Source: Hyphomicrobiales bacterium
GTDB lineage: Bacteria; Pseudomonadota; Alphaproteobacteria; Rhizobiales; JACESI01
Assembly: GCA_039973685.1 (NCBI GenBank)
Contig: JBDWKL010000033.1
Location: forward strand, 1-42,912
Reading direction: 5' to 3'
DNA length: 42,912 bases
Positions 1 through 42,912 of the stretch are shown piece by piece. The notes under the pieces are model-generated. The model searched no databases and was not told the origin of the DNA. It saw nothing but the letters and a program-made list of their open reading frames with translations. The position numbers were made by a program, and so were the translations under genes. Each line of letters starts with the position of its first letter. Position 1 is the first letter of the stretch.

Positions 1-708
1 CAATATGCCGACTGGATTTTTTGCCTTGTGCGCACATCCAGTGAAGGCAAAAAGCAAGAAGGCATTTCCTTCCTTCTGATCGACATGAAAAGCGAAGGCA
101 TTAGCGTGCGCCCTATCGTGCTGCTTGAAGGGGAGCACGAAGTAAATGAGGTCTTCTTCGACAATGTGAAAGTGCCAGTTGGCAATCTTGTTGGCGAAGA
201 GAATAAGGGATGGACCTACGCCAAATATCTGCTCACCCATGAGCGGACGGGTATTGCAGGTGTGGGCTTTGCAACGGCTGGATTAGAGAATTTAAAATCC
301 ATCGCGCGGCAACAGACAAAGCGTGGCAAACCATTGATTGAAGACCCGCTCTTTTCTGCCCGCATTGCAGAAGCTGAGATTGACCTTGATGCCATGCGCA
401 CGACAAATTTGCGCGTGTTGGCTGACGCTACAGGGGGCGCTGCTGGTGGGTTGGAAAGCTCGATGTTGAAGGTAAAAGGCACCGTGCTTCGCCAAAACCT
501 CAACGCGCTCACCCGCCAAGCCCTCGGCCCTTACGCCTTGCCGTTTATCTCAGAAGCCTTGGAAGAGGGTTATAATGAGCCGCCAATTGGCCCTGATTAT
601 GCTGCCCCCGTTACCAAGCAATATTTCAACAACCGCAAAACCTCGATTTATGGCGGCTCCAATGAAGTGCAAAAATCAATCATCGCAAAACTAAGCTTGG
701 GGCGTTAG
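1..708 (+). CDS. Acyl-CoA dehydrogenase, large-subunit type (5' end missing)
   Basis: The reading frame is open from the first base of the window, so the gene starts upstream; 235 C-terminal residues are visible. It is an FAD-dependent acyl-CoA dehydrogenase of the kind annotated as pimeloyl-CoA dehydrogenase large subunit (PimC-like). The middle beta domain is seen in the stretch ending VFFDNVKVP, followed by NLVGEENKGW and the C-terminal helical domain, with the late motif IYGGSNEVQ. At the place where medium-chain enzymes carry the catalytic Glu (YEGT), this protein has Gly (YGGS), so the base must lie elsewhere or in the partner. The stop is two bases before the start of the next dehydrogenase, so the two are almost surely co-translated and may form a heteromer. 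The acyl substrate cannot be read from sequence. Confidence 0.93.
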   Translation, partial: QYADWIFCLVRTSSEGKKQEGISFLLIDMKSEGISVRPIVLLEGEHEVNEVFFDNVKVPVGNLVGEENKGWTYAKYLLTHERTGIAGVGFATAGLENLKSIARQQTKRGKPLIEDPLFSARIAEAEIDLDAMRTTNLRVLADATGGAAGGLESSMLKVKGTVLRQNLNALTRQALGPYALPFISEALEEGYNEPPIGPDYAAPVTKQYFNNRKTSIYGGSNEVQKSIIAKLSLGR

Positions 709-710
709 GC

Positions 711-1838
711 ATGGATTTTAATCACACAGAAGAACGCCGCATGCTCGCGGAATCTTTAGGCCGCTATTTAAACGACAACTATACCTTTGAAACCCGCATG
801 AAAATTGCCGAGAGCGACGATGGTTATTCGCCCCAAAAATGGCAAGAGCTTGCAGAAATGGGTATCATTGGCGCGTTGTTTTCAGAAGACAAAGGCGGCT
901 TTGGCGGCGCTGGGTTTGACATTACTGTGGTGTTTGAAGAATTAGGCCGCGCAGGCGTAGTCGAACCATTTCTTAGCACACTATTGGCAGGCTCTGTTCT
1001 GGCTCAATTAGACGACCACGACCCACTGATTGAAAGTATGATTGCAGGTGAAGAGCTCGTCTCGCTTGCCCACGGTGAAGCCAATGCCCATTACGATCTT
1101 GACCATGTGGCAACAACGGCCACAGAAGCCGGAGACGGCTTTGTCTTGAATGGCGCGAAAGCCGTCGTGCTCAATGGCGGTGAAGCAAATAAGCTTATTG
1201 TCAGCGCCCGCATATCTGGTGAAACATTCTCACAAGACGGCATCGCACTTTTTCTCGTAGATGCAAATCAGGTGGGCGTTATCATCCGCCCCTATCCAAC
1301 AATGGACGGTTCTCGCGCGGCTGAAATATCGTTTTCCAATGTTAAACTGAAAACCGATGCCCTCCTCTCATCATCACCAAGCACATTCGCCATTTTGGAA
1401 ACCGCTTATGCGCGGGCCATTCTTGCCGTATCCGCTGAGGCTTTGGGTGCGATGGAAACCGCAACCCGCATGACGGGTGAATATTTAACGACCAGAACCC
1501 AATTTGGCCAACCCATCGGCATGTTTCAAGCGCTTCAACATCGCATGTCTGAGATGATGATCGAACTGCAACAAATGCGCTCTTCGCTCATCAACGCAGC
1601 CGGTAGTTTTGAGGACGATAAAGCAGCCCGCGACAAAGCAATTTCTGCGGTTAAGAACCTAACAGGTCGCGTGGGAAAATTGGTTGCTGAAGAAAGCATT
1701 CAAATGCATGGCGGCATTGGCATGACATGGGAATATGCCCTGCCCCATTTTGCTAAGCGGATCATTATGATTGATCATCTGTTTGGTGACAGTGATCATC
1801 ATCTAGAACGCTTTGCCGCTCTATCTCAAACGCCATAA
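711..1838 (+). CDS. Acyl-CoA dehydrogenase, small-subunit type
   Basis: This is a complete 375-residue acyl-CoA dehydrogenase, PimD-like, beginning with the typical N-terminal helix MDFNHTEERRMLAESL. The N-terminal helical domain covers about 1-120, the beta domain about 120-220 and the C-terminal helical domain about 225-370. The flavin-side motifs TRTQFGQPIGMFQALQHR and QMHGGIGMTWEY are present. It follows the previous dehydrogenase by two bases. Two-gene acyl-CoA dehydrogenases of this kind are known to form alpha2-beta2 enzymes in mycobacterial steroid breakdown; that this pair does so is inference. The end of the protein (FGDSDHHLERF) lacks the usual catalytic Glu motif, which fits a non-classical or partner-dependent active site. 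No terminator is seen after it. Confidence 0.93.
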   Translation: MDFNHTEERRMLAESLGRYLNDNYTFETRMKIAESDDGYSPQKWQELAEMGIIGALFSEDKGGFGGAGFDITVVFEELGRAGVVEPFLSTLLAGSVLAQLDDHDPLIESMIAGEELVSLAHGEANAHYDLDHVATTATEAGDGFVLNGAKAVVLNGGEANKLIVSARISGETFSQDGIALFLVDANQVGVIIRPYPTMDGSRAAEISFSNVKLKTDALLSSSPSTFAILETAYARAILAVSAEALGAMETATRMTGEYLTTRTQFGQPIGMFQALQHRMSEMMIELQQMRSSLINAAGSFEDDKAARDKAISAVKNLTGRVGKLVAEESIQMHGGIGMTWEYALPHFAKRIIMIDHLFGDSDHHLERFAALSQTP

Positions 1839-2012
1839 CAAAAGCGCTAACAGCCATCTTATTTTACAGCATTAAATCACATTTACTTGCAATTATGTAT
1901 TTGTAAACTTGCAGAAATTATAATTAGACCTCAACTAAGTTTGAGCTAATTCAGAAGGTAGTTTCTAAAACTTAACCATTCTAGGCTCACCGCAAACAAA
2001 ACGGGCGATACC
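1839..2012 (+). promoter_or_regulatory. AT-rich intergenic region with a CtrA-type half site
   Basis: This AT-rich gap lies before the TadG-like gene. It holds TTAACCAT at 1972-1979, the 8-base half-site form described for CtrA in Caulobacter, 34 bases before the ATG. A near match to the full TTAA-N7-TTAA box (TTAA-N7-TTAC) lies at 1872-1886. I see no convincing -35/-10 pair. Control of Tad pilus genes by CtrA is known in Caulobacter; its use here is inference. Confidence 0.3.
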
Positions 2013-3788
2013 ATGAAAACCTTCCGCACTCTTCAAGGCCATATAAGACGTTTTTGGAATGATGAAACAGGAAACATCGCCATGCTTACGGGGTTGGCAG
2101 TTGTCGCTGTCGTCTTTAGTGCCGGCGTAGGCATCGATCATATGCGCGCTCTGAATGAAAAAGCGACATTGCAAAAGTCTTTAGATGCAGCAGCGATTGC
2201 GGGCGCTACAACAATTGCAACGGACCCAGGCGGCGCAGAAAACGCGGCGCTTCAAGTCTTCAATTTGAATTATAGCGCCGAAAATGGGATCAACAATGGT
2301 GAGGTAGGGTTTACCTTTAACCAAACTAATGGCCTGATAACAGTAACAGCAACTTCTCAAATAAAGACCTTGCTGACTAGCATTTTAGGCAGAGAATTCA
2401 TTCCGGTAAATGCACTTGCCTCAGCGCAAGGATCCCTTTCACGCGTCGAATTTATCTTGGCTGTCGATCAATCAGATTCAATGCGCGGCTCTAAACAACA
2501 AGCTTTAGTACAAGCGTTGGATGCATTCAAAAACAATGTTTATCAAACAGATGAAGACGGCAATTTCGTTGATCGCGACGAAATTCTTGTTGGCCTAGTC
2601 CCTTGGCAGTCATTCGTAAATGTTGGCATTGAAAATGCTACAAATTGGACGAGAGGATTCAATTCTTCAGCCATAAACTTTAATATCACGGACCCTTCAA
2701 GCCCAAGCAATTTGCAATTCAATGAAAACACCGATCGAGATGTGATCATTGATGCAATTGCACAACACGATTTCGCTGAGCATGGTTTTGATGTTCCGCA
2801 AAATAGCCTAGATTTGGCCAGCCGCAGGCAGTTTCTTGAAGATAATGTTTTCGATATCAACTTTCCTGAGCCTATTGAGTCGGACGATTATTCAGGCTTG
2901 AGCTGGCGTGGTTGTATGATGGCCCGCGACACTGATGCAACAATTCCATTTTCAACGAGCGACAATATCAGTGATTTCAATCCGAGCATAACAGAGCGCA
3001 CAGATCTCCCCGCCAATTTGGATGTTTTAGATCTGCCCGTTGGAAATCGTGATTTCAGGGCTTTTTACCACCCGCCTAGATGGGCAGCGGGTCAAGCACG
3101 CAATTCCGGCAACGATTGGCAGCCTTTTGGTGTTGTTTTCGCGCAGCAACCAAGGTCCAATGAATTTCGCAATCCCAATGTCGGCTGTATCACTTATGAA
3201 ACAACTTACTTGACCGAAGATGCTAATCAAATCTCATCTGCAATCGACGTATTAAGGGCCGTGAACCCTGATGTAGGAGGGGTTGGCCCATTTGATGATG
3301 AAACGGCGCACACAGACAGCAGCATTGGTATGGTTTGGGCATTGCGGATGCTTGACCCAGATTGGGCAAGTGATTGGGCTGGTAGTGCCGTCCAACCTGC
3401 CGCATTTGATGATAATGAGGCTAGAAAAGTCATTATCTTGCTGACAGATGGTGCGAATGGCATCGGCTCAAACACAGCGCCGCTCACATGGAGTCCGTAC
3501 GGTGACACAGAACAAACGTTAAATGTAGGCAACAATAATCAAGCAAGAAATGCCTTGAATATCCGTACCCTTCGGATATGCGAACTCGCCAAACAATTGG
3601 ATGTTGAAATCTACACCATCGCTTTTGAAGTGGATGATGGTAACGCTAGAGAAATGCTTCAAAATTGCGCAACGCCAGATAACGGCAACCAAACTTATTA
3701 CTTTGAAGCCAGTGCGGATGGAACGGCATTGGAAAGTGTCTTTGCGACTATCGCGACACAAACAAGACGCATCCTCCTCACTCAGTAA
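2013..3788 (+). CDS. TadE/TadG-like pilus protein with von Willebrand A domain
   Basis: The 591-residue protein has the N-terminal layout of TadG-like Flp-pilus proteins: a short basic cytoplasmic start, the Tad motif NDETGNIAML at about 16-25, a single membrane segment at about 22-42, then DHMRALNEKATLQKSLDAAA, typical of the TadE/TadG family. A large periplasmic von Willebrand A domain follows, with the metal-site motif DQSDS at 152-156 and the second loop TDG at about 478-480. The region between is long and rich in Asn and Asp. TadG-like proteins are thought to act at the envelope during Tad pilus assembly, but no other tad gene is in this window, so this is an orphan copy as far as can be seen. 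A strong terminator follows, and a CtrA-type half site precedes it. Confidence 0.85.
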   Translation: MKTFRTLQGHIRRFWNDETGNIAMLTGLAVVAVVFSAGVGIDHMRALNEKATLQKSLDAAAIAGATTIATDPGGAENAALQVFNLNYSAENGINNGEVGFTFNQTNGLITVTATSQIKTLLTSILGREFIPVNALASAQGSLSRVEFILAVDQSDSMRGSKQQALVQALDAFKNNVYQTDEDGNFVDRDEILVGLVPWQSFVNVGIENATNWTRGFNSSAINFNITDPSSPSNLQFNENTDRDVIIDAIAQHDFAEHGFDVPQNSLDLASRRQFLEDNVFDINFPEPIESDDYSGLSWRGCMMARDTDATIPFSTSDNISDFNPSITERTDLPANLDVLDLPVGNRDFRAFYHPPRWAAGQARNSGNDWQPFGVVFAQQPRSNEFRNPNVGCITYETTYLTEDANQISSAIDVLRAVNPDVGGVGPFDDETAHTDSSIGMVWALRMLDPDWASDWAGSAVQPAAFDDNEARKVIILLTDGANGIGSNTAPLTWSPYGDTEQTLNVGNNNQARNALNIRTLRICELAKQLDVEIYTIAFEVDDGNAREMLQNCATPDNGNQTYYFEASADGTALESVFATIATQTRRILLTQ

Positions 3789-3805
3789 ATAAATTTATAG
3801 ACAAA

Positions 3806-3842
3806 AAAACCCGCTTTTCAGTGATGCTGAAAAGCGGGTTTT
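3806..3842. terminator. Bidirectional intrinsic terminator
   Basis: A perfect 16-bp stem (3806-3821 with 3827-3842) closes a 5-base loop. The stem has a GC-rich core (CCCGC/GCGGG), with A-runs on the left and T-runs on the right, so it can end transcripts from both the TadG-like gene (plus) and acs (minus), which converge here. Confidence 0.9.
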
Positions 3843-3873
3843 ATTTACGACAATTCAAAGTACGCTAATAAGA

Positions 3874-5835
3874 TTAGCTGTTTGAACGGTTTTGACGGTT
3901 CTCAATCAAATCATCCACCACAGACGGATCTGCCAAGGTTGATGTATCACCAAGGCTTGAGAAATCATCTTCCGCAATCTTGCGAAGGATCCGGCGCATA
4001 ATTTTACCAGAGCGGGTTTTCGGCAGGCCTGGTGCAAATTGAATTGCATCAGGTGAAGCAATTGGCCCAATTTCATTGCGAACATGGGTGCGCAATACTT
4101 TCTTGAGCTCATCTGTTGCTTCAACGCCAGCCATCAAAGTGACATAACAATAAATGCCCTGTCCTTTAATATCATGCGGGAAACCAACCACAGCGCTTTC
4201 AGAAACAGCATCATGCGAACCTAAAGCACTTTCAACTTCTGCTGTGCCCATACGGTGACCCGATACATTGATCACGTCATCCACACGGCCTGTGATCCAG
4301 TAATAACCATCCTCGTCACGACGACAGCCGTCACCTGTAAAGTACTTGCCTTTATAGGTTGAGAAATAGGTCTGAACGAAACGCTCATGGTCACCATAAA
4401 CCGAGCGCATTTGGCCCGGCCATGAATCAGTAATGCAAAGATTGCCGTCTGTTGCGCCTTCAAGCGGGTTGCCATCATTATCAACAAGCTGCGGCTGAAC
4501 ACCGAAGAATGGCAATGTTGCAGAACCTGGTTTCAATGCGGTCGCACCTGGAAGCGGCGTGATCATATGACCACCCGTTTCTGTCTGCCACCAAGTGTCA
4601 ACAATCGGGCAACGCCCTTCGCCAACAACACTATGATACCAATTCCAAGCCTCTGGGTTGATCGGCTCACCGACTGTACCCAAAATGCGAAGTGATGAAC
4701 GCGATGTTGATTTCACCGGATCGTCGCCACCTTGCATCAACGCGCGAATTGCCGTTGGAGCTGTGTAGAATTGATTGACTTGGTGCTTATCGCAAACCTG
4801 CCAGAAACGAGAATTATCTGGATAGTTCGGTACGCCCTCAAACATCACTGTCGTCGCGCCATTCGCAAGCGGACCATAAACGATGTAAGAGTGGCCAGTT
4901 ACCCAGCCCACATCCGCCGTACACCAGTAAACGTCACCGTCTTTATAATCGAAGACGTACTCATGGGTCATTGCTGCCCAAACGAGATAGCCGCCTGTTG
5001 TGTGAAGCACACCTTTTGGCTGACCAGTTGAGCCAGACGTGTAAAGAATGAAAAGTGGATCTTCCGCGTTCATAGCTTCTGGTGGGCAATCAGGAGAGGC
5101 TGCATCGCAAACATCCCCATACCAAACATCACGACCATCTACCCAACCGATATCACCACCGGTGCGCTTGACCACGATTACTTTTTCAACATTGACGCCA
5201 CCTTTAGCAGCAATATCAATCGCCGCATCCGTATTGGCTTTCAATGGAATACCGCGTCCACCGCGAAGACCTTCGTCGGCTGTGATCACAAAGGTTGATT
5301 CACAATCAACAATGCGGCCTGCAAGCGCGTCTGGTGAGAAGCCACCGAACACGATGGAGTGCACAGCACCGATACGAGTACAAGCAAGCATTGCATATGC
5401 TGCTTCAGGGATCATCGGCATATAAAGAGTAACGCGGTCACCCTTTTTAACGCCGGCGTCTTTCATTGCATTTGAAAGACGGCAAACTTTTTCATGAAGC
5501 TGATTATACGTGATATGCGCATCATCTGTTGGCTCATCGCCTTCCCAAATGATGGCCGTTTGATCACCGCGTGTTGCCAAATGACGGTCAATACAGTTGG
5601 CCGATACATTGAGCAGGCCATCTTCAAACCATTTGATTGAAACATCTGGATACTCAAATGTGGTGTTTTTGACCTTGGTAAAAGGCTTGATCCAATCAAC
5701 ACGTTTACCGTGCTCAGCCCAAAACCCTTCAGAGTCGTTCACGCTTTGCGCATACATCTCATCATATCGCGCTTTATTAATGTGCGCGCTATCTGCAGTT
5801 GCCTGATCTACTGCATAAACTTTCACGTCAGACAT
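3874..5835 (-). CDS. acs: Acetyl-coenzyme A synthetase (AMP-forming)
   Basis: The enzyme makes acetyl-CoA from acetate, ATP and CoA through acetyl-AMP in the cytoplasm. I start it at the ATG at 5835 (653 residues, the usual length), because CGGGAGGAATAT is a good ribosome site just before it and [10 protein letters not shown] fits the family; the longer frame to 5910 adds a non-family leader. Visible motifs are the P-loop [11 protein letters not shown] at 265-275, WWQTETGG in the middle, and the C-terminal [11 protein letters not shown], whose Lys (about 611) is the residue acetylated by Pat-type enzymes in other bacteria. It is transcribed alone and shares a terminator with the TadG-like gene. 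A CtrA-type box at 5960-5974 lies in the upstream gap but more likely serves the gene on the other side. Confidence 0.97.
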
Positions 5836-5959
5836 ATATTCCTCCCGTTGACGATCAGCTGCGACCAGCAATGTGGCCACAAAAATCTGGGCGCACCTTA
5901 AGCACAGCAAGACTTCAAGTCCATTAGACTATGAGTGAACGCTGAGCCAAAAAACGATA

Positions 5960-5974
5960 TTAAGGATTGATTAA
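5960..5974. promoter_or_regulatory. CtrA-type box TTAA-N7-TTAA
   Basis: TTAAGGATTGATTAA matches the full CtrA consensus exactly. It lies between the divergent acs and M15-like lipoprotein genes, 102 bases before the lipoprotein ATG and 125 bases before the acs ATG. About one such match would be expected by chance in a window this size with even base use, so position rather than presence is the argument. Confidence 0.4.
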
Positions 5975-6075
5975 GCAACAAAACCAAAATCTGAACAAAG
6001 ATTAACAAAATCATTCGAATTTTAACCGTTTTGGCTCACCCTGAACCCAAGTGTTATCGTTATCCGGTCAGTAAA

Positions 6076-6483
6076 ATGCGTACCCGTAAGCTTGTATCTT
6101 TGTCTTTTTTTCTGTCAGCCGCCGTTCTTCTAAGCGCCTGCGCAAAGACCCCCGTCGTCAATCTGTTTTTTGCCGGGGACAAAGATGTGCGTTATCTTGA
6201 TACCAAGTCCTGCGTACCATTCAGACTGCGCCGCGTCTTAAATCATACGTCGCGTAAATTTGGCCGTGTAACGGTTACATCAACCAAGCGCGAGAAAAGT
6301 GAAAACCGTCGCAAAGGCGGGGCTAAAAAATCATATCACCTGCGCTGCGAAGCGACCGATTTCACCCTCAAAGCCGATCGCCGTAAAGTACTCAAGTTTT
6401 TGAAAAATCATAAGGGCGTCGGCGGATACAGTTCTTATGTGCGCCACTATCACATAGATACTGGCCCAAGGCGCACTTGGTAG
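6076..6483 (+). CDS. Small M15/YcbK-like lipoprotein
   Basis: I start this at the ATG at 6076 (135 residues); a TTG 45 bases upstream would spoil the signal peptide. The N-terminus is a lipoprotein signal ending in the lipobox LSAC (Cys about 22). The rest matches the peptidase M15A/YcbK-like (DUF882) fold: KKSYHLRCEATDF supplies the first His and the Asp, and the C-terminal HYHIDTGPRRTW supplies the second His, which together form the zinc site in this family. Members are murein DD-carboxypeptidase-like proteins, so a role on peptidoglycan is plausible but unproven. It is shorter than typical YcbK-like proteins and strongly basic (many Lys/Arg). It is a single gene, preceded by a CtrA-type box. 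Confidence 0.7.
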   Translation: MRTRKLVSLSFFLSAAVLLSACAKTPVVNLFFAGDKDVRYLDTKSCVPFRLRRVLNHTSRKFGRVTVTSTKREKSENRRKGGAKKSYHLRCEATDFTLKADRRKVLKFLKNHKGVGGYSSYVRHYHIDTGPRRTW

Positions 6484-6604
6484 ATCAATTAACGAACCAA
6501 CAACCAAGAAGTCAGCAAAAGTGTGACTTGTCGCCTGCTTTTTCATTGCAAGGTTGCAAAGTGTGCATTGTCGGCTCACAGTGATTCGCAAGGATTGGAT
6601 ATTG

Positions 6605-6690
6605 CCCTCAGGGTGAGCCGGACCGTGCAGTTATTTTGCACCAGACGTTTCCCGCGGGTTAACCGATCATTTTGCAACGGTCCGGGAACT
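6605..6690 (+). promoter_or_regulatory. Foldable leader upstream of NAD-glutamate dehydrogenase
   Basis: Several nested inverted repeats lie just before the gene. CCGGACCG (6618-6625) can close with CGGTCCGG (6678-6685). Inside it are the hairpin GTGCA/TGCAC (6625-6629 with 6637-6641) and the palindrome CCCGCGGG (6651-6658). CCCTCAGGG (6605-6613) lies just outside. The right arm of the outer stem ends only 13 bases before the ATG at 6699 and overlaps the likely ribosome site GGGAA. It matches no riboswitch I can name. Confidence 0.4.
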
Positions 6691-6698
6691 AATTGATC

Positions 6699-9600
6699 AT
6701 GGATAAAGCTGCCCCCCTCGCGTCTAAAAAGCTTAATGAAGCGGCGAAATTACTTAATCGCAAAAACAAGTCCCTCGGGACCTTCCTTCAAACAACTTAC
6801 GAATTCGCCATTGATGACGATCTTGAACGCTATAGCGGACAAGATATCGCGAAGTTTAGCGAAGCCACTTTCAAAGCGCTCTCAAATCGAAAAAGCGGTA
6901 CGCCACTGATCGATATTTCTGAGCATGTGATTGGCAGCAAAACCAATCCTCGCACGGTTACAACCCTTAATATTGTAAACGACAACATGCCGTTTTTGAT
7001 TGATAGCGTTGTGCCAGAAATCCGCGCCCTCGGCCACGACATCGAATTATTGGTGCATCCAATTTTTGTGGTTGAACGCGACAAAGCTGGCAAGCTGAAA
7101 TCAACACCCCTTGCGCGCACGCCATCAACAGGGCCGACGGAAAAACAAGAAAGCTTGATCCACATTCACGTGGGCAAACTGACAGCCGCTCAACATAAAG
7201 AACTGAAGTCATCACTAACCACCCTTTTGAAATCCGTGAAAGGTGTCGTGCGTGACTGGCGCCCGATGTTAAAGCGGCTTGATCAGGCGATCGAACAATA
7301 CAAAACGTCGCCGCCTGCATTAGAAGTTCAAAAAATTGCCGAAGCGGTGCAGTTTTTAGAATGGTTGCGAAGTGATCATTTCACCTTCTTAGGCATGCGC
7401 GAATATCGCCACGATGAAAAAGCCGAACGGTTTATTCAACCCGTTGAAAATAGTGGCCTTGGTATTTTGAAAGACCCGAAGGTGCATGTGCTGAAACGCG
7501 GGAACGAACTGGTGTCTATCACTCCAGAAATCCGCGAATTCATAACACGCCCCGAACCTTTAATTATCTCCAAAGCCAATGTGCGGTCTAAAATTCACCG
7601 CCAAGTGCATATGGATTATGTCGGCATCAAGCTTTATGACGAGGATGGATCCGTCACAGGTGAATTACGAGCAATCGGCTTGTTCACAGGGCCTGTCTAC
7701 GCAACATCAATTGCAGATATCCCGTATATCCGCCACAAAGCAGAAGCGGTGATGAAACGCGCGCCTTTTGCCGAAGACAGCCACTCAGGCAAAGCGCTTT
7801 GGAATGTGCTTGAAGCCTATCCACGCGATGAATTATTCCAAATGGGTTTCCAGCAGCTTGATGAATTTGCTCACGCTGTTTTGGCTCTTGATAACAGGTC
7901 AACCGTGCGGGTGTTGCCACGATGGGATAAATTTGACCGCTATGTCTCCGTCATCACCTTTGTTCCGCGTGATCGCTACAACACAGATACCCGCATTCGC
8001 ATCGGCGAATATTTTGAAGAAATTTTTGACGGCCGCGTTTCCGCGTTTTATCCAGGCTTCCCAGAAGGTCTCCTTGCACGGGTCCACTTCATTATTGCCC
8101 GCAATCCAGGCGAACAACCCGCGATCAGCGCCGACCATTTAGAAATCGCAATTGAAGCGATCACCCAGACATGGGAAGACAGCCTCATCGAAGCGTTGCA
8201 AGCTTCGCGATCTAAAGAGAATGCCTCGCAATATCGCCAAGCGTTTTCAGCGGCCTACCAAGAAGCCTTCATTCCTGCAGACTGCCTCAGCGATATTAAG
8301 GTCCTTGAAGAGCTGCAATCGAGCAACGATATTCACGCAGATTTCTATCGCCGCCCTGATATGCCTGCAAACCGCATTGGTTTGAAATTATACAATCAAC
8401 TAGAGCCAATTGAACTTTCCACACGGGTGCCACTGCTTGAAAACATCGGCTTTCGGGTCATCAACGAACGGACTTACAAGATCGAACCATGGGGAGAGGC
8501 AAGCACTTATCTCCATGACATGACATTGGAGACAACCTCTGGCGCAGACCTTGATCTAGGCGAGAGCAAAGAGCTTCTCACCAATATGCTGCTTGCCATT
8601 TGGAATGATAAAACAGGTAATGACGGCTACAACGCGCTTGCCATTAATGCGGGCCTTGCTTGGCGCGACATTGCGGTTTTGCGCACAGTATCACGCTACC
8701 TCCAGCAAATTGGTGTTACCTACAGCCAAGACTACATGTGGCGGGCACTCAACAAAAACGCAGAAATCGCAGCCTACTTAAGCGCGCTGTTTAACGCGCG
8801 TTTTGATCCCGACACCAAAGGCCGCGACAAGAAACAATCAAGTATCAGCAAGCAGATTGATGCAGCGCTTGAAAATGTTGCAAGCCTTGATGAAGATCAA
8901 ATCATCCGTCGGTTCCGCTCTGTGATCATGGGAACGGTTCGAACCAACTTCTTCAAGAAAGACGCAAACGGCGACACAATTCCTGAGATTTCGCTCAAGC
9001 TTGCCCCGCGCGAGATTGAAGGCTTGCCTGAACCACGCCCTTACCGCGAAATCTTTATGACAAGCCCACGGGTTGAAGGCCTGCATTTGCGTTACGGCAA
9101 AGTAGCACGGGGCGGCCTTCGTTGGTCAGACCGTCCAGAAGACTTCCGAACCGAAGTGCTGGGTCTTGTGAAAGCGCAGCAGGTCAAAAACGCTGTGATC
9201 GTGCCAGTTGGCTCCAAAGGCGGTTTCGTTCCTAAGAAACTCACACCAACCATGAGCCGTGATGAATTCATCCATGAGGGAACTGAGGCCTATAAGATTT
9301 TCATCTCAAACTTACTTGAGATCACGGACAATCTGGACGGTACAAAAGTGGTGCATCCAGAAAATGTTGTGCGTCATGAAGAAGCCGACCCTTATTTGGT
9401 TGTTGCAGCGGACAAAGGCACAGCAACCTTCTCCGACACGGCCAACGGTATCAGCCAAGATCATGACTACTGGCTAGACGACGCTTTTGCTTCGGGCGGC
9501 TCTGCTGGTTATGACCATAAGAAGATGGCCATCACCGCGCGCGGTGCATGGGAAACGGTTAAACGCCATTTCCGTGAGATGGATAAGGACATCCAAAAAG

Positions 9601-11495
9601 AGCCGTTCACCGCAGCCGGTGTTGGCGATATGTCAGGTGATGTTTTCGGCAATGGTATGTTGCTATCAAAAGCCACAAAACTTGTAGCCGCTTTTGACCA
9701 CCGCGATATTTTCATTGATCCAGACCCAGACCCAGCAAAGACCTTCAAAGAGCGCAAGCGCCTGTTTGATATGGGGCGCAGCTCTTGGCAGGACTACAAC
9801 ACGAAACTTATTTCAAAAGGCGGCGGCATTTTCCCTCGCTCTTTGAAATCAATCAACATCAGCCCAGAAATCCAAAAGATGCTTGGCGTCACGACTAAGA
9901 CAATGACGCCATTTGAGTTGATGCGTGCCATCTTGAAAATGGAGGTTGAGCTATTCTGGTTTGGCGGCATTGGTACCTATATTCGCGGCCCATTGGAAAC
10001 TGACGCAGATGCCGGTGACCGCGCCAATGATCCAATTCGTATTGAGGCCGCTGAAGTTGGCGCTAAGGTAATTGGCGAGGGTGCAAACCTTGGCATGACC
10101 CAACGCGCGCGTATTGCCTATAACAAACTTGGCGGGCGCAGCAATTCAGATGCGATCGACAACTCAGCGGGCGTGAACTCTTCAGACGTTGAGGTGAACA
10201 TTAAAATCGCACTTGGTGATGCTGTCCGCGCTAAAAAGCTGACGCTTCCAAAACGTAACACCTTACTTGAATCCATGACGGAAGAAGTCGCTGACTTAGT
10301 CCTGCGAAACAACTATCAGCAAAGTTTGGCAATCTCCCTCACAGAGCTTGCAGGTATGGAAGACTTCCACCACCAAACCCGTATGATGCAAGACCTTGAA
10401 GGACGCGGACTGTTGGATCGTGCGGTGGAAGACCTACCCAACGACGTCATTCTTGAAGAACGCCGTGTAGACGAAATTCCGCTTACCCGCTCTGAAATCG
10501 GTGTGTTGCTTGCCTATGCCAAGATCAATCTGTTTGATGATTTGATCGACAGCAAAGTGCCTGATGATCCTTATCTTGAAAAAGAACTGACACGCTATTT
10601 CCCAACTGCCATGCAGAAGAAATACGCGGGCGAAATTGCAGGTCACAAACTACGCCGTGAAATCATCGCGACGCAGGTTTGTAACGCCATGATCAACCGT
10701 GGGGGCGCGACTTATCTAGAGCGCGTTCAAGCACAAACAAGTGCGACGACACCTGAGATTGCTAAAGCCTACATTCTGGTCCGCGATGCCTTTAGCTTCC
10801 AAGCTTTGAATGCCCGCATTGACGCACTTGATAATAAGATAACTGGCGCCGTGCAGCTCGATCTTTATCATATGCTTCGCCGCGTTCTTGTAGGCCAAAC
10901 AGTCTGGGCCTTGCGTAACGGTTCATTCAAAAAAGGCATTGAGGCTGCCATCAAACCAATCGCTGATGGCATTGAAACATTGCGCCCAACCCTGAGCAAA
11001 ATGCTCTCAAGCTACATGGAAGCCGACCGTTTAAAACTCAAGCAGTCTTATCTTGATGGCGGTGTGCCGAAAGATATTGCCGAGGATATGTCACTTCTAC
11101 CAGCCCTTGATCTTGTACCAAACATCATCATGGTGGCGGACAAAGCTAAGAAGCCGCTTGCAAGCGGTGCTAAGGCTTACTTCGCGCTGGATGAAATGTT
11201 CTCCCTCAACCGCATTGATGCCATGGCGCGCGATGTTGAAACCACCGACTATTATGACAATCTTGCCTTGTGGCGTGGCCGACAACAACTCGCCCGCGCG
11301 CACCGTGCAATCACCCATGATGTGTTGACTAAGCACAAAGGTGCGGATCCAGTCGCAAGCTGGTACAAAGCCAATAAGCCAGCAATCGATGCTGCCCTTC
11401 TTGATCTTGCAGAGATCATCGAAAGCGATAGCATGAGTGTGGCGAAGGTTTCAGTTGCCGGTAACATTGTGAGTGACCTCACCAAGGGAGCGTAA
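6699..11495 (+). CDS. gdhZ: NAD-specific glutamate dehydrogenase, large (about 180 kDa) type
   Basis: The 1598-residue length and sequence fit the large NAD-glutamate dehydrogenase class known from Streptomyces, Pseudomonas (gdhB) and Caulobacter (GdhZ). It turns glutamate and NAD+ into 2-oxoglutarate, ammonia and NADH, a route of glutamate catabolism. The long N-terminal part (about 1-700) contains ACT-like regulatory regions. The catalytic core (about 750-1200) shows KVARGGLRWSDRPEDFRTEV, VGSKGGFVPK, AAGVGDMSGDVFGNGML and ELFWFGGIGTYIRG. The helical C-terminal region follows. I use the ATG at 6699; a TTG two codons upstream has a better-spaced ribosome site (GGGAA) and may be the real start. 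The stop overlaps the next gene's ATG by one base. In Caulobacter GdhZ also modulates FtsZ; whether that holds here is unknown. Confidence 0.96.
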   Translation: MDKAAPLASKKLNEAAKLLNRKNKSLGTFLQTTYEFAIDDDLERYSGQDIAKFSEATFKALSNRKSGTPLIDISEHVIGSKTNPRTVTTLNIVNDNMPFLIDSVVPEIRALGHDIELLVHPIFVVERDKAGKLKSTPLARTPSTGPTEKQESLIHIHVGKLTAAQHKELKSSLTTLLKSVKGVVRDWRPMLKRLDQAIEQYKTSPPALEVQKIAEAVQFLEWLRSDHFTFLGMREYRHDEKAERFIQPVENSGLGILKDPKVHVLKRGNELVSITPEIREFITRPEPLIISKANVRSKIHRQVHMDYVGIKLYDEDGSVTGELRAIGLFTGPVYATSIADIPYIRHKAEAVMKRAPFAEDSHSGKALWNVLEAYPRDELFQMGFQQLDEFAHAVLALDNRSTVRVLPRWDKFDRYVSVITFVPRDRYNTDTRIRIGEYFEEIFDGRVSAFYPGFPEGLLARVHFIIARNPGEQPAISADHLEIAIEAITQTWEDSLIEALQASRSKENASQYRQAFSAAYQEAFIPADCLSDIKVLEELQSSNDIHADFYRRPDMPANRIGLKLYNQLEPIELSTRVPLLENIGFRVINERTYKIEPWGEASTYLHDMTLETTSGADLDLGESKELLTNMLLAIWNDKTGNDGYNALAINAGLAWRDIAVLRTVSRYLQQIGVTYSQDYMWRALNKNAEIAAYLSALFNARFDPDTKGRDKKQSSISKQIDAALENVASLDEDQIIRRFRSVIMGTVRTNFFKKDANGDTIPEISLKLAPREIEGLPEPRPYREIFMTSPRVEGLHLRYGKVARGGLRWSDRPEDFRTEVLGLVKAQQVKNAVIVPVGSKGGFVPKKLTPTMSRDEFIHEGTEAYKIFISNLLEITDNLDGTKVVHPENVVRHEEADPYLVVAADKGTATFSDTANGISQDHDYWLDDAFASGGSAGYDHKKMAITARGAWETVKRHFREMDKDIQKEPFTAAGVGDMSGDVFGNGMLLSKATKLVAAFDHRDIFIDPDPDPAKTFKERKRLFDMGRSSWQDYNTKLISKGGGIFPRSLKSINISPEIQKMLGVTTKTMTPFELMRAILKMEVELFWFGGIGTYIRGPLETDADAGDRANDPIRIEAAEVGAKVIGEGANLGMTQRARIAYNKLGGRSNSDAIDNSAGVNSSDVEVNIKIALGDAVRAKKLTLPKRNTLLESMTEEVADLVLRNNYQQSLAISLTELAGMEDFHHQTRMMQDLEGRGLLDRAVEDLPNDVILEERRVDEIPLTRSEIGVLLAYAKINLFDDLIDSKVPDDPYLEKELTRYFPTAMQKKYAGEIAGHKLRREIIATQVCNAMINRGGATYLERVQAQTSATTPEIAKAYILVRDAFSFQALNARIDALDNKITGAVQLDLYHMLRRVLVGQTVWALRNGSFKKGIEAAIKPIADGIETLRPTLSKMLSSYMEADRLKLKQSYLDGGVPKDIAEDMSLLPALDLVPNIIMVADKAKKPLASGAKAYFALDEMFSLNRIDAMARDVETTDYYDNLALWRGRQQLARAHRAITHDVLTKHKGADPVASWYKANKPAIDAALLDLAEIIESDSMSVAKVSVAGNIVSDLTKGA

Positions 11496-11956
11496 TGCCA
11501 GACTTACTTGTTAAACTCTACGACCTACCGAGCGAGCGTCCAAGCCTGCCGGATGGCGTAACTATGCGTCCCGTCATGGCCGCAGAAGTAAGCATGGTAC
11601 GTGATTGGATTGAAGAAAACTTCAGTCGCGGCTGGGCCGATGAATTTCTTAAAGGGGCCTATGCGGAAACCACAAGCTCAATCATCGCGATGCAAGATCG
11701 AAAGGTCATAGGCTTTGTTTGCTATGACGTTTCAGCCATCGGCATGTTTGGCCCAACCGGCGTTGACAAATCACAGCGAGGCAGAGGTTTAGGAGCGGCT
11801 CTTTTGTTTGCAGCTCTTGATGCGATGATCGCAAAAGGGCATGTCTATGCCACCATTGGATGGGTGGGCCCGATCGAGTTTTATGAAAAACTTGTCGGCG
11901 CAACCCTTATTGAAGGTTCTGAGAAACGCTATAGCGGCAAGCTAATTCAATCTTAG
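11495..11956 (+). CDS. GNAT-family N-acetyltransferase
   Basis: This 153-residue protein is a single GNAT domain. The acetyl-CoA binding motif A is the run VDKSQRGRGLGAALLFAAL at about 88-106, with the R/Q-x-x-G-x-G/A signature, and the C-terminal part IGWVGPIEFYEKLVGATLI is the usual motif B strand and helix. Its ATG overlaps the stop of the glutamate dehydrogenase gene (TAATG), with a ribosome site GGGAG inside the end of that gene, so it is translationally coupled. The substrate is unknown. Coupling suggests it could act on the dehydrogenase, its metabolites or another protein, but nothing in the sequence shows which. Confidence 0.88.
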   Translation: MPDLLVKLYDLPSERPSLPDGVTMRPVMAAEVSMVRDWIEENFSRGWADEFLKGAYAETTSSIIAMQDRKVIGFVCYDVSAIGMFGPTGVDKSQRGRGLGAALLFAALDAMIAKGHVYATIGWVGPIEFYEKLVGATLIEGSEKRYSGKLIQS

Positions 11957-12083
11957 CCCTGACCTTCACTTAAACTCACAACCACATTAGAACATTGTGA
12001 ATTTTGATGAATTGCTAAAATCACCTATGACACTATGTTACAGGTAAGCAGTCGAATCTGACGAGCATTTTTAAGGAAATACT
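11957..12083 (+). promoter_or_regulatory. Short intergenic gap before the EamA transporter
   Basis: It holds a small inverted repeat, TCACAA at 11977-11982 and TTGTGA at 11996-12001, and a good ribosome site AAGGAAATACT just before the ATG at 12084. I cannot assign a promoter or a terminator here with confidence. Confidence 0.25.
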
Positions 12084-13124
12084 ATGGCAACCGCAACAAT
12101 CGAAGCAACAGGCGACAACACCGTGTCGAAAGGCAAGGGTTTGATTTTCGTCTGGATCGCAATTTTCATTTTTGCTTCAGCAAATTCAATCGTCTTGCTT
12201 CTGTTTGATGTTGGCGCTGCAAACCCAATTCATGGCCGCAACCCGGTTAGTTTTTGTAATGTTTTATTCGCAGGTAACATCGTTGCTTGTGTCACCATGT
12301 ACATTTTTTATCGCAAACAATGGACGAAGGAAGCCTTAGCAAAGCTGACCTCTGGTGATTGGTGGAGCCTCATCATTTTAGCAATCATCACCGGCGCACT
12401 CGTTCCTTCTCTCATGTTTTTGGCGCTCACCAATTCAAGCGTAACAAACACTATTTTGGTCGGACGTATTGAGCCAATTTTCCTGATCATCCTGTCGATG
12501 GTTGTTTTGAAAGAAAAGGCTGATGTATGGCCTACCATCGGCGCAGCTATTGCGTTTCTTGGAGTTGCTTTCACTTTTTACCTTGAAAGCGGCGGCACTG
12601 GTTTTTCATTCGGCAAAGGCGAGATGCAAGCAGCAGGTGCTGCAGTGCTCACTGCCATCTCAACCATCGTTGCTAAGGTGCGATTGAAAAACATTCCACT
12701 TGGCATATTCACAGTCATCAGAACAGGTCTGGGCGCGATCATCTTCCTAGGCGTTACCATCTATCTATTGGGCCTAGAACATTTCATAGACCTTGGCAGT
12801 CCGCTCTTATGGCAGCTCATGCTCATCTACGGCGCAGTCATTGTTGTGGGTGGTCAATACTTCTGGTTTGTTGGGATCAAGTCTGCAAACACAGGCGATG
12901 TATCAGTAGCCTCTTCTTTCACTCCGATCGCAGGCGTTGCTTTTGCTTTCCTTCTTTTGGGCGAAGAGCCATCTAACGCTGTACTAATCGGCGGCGGTGT
13001 TATCGTTCTCGGTATTTTGGTTGGCCAAATTGGTAACTTCAAAGACAAGCTACCGAATATCCCACTCCTATCGACTAAGTATTTGATGGAACGCGAACGT
13101 GAGGTAAACTTCAAAGGCGTCTAA
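12084..13124 (+). CDS. EamA/DMT-superfamily transporter
   Basis: The 346-residue protein is hydrophobic, with about ten membrane segments arranged as two EamA repeats (about 20-160 and 175-310). The motif at the end of the first repeat, NTILVGRIEPIFLIILSMVVLKE, is typical of the drug/metabolite exporter superfamily, and its twin near 280-300 is VASSFTPIAGVAFAFLLLGEE. It sits in the inner membrane and probably exports or imports a small metabolite; the substrate cannot be told from sequence. It is followed 48 bases later by an enolase-superfamily enzyme, so the pair may handle the same sugar acid or dipeptide, but this is only inference from position. Confidence 0.88.
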   Translation: MATATIEATGDNTVSKGKGLIFVWIAIFIFASANSIVLLLFDVGAANPIHGRNPVSFCNVLFAGNIVACVTMYIFYRKQWTKEALAKLTSGDWWSLIILAIITGALVPSLMFLALTNSSVTNTILVGRIEPIFLIILSMVVLKEKADVWPTIGAAIAFLGVAFTFYLESGGTGFSFGKGEMQAAGAAVLTAISTIVAKVRLKNIPLGIFTVIRTGLGAIIFLGVTIYLLGLEHFIDLGSPLLWQLMLIYGAVIVVGGQYFWFVGIKSANTGDVSVASSFTPIAGVAFAFLLLGEEPSNAVLIGGGVIVLGILVGQIGNFKDKLPNIPLLSTKYLMEREREVNFKGV

Positions 13125-13145
13125 CCTTCGTTAGGCTAAAATTTT
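13121..13145 (+). terminator. Weak hairpin after the EamA gene
   Basis: CTAAC-CTTC-GTTAG is a short stem with a tetraloop next to the stop codon, followed by AAAATTTT. The stem is only five bases, so it is at best a weak terminator and may let transcription pass into the enolase-superfamily gene. Confidence 0.25.
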
Positions 13146-13172
13146 GAAGCTTACCAAAGGTTGCTTGGGTTT

Positions 13173-14243
13173 ATGAATATCAAATCCTTCACAATTCGTG
13201 CCGCTCGGCTTCCCATGGCCGAGCCGCATAAAACGTCATCGGCCATCATCAATGTATGTCCTATCGTCACGGTCTCAGTATTGACCGATGAGGGCGTGCG
13301 AGGTGATGGGATCATATTCACGTATGCCGATGTCTTTTTGAGCACAGTCCATACCCTAGCCACCACAATAGCTCCGATGCTTGAGGGTCAAGATCTAAGC
13401 CCCTCTGCCAACACCGACATGCTGCATGATCGGTTCAAGCTACTTGGCACACAAGGCATGATGGGCATGGTTCTATCGGGTTTTAACATGGCACTTTGGG
13501 ATGCCAAGGCGCGCGCTGAAGGCAAAGCGCTTTCTTCTCTGCTTGGTGGTGCCACGCAACCCGTTATTCCCTATGCCAATGTTGGCTTTGATGGTGTGAA
13601 AGGTTCAGCTGAAGGCGCAGGGAAATTTGCAGCCAGCGGATTTAAAGCCGTAAAAGCAAAAATTGGTTATGAAACGGTCGCAGATGACCTCGCCGTTATT
13701 CGCGCCATGCGTGAAGCTGTCGGCCCCAATGTTGAGTTGATGGTCGACTACAATCAAAGCCTTTCAATTGATGAAGCCCGCACACGCCTTCATGCCCTTG
13801 AAAGCGAAAGCCTTGCATGGGTTGAAGAACCAATTCTGTCCCACGATTTTAAAAACTACGCAGCCCTTCAAAGAGAAACAGCCACACCGCTTCAAGCAGG
13901 CGAAAACTGGTGGGGGCCTTCTGATTTTCAAACAGCTTTTGACCTTGGCACAACAGGCCTCATCATGCCCGATGCACAAAAATGCGGTGGTGTTACGGGC
14001 TGGATGCGCATTGCAAAATTGGCTGAGCAAAACAATATCAAAGTCTCAAGCCATTTATGGCCAGAACTAAGCGCGCAATTATTGAGCGTAACACCAACTG
14101 CTCATTGGCTAGAATATGCTGATTGGTTTAATCCAGTGATCCGCGAGCCATTGAAAATTGAAAATGGCTACGCGGTAACAGATAATGTTATTGGCACCGG
14201 TGTCGAACTGAATGATGATGCGCTGGCAACCTATGCTGCCTAG
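13173..14243 (+). CDS. Mandelate racemase/muconate lactonizing enzyme-family protein
   Basis: This is a 356-residue enolase-superfamily enzyme. The ATG at 13173 gives the family-like start MNIKSFTIRAARLPM; the TTG at 13161 is less likely. The N-terminal capping domain (about 1-125) is followed by the barrel. The barrel carries KAKIGY (base Lys), MVDYNQS (metal Asp), WVEEPI (metal Glu), AGENWW (metal Glu) and SSHLWPE (His), so it has the mandelate racemase set of Lys and His acid-base residues. Members act on sugar acids such as galactonate, or racemise other carboxylates. The exact substrate is not readable. It converges with the HemY-like gene with only nine bases between the two stop codons. 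Confidence 0.9.
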   Translation: MNIKSFTIRAARLPMAEPHKTSSAIINVCPIVTVSVLTDEGVRGDGIIFTYADVFLSTVHTLATTIAPMLEGQDLSPSANTDMLHDRFKLLGTQGMMGMVLSGFNMALWDAKARAEGKALSSLLGGATQPVIPYANVGFDGVKGSAEGAGKFAASGFKAVKAKIGYETVADDLAVIRAMREAVGPNVELMVDYNQSLSIDEARTRLHALESESLAWVEEPILSHDFKNYAALQRETATPLQAGENWWGPSDFQTAFDLGTTGLIMPDAQKCGGVTGWMRIAKLAEQNNIKVSSHLWPELSAQLLSVTPTAHWLEYADWFNPVIREPLKIENGYAVTDNVIGTGVELNDDALATYAA

Positions 14244-14252
14244 CGCTCAACA

Positions 14253-16037
14253 TTAAAACAGACGGAAACGCTTTTTCGGTTTCTCTGCTTCAGCTTTCGC
14301 GCCTGGATCATCAATAGGCGGCTTGTTGATCGGGTCTTCTTTTTTCTTTGGCTGTTCTTCATCGTTAGAAGAAGCAGCAGCCTCTTCGTCCTCAGCCGCA
14401 GCTTCACCCTTTTCTTCAAGCACTTCTTCGCTCTCGATAATCGGTTCGTCAGCCGCTTCTTTTTCTGTTTCGGCGTCCGTTTCATCCGCCTCATCAGTAT
14501 CAGATTTTTCAGCGCTGCTTGGTTCTTCCGCTTCAGAGGTATCTAAGTCCTCAGCGTCTTTGGTTTGCGCAACTTCATCATTTGCTACATTAGCAACAAC
14601 TTCGCTTGCCTCATCTTCGATAACATCAACAACATCATCGTCATTGGCAACATTCATGATGGCCACACCACTTGCTGCCTCAAGAACAGGAAGCTCCATT
14701 GGGCCAGATGGAATTTGCTCTAATTGGAGATCTTGTTCTTCATCGAGGTTTTCGACCGGAACACGCCATTCAAACGCATCCAATTCACCGGTTACAGGTG
14801 AGAAAGGTGCCCACTCATCCGCCACATATCCATCAGCAGTCCATGCTGCATCACGTGGCGCACGCACGGCACGCGACAACCATTCGCGAACATGGCCACG
14901 ATCACCAAATTCACCTTCTTCAATCTCAGACATCAACAAGCAAGCATTTCTTGTCGGTTCCGTGGCGAGCAGGCCTTCAAGGTCTTTACGCGCGCCAATC
15001 CAATCTTGAACATCAATCTTGGCACGGACAACACCCATCACACCTTCAGGGTGATTAGGTTTCATATTATTGAGGTTTTCAGCACGTTTCAAACGGTCAA
15101 GACCGCTATCGCCAGAACGCAATTGTGTATAGGTCGCAATCAACTCAGGATGCGTATCGAGTTTCCACGATGTTTCAACAATTTTTGCTGCTTTGCGAAG
15201 ATCACCAACACGAGCCAATACACGCGCGGCAATAACTGCAGCCGGTACAAGTTCAGGGGCAAGACGATGCGCCTCTAAAGCTTTTGCCTTCGCTTTTTGT
15301 GGATCACCACCCTCTTCCAGTTCCGCTGCATGCCCTGTCAACAAGACAGCACGCAAACGCTTTGCCTCTTTTTTCGTATAAAGCTTAGAATCGGCATTTT
15401 GGTGAAGGGTTAGCAGAGCGCCTTCCCAATCACCTTCCGTTGCCTGCATGTTCAACAGTGCTTTTCCAGACCATTCAACGCCAGGACGCGCACTAACCGC
15501 TTCTTCAACAAAGTGCCGAGCTGCTTCAGTTTCACCGGTTTCTTCTGCTTCTACATAAAGCCCACGCAGACCCAATAGTTTGGTCTCCGGTTTTTCAAGC
15601 ATCATTTCAAAGGCCTCACGAGCCTTATCCGTTTTGCCCTCCATTTGTGCTGCTTGCGCCGTCAAGAGTTGGGTTACGGGCTCTTCAGGCAAATATTTAA
15701 TTGAGTTTTTCGCTGATCGTTTGGCCATGCCAATATCGCCAGAACCGACGGCAATGACACCTTCTGCCAAAGCCTGCCAACCTTTTTCGCGGCGGCGGTT
15801 CCTAAAGAAGCTACCAATGCTTCCAGGCGTCTTCCAGACCATGGTCAAGATTATCCAAACGAAAATAATCGCCAGCAAGACACCAAGAGCAATCGCTGCA
15901 ATTATTGCCAAATTCTCTTCGGCAAATTCAAATCCGCCAAGGCGAACAACAAGCAAACTTCCTGGTTGATCGGCAAGCCAAGCAAAACCGGCTGCTACCA
16001 AGAAGACTACGACAAGAAATATTACCAGACCAATCAT
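14253..16037 (-). CDS. hemY: HemY-like TPR membrane protein with long acidic tail
   Basis: The 594-residue protein has two N-terminal membrane segments (about 2-22 and 43-68), a HemY N-terminal domain, then TPR-like helices to about 420 in the cytoplasm or periplasm. In proteobacteria this family sits next to hemC/hemD but is not the protoporphyrinogen oxidase of the same name; its job in haem synthesis or envelope organisation is unclear. From about residue 445 to 585 the protein is a low-complexity tail of Glu, Asp, Ala and Ser ending in the basic KPKKRFRLF. It is the last gene of hemC-hemD-mic60-hemY and follows mic60 by 16 bases. The acidic tail makes a long antisense frame that is not a gene. 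Confidence 0.9.
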   Translation of the reverse strand: MIGLVIFLVVVFLVAAGFAWLADQPGSLLVVRLGGFEFAEENLAIIAAIALGVLLAIIFVWIILTMVWKTPGSIGSFFRNRRREKGWQALAEGVIAVGSGDIGMAKRSAKNSIKYLPEEPVTQLLTAQAAQMEGKTDKAREAFEMMLEKPETKLLGLRGLYVEAEETGETEAARHFVEEAVSARPGVEWSGKALLNMQATEGDWEGALLTLHQNADSKLYTKKEAKRLRAVLLTGHAAELEEGGDPQKAKAKALEAHRLAPELVPAAVIAARVLARVGDLRKAAKIVETSWKLDTHPELIATYTQLRSGDSGLDRLKRAENLNNMKPNHPEGVMGVVRAKIDVQDWIGARKDLEGLLATEPTRNACLLMSEIEEGEFGDRGHVREWLSRAVRAPRDAAWTADGYVADEWAPFSPVTGELDAFEWRVPVENLDEEQDLQLEQIPSGPMELPVLEAASGVAIMNVANDDDVVDVIEDEASEVVANVANDEVAQTKDAEDLDTSEAEEPSSAEKSDTDEADETDAETEKEAADEPIIESEEVLEEKGEAAAEDEEAAASSNDEEQPKKKEDPINKPPIDDPGAKAEAEKPKKRFRLF

Positions 16038-16053
16038 CGACCCAAACCTTTAC

Positions 16054-17901
16054 TTACTGTGACGACGTTTCATCGGCAGGGTTTCCTGCCACATCTTGTT
16101 CAATTTTTTGAATGAGAGAAGACAATGCTAAATTGCCTTTCCATTCCACGAGCCATTCATCGAAAATCTGTCTTTGGTCTTCGCTCAACGTTTCCCAAGT
16201 TTCTAGGAAGCCATTCACATTGCTTTCGTCAAAATGTTTCTGCAGCTGATTAAAGGGACCCGTATCATCATCGCTTAGTGAACGAATTTTGATGAAACTT
16301 TTTGCATTCTTCGCCAGTTTTTCAAAAGCAGAAAGTTCCGGCAGTGTCTCTCCCGTCACACCATCTTTGGCAGAGGCCAACGTAATTAAGTTGATCAACT
16401 CACTTTTCAAGCTCGCCCCATCCTTCAACCCAGTTACACTAAATGGTTGCAGCGATTCAATCGCTTCTGGTTCAATACCAGCACGTTCCAAAGACGTGAG
16501 AGCGGAACCAAAAGCTCCGCCATTTTGAGCAATCTTTTTGAGGTTTTCGAGAGCTAAACTTTTTGTCGCAAGCTGTACACTCGCCGTGGTTTCATTCTGC
16601 GTATCAAGAGCCCCTTCAACGCTACCAAGCTTTTCAGTGAGCGCTGTAAGTTTACCGCCAATATCGCTTTGAGCACTGTCAACAGATGCAATCTTGTCTT
16701 GAACTGCACCAAGCAACGAAGATGTCTCATCAAGCTGGCCTTGAAGTGCGATAAACTTTGGATCAATCGTTGAAAAAATAGACTGTCTTGCCGCACTTAC
16801 TATCGCGTCATTGCCGCCTTGGCCTGCCACTGGAATTGCAAGAGCTGCAACCTTTTTTTGCAAGGCTGCTAACTGTGACTGCAAGCCCGAAGACGCATCA
16901 TCGCCCGCGCTGCCCGTAACGCCGTCAGAACCAGTGTTCACATCTCCTGCTGGTTGATTAGCGCTGTTTGCAACTTTCAACTCGGCTTGAACAGCTGTAA
17001 ATTCTGCATCTAGGTTTGTCAGTTTCTCGTTCAAAGCAGTAATTTGACCATCAACACCTGCTCCTTCGCTCGCACTCAGCCGTGCTTCAATCGCAGCGAG
17101 GCGCTCAGTAATGCCACTTGGCAACGCTGCATCACCAGTAGTCGCAGGTGCGACACTTCCTTCAGCGTCAGCCAAACGCGCTTCCAATGCTGTTAGGCGC
17201 GCTAAAACTTCCTCAGGAACAGAGTTTTTATCATTATTTTCAATGCCCTGCTCCATTTCATCGAGACGTTCAGAAAGAGAAACAAACTCATCGAGACTTA
17301 CTGCATTTACGGCAGGCGCATCTTCCAAATTAGCGACACGACTTGTAAGGGCATTTACTCCACCGTCACCAAAACTTGGAATAACCTCTGCTTTTTGCAA
17401 GCCAATAAGGGCACCAATCGCGATAACACCGCCGACAATTGAAGCCACAAGGTTTGGGAAAAATGAACCGCCTGATTTTTCAGTCTTCTGCACAGGAGGC
17501 TTGGTGGGAGGCGTTCCTCCAACATTCGTATTTTTGGCCTCAGAATTGTTCGGCACTTCTTTACTGCTCGAGGCTGTCGGTTTCGATGCTGTTGGAGCTG
17601 GCTTAGCCTGCGACGTTTCTGCTTTGGCGTTCGTCGCTGTAGCCGCTGCAGCCTCTGGCTTTGCAGCACTCTTAAAAGGCGCGCTTTTTTCGCTGGTTGT
17701 TTTAGTAGTCGAACGCGTTTTTGGAACTGACGTTTTTGCTTCTGGCTTAGGCGTTACATCCTTTGCCTCAAGATCAATTGTCACCGATTTTTTTGCGGCG
17801 CGCGCGCGTGCTTGTGCACTTTGTGGTTTTGATGCCGTGCCTTTACCTTTGCCACGGCCAGTAGCTCTACTACCAGGTTTTTGATTTTCACCAGTTGCCA
17901 T
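16054..17901 (-). CDS. Mic60/mitofilin homologue
   Basis: This 615-residue protein has the alphaproteobacterial Mic60 plan: an Ala/Lys/Thr/Pro-rich cytoplasmic N-terminus (about 1-145), one membrane segment near 147-168 (NLVASIVGGVIAIGALIGL), a long region predicted coiled coil from its heptad pattern (about 185-430), and a C-terminal mitofilin-like domain (about 440-610). Mic60 bends inner membranes at cristae in mitochondria, and bacterial forms are linked to intracytoplasmic membranes. Its place between hemD and hemY is the known conserved setting. N-terminal low complexity and coiled-coil length vary widely among relatives. A 64-base gap separates it from hemD. Confidence 0.88.
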   Translation of the reverse strand: MATGENQKPGSRATGRGKGKGTASKPQSAQARARAAKKSVTIDLEAKDVTPKPEAKTSVPKTRSTTKTTSEKSAPFKSAAKPEAAAATATNAKAETSQAKPAPTASKPTASSSKEVPNNSEAKNTNVGGTPPTKPPVQKTEKSGGSFFPNLVASIVGGVIAIGALIGLQKAEVIPSFGDGGVNALTSRVANLEDAPAVNAVSLDEFVSLSERLDEMEQGIENNDKNSVPEEVLARLTALEARLADAEGSVAPATTGDAALPSGITERLAAIEARLSASEGAGVDGQITALNEKLTNLDAEFTAVQAELKVANSANQPAGDVNTGSDGVTGSAGDDASSGLQSQLAALQKKVAALAIPVAGQGGNDAIVSAARQSIFSTIDPKFIALQGQLDETSSLLGAVQDKIASVDSAQSDIGGKLTALTEKLGSVEGALDTQNETTASVQLATKSLALENLKKIAQNGGAFGSALTSLERAGIEPEAIESLQPFSVTGLKDGASLKSELINLITLASAKDGVTGETLPELSAFEKLAKNAKSFIKIRSLSDDDTGPFNQLQKHFDESNVNGFLETWETLSEDQRQIFDEWLVEWKGNLALSSLIQKIEQDVAGNPADETSSQ

Positions 17902-17965
17902 ATTCTAACTCGTTCTATTGTGTTCGCCGGCCAGGTAAAAACTGTCATTTTTTTCCTAACGGCTC

Positions 17966-18691
17966 TTAACCACGGTTTTGATAATGCGCCAAAGCATCGA
18001 ACATAGATTGTTCATTTGGATGCTCTACAACAATAAGCTGTATTTTTCCATACCTATCGAACACAGATTCAATGCCTTTGGCAAGGCAGAAAAACTTTAT
18101 TGAGTTAGTCAATTGACTTATTTTATATCGTTTAATCACACCCTCAAATGCCTCAGCAGTGCGGTTTGAATAGAGCAGAACTGCGTCGATTGTTTCACTT
18201 TCAATCGCCGTCAAAATATCGGGTGAGAGATGATCGACGCTATCACTGTAATAACGAACAGCAACATCTACCTGCCAACCATTTGCCTTTAGCTTATCTT
18301 CAAGCCTTCCTTTGCGATCTCGCCCACAAACATAAATGAGGCCCGCACGATCATCCGAGCGAGCAGGACCGATCAAATCAACCAATTGATCGACAGCACC
18401 TGAAGCAGAGCGAATATGTTTGAACCCGAAACCACGCGCCAAAGCTGCTGTTGCATCGCCCACAGTATAAAGGGTTCTTGTTTCGCGGGTTTCTTCGTCT
18501 GCAACCTTAGCTAACGCCCGCACACCATTTCGGCTTGTGACAACAAAATCACCCGTGTGCATATCATCAAGCGGTTCGTTTAAAAAAACTGTTTCCAACA
18601 TCGGCGCAACCAACACCTCATACCCTGCGGCCCGTAGGCGCTCAGCTGTTAAACTGGCATCGGGTTCTGGTCTGGTGACGAGTACACGCAT
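17966..18691 (-). CDS. hemD: Uroporphyrinogen-III synthase
   Basis: The 241-residue protein begins with the family signature MRVLVTRPEPDASLTAERL and shows VTSRNGVRAL at about 49-58 and LIYVCGRDRKGRLEDKL in the second lobe. It cyclises hydroxymethylbilane, inverting ring D, to give uroporphyrinogen III. HemD is poorly conserved, so the N-terminal motif and the gene order are the main support. It starts three bases after the hemC stop, which fits coupled translation and hand-over of the unstable bilane. Length is normal. Confidence 0.93.
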   Translation of the reverse strand: MRVLVTRPEPDASLTAERLRAAGYEVLVAPMLETVFLNEPLDDMHTGDFVVTSRNGVRALAKVADEETRETRTLYTVGDATAALARGFGFKHIRSASGAVDQLVDLIGPARSDDRAGLIYVCGRDRKGRLEDKLKANGWQVDVAVRYYSDSVDHLSPDILTAIESETIDAVLLYSNRTAEAFEGVIKRYKISQLTNSIKFFCLAKGIESVFDRYGKIQLIVVEHPNEQSMFDALAHYQNRG

Positions 18692-18694
18692 GAT

Positions 18695-19648
18695 TTAACG
18701 CTGGTGGAGGCTTTGCACGAAATCATCGCTCAACTGCGATTTCAGCCGAAGCCCCGCTTCCTCACCAATCGCAACAGCATCGGCAATGCTTCCCGAACCA
18801 TCAATCGGGAAACTCTCAGAACCATCAGGCCGAAGCACTTCTCCTTTGAAAGAAAGTGCATCACCCTCGATGCGCGCAATGCCTGCAATCGGGGTTCGGC
18901 ATGATCCATCGAGCACTTTCAAGAAAGCGCGCTCACACTGAACTGCAGCCGCCGTTCCAGCATCGTGAAGCGGTGCGATGAAGTTTTGCGTCACATCGTC
19001 ACCATCGCGCGTTTCAATTCCAATCGCCCCTTGAGCACAGGCAGGCAAGAACGCTCCCTCATCAAGATAATCAGCCACAATATGCGACATACCCAACCGA
19101 CTAAGGCCAGCAGCCGCCAACAATGTTGCCTCAGCCACGCCATCTGCCAGTTTACGCAAACGAGTTTGAACATTGCCGCGAAACATAATCACCTTGAAAT
19201 CAGAGCGATAGCGCAACAGTTGCGCCTGGCGGCGCAAAGAAGATGAACCAATCACCGCCCCTTGAGCCAAACCATCAAGCCCGCTTGCCTTTTCGCAAAT
19301 GAAGGCGTCGCGCGTATCTTCACGCGGCAAGAACACATCAAGCACCAAGCCATTTGGCAGAGTTGTCGGCATATCCTTGGAAGAGTGAACCGCAATATCA
19401 ATATCGCCATCAATCAGCGCTTGCTCAATCTCTTTGGTGAAAAGCCCTTTACCACCAATCTCAGACAAGGGACGGTCGACAACAATATCGCCCGTGGTCT
19501 TGATAACCGTAATAGAGAACGCATTTTCCTCCATTGCGTGCGCTGCCATTAACAGACTTCGCACTTCACGCGCCTGTGCCAAAGCAAGGTCGCTGCCACG
19601 GGTTCCAATTTTTAAAGGGGAGTTGGATGAGAAAGATGTCGGATTCAT
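18695..19648 (-). CDS. hemC: Porphobilinogen deaminase (hydroxymethylbilane synthase)
   Basis: This enzyme joins four porphobilinogens into hydroxymethylbilane. I start it at the ATG at 19648 (317 residues), because the family start is close to KIGTRGSDLALAQAREV and the longer frame to 19747 would overlap the tsaD promoter region. Motifs include HSSKDMPTTLP, GSSSLRRQAQLL, MFRGNVQTRL and LDGSCRTPIAG with the dipyrromethane cofactor Cys at about 250. It heads the hemC-hemD-mic60-hemY operon and diverges from tsaD across about 72 bases, so the two share a compact promoter region. Confidence 0.96.
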   Translation of the reverse strand: MNPTSFSSNSPLKIGTRGSDLALAQAREVRSLLMAAHAMEENAFSITVIKTTGDIVVDRPLSEIGGKGLFTKEIEQALIDGDIDIAVHSSKDMPTTLPNGLVLDVFLPREDTRDAFICEKASGLDGLAQGAVIGSSSLRRQAQLLRYRSDFKVIMFRGNVQTRLRKLADGVAEATLLAAAGLSRLGMSHIVADYLDEGAFLPACAQGAIGIETRDGDDVTQNFIAPLHDAGTAAAVQCERAFLKVLDGSCRTPIAGIARIEGDALSFKGEVLRPDGSESFPIDGSGSIADAVAIGEEAGLRLKSQLSDDFVQSLHQR

Positions 19649-19720
19649 TTGCAAGCAGTTCGGCTCAAGTGATAGGTTCCGCGACACAATAGCCGTTTGG
19701 TTCTCTACATCAACGCCCTT
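19649..19720. promoter_or_regulatory. Divergent promoter region of hemC and tsaD
   Basis: Only 72 bases separate the chosen starts of the two divergent genes, so both promoters must lie here or overlap the 5' ends. I cannot pick out a clear -35/-10 pair for either direction. The hemC/tsaD divergence itself is the conserved alphaproteobacterial arrangement. Confidence 0.35.
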
Positions 19721-20857
19721 ATGTCCGATTTCACAAAACTTAAACATTCAAAACGACCTGCGCCCAATGCGAGCAATCCACTTGTTCTGGCTTTAGAATC
19801 AAGTTGCGACGAAACCGCAGCCAGTGTTCTTTGCCGCCATGACGACGGAACGAGCCATATTTTGTCCAATGTCGTGTTGAGCCAAATCGAAGAACACGCA
19901 GCTTTTGGTGGTGTCGTACCCGAAATTGCGGCACGCGCGCATGTGGAAGCCATTGATGGCGTGATTGCTGCCGCTTTGAATGATGCCAAAATCAAGGCCC
20001 AAGACCTCGACGCCATCGCCGCCACCGCAGGCCCCGGCCTTAATGGTGGATTGTTGATTGCCACGATGACAGGCAAGGCAATGGCTCATGCATTGGCCGT
20101 GCCGTTTTATCCAATCAATCATTTGGAAGGCCACGCTCTTACAGCGCGGCTAACAGACAATGTTGCTTTTCCTTATGTGTTACTTTTGGTTTCTGGCGGC
20201 CATACGCAAATTTTGCTCGTTCATGGCGTCGGCAATTACGAGCGCATTGCCACAACAATTGATGATGCACTGGGTGAGGCCTTTGATAAAACCGCTAAAA
20301 TGCTAGGGCTAGATTATCCAGGCGGTCCGGCTGTGGAACAAATGGCAAAAGCAGGGGATGAAGCGCGTTTTAACTTCCCTCGCCCCATGCAACACCATGA
20401 AACATTAAACCTGTCATTATCTGGCCTTAAAACAGCTGTTCGATTGGCCGCAGAAAAACACGCCCCTTTAACAGACCAAGACGTCAGCGATATTTGCGCG
20501 TCTTTCCAGCAAGCGGTCAGTGATATTTTAAAAAATCGGATCGAACGCACTTTGGCACTTTTTAAAGAACAATTTCCTAACCAGAAAAAACCAACGCTCG
20601 TGGTAGCTGGTGGGGTTGCAGCCAATCAGAAAATCAGATCAACACTTGAAAAACTTTGCGAGACGGAAGGTTTTTCACTCTCCGCACCACCGTTGAAGCT
20701 ATGCACGGACAATGCGGCGATGATTGGCTGGGCGGCATTGGAACGCATCGCGCTTGGTGAAAGTGGCGACTTATCATTTACCCCTCGCCCGCGCTGGCCG
20801 CTTGATGAAGAAAGCAGCACAGTGGTTGGCAAGGGCAAACGAGGGCCAAAAGTATGA
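19721..20857 (+). CDS. tsaD: tRNA N6-threonylcarbamoyladenosine transferase
   Basis: TsaD (Gcp/YgjD) transfers the threonylcarbamoyl group to A37 of ANN-decoding tRNAs, working with TsaB, TsaE and TsaC. The ATG at 19721 gives 378 residues; a TTG eight codons upstream is possible. Family motifs are [15 protein letters not shown], the metal-binding HLEGH at about 134-138, [23 protein letters not shown] and [15 protein letters not shown]. The N-terminus is a little longer than in many homologues. It overlaps gpsA by four bases (ATGA). Confidence 0.96.
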
Positions 20858-21831
20858 AGCGAATTTCAGTTATTGGAGGCGGCGCTTGGGGCACAGCCCT
20901 TGCCGCCCATCTAGCGCGCGCAGGCAAAGCCCCGCAACTATGGGCGCGGTCTGAAGAACTTGTGGCTGATGTAAATGATAACCAGAAGAATGAGCGCTAT
21001 CTTTCAGGCATAACTCTGCCAGCGGGCATCCAAGCCACGACTAGCCTCGTAGACATCAAAGGCACCGAGCTTGCTCTTGTTGTCATCCCAACCCAATCGC
21101 TACGCACTATCTTAGAAGATGCAAAACCGCACCTTTCAAACGACGCGACAATTCTGCTCTGTGCAAAGGGCATTGAGAAAACTACCGGTAAACGCACGAG
21201 CGATATTGCGGCTGAAGTCATGCCCAATAATCCAATCGCGGCTTTGTCAGGCCCAAGCTTTGCCCATGATGTAGCGCGTGGCCTTCCTACAGCGGTCACC
21301 TTGGCGGCACCAACATTGGCAATGGCAACGACCCTATCTGAGGCTATCTCAAGCCAAGGGCTTCGCACTTATGCCTCTGATGATGTTATCGGTGCCGAAC
21401 TTGGCGGTGCGCTTAAAAACGTCATCGCGCTTGCCGTTGGTATGGCGCGGGCAAGAAGGCTTGGTGCAAGTGCAGAAGCAGCCCTTACAACACGTGGTTT
21501 TACAGAGCTTTCCCGTATCGCCAGCCACTTCGGTGCGAAGCCTGAAACGCTGATGGGACTTTCGTGCCTCGGCGATTTGATGCTGACATGCTCCAGCCCC
21601 CAATCGCGAAATTTTGCTTATGGCATGGCTGTCGGTAACGGCGAAGACCTTACACAGCTAAAACTTGCCGAAGGCGTTCACACAACATCAATTGCGGCTA
21701 AGCTCTGCAAAGATGCGGGCATATCAACCCCAATTATTGACGCAATTGATGCGGTTTTGAGTGAAGCCTTGCCAATTGATGAAGCGATGAGAAAACTCAT
21801 GCAGCGCCCTTTAAAAGCTGAGCTAGGCTGA
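20854..21831 (+). CDS. gpsA: Glycerol-3-phosphate dehydrogenase [NAD(P)+]
   Basis: The enzyme reduces dihydroxyacetone phosphate to sn-glycerol-3-phosphate for phospholipid synthesis. The 325-residue protein opens with the Rossmann motif [17 protein letters not shown], has [17 protein letters not shown] in the middle, [14 protein letters not shown] with the catalytic Lys, and [18 protein letters not shown] near 250. It shares four bases with the end of tsaD, so the two are co-translated. A hairpin just after its stop overlaps the next gene's ribosome site. Confidence 0.96.
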
Positions 21832-21837
21832 TAAACT

Positions 21838-21865
21838 GGCCTCTTATATTTTATAGAAAGAGGCC
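21838..21865 (+). promoter_or_regulatory. Hairpin overlapping a ribosome binding site
   Basis: GGCCTCTT (21838-21845) pairs perfectly with AAGAGGCC (21858-21865) across a 12-base AT-rich loop. The right arm contains AGAGG, the only good ribosome site for the ATG at 21870. No T-run follows, so it looks less like a terminator than a structure that could hide the start of the next gene. Confidence 0.4.
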
Positions 21866-21869
21866 TCTT

Positions 21870-22532
21870 ATGTTTTTCAAAGGCACAAAAATAGCCATAT
21901 TATTGGCACTGATTACACCCTTGCTACATTCCAATGCACAAGCGGCTGATGCAACGTCAGCCTATTCCAAAATCGATTGGGATAAAGACTGCAAACGGAT
22001 CGACACACCGCCAGTCGATGAACCTGATCTAGGCGGGCACTTTAAATGTGCCGGTTATCAAGATTATCCAATTTGGATATCAACAGGAGACCTACGCGAA
22101 AGCGTTCAATTCGGTCATCTAAACCACCAAATAACAACCCAAAGTTCTTGGGAAAGTTTTAGTAGTTTCAACCAGATCAACCTGACAATTGAATGGCGCT
22201 TGAAAAAAGGTCGCCCCATCGCTGCGATCTATCGTCATTTCATCGATAACGGAGAAGGCAATGCGACGAGCCGGAAACAGTTTCTCGTCATCAAGAGTGT
22301 CGCAAGCCTAGACACTGGCGGCATCGGCTGTGTTTATGGCATGGTCAATGGTCGTGAAAATAAAGCCAATGAGACCGCGCGACGGGTGGCGGATGGTATG
22401 AGCAACCCCTTATCAAAATGCGAAAACGGGGCGCCGGTTGATCTATATACAGCCGCCAAAGCTGCACCCTTTTATGTGCTCAAGTCACAAGCAAAGACGA
22501 TGTCTCGTCATTTCCCTGACCCAATTAAATAG
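21870..22532 (+). CDS. Exported protein of unknown function
   Basis: I do not recognise this 220-residue protein. It has a clear signal peptide (MFFKGTKIAILLALITPLL...AQA, cleavage near residue 25). The mature part has four cysteines, in DCKRI, FKCAG, GCVYG and KCENG, enough for two disulfides, which fits a periplasmic or secreted place. The order WISTGDLRESVQFGHLN, then a Trp- and Arg-containing strand (NLTIEWRLKKGRPIAAIYRHF), suggests a small beta-rich domain. It lies 38 bases after gpsA, with its ribosome site inside a hairpin. No catalytic motif stands out. Confidence 0.75.
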   Translation: MFFKGTKIAILLALITPLLHSNAQAADATSAYSKIDWDKDCKRIDTPPVDEPDLGGHFKCAGYQDYPIWISTGDLRESVQFGHLNHQITTQSSWESFSSFNQINLTIEWRLKKGRPIAAIYRHFIDNGEGNATSRKQFLVIKSVASLDTGGIGCVYGMVNGRENKANETARRVADGMSNPLSKCENGAPVDLYTAAKAAPFYVLKSQAKTMSRHFPDPIK

Positions 22533-22635
22533 TCGTCCCTAAAATTTGATACCCACATATCGCATCTAGGGTGACACCAACTCATACCAATGGTAATCCC
22601 TTGGCTAGAAACTTTAAAATAAAAGGAACCTTCTC
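22533..22635 (+). promoter_or_regulatory. Short gap before the YciI gene
   Basis: The gap ends in AAAAGGAACCTTCTC, a good ribosome site for the ATG at 22636. It probably carries the promoter of the YciI-EVE-DUF6614-AlkZ operon, but I can point to no consensus elements. Confidence 0.2.
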
Positions 22636-22917
22636 ATGCATTTCGTATTTTATGGCAAAGACAAAAAAGGCGCTCTTCAAGTCCGCGTTGATAATCGCCC
22701 TGCCCACGTTGAATGGTTGAAAAGCAACCCAATCGTTCTTGCTGGCCCAATGCTTGATGAAAATGGCGATATGTCAGGTTCTATGGTTGTGTGTGAAGCG
22801 GCAGACCAAGCAGCAGCAGACGCGCTTTTTGCTTCAGACCCATATGGCAAAGCAGGCCTATTTGAGAGCGTCGAAATCTCTCCTTGGAAATGGGTCATCG
22901 GCGCACCTGCGGAGTAA
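22636..22917 (+). CDS. YciI-family protein
   Basis: The 93-residue protein is a small dimeric alpha/beta-barrel (ferredoxin-like) protein of the YciI family. RPAHVEWLKS carries the conserved His and FASDPYGKAGLFE carries the conserved Asp, the pair proposed to form the active site. The family's reaction is not known in general; some relatives act as dehydrochlorinases or lactone enzymes. The ribosome site of the next gene overlaps its end (GGAGTAAGCG), so it is coupled to the EVE gene. The YciI-EVE pair behind gpsA is a recurring alphaproteobacterial arrangement. Confidence 0.9.
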   Translation: MHFVFYGKDKKGALQVRVDNRPAHVEWLKSNPIVLAGPMLDENGDMSGSMVVCEAADQAAADALFASDPYGKAGLFESVEISPWKWVIGAPAE

Positions 22918-22922
22918 GCGAA

Positions 22923-23360
22923 ATGCAATATTGGTTGTTTAAATCCGAGCCCTTCAAATGGTCTTGGGAGCAGCAAAAAGCCAAGGGCGACGTTGGCGAA
23001 GAATGGGATGGCATTCGCAACTACCAAGCACGCAATTTCATGCGAACAATGGAACTTGGCGACCGTGCCTTTTTCTATCATTCCAATGAGGGGTTGAATG
23101 TGGTTGGCATCTGCGAAATATCCGCTCTTTGCCATCCAGACAGCACCATCGACGATGATCGATGGGAATGCGTCGACATCCGTGCTCTTTGCGATATGCC
23201 AATCCCTGTCTCTTTGAAGCAGGTGAAAGCAACGGAGAGCTTGGCAGATATGTCACTGGTGACATCCATGCGCCTATCCGTTCAGCCGGTAAAACCGAAT
23301 GAATGGGACATTGTTTGCAATATGGGTGGTCTTAACCCACAAACATTGAAGCCGGTCTAA
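22923..23360 (+). CDS. EVE-domain protein
   Basis: The 145-residue protein starts at the ATG at 22923 (MQYWLFKSEPFKWSWEQ), preceded by GGAG inside the end of the YciI gene; a longer frame to 22884 is not needed. It is a single EVE domain, a PUA-related fold. It shows WDGIRNYQARNFMRTM, GDRAFFYHSNEG and VVGICEIS, the residues lining the pocket that holds flipped or modified bases in this superfamily. Many EVE proteins bind modified cytosine in DNA or modified RNA, but the ligand here cannot be told. Its stop TAATG overlaps the start of the next gene, the 116-residue DUF6614-like protein. Confidence 0.93.
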   Translation: MQYWLFKSEPFKWSWEQQKAKGDVGEEWDGIRNYQARNFMRTMELGDRAFFYHSNEGLNVVGICEISALCHPDSTIDDDRWECVDIRALCDMPIPVSLKQVKATESLADMSLVTSMRLSVQPVKPNEWDIVCNMGGLNPQTLKPV

Positions 23361-23710
23361 TGGATATTTATCACGGCTTTTTCGATCTTAAGAGCGGCCA
23401 ATCCGACATCGAATTTGCCGATGATTTGGCTCAGTTCATGAACCACCTCAAACGCGAAGAGAAAATCGTCTCTTGGCGTTTGATGCGGCGCAAGCTTGGG
23501 CTTGGACCAGAAAGCCTTGGCGAATTTCACATCATGATTGAAGTGGAAAACCTCGCACAGCTCGACGCTGCCTTTGGCATGGTCTCTGAACGCGCTGGCG
23601 ATGTTGAGAAGAAACACGCATCAGTCAATCAACAAGTGGCGGGCATTAAATTTGCGCTCTACCGCGACTTCCCAGACCCGCATCGCAAAAGCGGCGAAGA
23701 ACGGTTTTAA
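23360..23710 (+). CDS. DUF6614-like small protein
   Basis: The 116-residue protein resembles a family I recall as DUF6614, a small alphaproteobacterial protein starting MDIYHGFFDLK with RLMRRKLGLGPESLGEFHIMIEVENLAQLDAAF in the middle and FALYRDFPDPHR near the end. The length and the alternation of strands and helices suggest a dimeric alpha/beta barrel, like YciI two genes earlier. Function is unknown. It overlaps both neighbours by one base (stop/start TAATG on each side), so it is tightly coupled to the EVE and AlkZ-like genes. The family name is from memory and should be checked by a profile search. Confidence 0.7.
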   Translation: MDIYHGFFDLKSGQSDIEFADDLAQFMNHLKREEKIVSWRLMRRKLGLGPESLGEFHIMIEVENLAQLDAAFGMVSERAGDVEKKHASVNQQVAGIKFALYRDFPDPHRKSGEERF

Positions 23711-24894
23711 TGCTGAAGCTCTCAGCAAAAACGGCACGCCATACCATCTTGCATTTGCAAGGTTTGACGCGCCCGCCGAGCATCAAACAATCAAACCAAG
23801 AACTCTATGAGCTAATCGAGCAATTGGGCTTCGTGCAACTTGATAGCATCCAGTGGGTTGAACGTGCCCACCACATGACGCTATTTGCCCGCAACCAAAC
23901 CTATCGCCCACAACATTTGGAACCCTTGATTGAGCGCGATCAGCTGCTGTTTGAAAACTGGACCCACGACGCCTCCTTCATTCCAACCGCCTTTTATCCC
24001 TATTGGAAACATAAGTTTGAGCGCGAAGAAGCGCGGTTAAAAAACAAGTTCACAAAGTGGCAGGGCAACGGATTTTCTGACCATCTAACAAGCCTACTAT
24101 CACGCGTTGAAGAACGGGGTTCTTTGATGTCACGTGACTTAGAGCGCACAAAAGAAAAACGCGATATGTGGCAATGGCACGATGGTAAAGCAGCGCTTGA
24201 ATATCTGTGGCGTACAGGAAAACTTGGCACCAAAGCACGGCGCAATTTTCAAAAGGTCTATGACTTACCAGAACGCTGTTTAAGTGCAGAAAATTGCAAT
24301 GCCACCGTTAGCAAACAAGAATTCATCGATTGGGCATGCCGCTCTGCATTAGAACGGTTGGGCTTTGGCTCGCCTTCAGATATCGCCCATTATTGGGACC
24401 TTCTCTCCATCACTGAAGTGAAAGAGTGGCTCGCGAAACAAAACTATAAATCCGTCTGTTCGATTGAAGTTGAAGGGCTTGGGAAATCAACCAAAGAACT
24501 TTTTGCCCGCGCCGATATAGAAGACATCACCGACAATCTGGCCCCCTTACCAAACCGCGTCCGCGCCCTCTCGCCCTTTGACCCCGTAATCCGTGACCGC
24601 AAACGACTTGAATGGTTATGGGGCTTTGATTACCGCATTGAAATTTACGTGCCCGCCGCCAAACGCAAATGGGGCTATTACATTTTTCCGCTACTTGAAA
24701 AAGACCAGCTTATTGGCCGTGTTGACATGAAGGCCAATCGAGCAGGCAAGAGCCTTGATATTGCAAAAGTTTGGCTAGAGCCAGGCATCCGCGCTTCTCA
24801 GGGACGACTTCAAAAAGTTGAGGCGGAGTTTATGCGCCAAACTCGCCTAACTGGCATGAAGACAATTCAATGGAACGGAAAAGTGGAAGGCTGA
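23710..24894 (+). CDS. AlkZ/YcaQ-family (HTH_42) DNA glycosylase-like protein
   Basis: The 394-residue protein belongs to the winged-helix HTH_42 family that includes Streptomyces AlkZ and E. coli YcaQ, which unhook interstrand crosslinks or remove bulky alkylated bases. The diagnostic Q-hydrophobic-D/Q motif is present as QLD in LGFVQLDSIQWVERAHH at about 41-43, matching the YcaQ-type QxD form as I recall it. A second cue is the LLFENWTHDASFIP stretch and the C-terminal winged helices around WGFDYRIEIYVP. It is the last gene of the YciI-EVE-DUF6614 run and shares a base with the preceding stop. Which lesion it removes is unknown. Confidence 0.88.
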   Translation: MLKLSAKTARHTILHLQGLTRPPSIKQSNQELYELIEQLGFVQLDSIQWVERAHHMTLFARNQTYRPQHLEPLIERDQLLFENWTHDASFIPTAFYPYWKHKFEREEARLKNKFTKWQGNGFSDHLTSLLSRVEERGSLMSRDLERTKEKRDMWQWHDGKAALEYLWRTGKLGTKARRNFQKVYDLPERCLSAENCNATVSKQEFIDWACRSALERLGFGSPSDIAHYWDLLSITEVKEWLAKQNYKSVCSIEVEGLGKSTKELFARADIEDITDNLAPLPNRVRALSPFDPVIRDRKRLEWLWGFDYRIEIYVPAAKRKWGYYIFPLLEKDQLIGRVDMKANRAGKSLDIAKVWLEPGIRASQGRLQKVEAEFMRQTRLTGMKTIQWNGKVEG

Positions 24895-24933
24895 GTTGAG
24901 TGTATAAGGATCAACACTGTTTGCGGCTAACGC

Positions 24934-25461
24934 TTAAACAGTTGGTTTCGCAAAATCTGCAAAAGCCTCAACCACCCGCTCATAAACATCGCGCTTAAAC
25001 GGCACAACAAGGTCTGGCGCTTCAGTTAAATCACCCCAGCGCCATTCCGAAAATTCCGCCGGATGCGCGCCGCCACCAGGTGCTGTGACATTGATCTCGC
25101 TCTCATCGCCTTCAAACAAAAACGCAAACCAGCGTTGTGTTTGACCACGATATTTTCCCTTAAGGCCAACGCCCAGCATTTCCGGTTGCAGATCATAATT
25201 CAACCAGTCTGGCACTTCACCAAGGAATGAAAAGGACGACACACTCGTCTCTTCATAAAGTTCACGTTCAGCCGCAACACGCGGGTCTTCGCCTTTATCA
25301 ATGCCACCCTGCGGCCATTGCCACAAATAGTCCGGTTCACGATGTTCTGGCACATGGTTCCATTGCCGCTTACCGAGCCATACCTGACCCTGCTTATTAA
25401 ACAAAACCACCCCCACACACGGGCGATAGGGCAGGTCATCATGAGTGAGTTGCTTAGACAT
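24934..25461 (-). CDS. rppH: RNA pyrophosphohydrolase (Nudix)
   Basis: RppH removes pyrophosphate from triphosphorylated 5' ends and starts mRNA decay. The 175-residue protein has the full Nudix box at about 52-74, GGIDKGEDPRVAAERELYEE, with the GX5EX7REUXEE pattern intact. PYRPCVGVVLFNKQGQVWLGKR and WQWPQGGIDKGE are typical of the RppH/IalA type in alphaproteobacteria, where some members were described as invasion-associated. It is the last gene of a minus-strand run, 20 bases after the polysaccharide deacetylase gene, and is probably co-transcribed with it. Confidence 0.95.
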   Translation of the reverse strand: MSKQLTHDDLPYRPCVGVVLFNKQGQVWLGKRQWNHVPEHREPDYLWQWPQGGIDKGEDPRVAAERELYEETSVSSFSFLGEVPDWLNYDLQPEMLGVGLKGKYRGQTQRWFAFLFEGDESEINVTAPGGGAHPAEFSEWRWGDLTEAPDLVVPFKRDVYERVVEAFADFAKPTV

Positions 25462-25481
25462 GAGAGATACTTTGTGCAGAA

Positions 25482-26720
25482 TTAGAAGCTTGATTTATCA
25501 AGTGTACCAGTAATCGGGATCAATTTAACACCCCGTCGATCAGCGTCTTTCGCCCATCGCACCAACCGATCAATAGTAATTGGGAAGGCAGAAGCAACAC
25601 CGATCACAGTGCCTTTGTCGCGGGCAAGACCTTCAAGTTCAAGCAAGCGTGCATCGATATCTTCTTCTGTCAAAACAGAATCGATCACCAACGAACTTTG
25701 AGCAAATGGAAGTTTACGATCAAACGCAACTTCACCCGCGCGGCTAAGCGGCGTAGAGCCATCGTCCACGTACATTAGGCCTCGATTGCGCAGTTCCGTG
25801 AACAACGCGCCAAGCGCATCTGGAGAGGCGGAATAACGCGCGCCCAGATAATTCATCGCGCCGACATAGTTGGTCATACGGCTTAACAACCAATGCAATT
25901 TGTCTTCATTAGCAGTCCATGGCGCTTCCACAAGAAGTGTGCGTGGACCTGGGTCATTGTTTGGATAATCAAACGGCTCCAATGGCAATTGCATTAACAG
26001 TTCATGGCCACGACTTCGTGAGCGAGACATCCAATCCAATAGACCGTCTGCGTAAGGGGCAAAGGCAAGCGTCACTTCTTGGGGAAGTTCACTCAACGTG
26101 CGCTGTGTTGTTGTTTTGTTGATACCCAAACCGCCGATGACAATTGCAATGCGGCTTTTGCTGGCAGCCGCACCGCTTAACGGACGGCTATAAGCCAAAA
26201 GTGGTTTTTCGCCATTTTCACCAACCTTCGGCAAAAATCCATAACGCGACCGCTCAAGCAGTGCTTTATCACCCACGGTCGAAAGGCTAATTTTCTTTTT
26301 AGTCTCTGCAATCTTACTTGGGTCATAAATCAGCACTTCATCAGGGTCGAGCGGCTCCAAAACACCCTCACTATCAGGCGTGAGTTCTGTTAGGACCGTC
26401 GGCTCATCATCCAGACCGTCTTGAATGCTCTTGGCTGTTTCCTTTTCGCGAACAGAAACCAAACCAACATCACGGTCAGCGCTATCAAACTTCGGCTCAA
26501 CAATGCGCACATTGACAATTGGTTCGCCGCCATTCGGATTATCGACAACAGCAACCCAGATGACAGAAATTATTCCAAGACCAAATATAAGAAATGCAGA
26601 CATAAAGACAAAAGGAACCCGCTGCATAAAACTGCCGAGCTTCCTGTTTCTTTGCGTTTTGGCCTGCTGCTTCTTCTTTTTTAAAGCAGCTGCACCAAGA
26701 GGTTTGGTGAGATCTTTCAC
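25482..26720 (-). CDS. Divergent polysaccharide deacetylase-family membrane protein
   Basis: I start it at the GTG at 26720, because AAGGA sits seven bases before it and MKDLTKPLG fits the family; the TTG at 26783 gives a hydrophilic leader that looks spurious. This makes 412 residues. There is an N-terminal basic stretch, one membrane anchor (about 35-57), a linker, and the DUF610/Polysacc_deac_2 domain from about 185, beginning RIAIVIGGLGINKTTT and carrying LLMQLPLEPFDYPNNDPGPR and YVDDGSTPLSRA. The fold is related to glycoside deacetylases, and an envelope role is likely, but the substrate is unknown. In alphaproteobacteria it follows ctpA, as here. A terminator separates it from ctpA. Confidence 0.88.
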   Translation of the reverse strand: MKDLTKPLGAAALKKKKQQAKTQRNRKLGSFMQRVPFVFMSAFLIFGLGIISVIWVAVVDNPNGGEPIVNVRIVEPKFDSADRDVGLVSVREKETAKSIQDGLDDEPTVLTELTPDSEGVLEPLDPDEVLIYDPSKIAETKKKISLSTVGDKALLERSRYGFLPKVGENGEKPLLAYSRPLSGAAASKSRIAIVIGGLGINKTTTQRTLSELPQEVTLAFAPYADGLLDWMSRSRSRGHELLMQLPLEPFDYPNNDPGPRTLLVEAPWTANEDKLHWLLSRMTNYVGAMNYLGARYSASPDALGALFTELRNRGLMYVDDGSTPLSRAGEVAFDRKLPFAQSSLVIDSVLTEEDIDARLLELEGLARDKGTVIGVASAFPITIDRLVRWAKDADRRGVKLIPITGTLDKSSF

Positions 26721-26834
26721 CGCAGTGTCCTTATTTATGTCGCATATGTCTTGCGATTCGACGAAGCGATAGTATAGCGGCAAACAGTCTTAAGCATTTC
26801 TTAACCTCAATTTCTAAAACGAGGCTAAAACACA

Positions 26835-26862
26835 AAAAACCCCGCCGTTGAGCGGGGTTTTT
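26835..26862. terminator. Intrinsic terminator after ctpA
   Basis: A stem of AAAAACCCCGC with GCGGGGTTTTT (26835-26845 and 26852-26862) closes a six-base loop CGTTGA. On the minus strand it follows the ctpA stop by under 60 bases and is followed by a T-run, so it can end or attenuate the envC-ctpA transcript before the deacetylase gene. Confidence 0.85.
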
Positions 26863-26890
26863 CAATTTTTCATGTGTTTGCGACGAAAGC

Positions 26891-28228
26891 CTAGTTCGGC
26901 ACACCTTTTGAAGCATCAGGTGGGAACATCGCATGGGTTTGTTTGCCACGTAGAAGATCAAGAGCAAAATCAAGCTGCTTATCGTCCGCACGTTCACGCG
27001 GGAAATAGGCAGGCGAACCCTTTTTCTCACCATCATCATCTTCACTACTGCTTAGATGACGAGGAAGGTCAGCTTCACTCCGATTTACGTCCACACCTTG
27101 CAACTCTTTTGGCAATGGCTGTTCAACATCGATATCCGGTGTGACGCCTTTTGCCTGAATAGAGCGGCCTGATGGTGTGTAGTAACGGGCAGTTGTCAGG
27201 CGGATTGCACCGCTTGACCCGATCGGGATAATCGTTTGTACAGATCCCTTACCAAATGAACGTGATCCGATAATTGTCGCACGACGGTGATCTTGCAGAG
27301 CGCCAGACACAATCTCAGATGCGGAGGCAGAACCACCATTGATCAAAACGATAACAGGCTTGCCTTTGGTCAAATCACCTGAGCGCGCGCTATAGCGTTG
27401 CGTTTCATTGGCATGGCGTCCACGGGTTGAAACGATTTCACCTTTGTCGAGGAAAACATCAGAAACAGCAATCGACTGGTCCAAAAGTCCACCCGGGTTG
27501 TTGCGAAGATCAAGAACGAAGCCTTTTAGCTTGTCGCCAATTTCTTCTGATTGCTTCTCAATCTCAGATTTAACACCGCTGAAAGTCTTTTCATTAAACT
27601 GAGTGATGCGGATATAAGCCACGTCATCTTCAACACGGCCACGCACTGAACGAATTTTGATGATGTCGCGAACAACCGTAATTTTAACTGGCTTGTCGGA
27701 ACCTTCACGAACAATCGTCAAATTAAGCGGTGTTTTCACTTTACCGCGCATTTTTTCAACGGCTTCATTCAACTTCAAGCCACGAATTGCATCACCATCA
27801 AGATGGCTAATCAAGTCACCAGCCAAAACGCCCGCTTTGTCAGCAGGTGTATCAGCAATTGGTGTCACCACACGGACATAGCCCGTTTTCTCATCCAAGG
27901 TAACTTCAATACCAAGTCCACCAAATTCACCCGTCGTTTGGGTGCGCATTTCTTCAAACGCTTTTGGCGGTAGATAGCTGGAATGTGGATCAAGAGACGT
28001 CAACATCCCATTGATCGCGTTTTCGATCAGCTTTTCTTCTTTTGGCTCTTCGACATAATCTGAACGAATGCGTTCAAAAATGTCACCAAACAAATGCAAT
28101 TGGCGATATGTGCTTCGGCTCGCTGCCTCAGCAGATGAGCCAGACAGATAACCACCTTGGGATAGCACTGAAGCACCGATGCCGCCAATCGCTATACCCA
28201 CGACTAATAATGTAAACTTACGAAACAA
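26891..28228 (-). CDS. ctpA: Carboxyl-terminal processing protease (S41)
   Basis: CtpA is a periplasmic Ser/Lys protease that trims or degrades C-termini of envelope proteins. The 445-residue frame begins at a TTG (28228) with a good ribosome site AAGAGGTAAG. A signal peptide covers about 1-34. The PDZ domain is at about 85-170. The S41 core has GGSASASEIVSGALQDH, carrying the nucleophile Ser, and IGSRSFGKGSVQTII, carrying the Lys; the tail is charged and disordered. It lies 36 bases downstream of envC, the usual pair in this class, and ends before a terminator. In other bacteria CtpA-type proteases control cell-wall hydrolases, so it may work on the same pathway as EnvC. Confidence 0.95.
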   Translation of the reverse strand: MFRKFTLLVVGIAIGGIGASVLSQGGYLSGSSAEAASRSTYRQLHLFGDIFERIRSDYVEEPKEEKLIENAINGMLTSLDPHSSYLPPKAFEEMRTQTTGEFGGLGIEVTLDEKTGYVRVVTPIADTPADKAGVLAGDLISHLDGDAIRGLKLNEAVEKMRGKVKTPLNLTIVREGSDKPVKITVVRDIIKIRSVRGRVEDDVAYIRITQFNEKTFSGVKSEIEKQSEEIGDKLKGFVLDLRNNPGGLLDQSIAVSDVFLDKGEIVSTRGRHANETQRYSARSGDLTKGKPVIVLINGGSASASEIVSGALQDHRRATIIGSRSFGKGSVQTIIPIGSSGAIRLTTARYYTPSGRSIQAKGVTPDIDVEQPLPKELQGVDVNRSEADLPRHLSSSEDDDGEKKGSPAYFPRERADDKQLDFALDLLRGKQTHAMFPPDASKGVPN

Positions 28229-28264
28229 GGTGCTTACCTCTTTCCAATATTGGGCCCACCAGCC

Positions 28265-29905
28265 TTAAGATGATTTCGTCCACCAGGACGAAGAATTTAC
28301 AGAATTACCATTCTTCCGTAATTCAACATATAGTATGGGCTGCGTTTGACCAGAAGAAAAATTACTCGCCAACAAGGAAGCTGCATCGGTAGAGACGCCA
28401 GCAAGCCGTTTTGAGCGCTTTCCACCCATGGACGCAACAGGCTCACCCGCAACAATCTTATCGCCAACTTTCACATCAATCTTGTTCATGCCAGCAAGGA
28501 CCATGTGGTATCCGTCACCAACATCAATGATCATAAGTCGATCAAATCCAGAAAACGCACCCGCAAAAACCACACGTCCCGAAGAGGGAGAAACCACGGG
28601 CGCCTGTGCGCGCGTCTCCATGGTTATACCTTCAGATACACCACCCAAACCATCGGCCTCACCAAAAGCACGAAGCAAAACACCGCGCACTGGCAAATTT
28701 AGCGTTCCACGGCTTTTTGCAAAGGATCCCTTAGGGTTAGCGGCGGAATCATCATCGAGCAATGCGTTATAATCAACCACTTCGCGCGCCACATCAGGAA
28801 GAACTGCAGGAGCTTTTCCTTCTTCACTATTGTAAGCCAGAACCACGCCTGCTTCACCGGATTGAGCGAGTGTTTCACCCGCGTCACTTGTCTCAGGCAC
28901 TTCAACCGAACGCAATTCATTGATGTCGGCCAGCGTCTTCAAACGCCCAGCCTCAAAGGCTGCTGTTTTCTTTGCGGCATTGCGTTGTGCCTGTGTTTGC
29001 GCCGCGCGTGATGCAAAATCAATCGTCTCAATTTCATTAGAAACAGATGCGATCAGTTCACGCAGATTTGTAGCTTTACCAAACAGTGATTGATTGTCGT
29101 CCGTGGCGCTCACAAGCTCTTGACCAGACGAAGCCTTGAGGCGCTGATTCTCTTTGATCAACAAATCAAGCCGAACTTGCTCCTCACTGAGGGTACGTTC
29201 TTGGTCAACACGCTTTTGCCATTCGGCCTTAGTGCTGGCAATAATTTTTGAAAGCGAGGTTAGATCCGCGATCAACGCTTCAGCTTCGGTGCGCAATTCA
29301 GGCAATACAGAACCCAACAAAATAGCACTTCGGACAGCCGACAATGTATCACTGGCACTAACCACAATCGCTGGCGGTGGATTTTTGCCCATGCGCTGCA
29401 AAGCGGCAAGCACTTCAGATAAAACCGCGCGACGTGAAATCAGGGATTTTTTGATGATCTTTTCTTGAGCAGCAAAATCATCAAGGCGCTTCTTACTTTT
29501 TAAAACCGCCTCTTCTGTTTGCTGAATAGAACGGGCGGTCGAAATCAACTGATCAACCAGAGCGGTGCGATCTTCATCCAGAGCAGCAACACTGTCTTCC
29601 AGCTCTTTGCGCTTGTTGTTTGAAATGATCAAAGCATCATTGATTTGACGTAAAGCTTCCTCGTGCTCGGCTTTGCGCTGATTAGCGGCCTGCTTCTTCT
29701 TGCCAAAAGAAGGATCAACAGGCGCTGCTTCAAAGGTGGGCGCTACTTCAGGCTGAAGTAGAATTTCACCTTCTTGATTTTGCAGCAAAGCGTCCTGCGC
29801 AAAACCGTTGCTGGTTAAGCCAAACAATGAGACGCAGCTCGCCGCGAGCAACAATGCCCGTGCTTGCCCAAACCCCAGTTTCTTTTGCCTAGTGCGATAA
29901 GACAT
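28265..29905 (-). CDS. envC: EnvC-like murein hydrolase activator (degenerate M23)
   Basis: EnvC-type proteins activate amidases at the division septum. I start it at the ATG at 29905 (546 residues), with AAAGG seven bases upstream; a TTG 39 bases further out is unneeded. After a signal peptide (about 1-37, ending GFAQDA) comes a long coiled coil (about 60-330). A LytM/M23 domain follows at about 415-535 (PVRGVLLRAFGEADGL, VSPSSGRVVFAGAF, KIVAGEPVASMGGK). The zinc ligands of active M23 peptidases are missing: SEGI replaces the HxGxD-type motif and HMVLAG replaces HxH, as in EnvC. It heads envC-ctpA. A CtrA-type box lies 49 bases before the start. Confidence 0.9.
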   Translation of the reverse strand: MSYRTRQKKLGFGQARALLLAASCVSLFGLTSNGFAQDALLQNQEGEILLQPEVAPTFEAAPVDPSFGKKKQAANQRKAEHEEALRQINDALIISNNKRKELEDSVAALDEDRTALVDQLISTARSIQQTEEAVLKSKKRLDDFAAQEKIIKKSLISRRAVLSEVLAALQRMGKNPPPAIVVSASDTLSAVRSAILLGSVLPELRTEAEALIADLTSLSKIIASTKAEWQKRVDQERTLSEEQVRLDLLIKENQRLKASSGQELVSATDDNQSLFGKATNLRELIASVSNEIETIDFASRAAQTQAQRNAAKKTAAFEAGRLKTLADINELRSVEVPETSDAGETLAQSGEAGVVLAYNSEEGKAPAVLPDVAREVVDYNALLDDDSAANPKGSFAKSRGTLNLPVRGVLLRAFGEADGLGGVSEGITMETRAQAPVVSPSSGRVVFAGAFSGFDRLMIIDVGDGYHMVLAGMNKIDVKVGDKIVAGEPVASMGGKRSKRLAGVSTDAASLLASNFSSGQTQPILYVELRKNGNSVNSSSWWTKSS

Positions 29906-29953
29906 CGACAGCCTTTGAGAAGTGATTTCAAACACTATAACCAAACATCTGGG

Positions 29954-29968
29954 TTAACAGGTGTTTAA
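29954..29968. promoter_or_regulatory. CtrA-type box upstream of envC
   Basis: TTAACAGGTGTTTAA is an exact TTAA-N7-TTAA match; read on the minus strand it is TTAAACACCTGTTAACC, with the favoured TTAAC end. It lies 49 bases before the envC ATG in a 135-base gap. CtrA control of division and envelope genes is established in Caulobacter and several Hyphomicrobiales. Its use here is inference. Confidence 0.45.
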
Positions 29969-30040
29969 TCCGCCACATATTTTGAAAAATTGATCACACT
30001 AAAAACCACATCATCGGGCAGTTTTCGCCAGAAATAGGTT

Positions 30041-30523
30041 TCAAATCTTATGATAGGGGTGATTGCCCATAATCGAAATGGCGCGGTAGACTTGTTCTGC
30101 CGCCAGCACCCGCACAATTTGGTGCGGCCATGTCATGGCACCAAAGGCGATGGTTCGTTGCGCCCGTTTGCGCACGGCATCATCCAAACCATCAGCGCCG
30201 CCAATCACAAACACCACTTCTTTCGCCCCATCATCGCGGGCGCGCCCTATCAAACTGGCAAAATCTGGGCTGGAAAGGGTTTTACCCCGTTCATCAAGAG
30301 CAATCACGAAACTTGAGGCATCAATATTGCTCAAAATCTCATCGCCTTCTTGGCGCTTACGGTCAGGACCACGCTGCGCTTTGGATTCGCTATATTCTTT
30401 AACAATGATGGGATGAATGCCCTGCTGTTTACCGCTGGCAGAGGCACGGTCAAAATAACGGGCAAAAAGCTCGCGCTCTGGCCCGTTCTTCATGCGGCCC
30501 ACAGCATGGAGGGATAACTTCAT
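30041..30523 (-). CDS. rlmH: 23S rRNA pseudouridine1915 N3-methyltransferase
   Basis: RlmH is the small SPOUT methyltransferase that modifies 3-methylpseudouridine at 1915 of 23S rRNA, using S-adenosylmethionine. I use the ATG at 30523 (160 residues) because AGGAGG lies six bases before it. The trefoil-knot motifs VFVIGGADGLDDAVRKRA and WPHQIVRVLAAEQVYRA, and the C-terminal GNHPYHK, are all present. It follows rsfS by 42 bases, the classical rsfS-rlmH order, and precedes envC. Confidence 0.96.
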   Translation of the reverse strand: MKLSLHAVGRMKNGPERELFARYFDRASASGKQQGIHPIIVKEYSESKAQRGPDRKRQEGDEILSNIDASSFVIALDERGKTLSSPDFASLIGRARDDGAKEVVFVIGGADGLDDAVRKRAQRTIAFGAMTWPHQIVRVLAAEQVYRAISIMGNHPYHKI

Positions 30524-30565
30524 CAAACCCCTCCTACTCTACTTCTCAAAACACCAAGCACTTGC

Positions 30566-30955
30566 TTAAGCGTTGGCAATAACAGTTTCTTGCCCATTGG
30601 CTACGGACCACATTTTTTCAATGTTATAAAACTCACGCACTTCCGGGCGGAAGATGTGAATAATAACATCGCCTGTATCAACCAACACCCAATCACAATG
30701 GGGCAAGCCTTCAACATGGGCAGAACCATATCCTGCTTCTTTGAGATCACGGGTTAAGCGATCCGCAATCGCTCCGACATGACGGTGCGAGCGGCCAGAT
30801 GCTACAACCATAGCATCGCCGATGCTTGATTTGCCGGTGATGTCGATGGAGACAATCTCTTCGGCTTTAGCATCTTCTAAAGAGGTGATCACAGCGGCAA
30901 AAGCACTGGCTGTAGAAGCCGGTAGTGTTTTTGATATATCTGTTTGGGCCGGCAC
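30566..30955 (-). CDS. rsfS: Ribosomal silencing factor RsfS
   Basis: RsfS (Iojap) binds L14 on the large subunit and blocks subunit joining in starved cells. The frame from GTG at 30955 gives 129 residues with the core SLEDAKAEEIVSIDITGK, VVASGRSHRHVGAIADRL and HCDWVLVDTGDVIIHIF. No ATG is available at the 5' end. GTG has GAGGGG nine bases upstream, while a CTG at 30988, with AAAGGA eight bases before it, is an alternative; an in-frame stop lies further out. It normally follows nadD, but here nothing like nadD is upstream and the neighbouring gene faces the other way. Confidence 0.93.
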   Translation of the reverse strand: MPAQTDISKTLPASTASAFAAVITSLEDAKAEEIVSIDITGKSSIGDAMVVASGRSHRHVGAIADRLTRDLKEAGYGSAHVEGLPHCDWVLVDTGDVIIHIFRPEVREFYNIEKMWSVANGQETVIANA

Positions 30956-31253
30956 AGCAGCAGACCCCTCATCGTGGGAGGTTTTCAGAACTCTTGTCCT
31001 TTCCTAAGACTATGAGTGATGAGGAAATTGAGCGTAAATTTGATCCTGTCGAGCGGCATTCACCGTCGACCAATTGAAGAATTTTGTTTGTCGTCTCTTC
31101 AAAAGAAAAGATCAAGTCCGCTCCAGATGACTTTCATACATTGACGTTAATTTACATCGGGCATTGATGTTAATTTACATCGGGTGATGAATGACTTACT
31201 CAACACGCAGCTATTGTGCGCCCTTTTTGTGAATTTTTCAAGACGTCTAACCC
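30956..31253. promoter_or_regulatory. Intergenic region between rsfS and the BaiN-type gene
   Basis: These 298 bases separate two divergent genes and should hold both promoters. The right half carries the 23-bp tandem repeat listed separately. The only short frame I could read (31012-31077, 21 codons) has no ribosome site. No remnant of nadD or proA was recognised. Confidence 0.4.
31139..31184. repeat. Two tandem copies of a 23-bp repeat
   Basis: CATTGACGTTAATTTACATC-GGG (31139-31161) is followed at once by the same unit with one C-to-T change (31162-31184). The pair lies 70 bases before the BaiN-type gene. Two copies side by side, two turns of helix apart, look like an operator for a protein binding one face of DNA, or a remnant of a longer array. 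Confidence 0.8.
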
Positions 31254-32447
31254 ATGCAGACCCATTATAAAACCGTAATTTTAGGCGCAGGTGCCGCTGG
31301 CATGATGGCCGCGATCCATGCAGGAGGTGATTGCTTGGTGGTTGATCACGCCAAATCACCGGGCGAGAAAATCAGAATTTCAGGTGGCGGGCGGTGTAAT
31401 TTCACCAATATTCACGCCTCTCCTGCCAATTTCATTTCACAAAACAAGCACTTCGCAAAATCAGCGTTAAGCCGTTACACAGCCCGCGATTTCATCAATC
31501 TGGTTGAGGCGCACGGCATTGCCTATCATGAGAAGACTTTGGGCCAGTTGTTTTGTGATGAGAGTGCGAAAGACATTATCGCGTTGCTTTTAAAAGAAAT
31601 GACCAAGGCGGATGCTAAACTTTCGCTCGAAACCAGCTTGACCGACTATCAAAAAACCGAAAGCGGCTTTGCTTTAACCCTCGTTAAGTCTGGCAAAACA
31701 ATAGAAATGACCTGCGAGAATTTCATTGTTGCGTGTGGTGGCAAATCAATTCCCAAAATGGGGGCCACTGGTTTTGGTTATGAGATTGGCGAACAGTTCG
31801 GCCACTCAATCATTGAGACCCGCCCCGCCCTCGTGCCACTCACCTTCGCAGATGACATTTTGGCTTTAACCCAAAAGCTTGCAGGCCTCTCGCTAGATGT
31901 GTCTGTAAAGTGCGGGAAAACCAGCTTTGATGAGGCGATGCTGTTTACTCACCGCGGATTATCTGGCCCTGCAATTTTGCAAATATCATCCTACTGGCGC
32001 GAAAAATCAGAAATCTCTCTAAATTTAAAATCGAAATTAGACTTCTTCTCTTCGTTAAAGGAAGAGCGTGGAAAAAATGGCAAACACGCTCTATTCGCAT
32101 TTTTATCCAGCATGATGCCAAAGCGGCTCGCTGAAGAAATTCTCGCGCGGCTCTCTCTTTCCGGCAATCTTGCGGATCAATCAGATAAAAAACTGCGACA
32201 GTTAAGCGACGCGATCAACAATTGGACGCTTCAGCCCATTGGCTCAGAAGGCTATCGCACAGCCGAGGTGACACTTGGTGGGATCGATACCAAAGATTTA
32301 AATTCTCGCACCCTTGAATCCAAGCATGTGAACGGGCTTTACTTCATTGGCGAAGTTGTCGACGTGACGGGTTGGCTTGGTGGATATAATTTCCAATGGG
32401 CTTGGTCGTCAGGCTTTGCCGCAGGAACCGCCATTGCATCACGATGA
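31254..32447 (+). CDS. BaiN/YhiN-family flavoprotein oxidoreductase
   Basis: This 397-residue protein is a HI0933/YhiN-type NAD(P)/FAD-dependent oxidoreductase. The N-terminal dinucleotide motif is ILGAGAAGMMAAIHAG, then ISGGGRCNFTNIHASP, and the C-terminal flavin motif is YFIGEVVDVTGWLGGYNFQWAWSSGFAAG. In gut clostridia BaiN reduces bile acid intermediates, but most family members have no known substrate, so the name does not imply that reaction. The middle insertion (about 190-320) is typical. Its ribosome site is weak. A tandem repeat lies just upstream and the next gene starts 32 bases downstream, so the two may be co-transcribed. Confidence 0.88.
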   Translation: MQTHYKTVILGAGAAGMMAAIHAGGDCLVVDHAKSPGEKIRISGGGRCNFTNIHASPANFISQNKHFAKSALSRYTARDFINLVEAHGIAYHEKTLGQLFCDESAKDIIALLLKEMTKADAKLSLETSLTDYQKTESGFALTLVKSGKTIEMTCENFIVACGGKSIPKMGATGFGYEIGEQFGHSIIETRPALVPLTFADDILALTQKLAGLSLDVSVKCGKTSFDEAMLFTHRGLSGPAILQISSYWREKSEISLNLKSKLDFFSSLKEERGKNGKHALFAFLSSMMPKRLAEEILARLSLSGNLADQSDKKLRQLSDAINNWTLQPIGSEGYRTAEVTLGGIDTKDLNSRTLESKHVNGLYFIGEVVDVTGWLGGYNFQWAWSSGFAAGTAIASR

Positions 32448-32479
32448 GGCAAGCGTACTAAGTAAAAGAGGAAAATTTG

Positions 32480-33277
32480 ATGGACGCGAATAAAACCGAA
32501 GCGATCGCCCGCAAGCTCTTTAATGCAAACCAAGCACGCGAACGCTTTGCGCCTCTACGCGGTGACGACGAACCGACAACATTAGAAGAAGCTTATAAGA
32601 TCCAAGACGCGCTTTACCGCATCATGCGTGCTGAGACCAAACTCGACAAATTCGGTGGCCACAAGATCGCGCTCACCTCTCCTGACATTCAAGCCATGTG
32701 CGGCGTTGATCAACCCGCATATGGCGGGCTTTTCGACGACAATATTTTTCACACGGGCCATGAGCCAGTTGTCGCCGATTATATTCGTGTAGGCTTTGAA
32801 TTTGAGGTGGCTTTTGAACTGGCAGAAGATGTGCCGCTTGATCAAGCTCCTTTCACCCGCGAGACCATCGCCCCTTTCGTGAAGTCAGCTATGCCAGCGC
32901 TTGAGATGATCGACGACCGCGACGCGGACTATGCCGACCTTGATGCCAAATCTATTTTAGCGGACCGCTGCTGGAATGGCGGCATCGTTCTGGGCAAGCC
33001 GGTTTATGACTGGCAGTCACTAGATATTGGCAATCTTAAGAGCCACGTTGAGTGGAACGGTGAAACAGTGGACCACGGCAACACTGGCAATGCGCTTGGC
33101 CATCCGCTGGAAGGTCTGGCTTGGATTGCGAACCATCTAGCAAAACGCGGCGGTGCATTGACCAAAGGCCAAGTGATCATGACAGGCAGCGCCCTTAAAA
33201 CTCTGTTCCCTAAAGCCGGAGACAAATGCATCTATAAGATTGAAGGGCTTGGTGACGTGATGGCCACGGGGCGTTAA
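32480..33277 (+). CDS. 2-keto-4-pentenoate hydratase/fumarylacetoacetase-family protein
   Basis: This 265-residue protein starts at the ATG at 32480, behind AGAGGAAAATTTG. It is an MhpD-like member of the fumarylacetoacetase superfamily. RVGFEFEVAFELAED holds the acidic metal ligands, and GGLFDDNIFHTGH and VIMTGSALKTLFPKAGD are typical of the hydratase branch. Such enzymes add water to 2-hydroxypentadienoate or decarboxylate oxalocrotonate in aromatic ring breakdown. No other gene of an aromatic pathway is nearby, so the true substrate is open. Its stop codon overlaps that of chrA on the other strand within a shared TTAA. Confidence 0.88.
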   Translation: MDANKTEAIARKLFNANQARERFAPLRGDDEPTTLEEAYKIQDALYRIMRAETKLDKFGGHKIALTSPDIQAMCGVDQPAYGGLFDDNIFHTGHEPVVADYIRVGFEFEVAFELAEDVPLDQAPFTRETIAPFVKSAMPALEMIDDRDADYADLDAKSILADRCWNGGIVLGKPVYDWQSLDIGNLKSHVEWNGETVDHGNTGNALGHPLEGLAWIANHLAKRGGALTKGQVIMTGSALKTLFPKAGDKCIYKIEGLGDVMATGR

Positions 33278-34557
33278 AACCCAGCGAGCGAAAGCCCCAC
33301 ACCACAAACAACCATTACGCCTAACACCATCAAAACGGACCATTTAAGCCGCAGCAACAACACGGCACTAATGAGCGCAAGAATAACCACGCGCCAGTCC
33401 AGAGTGGCTAATTCTGGCAGCCATATTTTGAAAGCTGCCCATTGTACTTGCTGAACATCGGCAAAGAATACATGCAAAGCAAACCAAATACTGAGGTTTA
33501 AAATCACCCCCACCACGGCTGCCGTAATGCCTGCAAGCGCACCCTTTAATCGCGGTTGATCAGATATCCATTCTACATAAGGCGCGAAGGTGAAAATCCA
33601 TAAAAAACACGGCGCGAAGGTCATCCACAAAGTGATGAATGCCGCGATGAACGCAAGGCCGTAACCACCCTGACTGAAGCCCGCGAGGAAGCCGACAAAC
33701 TCCGTCACCAAAATCAACGGGCCGGGTGTGGTTTCTGCAAGGCCGAGACCATCCATCATCTGCCCAGCCTCAAGCCAGCCAAACCCCTGCACCACATCTT
33801 GCGCCATATAAGCAAGAACCGCATAAGCCCCGCCAAAGGTGACAACAGCAAGCTTTGAAAAGAACAAGCCAATCTCAGTCAACACATGATCAGGCAAGAC
33901 CAGCCAAAGGGCCGCAAGCGGTACAAGCCAAATGAAGAGCCAGATTGCGGCGGTCTTTACTGTTCCCGCAAAGGATTGCCCCAAAGCAACAGAGGGTGAG
34001 CGGTCCTCCACTTTATCAATCATCACTGCGCCATAGCCTGCCGCCAGAAGGATGATCAACGGAAAGGGCAAGTTGAGGCTAAAAAGCGCGATAAAGGCGA
34101 GACCCGCAATTACCCAATAATCAAGACGTTTAAGTGCCCGCCTTGCCACTTTGATCAAAGCCTCAATAACGATCACAACAACGGCTGCTTTAATCCCTAA
34201 AAAGATCACGCCCACCAAGGGAACCGCGCCGAAACCTGCATAAAGGCTGGCGAGCAATAAAATAACCAGAGCGCCCGGAAGCACGAAAAGCAAACCTGCA
34301 ATCAGCCCGCCGACCACACCCTTAATGCGCCATCCAGCATAGGTCGCAAGCTGCATCGCCTCCGGTCCAGGCAACAACATACAAAACGATAAAGCGCTTA
34401 AATATTGCGCTTCAGAAAGCCATCGCTTTTCTTCAACCACCACCTTATGCATCAAGGCTATTTGGCCCGCAGGTCCACCGAATGACAGCACACCAATTTT
34501 ACCAAACGCACGAAATAAATCGCGGAAACTATGGTCGCTTGGTGTGGGATTAGTCAT
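33274..34557 (-). CDS. chrA: Chromate transporter
   Basis: ChrA exports chromate from the cytoplasm using the membrane potential. The 427-residue protein starts at the ATG at 34557 and is a full-length bidomain form. The first CHR domain carries SFGGPAGQIALMHKVVVEEKRW and LLPGPEAMQLATYAGW (about 26-80). The second carries TFGGAYAVLAYMAQDVV and ETTPGPLILVTEFVGFLAG (about 240-300). About eleven membrane segments can be traced. No chrB regulator is present in the window. It diverges from the hydroxypyruvate isomerase-like gene across a gap with an inverted repeat, and converges with the hydratase gene with overlapping stops. Confidence 0.93.
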   Translation of the reverse strand: MTNPTPSDHSFRDLFRAFGKIGVLSFGGPAGQIALMHKVVVEEKRWLSEAQYLSALSFCMLLPGPEAMQLATYAGWRIKGVVGGLIAGLLFVLPGALVILLLASLYAGFGAVPLVGVIFLGIKAAVVVIVIEALIKVARRALKRLDYWVIAGLAFIALFSLNLPFPLIILLAAGYGAVMIDKVEDRSPSVALGQSFAGTVKTAAIWLFIWLVPLAALWLVLPDHVLTEIGLFFSKLAVVTFGGAYAVLAYMAQDVVQGFGWLEAGQMMDGLGLAETTPGPLILVTEFVGFLAGFSQGGYGLAFIAAFITLWMTFAPCFLWIFTFAPYVEWISDQPRLKGALAGITAAVVGVILNLSIWFALHVFFADVQQVQWAAFKIWLPELATLDWRVVILALISAVLLLRLKWSVLMVLGVMVVCGVGLSLAGF

Positions 34558-34637
34558 GTCGAGATACACATTGGCGTGGGTGTTGGTAGGGGTCTTTCAT
34601 CCGTCATATCTTTTACCCCCTCTCCATGTCAAAGAAA

Positions 34638-34674
34638 CAAACCGTTGCGGCACTTTTCAACACAATACGGTTTG
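34638..34674. promoter_or_regulatory. Inverted repeat between chrA and hyi
   Basis: CAAACCGT (34638-34645) and ACGGTTTG (34667-34674) form a perfect 8-bp inverted repeat with a 21-base spacer. A CTATAG sequence at 34692-34697 may be the -10 of the hyi promoter, which would put the right arm of the repeat near the -35. This would suit a repressor or activator site, but no regulator gene is adjacent. Confidence 0.35.
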
Positions 34675-34725
34675 CCTGTTTTGAAAAACTGCTATAGCCA
34701 AGGGGCACCATCACGGAGAGACCCC

Positions 34726-35499
34726 ATGCCAAATTTTGCTGCCAACCTTTCTTGGCTTTTCACAGAGCTCGATTTTCTGGATCGCTTTGAAGCGGCTAAA
34801 AAAGCTGGCTTCAATGCCGTGGAATATCTCTCTCCATATGAGCATCACCGCGATGATATTGCTGAGAAGTTGAAAGAGCACGATCTTCAACAAGTCTTAT
34901 TTAATATGGCAATTGGTGATTGGGATAAGGGCGAACGTGGTATTTCGATTTTGCCAGAGCGACGCGAAGATTTTAAAGAGAGCCTTGCCATCGCAATGGC
35001 TTATGCCGACGCATTAAACTGCAAAAAAATTCACTGTATGGCAGGTCTCATTCCCGACGAGTGTGATCTTTTTGAACTTGAAGCAACCTATGTCTCAAAC
35101 CTTAAATATGCAGCAGAAGAAGCGGCGATGGCAGGCATTACATTGTTGATCGAGCCCATCAATTCCGTCGATGTTCCAGGCTATTATCTCAATTACATCG
35201 AACAAGCATCAAGCGTCGTTGAGAAGGTTGGGGCCGACAATCTCGCCATTCAATTTGATGCCTATCACGTGCAAAAATCACAGGGCGACATCGCCAACAC
35301 TTTTAAGACCTATCAAAATCAAATCGGCCATATCCAAATTGCTGATAATCCGGGCCGCAATGAACCGGGCACGGGTGAAATCAATTTTGACTTCCTGTTT
35401 CAGTACTTTGACGCGCTTGGTTATGATGGCCACATCAGCGCGGAATATAAGCCAAAGACAACAACCGATACAGGTCTTGGCTGGTTCAATAAAAAATAA
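34726..35499 (+). CDS. hyi: Hydroxypyruvate isomerase-like protein
   Basis: The 257-residue protein starts at the ATG at 34726, with GGAG upstream; the longer frame to 34531 overlaps chrA and is not supported. It is a xylose isomerase-like TIM barrel of the Hyi type, which interconverts hydroxypyruvate and tartronate semialdehyde. Metal and catalytic residues are visible as LLIEPINSVDVPGYYL (first Glu), IQFDAYHVQKS (Asp and His), GHIQIADNPGRNEPGTGEINF (second His and Glu) and SAEYKP (last Glu). No other glyoxylate-pathway gene is adjacent. It could also be an OtnI-type 2-oxo-tetronate isomerase; the sequence alone does not separate the two. Confidence 0.88.
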   Translation: MPNFAANLSWLFTELDFLDRFEAAKKAGFNAVEYLSPYEHHRDDIAEKLKEHDLQQVLFNMAIGDWDKGERGISILPERREDFKESLAIAMAYADALNCKKIHCMAGLIPDECDLFELEATYVSNLKYAAEEAAMAGITLLIEPINSVDVPGYYLNYIEQASSVVEKVGADNLAIQFDAYHVQKSQGDIANTFKTYQNQIGHIQIADNPGRNEPGTGEINFDFLFQYFDALGYDGHISAEYKPKTTTDTGLGWFNKK

Positions 35500-35599
35500 G
35501 CTGCAAATTTGTTACAAACATAATTTCATGTGTTTGTTGAATTGTAGAACGATGAAAGCCCCTCTATGCTTTGGTAAATAGCACGATGGGGCGATCACA
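35500..35599 (+). promoter_or_regulatory. Short gap before the TerB-like gene
   Basis: An imperfect inverted repeat, ACAAACAT with ATGTGTTTGT, lies at about 35514-35537 just after the hyi stop. There is no T-run, so I do not call it a terminator. A weak ribosome site (GGGGCGATCACA) precedes the ATG at 35600. Confidence 0.2.
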
Positions 35600-36067
35600 A
35601 TGTTTGAAAAAATCATGGAACTATTCAGCAGCGTTTCCGCAGAGCCGGAAGCAGAAGCTGCGCATTTTGATGCAAATGACCCGCGCCTCTCTGTTGCCGC
35701 CCTTTTGACCCATGTGATGGTCGTTGATGGTTTTATAGATCCTGCGGAACGAGAAACCCTGACCAAGATTTTAAAAGCGGAATACGATCTTGAAGCCAGC
35801 GAAATGGATGCGTTGATCAATGAGGCAATGGCTGCGGATAAAGCATCTGTCGATTTTTATAATTTCACCAGTCTCATCAAACGCCAATTAGACCGCGACG
35901 GTCTTTTGAACATTGTCGAGATGCTATGGCAAATTGTGCTGGCCGATGGTGTTTTGCACGAAATTGAGGATAGTGTGGTTTGGCGCATTGCAGAGCTGCT
36001 TGGTGTTGAAACACGCGAACGCGTTCGATTGAGACAAAAAGTCGAAGCAAAGCTGGCCGCACAATAG
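35600..36067 (+). CDS. TerB-like protein
   Basis: This 155-residue, acidic, all-helical protein matches the TerB (tellurite resistance B/DjlA N-terminal) domain. It shows two similar helical blocks: AALLTHVMVVDGFIDPAERETL (about 33-54) and MLWQIVLADGVLHEIEDSVVW (about 112-132). Each has the Asp/Glu-rich turn DGxxxxxE that suggests a metal site. TerB domains occur in stress-response and membrane-associated complexes, and many stand-alone members, like this one, have no known task. No other ter genes are present. It is followed 18 bases later by a glutamine amidotransferase gene, so the two may be co-transcribed. Confidence 0.85.
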   Translation: MFEKIMELFSSVSAEPEAEAAHFDANDPRLSVAALLTHVMVVDGFIDPAERETLTKILKAEYDLEASEMDALINEAMAADKASVDFYNFTSLIKRQLDRDGLLNIVEMLWQIVLADGVLHEIEDSVVWRIAELLGVETRERVRLRQKVEAKLAAQ

Positions 36068-36085
36068 AAAACTCGTAAAGCACCT

Positions 36086-36790
36086 ATGCCAGAAAAAATC
36101 CTCATCATTGTTCATCAAGAGCAGTCCACACCGGGTCGGGTTGGAAAGTTATTAGAAGAACGCGGGTATGAATTGGATATCAGGCGTCCTCGTTTTGATG
36201 ATCCACTGCCTGAAACGATGGATGAACATAAAGCCGCAATCATCTTTGGCGGACCTATGAGCGCCAACGATCCTGATGACTTCATCAAGAAAGAAATCGA
36301 CTGGTGTTCGGTGCCGTTAAAAGAACGCGCCCCGTTTTTCGGTATTTGCCTTGGCGCGCAAATGCTTTCAAAAAATCTCGGTGGCAAGGTTTACGAGCAT
36401 CCAGAAGGAAAAGCTGAGATCGGCTTTTATCCCGTCATCGATGAACGGCCAAAAAACCACAATCACGCCATGCCAACAGCACCCAGCCACGTCTTCCAAT
36501 GGCATGCAGAAGGTTTTGACCTACCACGCGGTGCTCAACAGCTCATTTCTGGCGAGATGTTTGAAAATCAGGCATTCCAACTGGATGATGCAATTTTCGG
36601 TGTTCAGTTTCATGCCGAACTCACGCTTGCCATGCACTATCGTTGGTTGATCGGGGGAGCAGAGCGCATGACAATGCCTGGCACCATGCCGCGAGAACAG
36701 CATTTGGAAGGGCGATTGCTCTATGACAAGCCGATAAAACGCTGGCTTAATCAGTTTCTAGATAATTGGCTTGCTGCAGATCCAAGATAA
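36086..36790 (+). CDS. Class I glutamine amidotransferase-like protein
   Basis: The 234-residue protein is a free-standing GMP synthase-like amidotransferase. The nucleophile elbow is FFGICLGAQMLSKNLGGKV, with Cys at about 91, and the His-Glu pair is in GVQFHAELT near 172-174, so the triad is intact. Related stand-alone proteins include gamma-glutamyl-polyamine hydrolases and PuuD-like enzymes, but the phylogeny here cannot be fixed by eye. There is no synthetase domain. It starts 18 bases after the TerB-like gene and is followed by a 398-base gap. Confidence 0.88.
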   Translation: MPEKILIIVHQEQSTPGRVGKLLEERGYELDIRRPRFDDPLPETMDEHKAAIIFGGPMSANDPDDFIKKEIDWCSVPLKERAPFFGICLGAQMLSKNLGGKVYEHPEGKAEIGFYPVIDERPKNHNHAMPTAPSHVFQWHAEGFDLPRGAQQLISGEMFENQAFQLDDAIFGVQFHAELTLAMHYRWLIGGAERMTMPGTMPREQHLEGRLLYDKPIKRWLNQFLDNWLAADPR

Positions 36791-36918
36791 TTTATTTTTT
36801 TGAAAAAAATTCACTCAAAAATTCGCAAATTCGACGCTCAGTCTCTCATTTTGCAAAACATTCGTTTCTTTTTGAGACACAAATGTAAACAGCAAGCAAA
36901 TACATTCTATATCTAGTA

Positions 36919-37090
36919 GTTTAAAGCGTAAGCCCTCAATATATGGCACTTACACTTGTTCAGAACTTGGAAACCACAATAGGTCATATTGTCCGAGCTG
37001 AATGTCAGGTATGTGCGTCTTTCAGCAGAGTATTTGAGTACGCGGGCAAATGGAAGCTGCAAGGGCTGCCATTTGCCCGTTTCTCGTTTG
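36919..37090 (+). ncRNA. Candidate structured small RNA upstream of yggT
   Basis: Bases 36946-37016 form one long, nearly continuous hairpin. GCAC (36946) pairs with GTGC (37013-37016). ACTTG (36954) pairs with CAGGT (37006-37010). TTCAG (36959) pairs with CTGAA (36998-37002). CTTGG (36966) pairs with CCGAG (36993-36997). ACAATA (36976) pairs with TATTGT (36987-36992) over a five-base loop. A 26-base linker leads to an 11-bp perfect hairpin at 37043-37080. The likely start, near 36919, is guessed from CTATAT at 36907. I do not recognise the RNA as 6S, SRP RNA, tmRNA or any known riboswitch. It could instead be a leader for yggT. Confidence 0.5.
37043..37090 (+). terminator. Hairpin terminator of the candidate sRNA
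   Basis: CGGGCAAATGG (37043-37053) pairs perfectly with CCATTTGCCCG (37069-37079). The 15-base loop itself can pair AGC with GCT. The following TTTCTCGTTT is a broken T-run, so it is a plausible but not ideal terminator. It lies about 100 bases before the yggT start, so it would end an upstream RNA rather than yggT. Confidence 0.5.
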
Positions 37091-37188
37091 GGGACACGTT
37101 CACCAACATTGAACGACAAACTTGCTTTTTGCGCGTGGGCTTATTATGTCGGCTAAGGACAAACCCTAAGCATAGAGTAGGCTCCCGC

Positions 37189-37485
37189 ATGATTGCAGTC
37201 TTCGCCACGATCGATTTCATCTTTGATATTATCTGGTTCTTGATTATCGCCAGCGCGATTTTCTCATGGCTCTATGCGTTCAACATTATCAATACAAGCA
37301 ATCAGTTCATCTCAACAATTGGTAGTTTCTTATACCAAGTCACAGAACCGATGCTGCGCCCGATCCGTCGCTTTGTTCCGGCCATTGGTGGCATGGACTT
37401 ATCACCGATCATTTTGTTGGTGATCTTGTTCTTCCTGCAAACCTTCATTGCAACGTCAATTAGACCAGCTGTTCTCGGCTACTAG
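37189..37485 (+). CDS. yggT: YggT-family membrane protein
   Basis: The 98-residue protein from the ATG at 37189 is a standard YggT protein. It has two membrane segments (about 7-30 and 72-93) joined by a loop with the conserved VTEPMLRPIRRFVPAIGGMDLSP. It sits in the inner membrane; family members are linked to osmotic tolerance, division or chloroplast nucleoid organisation, but the role is not settled. The longer frame to 36943 adds unrelated sequence. The DUF167 protein that often follows yggT is absent here. Confidence 0.9.
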   Translation: MIAVFATIDFIFDIIWFLIIASAIFSWLYAFNIINTSNQFISTIGSFLYQVTEPMLRPIRRFVPAIGGMDLSPIILLVILFFLQTFIATSIRPAVLGY

Positions 37486-37519
37486 CCCCAAACAGGCCGC
37501 TCCAGATATTTGGCAAACT

Positions 37520-37542
37520 TGATTGCGTAAAAGTCGCAATCA
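37520..37542. promoter_or_regulatory. Palindrome upstream of the FadH-like gene
   Basis: TGATTGCG (37520-37527) and CGCAATCA (37535-37542) are a perfect 8-bp inverted repeat with a seven-base spacer. It lies about 80 bases before the ATG at 37624. No T-run follows, so it reads more as an operator than as a yggT terminator. No regulator gene is nearby. Confidence 0.35.
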
Positions 37543-37623
37543 GGCGGTTGTGCCTTGACAGATATGCTCTCATAAAACCAACGTAGGCCTGCGAAAAGCC
37601 GCGCCGATTTTTGGGAGGAAATC

Positions 37624-39669
37624 ATGTCAAAAGATCCATTATTACAACCTTTTCAACTCAAGCATTTGACGTTGAAAAACCGGATCATGATTACGGCGCA
37701 TGAACCTGCCTATCCTGAAGATGGGATGCCAAAAGAGCGTTATGCCGCTTACCATGCAGAACGTGCAAAAGCAGGCGTCGCACTGACAATGACGGCGGGT
37801 TCTGCCGCTGTATCAAAAGACAGCCCACCCGTTTTCAACAATATCCTCGCTTATAAAGATGAAGTCGTGCCGTGGGTTAAGCAACTCACAGACGCTTGCC
37901 ACGAGCATGATTGCGCCGTGATGATCCAGCTCACCCACCTTGGACGGCGTACAGGTTGGAACAAAGGCAATTGGCTTCCCTCTGTCTCCTCCACCAAACA
38001 TCGCGAACCTGCCCACCGCTCTTTTCCCAAACTGTTAGAAGATTGGGATATTGAACGCATCATCACAGATTTTGCTGATGCGGCAGAACGCATGAAAGCG
38101 GGCGGCATGGATGGGGTCGAGTTTGAAGTTTATGGCCATCTGCTTGATCAGCTCCGCTCGCCACTCACCAATGATCTATCTGGACCTTATGGCGCGGACA
38201 CGCTGGAAAACAGATCACGGCTTGTTAATGACGTGATTGCCGCTTGTCGCAAGCGGGTCGGAGACGACTTCATATTGGGTATTCGCTTCACCGCCGATGA
38301 AGTTGAAAAGGGTGGCACTACAGCTACAGAGGGACTTGAATTTGCCAAGATGGTAGCCGACCACGGCCAAATTGATTTCTTCAATATCATTCGCGGGCGC
38401 ATTCATACCGACGCAGCAATGACAGACGTGATCCCAATACAAGGCGCAAAGAGTGCACCTCATCTCGATTTTGCAGGTAGCATAAAACAAGAAACCGGTA
38501 TGCCAACCTTCCACGCAGCCCGCATTCCAGATGTGGCAACCGCTCGCCATGCAATTGAAAGCGGTCTGCTTGATATGGTCGGCATGACCCGCGCACATAT
38601 AGCTGATCCGCATATTGTTGAGAAAATTCGGAATAAGCGCGAAAATGATATCCGCCCTTGCGTTGGCGCCACCTACTGTCTCGACCGTATTTATCAAGCT
38701 GGCGAAGCTTTGTGCATACACAACGCGGCAACGGGCAGAGAACTCTCCATGCCCCATACAATCACACCGAGCGATACGCGGAAGAGAGTGGTGGTGGTTG
38801 GCGCTGGACCCGGTGGGTTAGAAGCAGCCCGCGTTGCCGCAGAGCGTGGCCATGAGGTGACGGTTTTCGAGGCGCAAGCGGATGCTGGTGGCCAAGTGCG
38901 ACTTACCGCACAATCTGCAAGACGCAAAGAAATGATCGGCATTATCGATTGGCGTATGGCGCAGTGCGAGGCGCGCGGTGTGGTGTTTCATTTCAACAAA
39001 TGGGCCGAAGCCGACGACATAACCGCGTTAAACCCTGATGTGGTCATCATCGCCACAGGTGGCCTGCCCAATCTTGAGCTCCACGAAAAAGGCAAAGAAG
39101 AAACCGACGTCATTTCCGCATGGGATTTAATTTCTGGTGACGTGAAACCAGCAGACCACGTGTTGATATATGATGAGAGCGGCGATCATCCGGCCATGCA
39201 GGCAGCAGAAGTTGCAGCTTTCGCGGGATCAAAGGTGGAAATTATGACGCCTGACCGGATTTTTGCCCCTGATATTATGGCCATGAACCTCACCCCCTAT
39301 ATGCGGGCACTGCAAGATAAAGATGTAACCTTCACCGTTACCCGCCGCTTGCTTGGGGTTAGTCGTAGCGGCAACAAAATAACCGCAACCATCGGCACGG
39401 ATTATAGCGAACTCACCCATGAACAAACCTATGATCAGGTGGTCGTCAATTATGGTACCATGCCACTCGATGATCTTTATTTTGATCTCAAACCAGTTAG
39501 CAGCAATGGCGGTGCGGTAGATTATGACGCACTTCTTTCAGCAGATGAACAAGACATCGTCCGCAATGAAGACGGCGCGTTCCAGCTCTTCCGTATCGGT
39601 GATGCGGTGAGTGCGCGAAACACCCATGCAGCAATCTATGATGCCCTTCGTTTGGTTAAGGATTTATAA
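37624..39669 (+). CDS. TMADH/FadH-family NADH:flavin oxidoreductase (possible N-methyl demethylase)
   Basis: The 681-residue protein has an N-terminal old yellow enzyme barrel (about 1-365), a cysteine motif, and C-terminal FAD and NAD domains (VVVVGAGPGGLEAARVAAERG near 387-410). This is the layout of 2,4-dienoyl-CoA reductase, trimethylamine dehydrogenase and histamine dehydrogenase. The barrel carries MIQLTHLGRR and EFEVYGHLLDQLRSP, where the usual HGAHGYLL is changed. The iron-sulfur site reads CVGATYC-x11-C: three of the usual four cysteines, in trimethylamine dehydrogenase spacing, with Ala in place of the second. I recall that N-methylproline or dimethylglycine demethylases of this family look similar, but the substrate is not proven. 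It is followed 29 bases later by a PNPOx-family gene. The ribosome site is GGGAGGAAATC. Confidence 0.88.
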   Translation: MSKDPLLQPFQLKHLTLKNRIMITAHEPAYPEDGMPKERYAAYHAERAKAGVALTMTAGSAAVSKDSPPVFNNILAYKDEVVPWVKQLTDACHEHDCAVMIQLTHLGRRTGWNKGNWLPSVSSTKHREPAHRSFPKLLEDWDIERIITDFADAAERMKAGGMDGVEFEVYGHLLDQLRSPLTNDLSGPYGADTLENRSRLVNDVIAACRKRVGDDFILGIRFTADEVEKGGTTATEGLEFAKMVADHGQIDFFNIIRGRIHTDAAMTDVIPIQGAKSAPHLDFAGSIKQETGMPTFHAARIPDVATARHAIESGLLDMVGMTRAHIADPHIVEKIRNKRENDIRPCVGATYCLDRIYQAGEALCIHNAATGRELSMPHTITPSDTRKRVVVVGAGPGGLEAARVAAERGHEVTVFEAQADAGGQVRLTAQSARRKEMIGIIDWRMAQCEARGVVFHFNKWAEADDITALNPDVVIIATGGLPNLELHEKGKEETDVISAWDLISGDVKPADHVLIYDESGDHPAMQAAEVAAFAGSKVEIMTPDRIFAPDIMAMNLTPYMRALQDKDVTFTVTRRLLGVSRSGNKITATIGTDYSELTHEQTYDQVVVNYGTMPLDDLYFDLKPVSSNGGAVDYDALLSADEQDIVRNEDGAFQLFRIGDAVSARNTHAAIYDALRLVKDL

Positions 39670-39698
39670 GAGCAAAACGAAAACGGGAGAAGAAAGCA

Positions 39699-40349
39699 AT
39701 GGCCAACGACCAGATAAAGCAAGAGTTCCTTTTGCAAGATGAAGATGCCTTGCGCGCTTGTTTCCCAAAAATGCATCCGCTTTCTGGAGACAAAGTTCAA
39801 ACCACATTGGACCAACACTCACGCGCCTTTATCGAACGCTCACCGTTTTTATGCCTCGGCACACAATCAAAAGACGGAAGTGCCGATGTATCCCCGCGCG
39901 GCGATCTACCAGGTTTTGTTCAAGTCTTGGATGACAAGACGATGGTGATACCAGAACGCCCCGGCAATAATCGCCTCGACACCCTTGGCAATATCGTCAG
40001 CAATCCATCTGTCGGCTTGTTGTTTTTAGTACCAGGCTTTGATGACACAATGCGCGTTAATGGCACGGCGCAAATCTCAAACGATCCCGACCTACTCGCC
40101 ATGATGGCCGTGAAAGAACGCCCTGCCCTTGCCGCCATTATCGTCACTTTGGATGAGGTCTTCATTCATTGCGCCAAAGCGTTTCGTCGTTCAAAATTAT
40201 GGGATGTGGCGTCGCATCAAGATCGAGATGAACTTCCGTCCATTGCTCAAATCATTATGGAGCAAACCAAAACGCTTCCCGATAGTCCTGAAGAAATTGA
40301 GAAAATCGATCGCGACATTGAAGAAGAATACAGAAAAACGCTCTACTAA
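39699..40349 (+). CDS. Pyridoxamine 5'-phosphate oxidase-family (MSMEG_1061-like) flavoprotein
   Basis: The 216-residue protein is a split-barrel FMN- or F420-binding protein of the PNPOx family, close to the MSMEG_1061-type group. Typical features are FLCLGTQSKDGSADVSPRGDLPGFV near 47-71, then PGNNRLDTLGNIVSNPSVGLLFLVPG, which supply the flavin-binding strands. It is not the vitamin B6 enzyme itself. It follows the FadH-like gene by 29 bases, with a GGGAGAAGAAAGC ribosome site, and is probably co-transcribed. A small flavin partner for the demethylase is a possible role, but that is inference. Confidence 0.85.
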   Translation: MANDQIKQEFLLQDEDALRACFPKMHPLSGDKVQTTLDQHSRAFIERSPFLCLGTQSKDGSADVSPRGDLPGFVQVLDDKTMVIPERPGNNRLDTLGNIVSNPSVGLLFLVPGFDDTMRVNGTAQISNDPDLLAMMAVKERPALAAIIVTLDEVFIHCAKAFRRSKLWDVASHQDRDELPSIAQIIMEQTKTLPDSPEEIEKIDRDIEEEYRKTLY

Positions 40350-40403
40350 ACGTGGATGATTTCAAATCAAGGCCAGCCCCAACGTAGTGAGACTGCCGCA
40401 CCT

Positions 40404-41222
40404 TTAAGATAATGTCTTCATCCAAGACAAATATGTTTCTGCCGCCTTCTCCCAATGTTTTGACATCATCACATTGTGTGAAGCCCCATCGATAATATGG
40501 CACTCTCCATCATAATGCTTGGCGATGGCTTGCTGAGAGCTTGGCGAAAATAACTTATCGCTCACCCCACCAATCACGCAGACAGGCGCAGGCGCTTGCG
40601 GTCGCTTGGGCAAGTTGAGAAACAGCATATCCAGAAAACCAAAATAAGATTCGTCGCCCAGTTTGCTTGCAAAAGCATGGCCCTTAGACGGCTCAACATC
40701 CTCATCCAAAAACAAAGCCACCGCCTCATTAGGGTCGCTCACCAAGGGATAGAGAGACATCGCCATATTGGCTTTTAAAAAACTAAGGGGGCTGGATTTT
40801 ACCGTTCGCAGCGTTGCATCCCAAACACCATAATGCGGCGCACTCGCCAGCAAACCAACGCCCGACAAATGGTTGGTTCGTGCCATTAAATGCTGACAGA
40901 CAAAACCACCCATAGAATGACCGATCACGATAGGTGGGTGCTCAAATGTCTCAACAACGCTCAAGACATCATCGACATAATCAGAAACTCTATTCCACCG
41001 CATCGCCTTTTGCGCCGGACTGTTGCCGTGACCTCGCAAATCAATCGCGCAGGTTTCATGGCCATTGGATGCAAAGTAATCGAGAAAATTATCTTGCCAG
41101 CACCAAGCTCCATGCCAAGCGCCATGCACCAGAAGAACAGGAGGCAACGCCGCATCTACGCCATTCATATCACTGCGAATTATATTGAGTTGAGGCTCCA
41201 TTATACGCCAACGAAATATCAT
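40404..41222 (-). CDS. Alpha/beta-fold hydrolase
   Basis: This 272-residue protein is an alpha/beta hydrolase with the full triad. The oxyanion strand is LLVHGAWHGAWCW (about 30-42). The nucleophile elbow is VIGHSMGGFVCQHL, with Ser at about 105. The Asp is in GVSDKLFSP and the last His in GASHNVMMS. There is a cap region in the middle. The ATG at 41222 has AAGG five bases upstream; a second ATG at 41201 (265 residues) lacks a ribosome site but has a better-looking N-terminus (MEPQLNIIRSDMNG). The substrate is unknown. It lies downstream of ppa but is separated by a terminator. Confidence 0.88.
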   Translation of the reverse strand: MIFRWRIMEPQLNIIRSDMNGVDAALPPVLLVHGAWHGAWCWQDNFLDYFASNGHETCAIDLRGHGNSPAQKAMRWNRVSDYVDDVLSVVETFEHPPIVIGHSMGGFVCQHLMARTNHLSGVGLLASAPHYGVWDATLRTVKSSPLSFLKANMAMSLYPLVSDPNEAVALFLDEDVEPSKGHAFASKLGDESYFGFLDMLFLNLPKRPQAPAPVCVIGGVSDKLFSPSSQQAIAKHYDGECHIIDGASHNVMMSKHWEKAAETYLSWMKTLS

Positions 41223-41264
41223 CGACGCCTTAATGTCAATTCAAACGAAAAGACCAAGAAACCA

Positions 41265-41297
41265 AAAAAGCCGCATCCAGTGCGGACGCGGCTTTTT
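41265..41297. terminator. Intrinsic terminator after ppa
   Basis: AAAAAGCCGC (41265-41274) pairs with GCGGCTTTTT (41288-41297), with a further TCC/GGA inside. On the minus strand it follows the ppa stop by about 25 bases and ends in a T-run. It sits between ppa and the hydrolase gene and is A/T-flanked on both sides. Confidence 0.85.
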
Positions 41298-41321
41298 AAA
41301 ATTAGCAACAATGAGAACGAA

Positions 41322-41846
41322 TTAATTCGCCCGTCGAATTGCCTCTTCAATCATCTCGCGCGCTTTTGCAGCATCGCCCCAACCTTGAATTTTGACCCAT
41401 TTGTCGCTTTCAAGATCTTTGTAGTGTTCAAAGAAATGGCTGATTTGCTTCATGGTAATTTCTGGTAAATCAGTCACTTCCATAACCTCATCATAACGAC
41501 GGGTAAGCTTTGAGGTTGGCACTGCGATGATTTTCTCATCCATGCCAGCTTCATCTTCCATGGTCAAAACACCAATCGGACGGCACGCCATGACCGCACC
41601 GGGCATGATCGGGCGTTGGTTTGGCACCAACACGTCAATCGGATCACCATCATCTGACAATGTATGCGGAATAAAACCGTAATTGCCTGGATAGCGCATA
41701 GGAGTGTAGAGGAAACGGTCCACAAACATCGTGCCTGCGTTTTTGTCCATTTCATATTTAATCGGTTCGCCACCAGTGGGAACTTCGATTAAAACATTCA
41801 CTTCATGTGGCGGATTATCACCAACGGGAATTGCATCTAGGCGCAT
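41322..41846 (-). CDS. ppa: Inorganic pyrophosphatase
   Basis: Ppa splits pyrophosphate made by biosynthetic reactions. I start it at the ATG at 41846 (174 residues), because [19 protein letters not shown] is the family start; the frame to 41927 only adds upstream sequence. The type I signature is present: [20 protein letters not shown], then [23 protein letters not shown] with its metal-binding Asp residues, and [17 protein letters not shown] near the C-terminus. The ribosome site is weak. It is a single gene ending at a strong terminator. Confidence 0.95.
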
Positions 41847-42030
41847 AATTCTACTTTCGCTTAGCCCATTCAGGCTCATTTCATCTTGGGATAGGCAAGG
41901 CTTAAGGCAAGCCAACCCATGTTGCAACGCACATAGACCAAATATGCTACAAATTGATGAAGAGGCTTAACCGGATTGGACCTATATGCAGCGACCAACG
42001 TCTTTTTCTTCACCCTTCTCCTGCTGCAAC

Positions 42031-42213
42031 TCAGCCCTCCCGAAACGGTGCAGAGTGTCGGGCGTTTAGCTCTGCATGTAATTTTTCAACCTGCTCACTG
42101 GCCGCTGTTTCAAACCACGCAGGAATAAATGCATGCAGCAAAGCCAAGAGGCCTGCAAACATCAACCGAAAACCAAATTTGAGCGCGAAGTTTGAGAAGG
42201 CTGTAAAAGACAT
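42031..42213 (-). CDS. DUF6356-like protein, probably N-terminally truncated
   Basis: The 60-residue frame contains FALKFGFRLMFAGLLALL, HAFIPAWFETAASEQVEKL and HAEL, which match the C-terminal membrane part of DUF6356 proteins as I recall them. The first part of that family, with its HP-x-SVGE-x-Y-x-x-H motif, is missing. The ATG at 42213 has no ribosome site and its first codons are antisense to the Lrp/AsnC fragment on the other strand. It therefore looks like the remains of a longer gene whose front was deleted. It could still be expressed as a short one-segment membrane protein. Confidence 0.45.
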   Translation of the reverse strand: MSFTAFSNFALKFGFRLMFAGLLALLHAFIPAWFETAASEQVEKLHAELNARHSAPFREG

Positions 42214-42400
42214 GCCCGAAATTGTGGGCGCCCACAGAATGGCGGGTGATTTGGATTACCTTCTACGGGTGCGGGTCTCAGACGTAAAAGACTACGACAA
42301 CTTCTACCAACGCCTAATCGCCAAAATCTCGATTTCAGAAATTTCAGCAAGCTTTGTGATGGATGATATTAAAGACACGACGGCCTTGCCGCTTTTTTGA
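42186..42400 (+). pseudogene. Lrp/AsnC-family regulator remnant (C-terminal domain only)
   Basis: The frame from about 42186 reads KFEKAVKDMPEIVGAHRM, then AGDLDYLLRVRVSDVKDY, DNFYQRLIAKISISEI, SASFVMDDIKDTTALPLF and stop. This is the ligand-binding (RAM) half of an Lrp/AsnC regulator, with the usual TTALP ending. The helix-turn-helix half (about 70 residues) is absent: upstream in frame the sequence is unrelated. An ATG at 42212 could begin a 62-residue piece, but the ribosome site is poor. The simplest reading is a deletion that removed the front half. A terminator lies downstream at 42530. Confidence 0.75.
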
Positions 42401-42678
42401 TTTTGTAGAGGTTGGAGCTTTCCTCTCGTTACAAGATGAAGAGGGACGCAAGTCACCGCACGTTACTTGCAATTCTCACCCCATTTACCCTTGCAAACCC
42501 CCCACAAAAAGAGTATTTACCCCTCATGTCTGGACTAGAGAAATCTGTCCGGCTTTTTTAGTGCTTGGAATTTGCATGTGCTAAAAACATAACTTGAACC
42601 GTAATAGACTGAACAAAAAGCCAATCATTCAGCCGTTTTGCTGCATAGATTTGGGATCAGAACATAAAGGAAAATAAC
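42401..42678 (+). promoter_or_regulatory. Gap before rplU
   Basis: These 278 bases hold the terminator at 42530 and then about 120 bases that should contain the rplU promoter and leader. I see no clear -35/-10 pair: CTTGGA at 42564 is a possible -35 without a good -10. AAAGG at 42666-42670 is the rplU ribosome site. No coding frame is convincing. Confidence 0.35.
42530..42559 (+). terminator. Intrinsic terminator downstream of the AsnC remnant
   Basis: CTGGAC (42530-42535) pairs with GTCCGG (42547-42552) with one G-U pair. Inside, AGA pairs with TCT over a GAAA loop, with one bulged T. Six Ts follow. It would end transcripts from the AsnC remnant or from anything starting in 42401-42529, before rplU. 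Confidence 0.65.
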
Positions 42679-42912
42679 ATGTTCGCAGTCATGAAAACCG
42701 GTGGTAAGCAGTACAAAGTTGCTGCTGACGACGTGGTAAAGATTGAACGCCTTGAAGGTGAAGCGGGTGAAACCGTTTCTTTCGAAAATGTCCTCATGGT
42801 AGGTGGTGACGACGGTGTAACCGTTGGCGCTCCTTTCGTTGAAGGCGCAACAGTTGTTGGTGAAGTGGTGGATCAAGGTCGTGGTCGTAAGATCATTATC
42901 TTCAAAAAGCGC
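42679..42912 (+). CDS. rplU: 50S ribosomal protein L21 (3' end missing)
   Basis: The frame runs off the right edge, so 78 residues are visible. They match L21: [18 protein letters not shown] at the start, then [20 protein letters not shown] and [19 protein letters not shown]21 binds 23S rRNA in the large subunit. AAAGG lies eight bases before the ATG. In Hyphomicrobiales rplU normally heads rplU-rpmA-obgE-proBA-nadD-rsfS; here it faces away from rsfS, which lies 11.7 kb to the left on the other strand. Confidence 0.96.

Follow-up and report, generated by a model that had tools for sequence, protein, structure and literature searches.

The window, by which is meant the whole 42,912-nucleotide stretch analysed here (contig JBDWKL010000033.1 of a Hyphomicrobiales bacterium), contains an intergenic gap at 36791-37188 with a glutamine amidotransferase (GATase) gene on its left and yggT on its right. 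This GATase-gap-yggT order is preserved in three genomes of the same genus, and alignment of the four genus genomes reveals a conserved block within the gap that is common to all of them. A first-pass annotation had proposed that the gap holds a new small RNA (sRNA) of about 170 nt, composed of a long hairpin of five nested blocks and a terminal hairpin, or else a leader that attenuates yggT. The features recognised in and around the gap are collected in Table 1.

Table 1. Features of the GATase-yggT region, in window coordinates.
Feature	Position	Strand	Basis or remark
TerB-domain gene	35600..36067	+	Pfam TerB 2.9e-33; neighbour kept in synteny
Glutamine amidotransferase gene (GATase, PRK06490), directly upstream of the RNA	36086..36790	+	NCBIfam NF005072 346.2 bits (cut-off 339); synteny
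TCTCTCATTTTGCAA, ATTTTGC/TTGCAAAA-type element upstream of the palindromes	36842..36856	+	14/15 positions invariant in four genus genomes
Palindrome 1 (TTCTATATCTAGTA), candidate activator (enhancer) site	36905..36918	.	Score 9.7, motif learned without the genus
Palindrome 2 (CTCAATATATGGCA), 30 bp from palindrome 1	36935..36948	.	Score 13.5, or 13.4 in the whole-window scan
TTGGAAACCACAATAGG, position of the relatives' sigma-54 -24/-12 promoter	36967..36983	+	Alignments; GG kept, -12 GC is AG
Predicted small RNA, about 92 nt	36994..37085	+	Block conserved in four genus genomes and order-wide homologues
Hairpin 1, GCUGAA / UUCAGC stem	36997..37026	+	Covariation in 42-row alignment
Near-constant loop AGGUAUGUGCGU (family form AGGUNNUGCGU; AGGU..UGCGU)	37007..37018	+	42-row alignment
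Hairpin 2, probable terminator, then TTTCTCGTTT	37043..37079	+	Perfect 11-bp stem
CTTGCT-N17-TTATGT, promoter-like site of yggT located after the RNA	37121..37149	+	Pattern match
yggT	37189..37485	+	Pfam YGGT 4.2e-21

Hairpins and extent of the predicted RNA

The 5' end of the predicted RNA was placed by counting 12 nt from the -12 position of the promoter discussed below, which puts it 3 nt before hairpin 1; folding of the 95 nt from 36991 to 37085 gives z = -3.18. The terminal hairpin (hairpin 2) was confirmed as first described: 37043-37053 pairs perfectly with 37069-37079, and the surrounding 46-nt stretch (37040-37085) folds at -27.2 kcal/mol with z = -4.85, a value that none of 200 dinucleotide shuffles equalled. 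In the four genus genomes all 44 cells of this stem are paired and five of its 11 pairs show double changes, both counts being obtained after hand registration of one shifted row; in the unshifted MAFFT alignment, hairpins 1 and 2 together keep 92.6% of 68 cells, with five double changes. The tail after hairpin 2 is a poor T-run in the window, as the first-pass annotation had also remarked, and is T-richer in the three genus relatives; a simple terminator scan of 36788-37200 returned no sites. GACCC occurs in the hairpin 2 region of 31 of 42 aligned rows, a set that includes none of the four rows from the genus, and by eye several of the rows lacking this stretch show a T-run instead.

Hairpin 1 is supported by covariation across the order. 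In an alignment (A6) of 42 hand-chosen rows, from which near-duplicates and loci without a convincing hairpin were omitted, 92.7% of its cells are paired and double changes occur in five of the six pairs. The double-change cells number 27, compared with a shuffle mean of 9.5 and with none of 500 shuffles reaching as high, and the covariation score is 0.314 versus at most 0.105 in slid controls. Similarly, the pairing of 36997-37002 with 37021-37026 is kept in 17 of 18 cells in the three genus relatives, with two double changes. When the window RNA is folded alone, the minimum free energy (MFE) fold prefers an alternative pairing and hairpin 1 is present only in the centroid. Kissing between the two loops would involve 3-4 bp only, as judged by eye.

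The long hairpin at 36946-37016 fared less well. It does appear as the MFE fold (26 pairs, -22.9 kcal/mol), but with z = -2.07, a value that 7 of 200 shuffles attain, it exceeds chance only modestly. Of its 72 scorable cells in the three genus relatives, 50 still pair, with three double changes; moreover, the structure competes with the local hairpin at 36997-37026 and its 5' half aligns with promoter DNA. Compensatory changes among relatives are found in hairpins 1 and 2, whereas the five-block hairpin is poorly kept. Taken by itself the long hairpin would fit chance folding in an AT-rich gap; however, the covariation of the two shorter hairpins, together with the synteny and the palindromes described below, leaves that explanation with next to no probability.

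Distribution and gene neighbourhood

A covariance model built from the four genus sequences only (R1), run over 397 genomes of the order, returned the four genus copies and ten weak order matches, several of which share GCUGA-UGUCAGGUNNUGCGUC-UCAGC and a second hairpin. A nine-sequence model (R2) matched 75 of the 397 genomes at E<=0.5, in 38 of 141 genera, and had no match at this threshold in the other 322. Seventy loci were read, 30 from the R2 search and 40 of 50 further matches (ten weak ones were left out), among which L126 and L142 are the same place. GATase is the neighbour at 30 of the 70 and patatin at 20, while one has TerB only and 19 have neither; many of the low-scoring matches without a GATase or patatin neighbour look like chance. 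Where GATase is the neighbour, the RNA follows it on the same strand at a distance of 129-284 nt in 28 of the 30 loci, the distance being 746 nt in L129 and 1613 nt in L147. Behind patatin it lies, again on the same strand, 114-333 nt downstream at all 20 loci, 18 of which also hold a pentapeptide-repeat homologue, and copies in this setting sit between the two genes; in f42 the RNA sits behind the patatin gene. Copies with one or other neighbour come from at least 13 families (f1, f13, f14, f16, f21, f30, f32, f37, f38, f39, f41, f42 and f44). Tandem copies of the RNA are present in three genomes, at L126 (1501, 1695), L137 (1301, 1501) and L138 (1501, 1701), suggesting sibling sRNAs.

The regular position on the same strand shortly after GATase, in 28 of 30 GATase-linked loci, is what might be seen if the RNA derived from the 3' UTR of the gene before it, or were only that gene's terminator region. 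However, relatives carry a promoter and palindrome architecture of the RNA's own (see below), the RNA is found behind an unrelated gene, patatin, at 20 loci, and it is duplicated in tandem in L126, L137 and L138, all of which makes such an origin unlikely. The alternative first raised, a 5' leader attenuating yggT, has in its favour that the RNA precedes yggT in the four genus genomes and also in L157, L160, L164 and L170, which belong to other families; the TerB-GATase-RNA-yggT order may be ancestral. However, yggT has a promoter-like site of its own downstream of hairpin 2, and at 69 of 77 named loci a site of this kind lies no more than 130 nt ahead of yggT. Moreover, an R1 match to the RNA was found at only one of 32 named yggT loci, that of the genus MAG (L005), and in the sequence fetched for the 70 matched loci a yggT homologue is present at eight and missing at 62, with 20 of the loci sitting downstream of patatin. 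A leader function is on these grounds very improbable, and the RNA is better read as a free sRNA.

As a less biased check, a GATase protein search was made in 61 genomes of the order, 47 of which have a homologue, and the best 30 loci were taken. Ten of these 30 best loci have a same-strand match to the R3 covariance model downstream of GATase at E<=1e-4, with L224 ambiguous (E = 0.0066); four of the ten (L215, L216, L225, L228) are from genomes not used for R3 and six from R3 genomes. In L238, the sequence GCCGGTCCGAGGGTTCTGCGTCGCCGG downstream of GATase places a motif resembling the loop within a stem; another GGGTTCTGCGT lies close by and there is no sigma-54 promoter match. This is a possible promoter-less relative.

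Beyond the order, R3 matched 41 of 385 genomes of the class at E<=0.05, the window's genome included; class-wide spread was rejected, and the set was treated as chance: of 15 matched loci taken from the other 40 genomes, two had short flanks and the 13 read are without AGGTNNTGCGT. Among 36 named genomes, R2 matched the genus MAG (G397) twice, the second time at E = 0.27, and gave no credible copy in the 35 outside the genus, which are mostly Rhizobiaceae and their neighbours reached via yggT. One match there, in Brucella cytisi, covers 27 bases at E = 0.04 and was judged not credible. No homologue was found in the viral contigs scanned.

Promoter and paired palindromes

In the 42-row alignment hairpin 1 is preceded by a TGGCAAG-N4-TTGCG-like sequence. 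Of the 38 aligned rows that do not belong to the window's genus, 35 carry GG-N10-GC, the mark of a sigma-54 -24/-12 promoter, immediately before the RNA; L123, the second L126 copy and L130 do not. This count is partly selected because the R2 and R3 models contain the promoter stretch. The first members outside the genus came via R1, which was built on mostly degenerate genus promoters; L216 is an RNA copy without the GG-N10-GC promoter, and the copy in L239 was reached via the palindromes alone and not via a promoter-containing model. Inside the genus the motif is intact in one of four rows (G003) and degenerate in the window, G001 and G002. RpoN is encoded in all ten genomes tested, the window's included. 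The window's own promoter, with its degenerate -12 element, may use sigma-54.

Upstream of this position lie two palindromes, both 14 bp long. Their motif (consensus near CACCATATNTTGTG) was learned by EM from 38 non-genus upstream stretches and scores 256, versus 76-82 in five mononucleotide-shuffle controls, which used 12 seeds rather than 60 and 20 iterations rather than 30 and did not preserve dinucleotides. A spacing of 30-33 bp between the two top-scoring sites is seen in 37 of 42 rows, about seven of which have one low-scoring site; it is not seen in L123, the L126 copy at 1707, L130, the L137 copy at 1513 or L167. Among hand-picked positive loci, already known to have good sites, the pair was present in 28 of 31, as against the unpicked figure of 37 of 42. 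All four genus rows, none of which was used for motif learning, have the pair at exactly 30 bp. In the 42.9-kb window 36905/36935 (sum 23.2) is the only pair at 30-33 bp spacing with both sites scoring at least 8, a second, weaker pair near 29941 having a sum of 19.0 and one site below 8. Additionally, in L149, L158, L163, L170 and L173 both sites lie about one helical turn closer to the promoter. A shift by a helical turn would be expected of a DNA-bound activator, for which the palindromes are candidate binding sites.

With the threshold chosen, a scan of 797 kb of other loci gave six pairs. Five coincide with RNA genes (L005, L212, L213, L228, L240), so that the pair was recovered at only five of the 11 RNA loci marked there by R3 or R1. 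The sixth pair, in L239, lies behind a GATase gene and upstream of TTGGCACAGTCTTTGCT and two hairpins. This stretch (2325-2500) is a diverged copy, missed by the R3 model, with a canonical sigma-54 promoter, an altered hairpin 1 loop and a second hairpin that keeps the GACCCC stretch. Further upstream, 12 of the 26 GATase-linked copies inspected have an element related to that at 36842-36856 (of TTTTGCAA type) between -89 and -123 relative to the -24 box, compared with 0-4% in letter shuffles of each stretch; the motif TCTYTCATTTTGCAA has 38 matches with at most two mismatches in the window's own genome versus 7 for a reversed control.

This architecture alters what can be kept of the original proposal. 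The CTATAT suggested as a -10-like box is indeed present at 36907-36912, but it sits in palindrome 1 and a sigma-70 -10 role for it is unsupported; a sigma-70 consensus scan of 36788-37200 found no promoters, a weak test that also misses the promoter-like site of yggT. Covariation and order-wide conservation support a free sRNA that ends in the hairpin at 37043-37079, but an extent of about 170 nt and a role for the long hairpin are unsupported because the stretch before about 36994 aligns with the sigma-54 promoter and palindrome DNA of the relatives.

The degenerate promoters of the genus allow a different reading, in which the RNA gene is real and the window's genus has left sigma-54 control, with another sigma factor reading from the conserved TTCAGAACTT.G.AA..ATA.T stretch. 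Conservation of this stretch is strong across the four genus genomes, three of which have lost the -12 GC, and similar TTRGAAAC promoters are seen in L130, L131 and L216. However, the constant 30-bp spacing of the palindrome pair in all four genus genomes would be difficult to account for if no activator were bound there, G003 retains an intact GG-N10-GC, and the window's genome (G000) encodes RpoN together with about six enhancer-binding-protein genes or fragments. A change of sigma factor in the genus is put forward only tentatively.

Candidate activators, known RNAs and significance

The enhancer-binding-protein candidates in G000 are NtrC, FlbD, NtrX, L251, L256 and one fragment. FlbD is unlikely to be the activator, as G018 carries the RNA behind GATase and has no FlbD match at 1e-170; G100, G130 and G224, which have RNA matches too, are absent among the FlbD matches listed. 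The NtrX site given in the available text of PMC9223101, CAAN2-5TTG, resembles the palindromes. However, NtrX of G000 (L263) carries LFGSEAADGSPRRTGAL at the position of GAFTGA in the genome's four other full-length enhancer-binding proteins, and because the GAFTGA loop is absent its activation of sigma-54, and hence its candidacy, is doubtful. The REC-AAA regulator L251 occurs in 23 of 24 genomes with an RNA match and also in six of eight without, a distribution that is compatible with a role as activator but not discriminating. No paired sites were found near enhancer-binding-protein family matches in 30 loci.

In an Rfam 15 covariance search no family reaches its gathering score in the window, in keeping with the first-pass annotation, which matched the RNA to no known family; the best match at the gap is ssnA (E = 0.077, 17.8 bits versus a threshold of 37.3). 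At 26 further loci, three of them doubtful homologues, there is no Rfam match on the RNA strand at E<=0.5, and the sole matches overlapping the RNA are sub-threshold, on the opposite strand, and at L091, a doubtful locus. Sub-threshold tmRNA matches were seen near the RNA locus in L089 (3074-3142) and L164 (1561-1636), which represent two families.

Other alphaproteobacterial sRNA families in Rfam include the alpha-r group, EcpR1 and BjrC; these are of the same general kind, yet none has an at-threshold match in the window. GlmY/GlmZ and NrsZ are under sigma-54 control, and these RNAs, together with Qrr and CrcZ/CrcY, are gammaproteobacterial. Qrr (PMC10162802) and CrcZ/CrcY (PMC6292655) are presented in the available text of these papers as sigma-54- and enhancer-driven sRNAs. 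As far as these accounts extend, the window family resembles Qrr, CrcZ/CrcY, GlmY/GlmZ and NrsZ in pairing a predicted free sRNA gene with a -24/-12-type promoter and candidate activator sites ahead of it, but differs from them, by comparison of descriptions, in its occurrence in Hyphomicrobiales and in its loop AGGUNNUGCGU and GACCC stretch. According to the available text of PMC12559287, the alpha-r8 RNAs (MmgR, SisA-D) have a single-stranded UUUCCUCCCU core and lie mostly beside an N-formylglutamate amidohydrolase gene. Like them, the window RNA is an alphaproteobacterial, if predicted, sRNA with a hairpin plus probable terminator; unlike them, it is without the UUUCCUCCCU core and is flanked by GATase and YGGT instead of that amidohydrolase gene. 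Neither TTTCCTCCCT nor even CCTCCC is present on the + strand of 36700-37200. Identity with MmgR/alpha-r8, which a bdhA/patatin neighbourhood had suggested, was ruled out on the alpha-r8 core and neighbour gene as these are given in that text (PMC12559287). No description of the RNA was recognised in the literature searched, which took in few subscription journals and included the available text of PMC12559287, PMC8401924, PMC9223101 and PMC12403871.

Taken together, the gap probably encodes a free, probably trans-acting sRNA, about 92 nt long and part of an undescribed family spread across the order and driven by an enhancer and sigma-54, a reading to which we assign a probability of about 0.72. 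This reading draws on the conservation, covariation and synteny of the RNA, on the sigma-54-type promoter and palindrome pair of the relatives, and on the window's own palindrome pair; transcription of the RNA, its exact ends and its action in trans are predicted from these sequence features. In the proposed mechanism, an activator would bind both palindromes, whose spacing of about 31 bp corresponds to three helical turns, and the bound enhancer-binding protein would switch on the sigma-54 promoter. The RNA would then begin almost at hairpin 1, displaying the near-constant loop, and end in the second hairpin, which has a GACCC(C) stretch in most aligned copies, and its loops may pair with target mRNAs or bind a protein. 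A broader and distinctly more speculative proposal is that an order-wide RNA, with loops nearly fixed while the stems drift, is wired to a dedicated two-site enhancer and forms the output arm of an uncharacterised enhancer-protein/sigma-54 circuit, in which the loops bind a single unchanging partner, either a protein or a core mRNA, and of which the window's genus would be a natural rewiring.

Work on sRNAs in Hyphomicrobiales has centred on Sinorhizobium, and in the named genomes scanned the RNA was not found in the Sinorhizobium group on which past sRNA work in the order has focused. The family would add to the known repertoire an sRNA with strong covariation and without a match in Rfam release 15. 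The promoter and palindrome grammar shared by its members makes the activator and its signal directly testable, and the window's genus, in which the sigma-54 core has changed and the palindromes are kept, offers a natural experiment in rewiring. Matching no catalogued RNA family, the RNA points to an unstudied control circuit.
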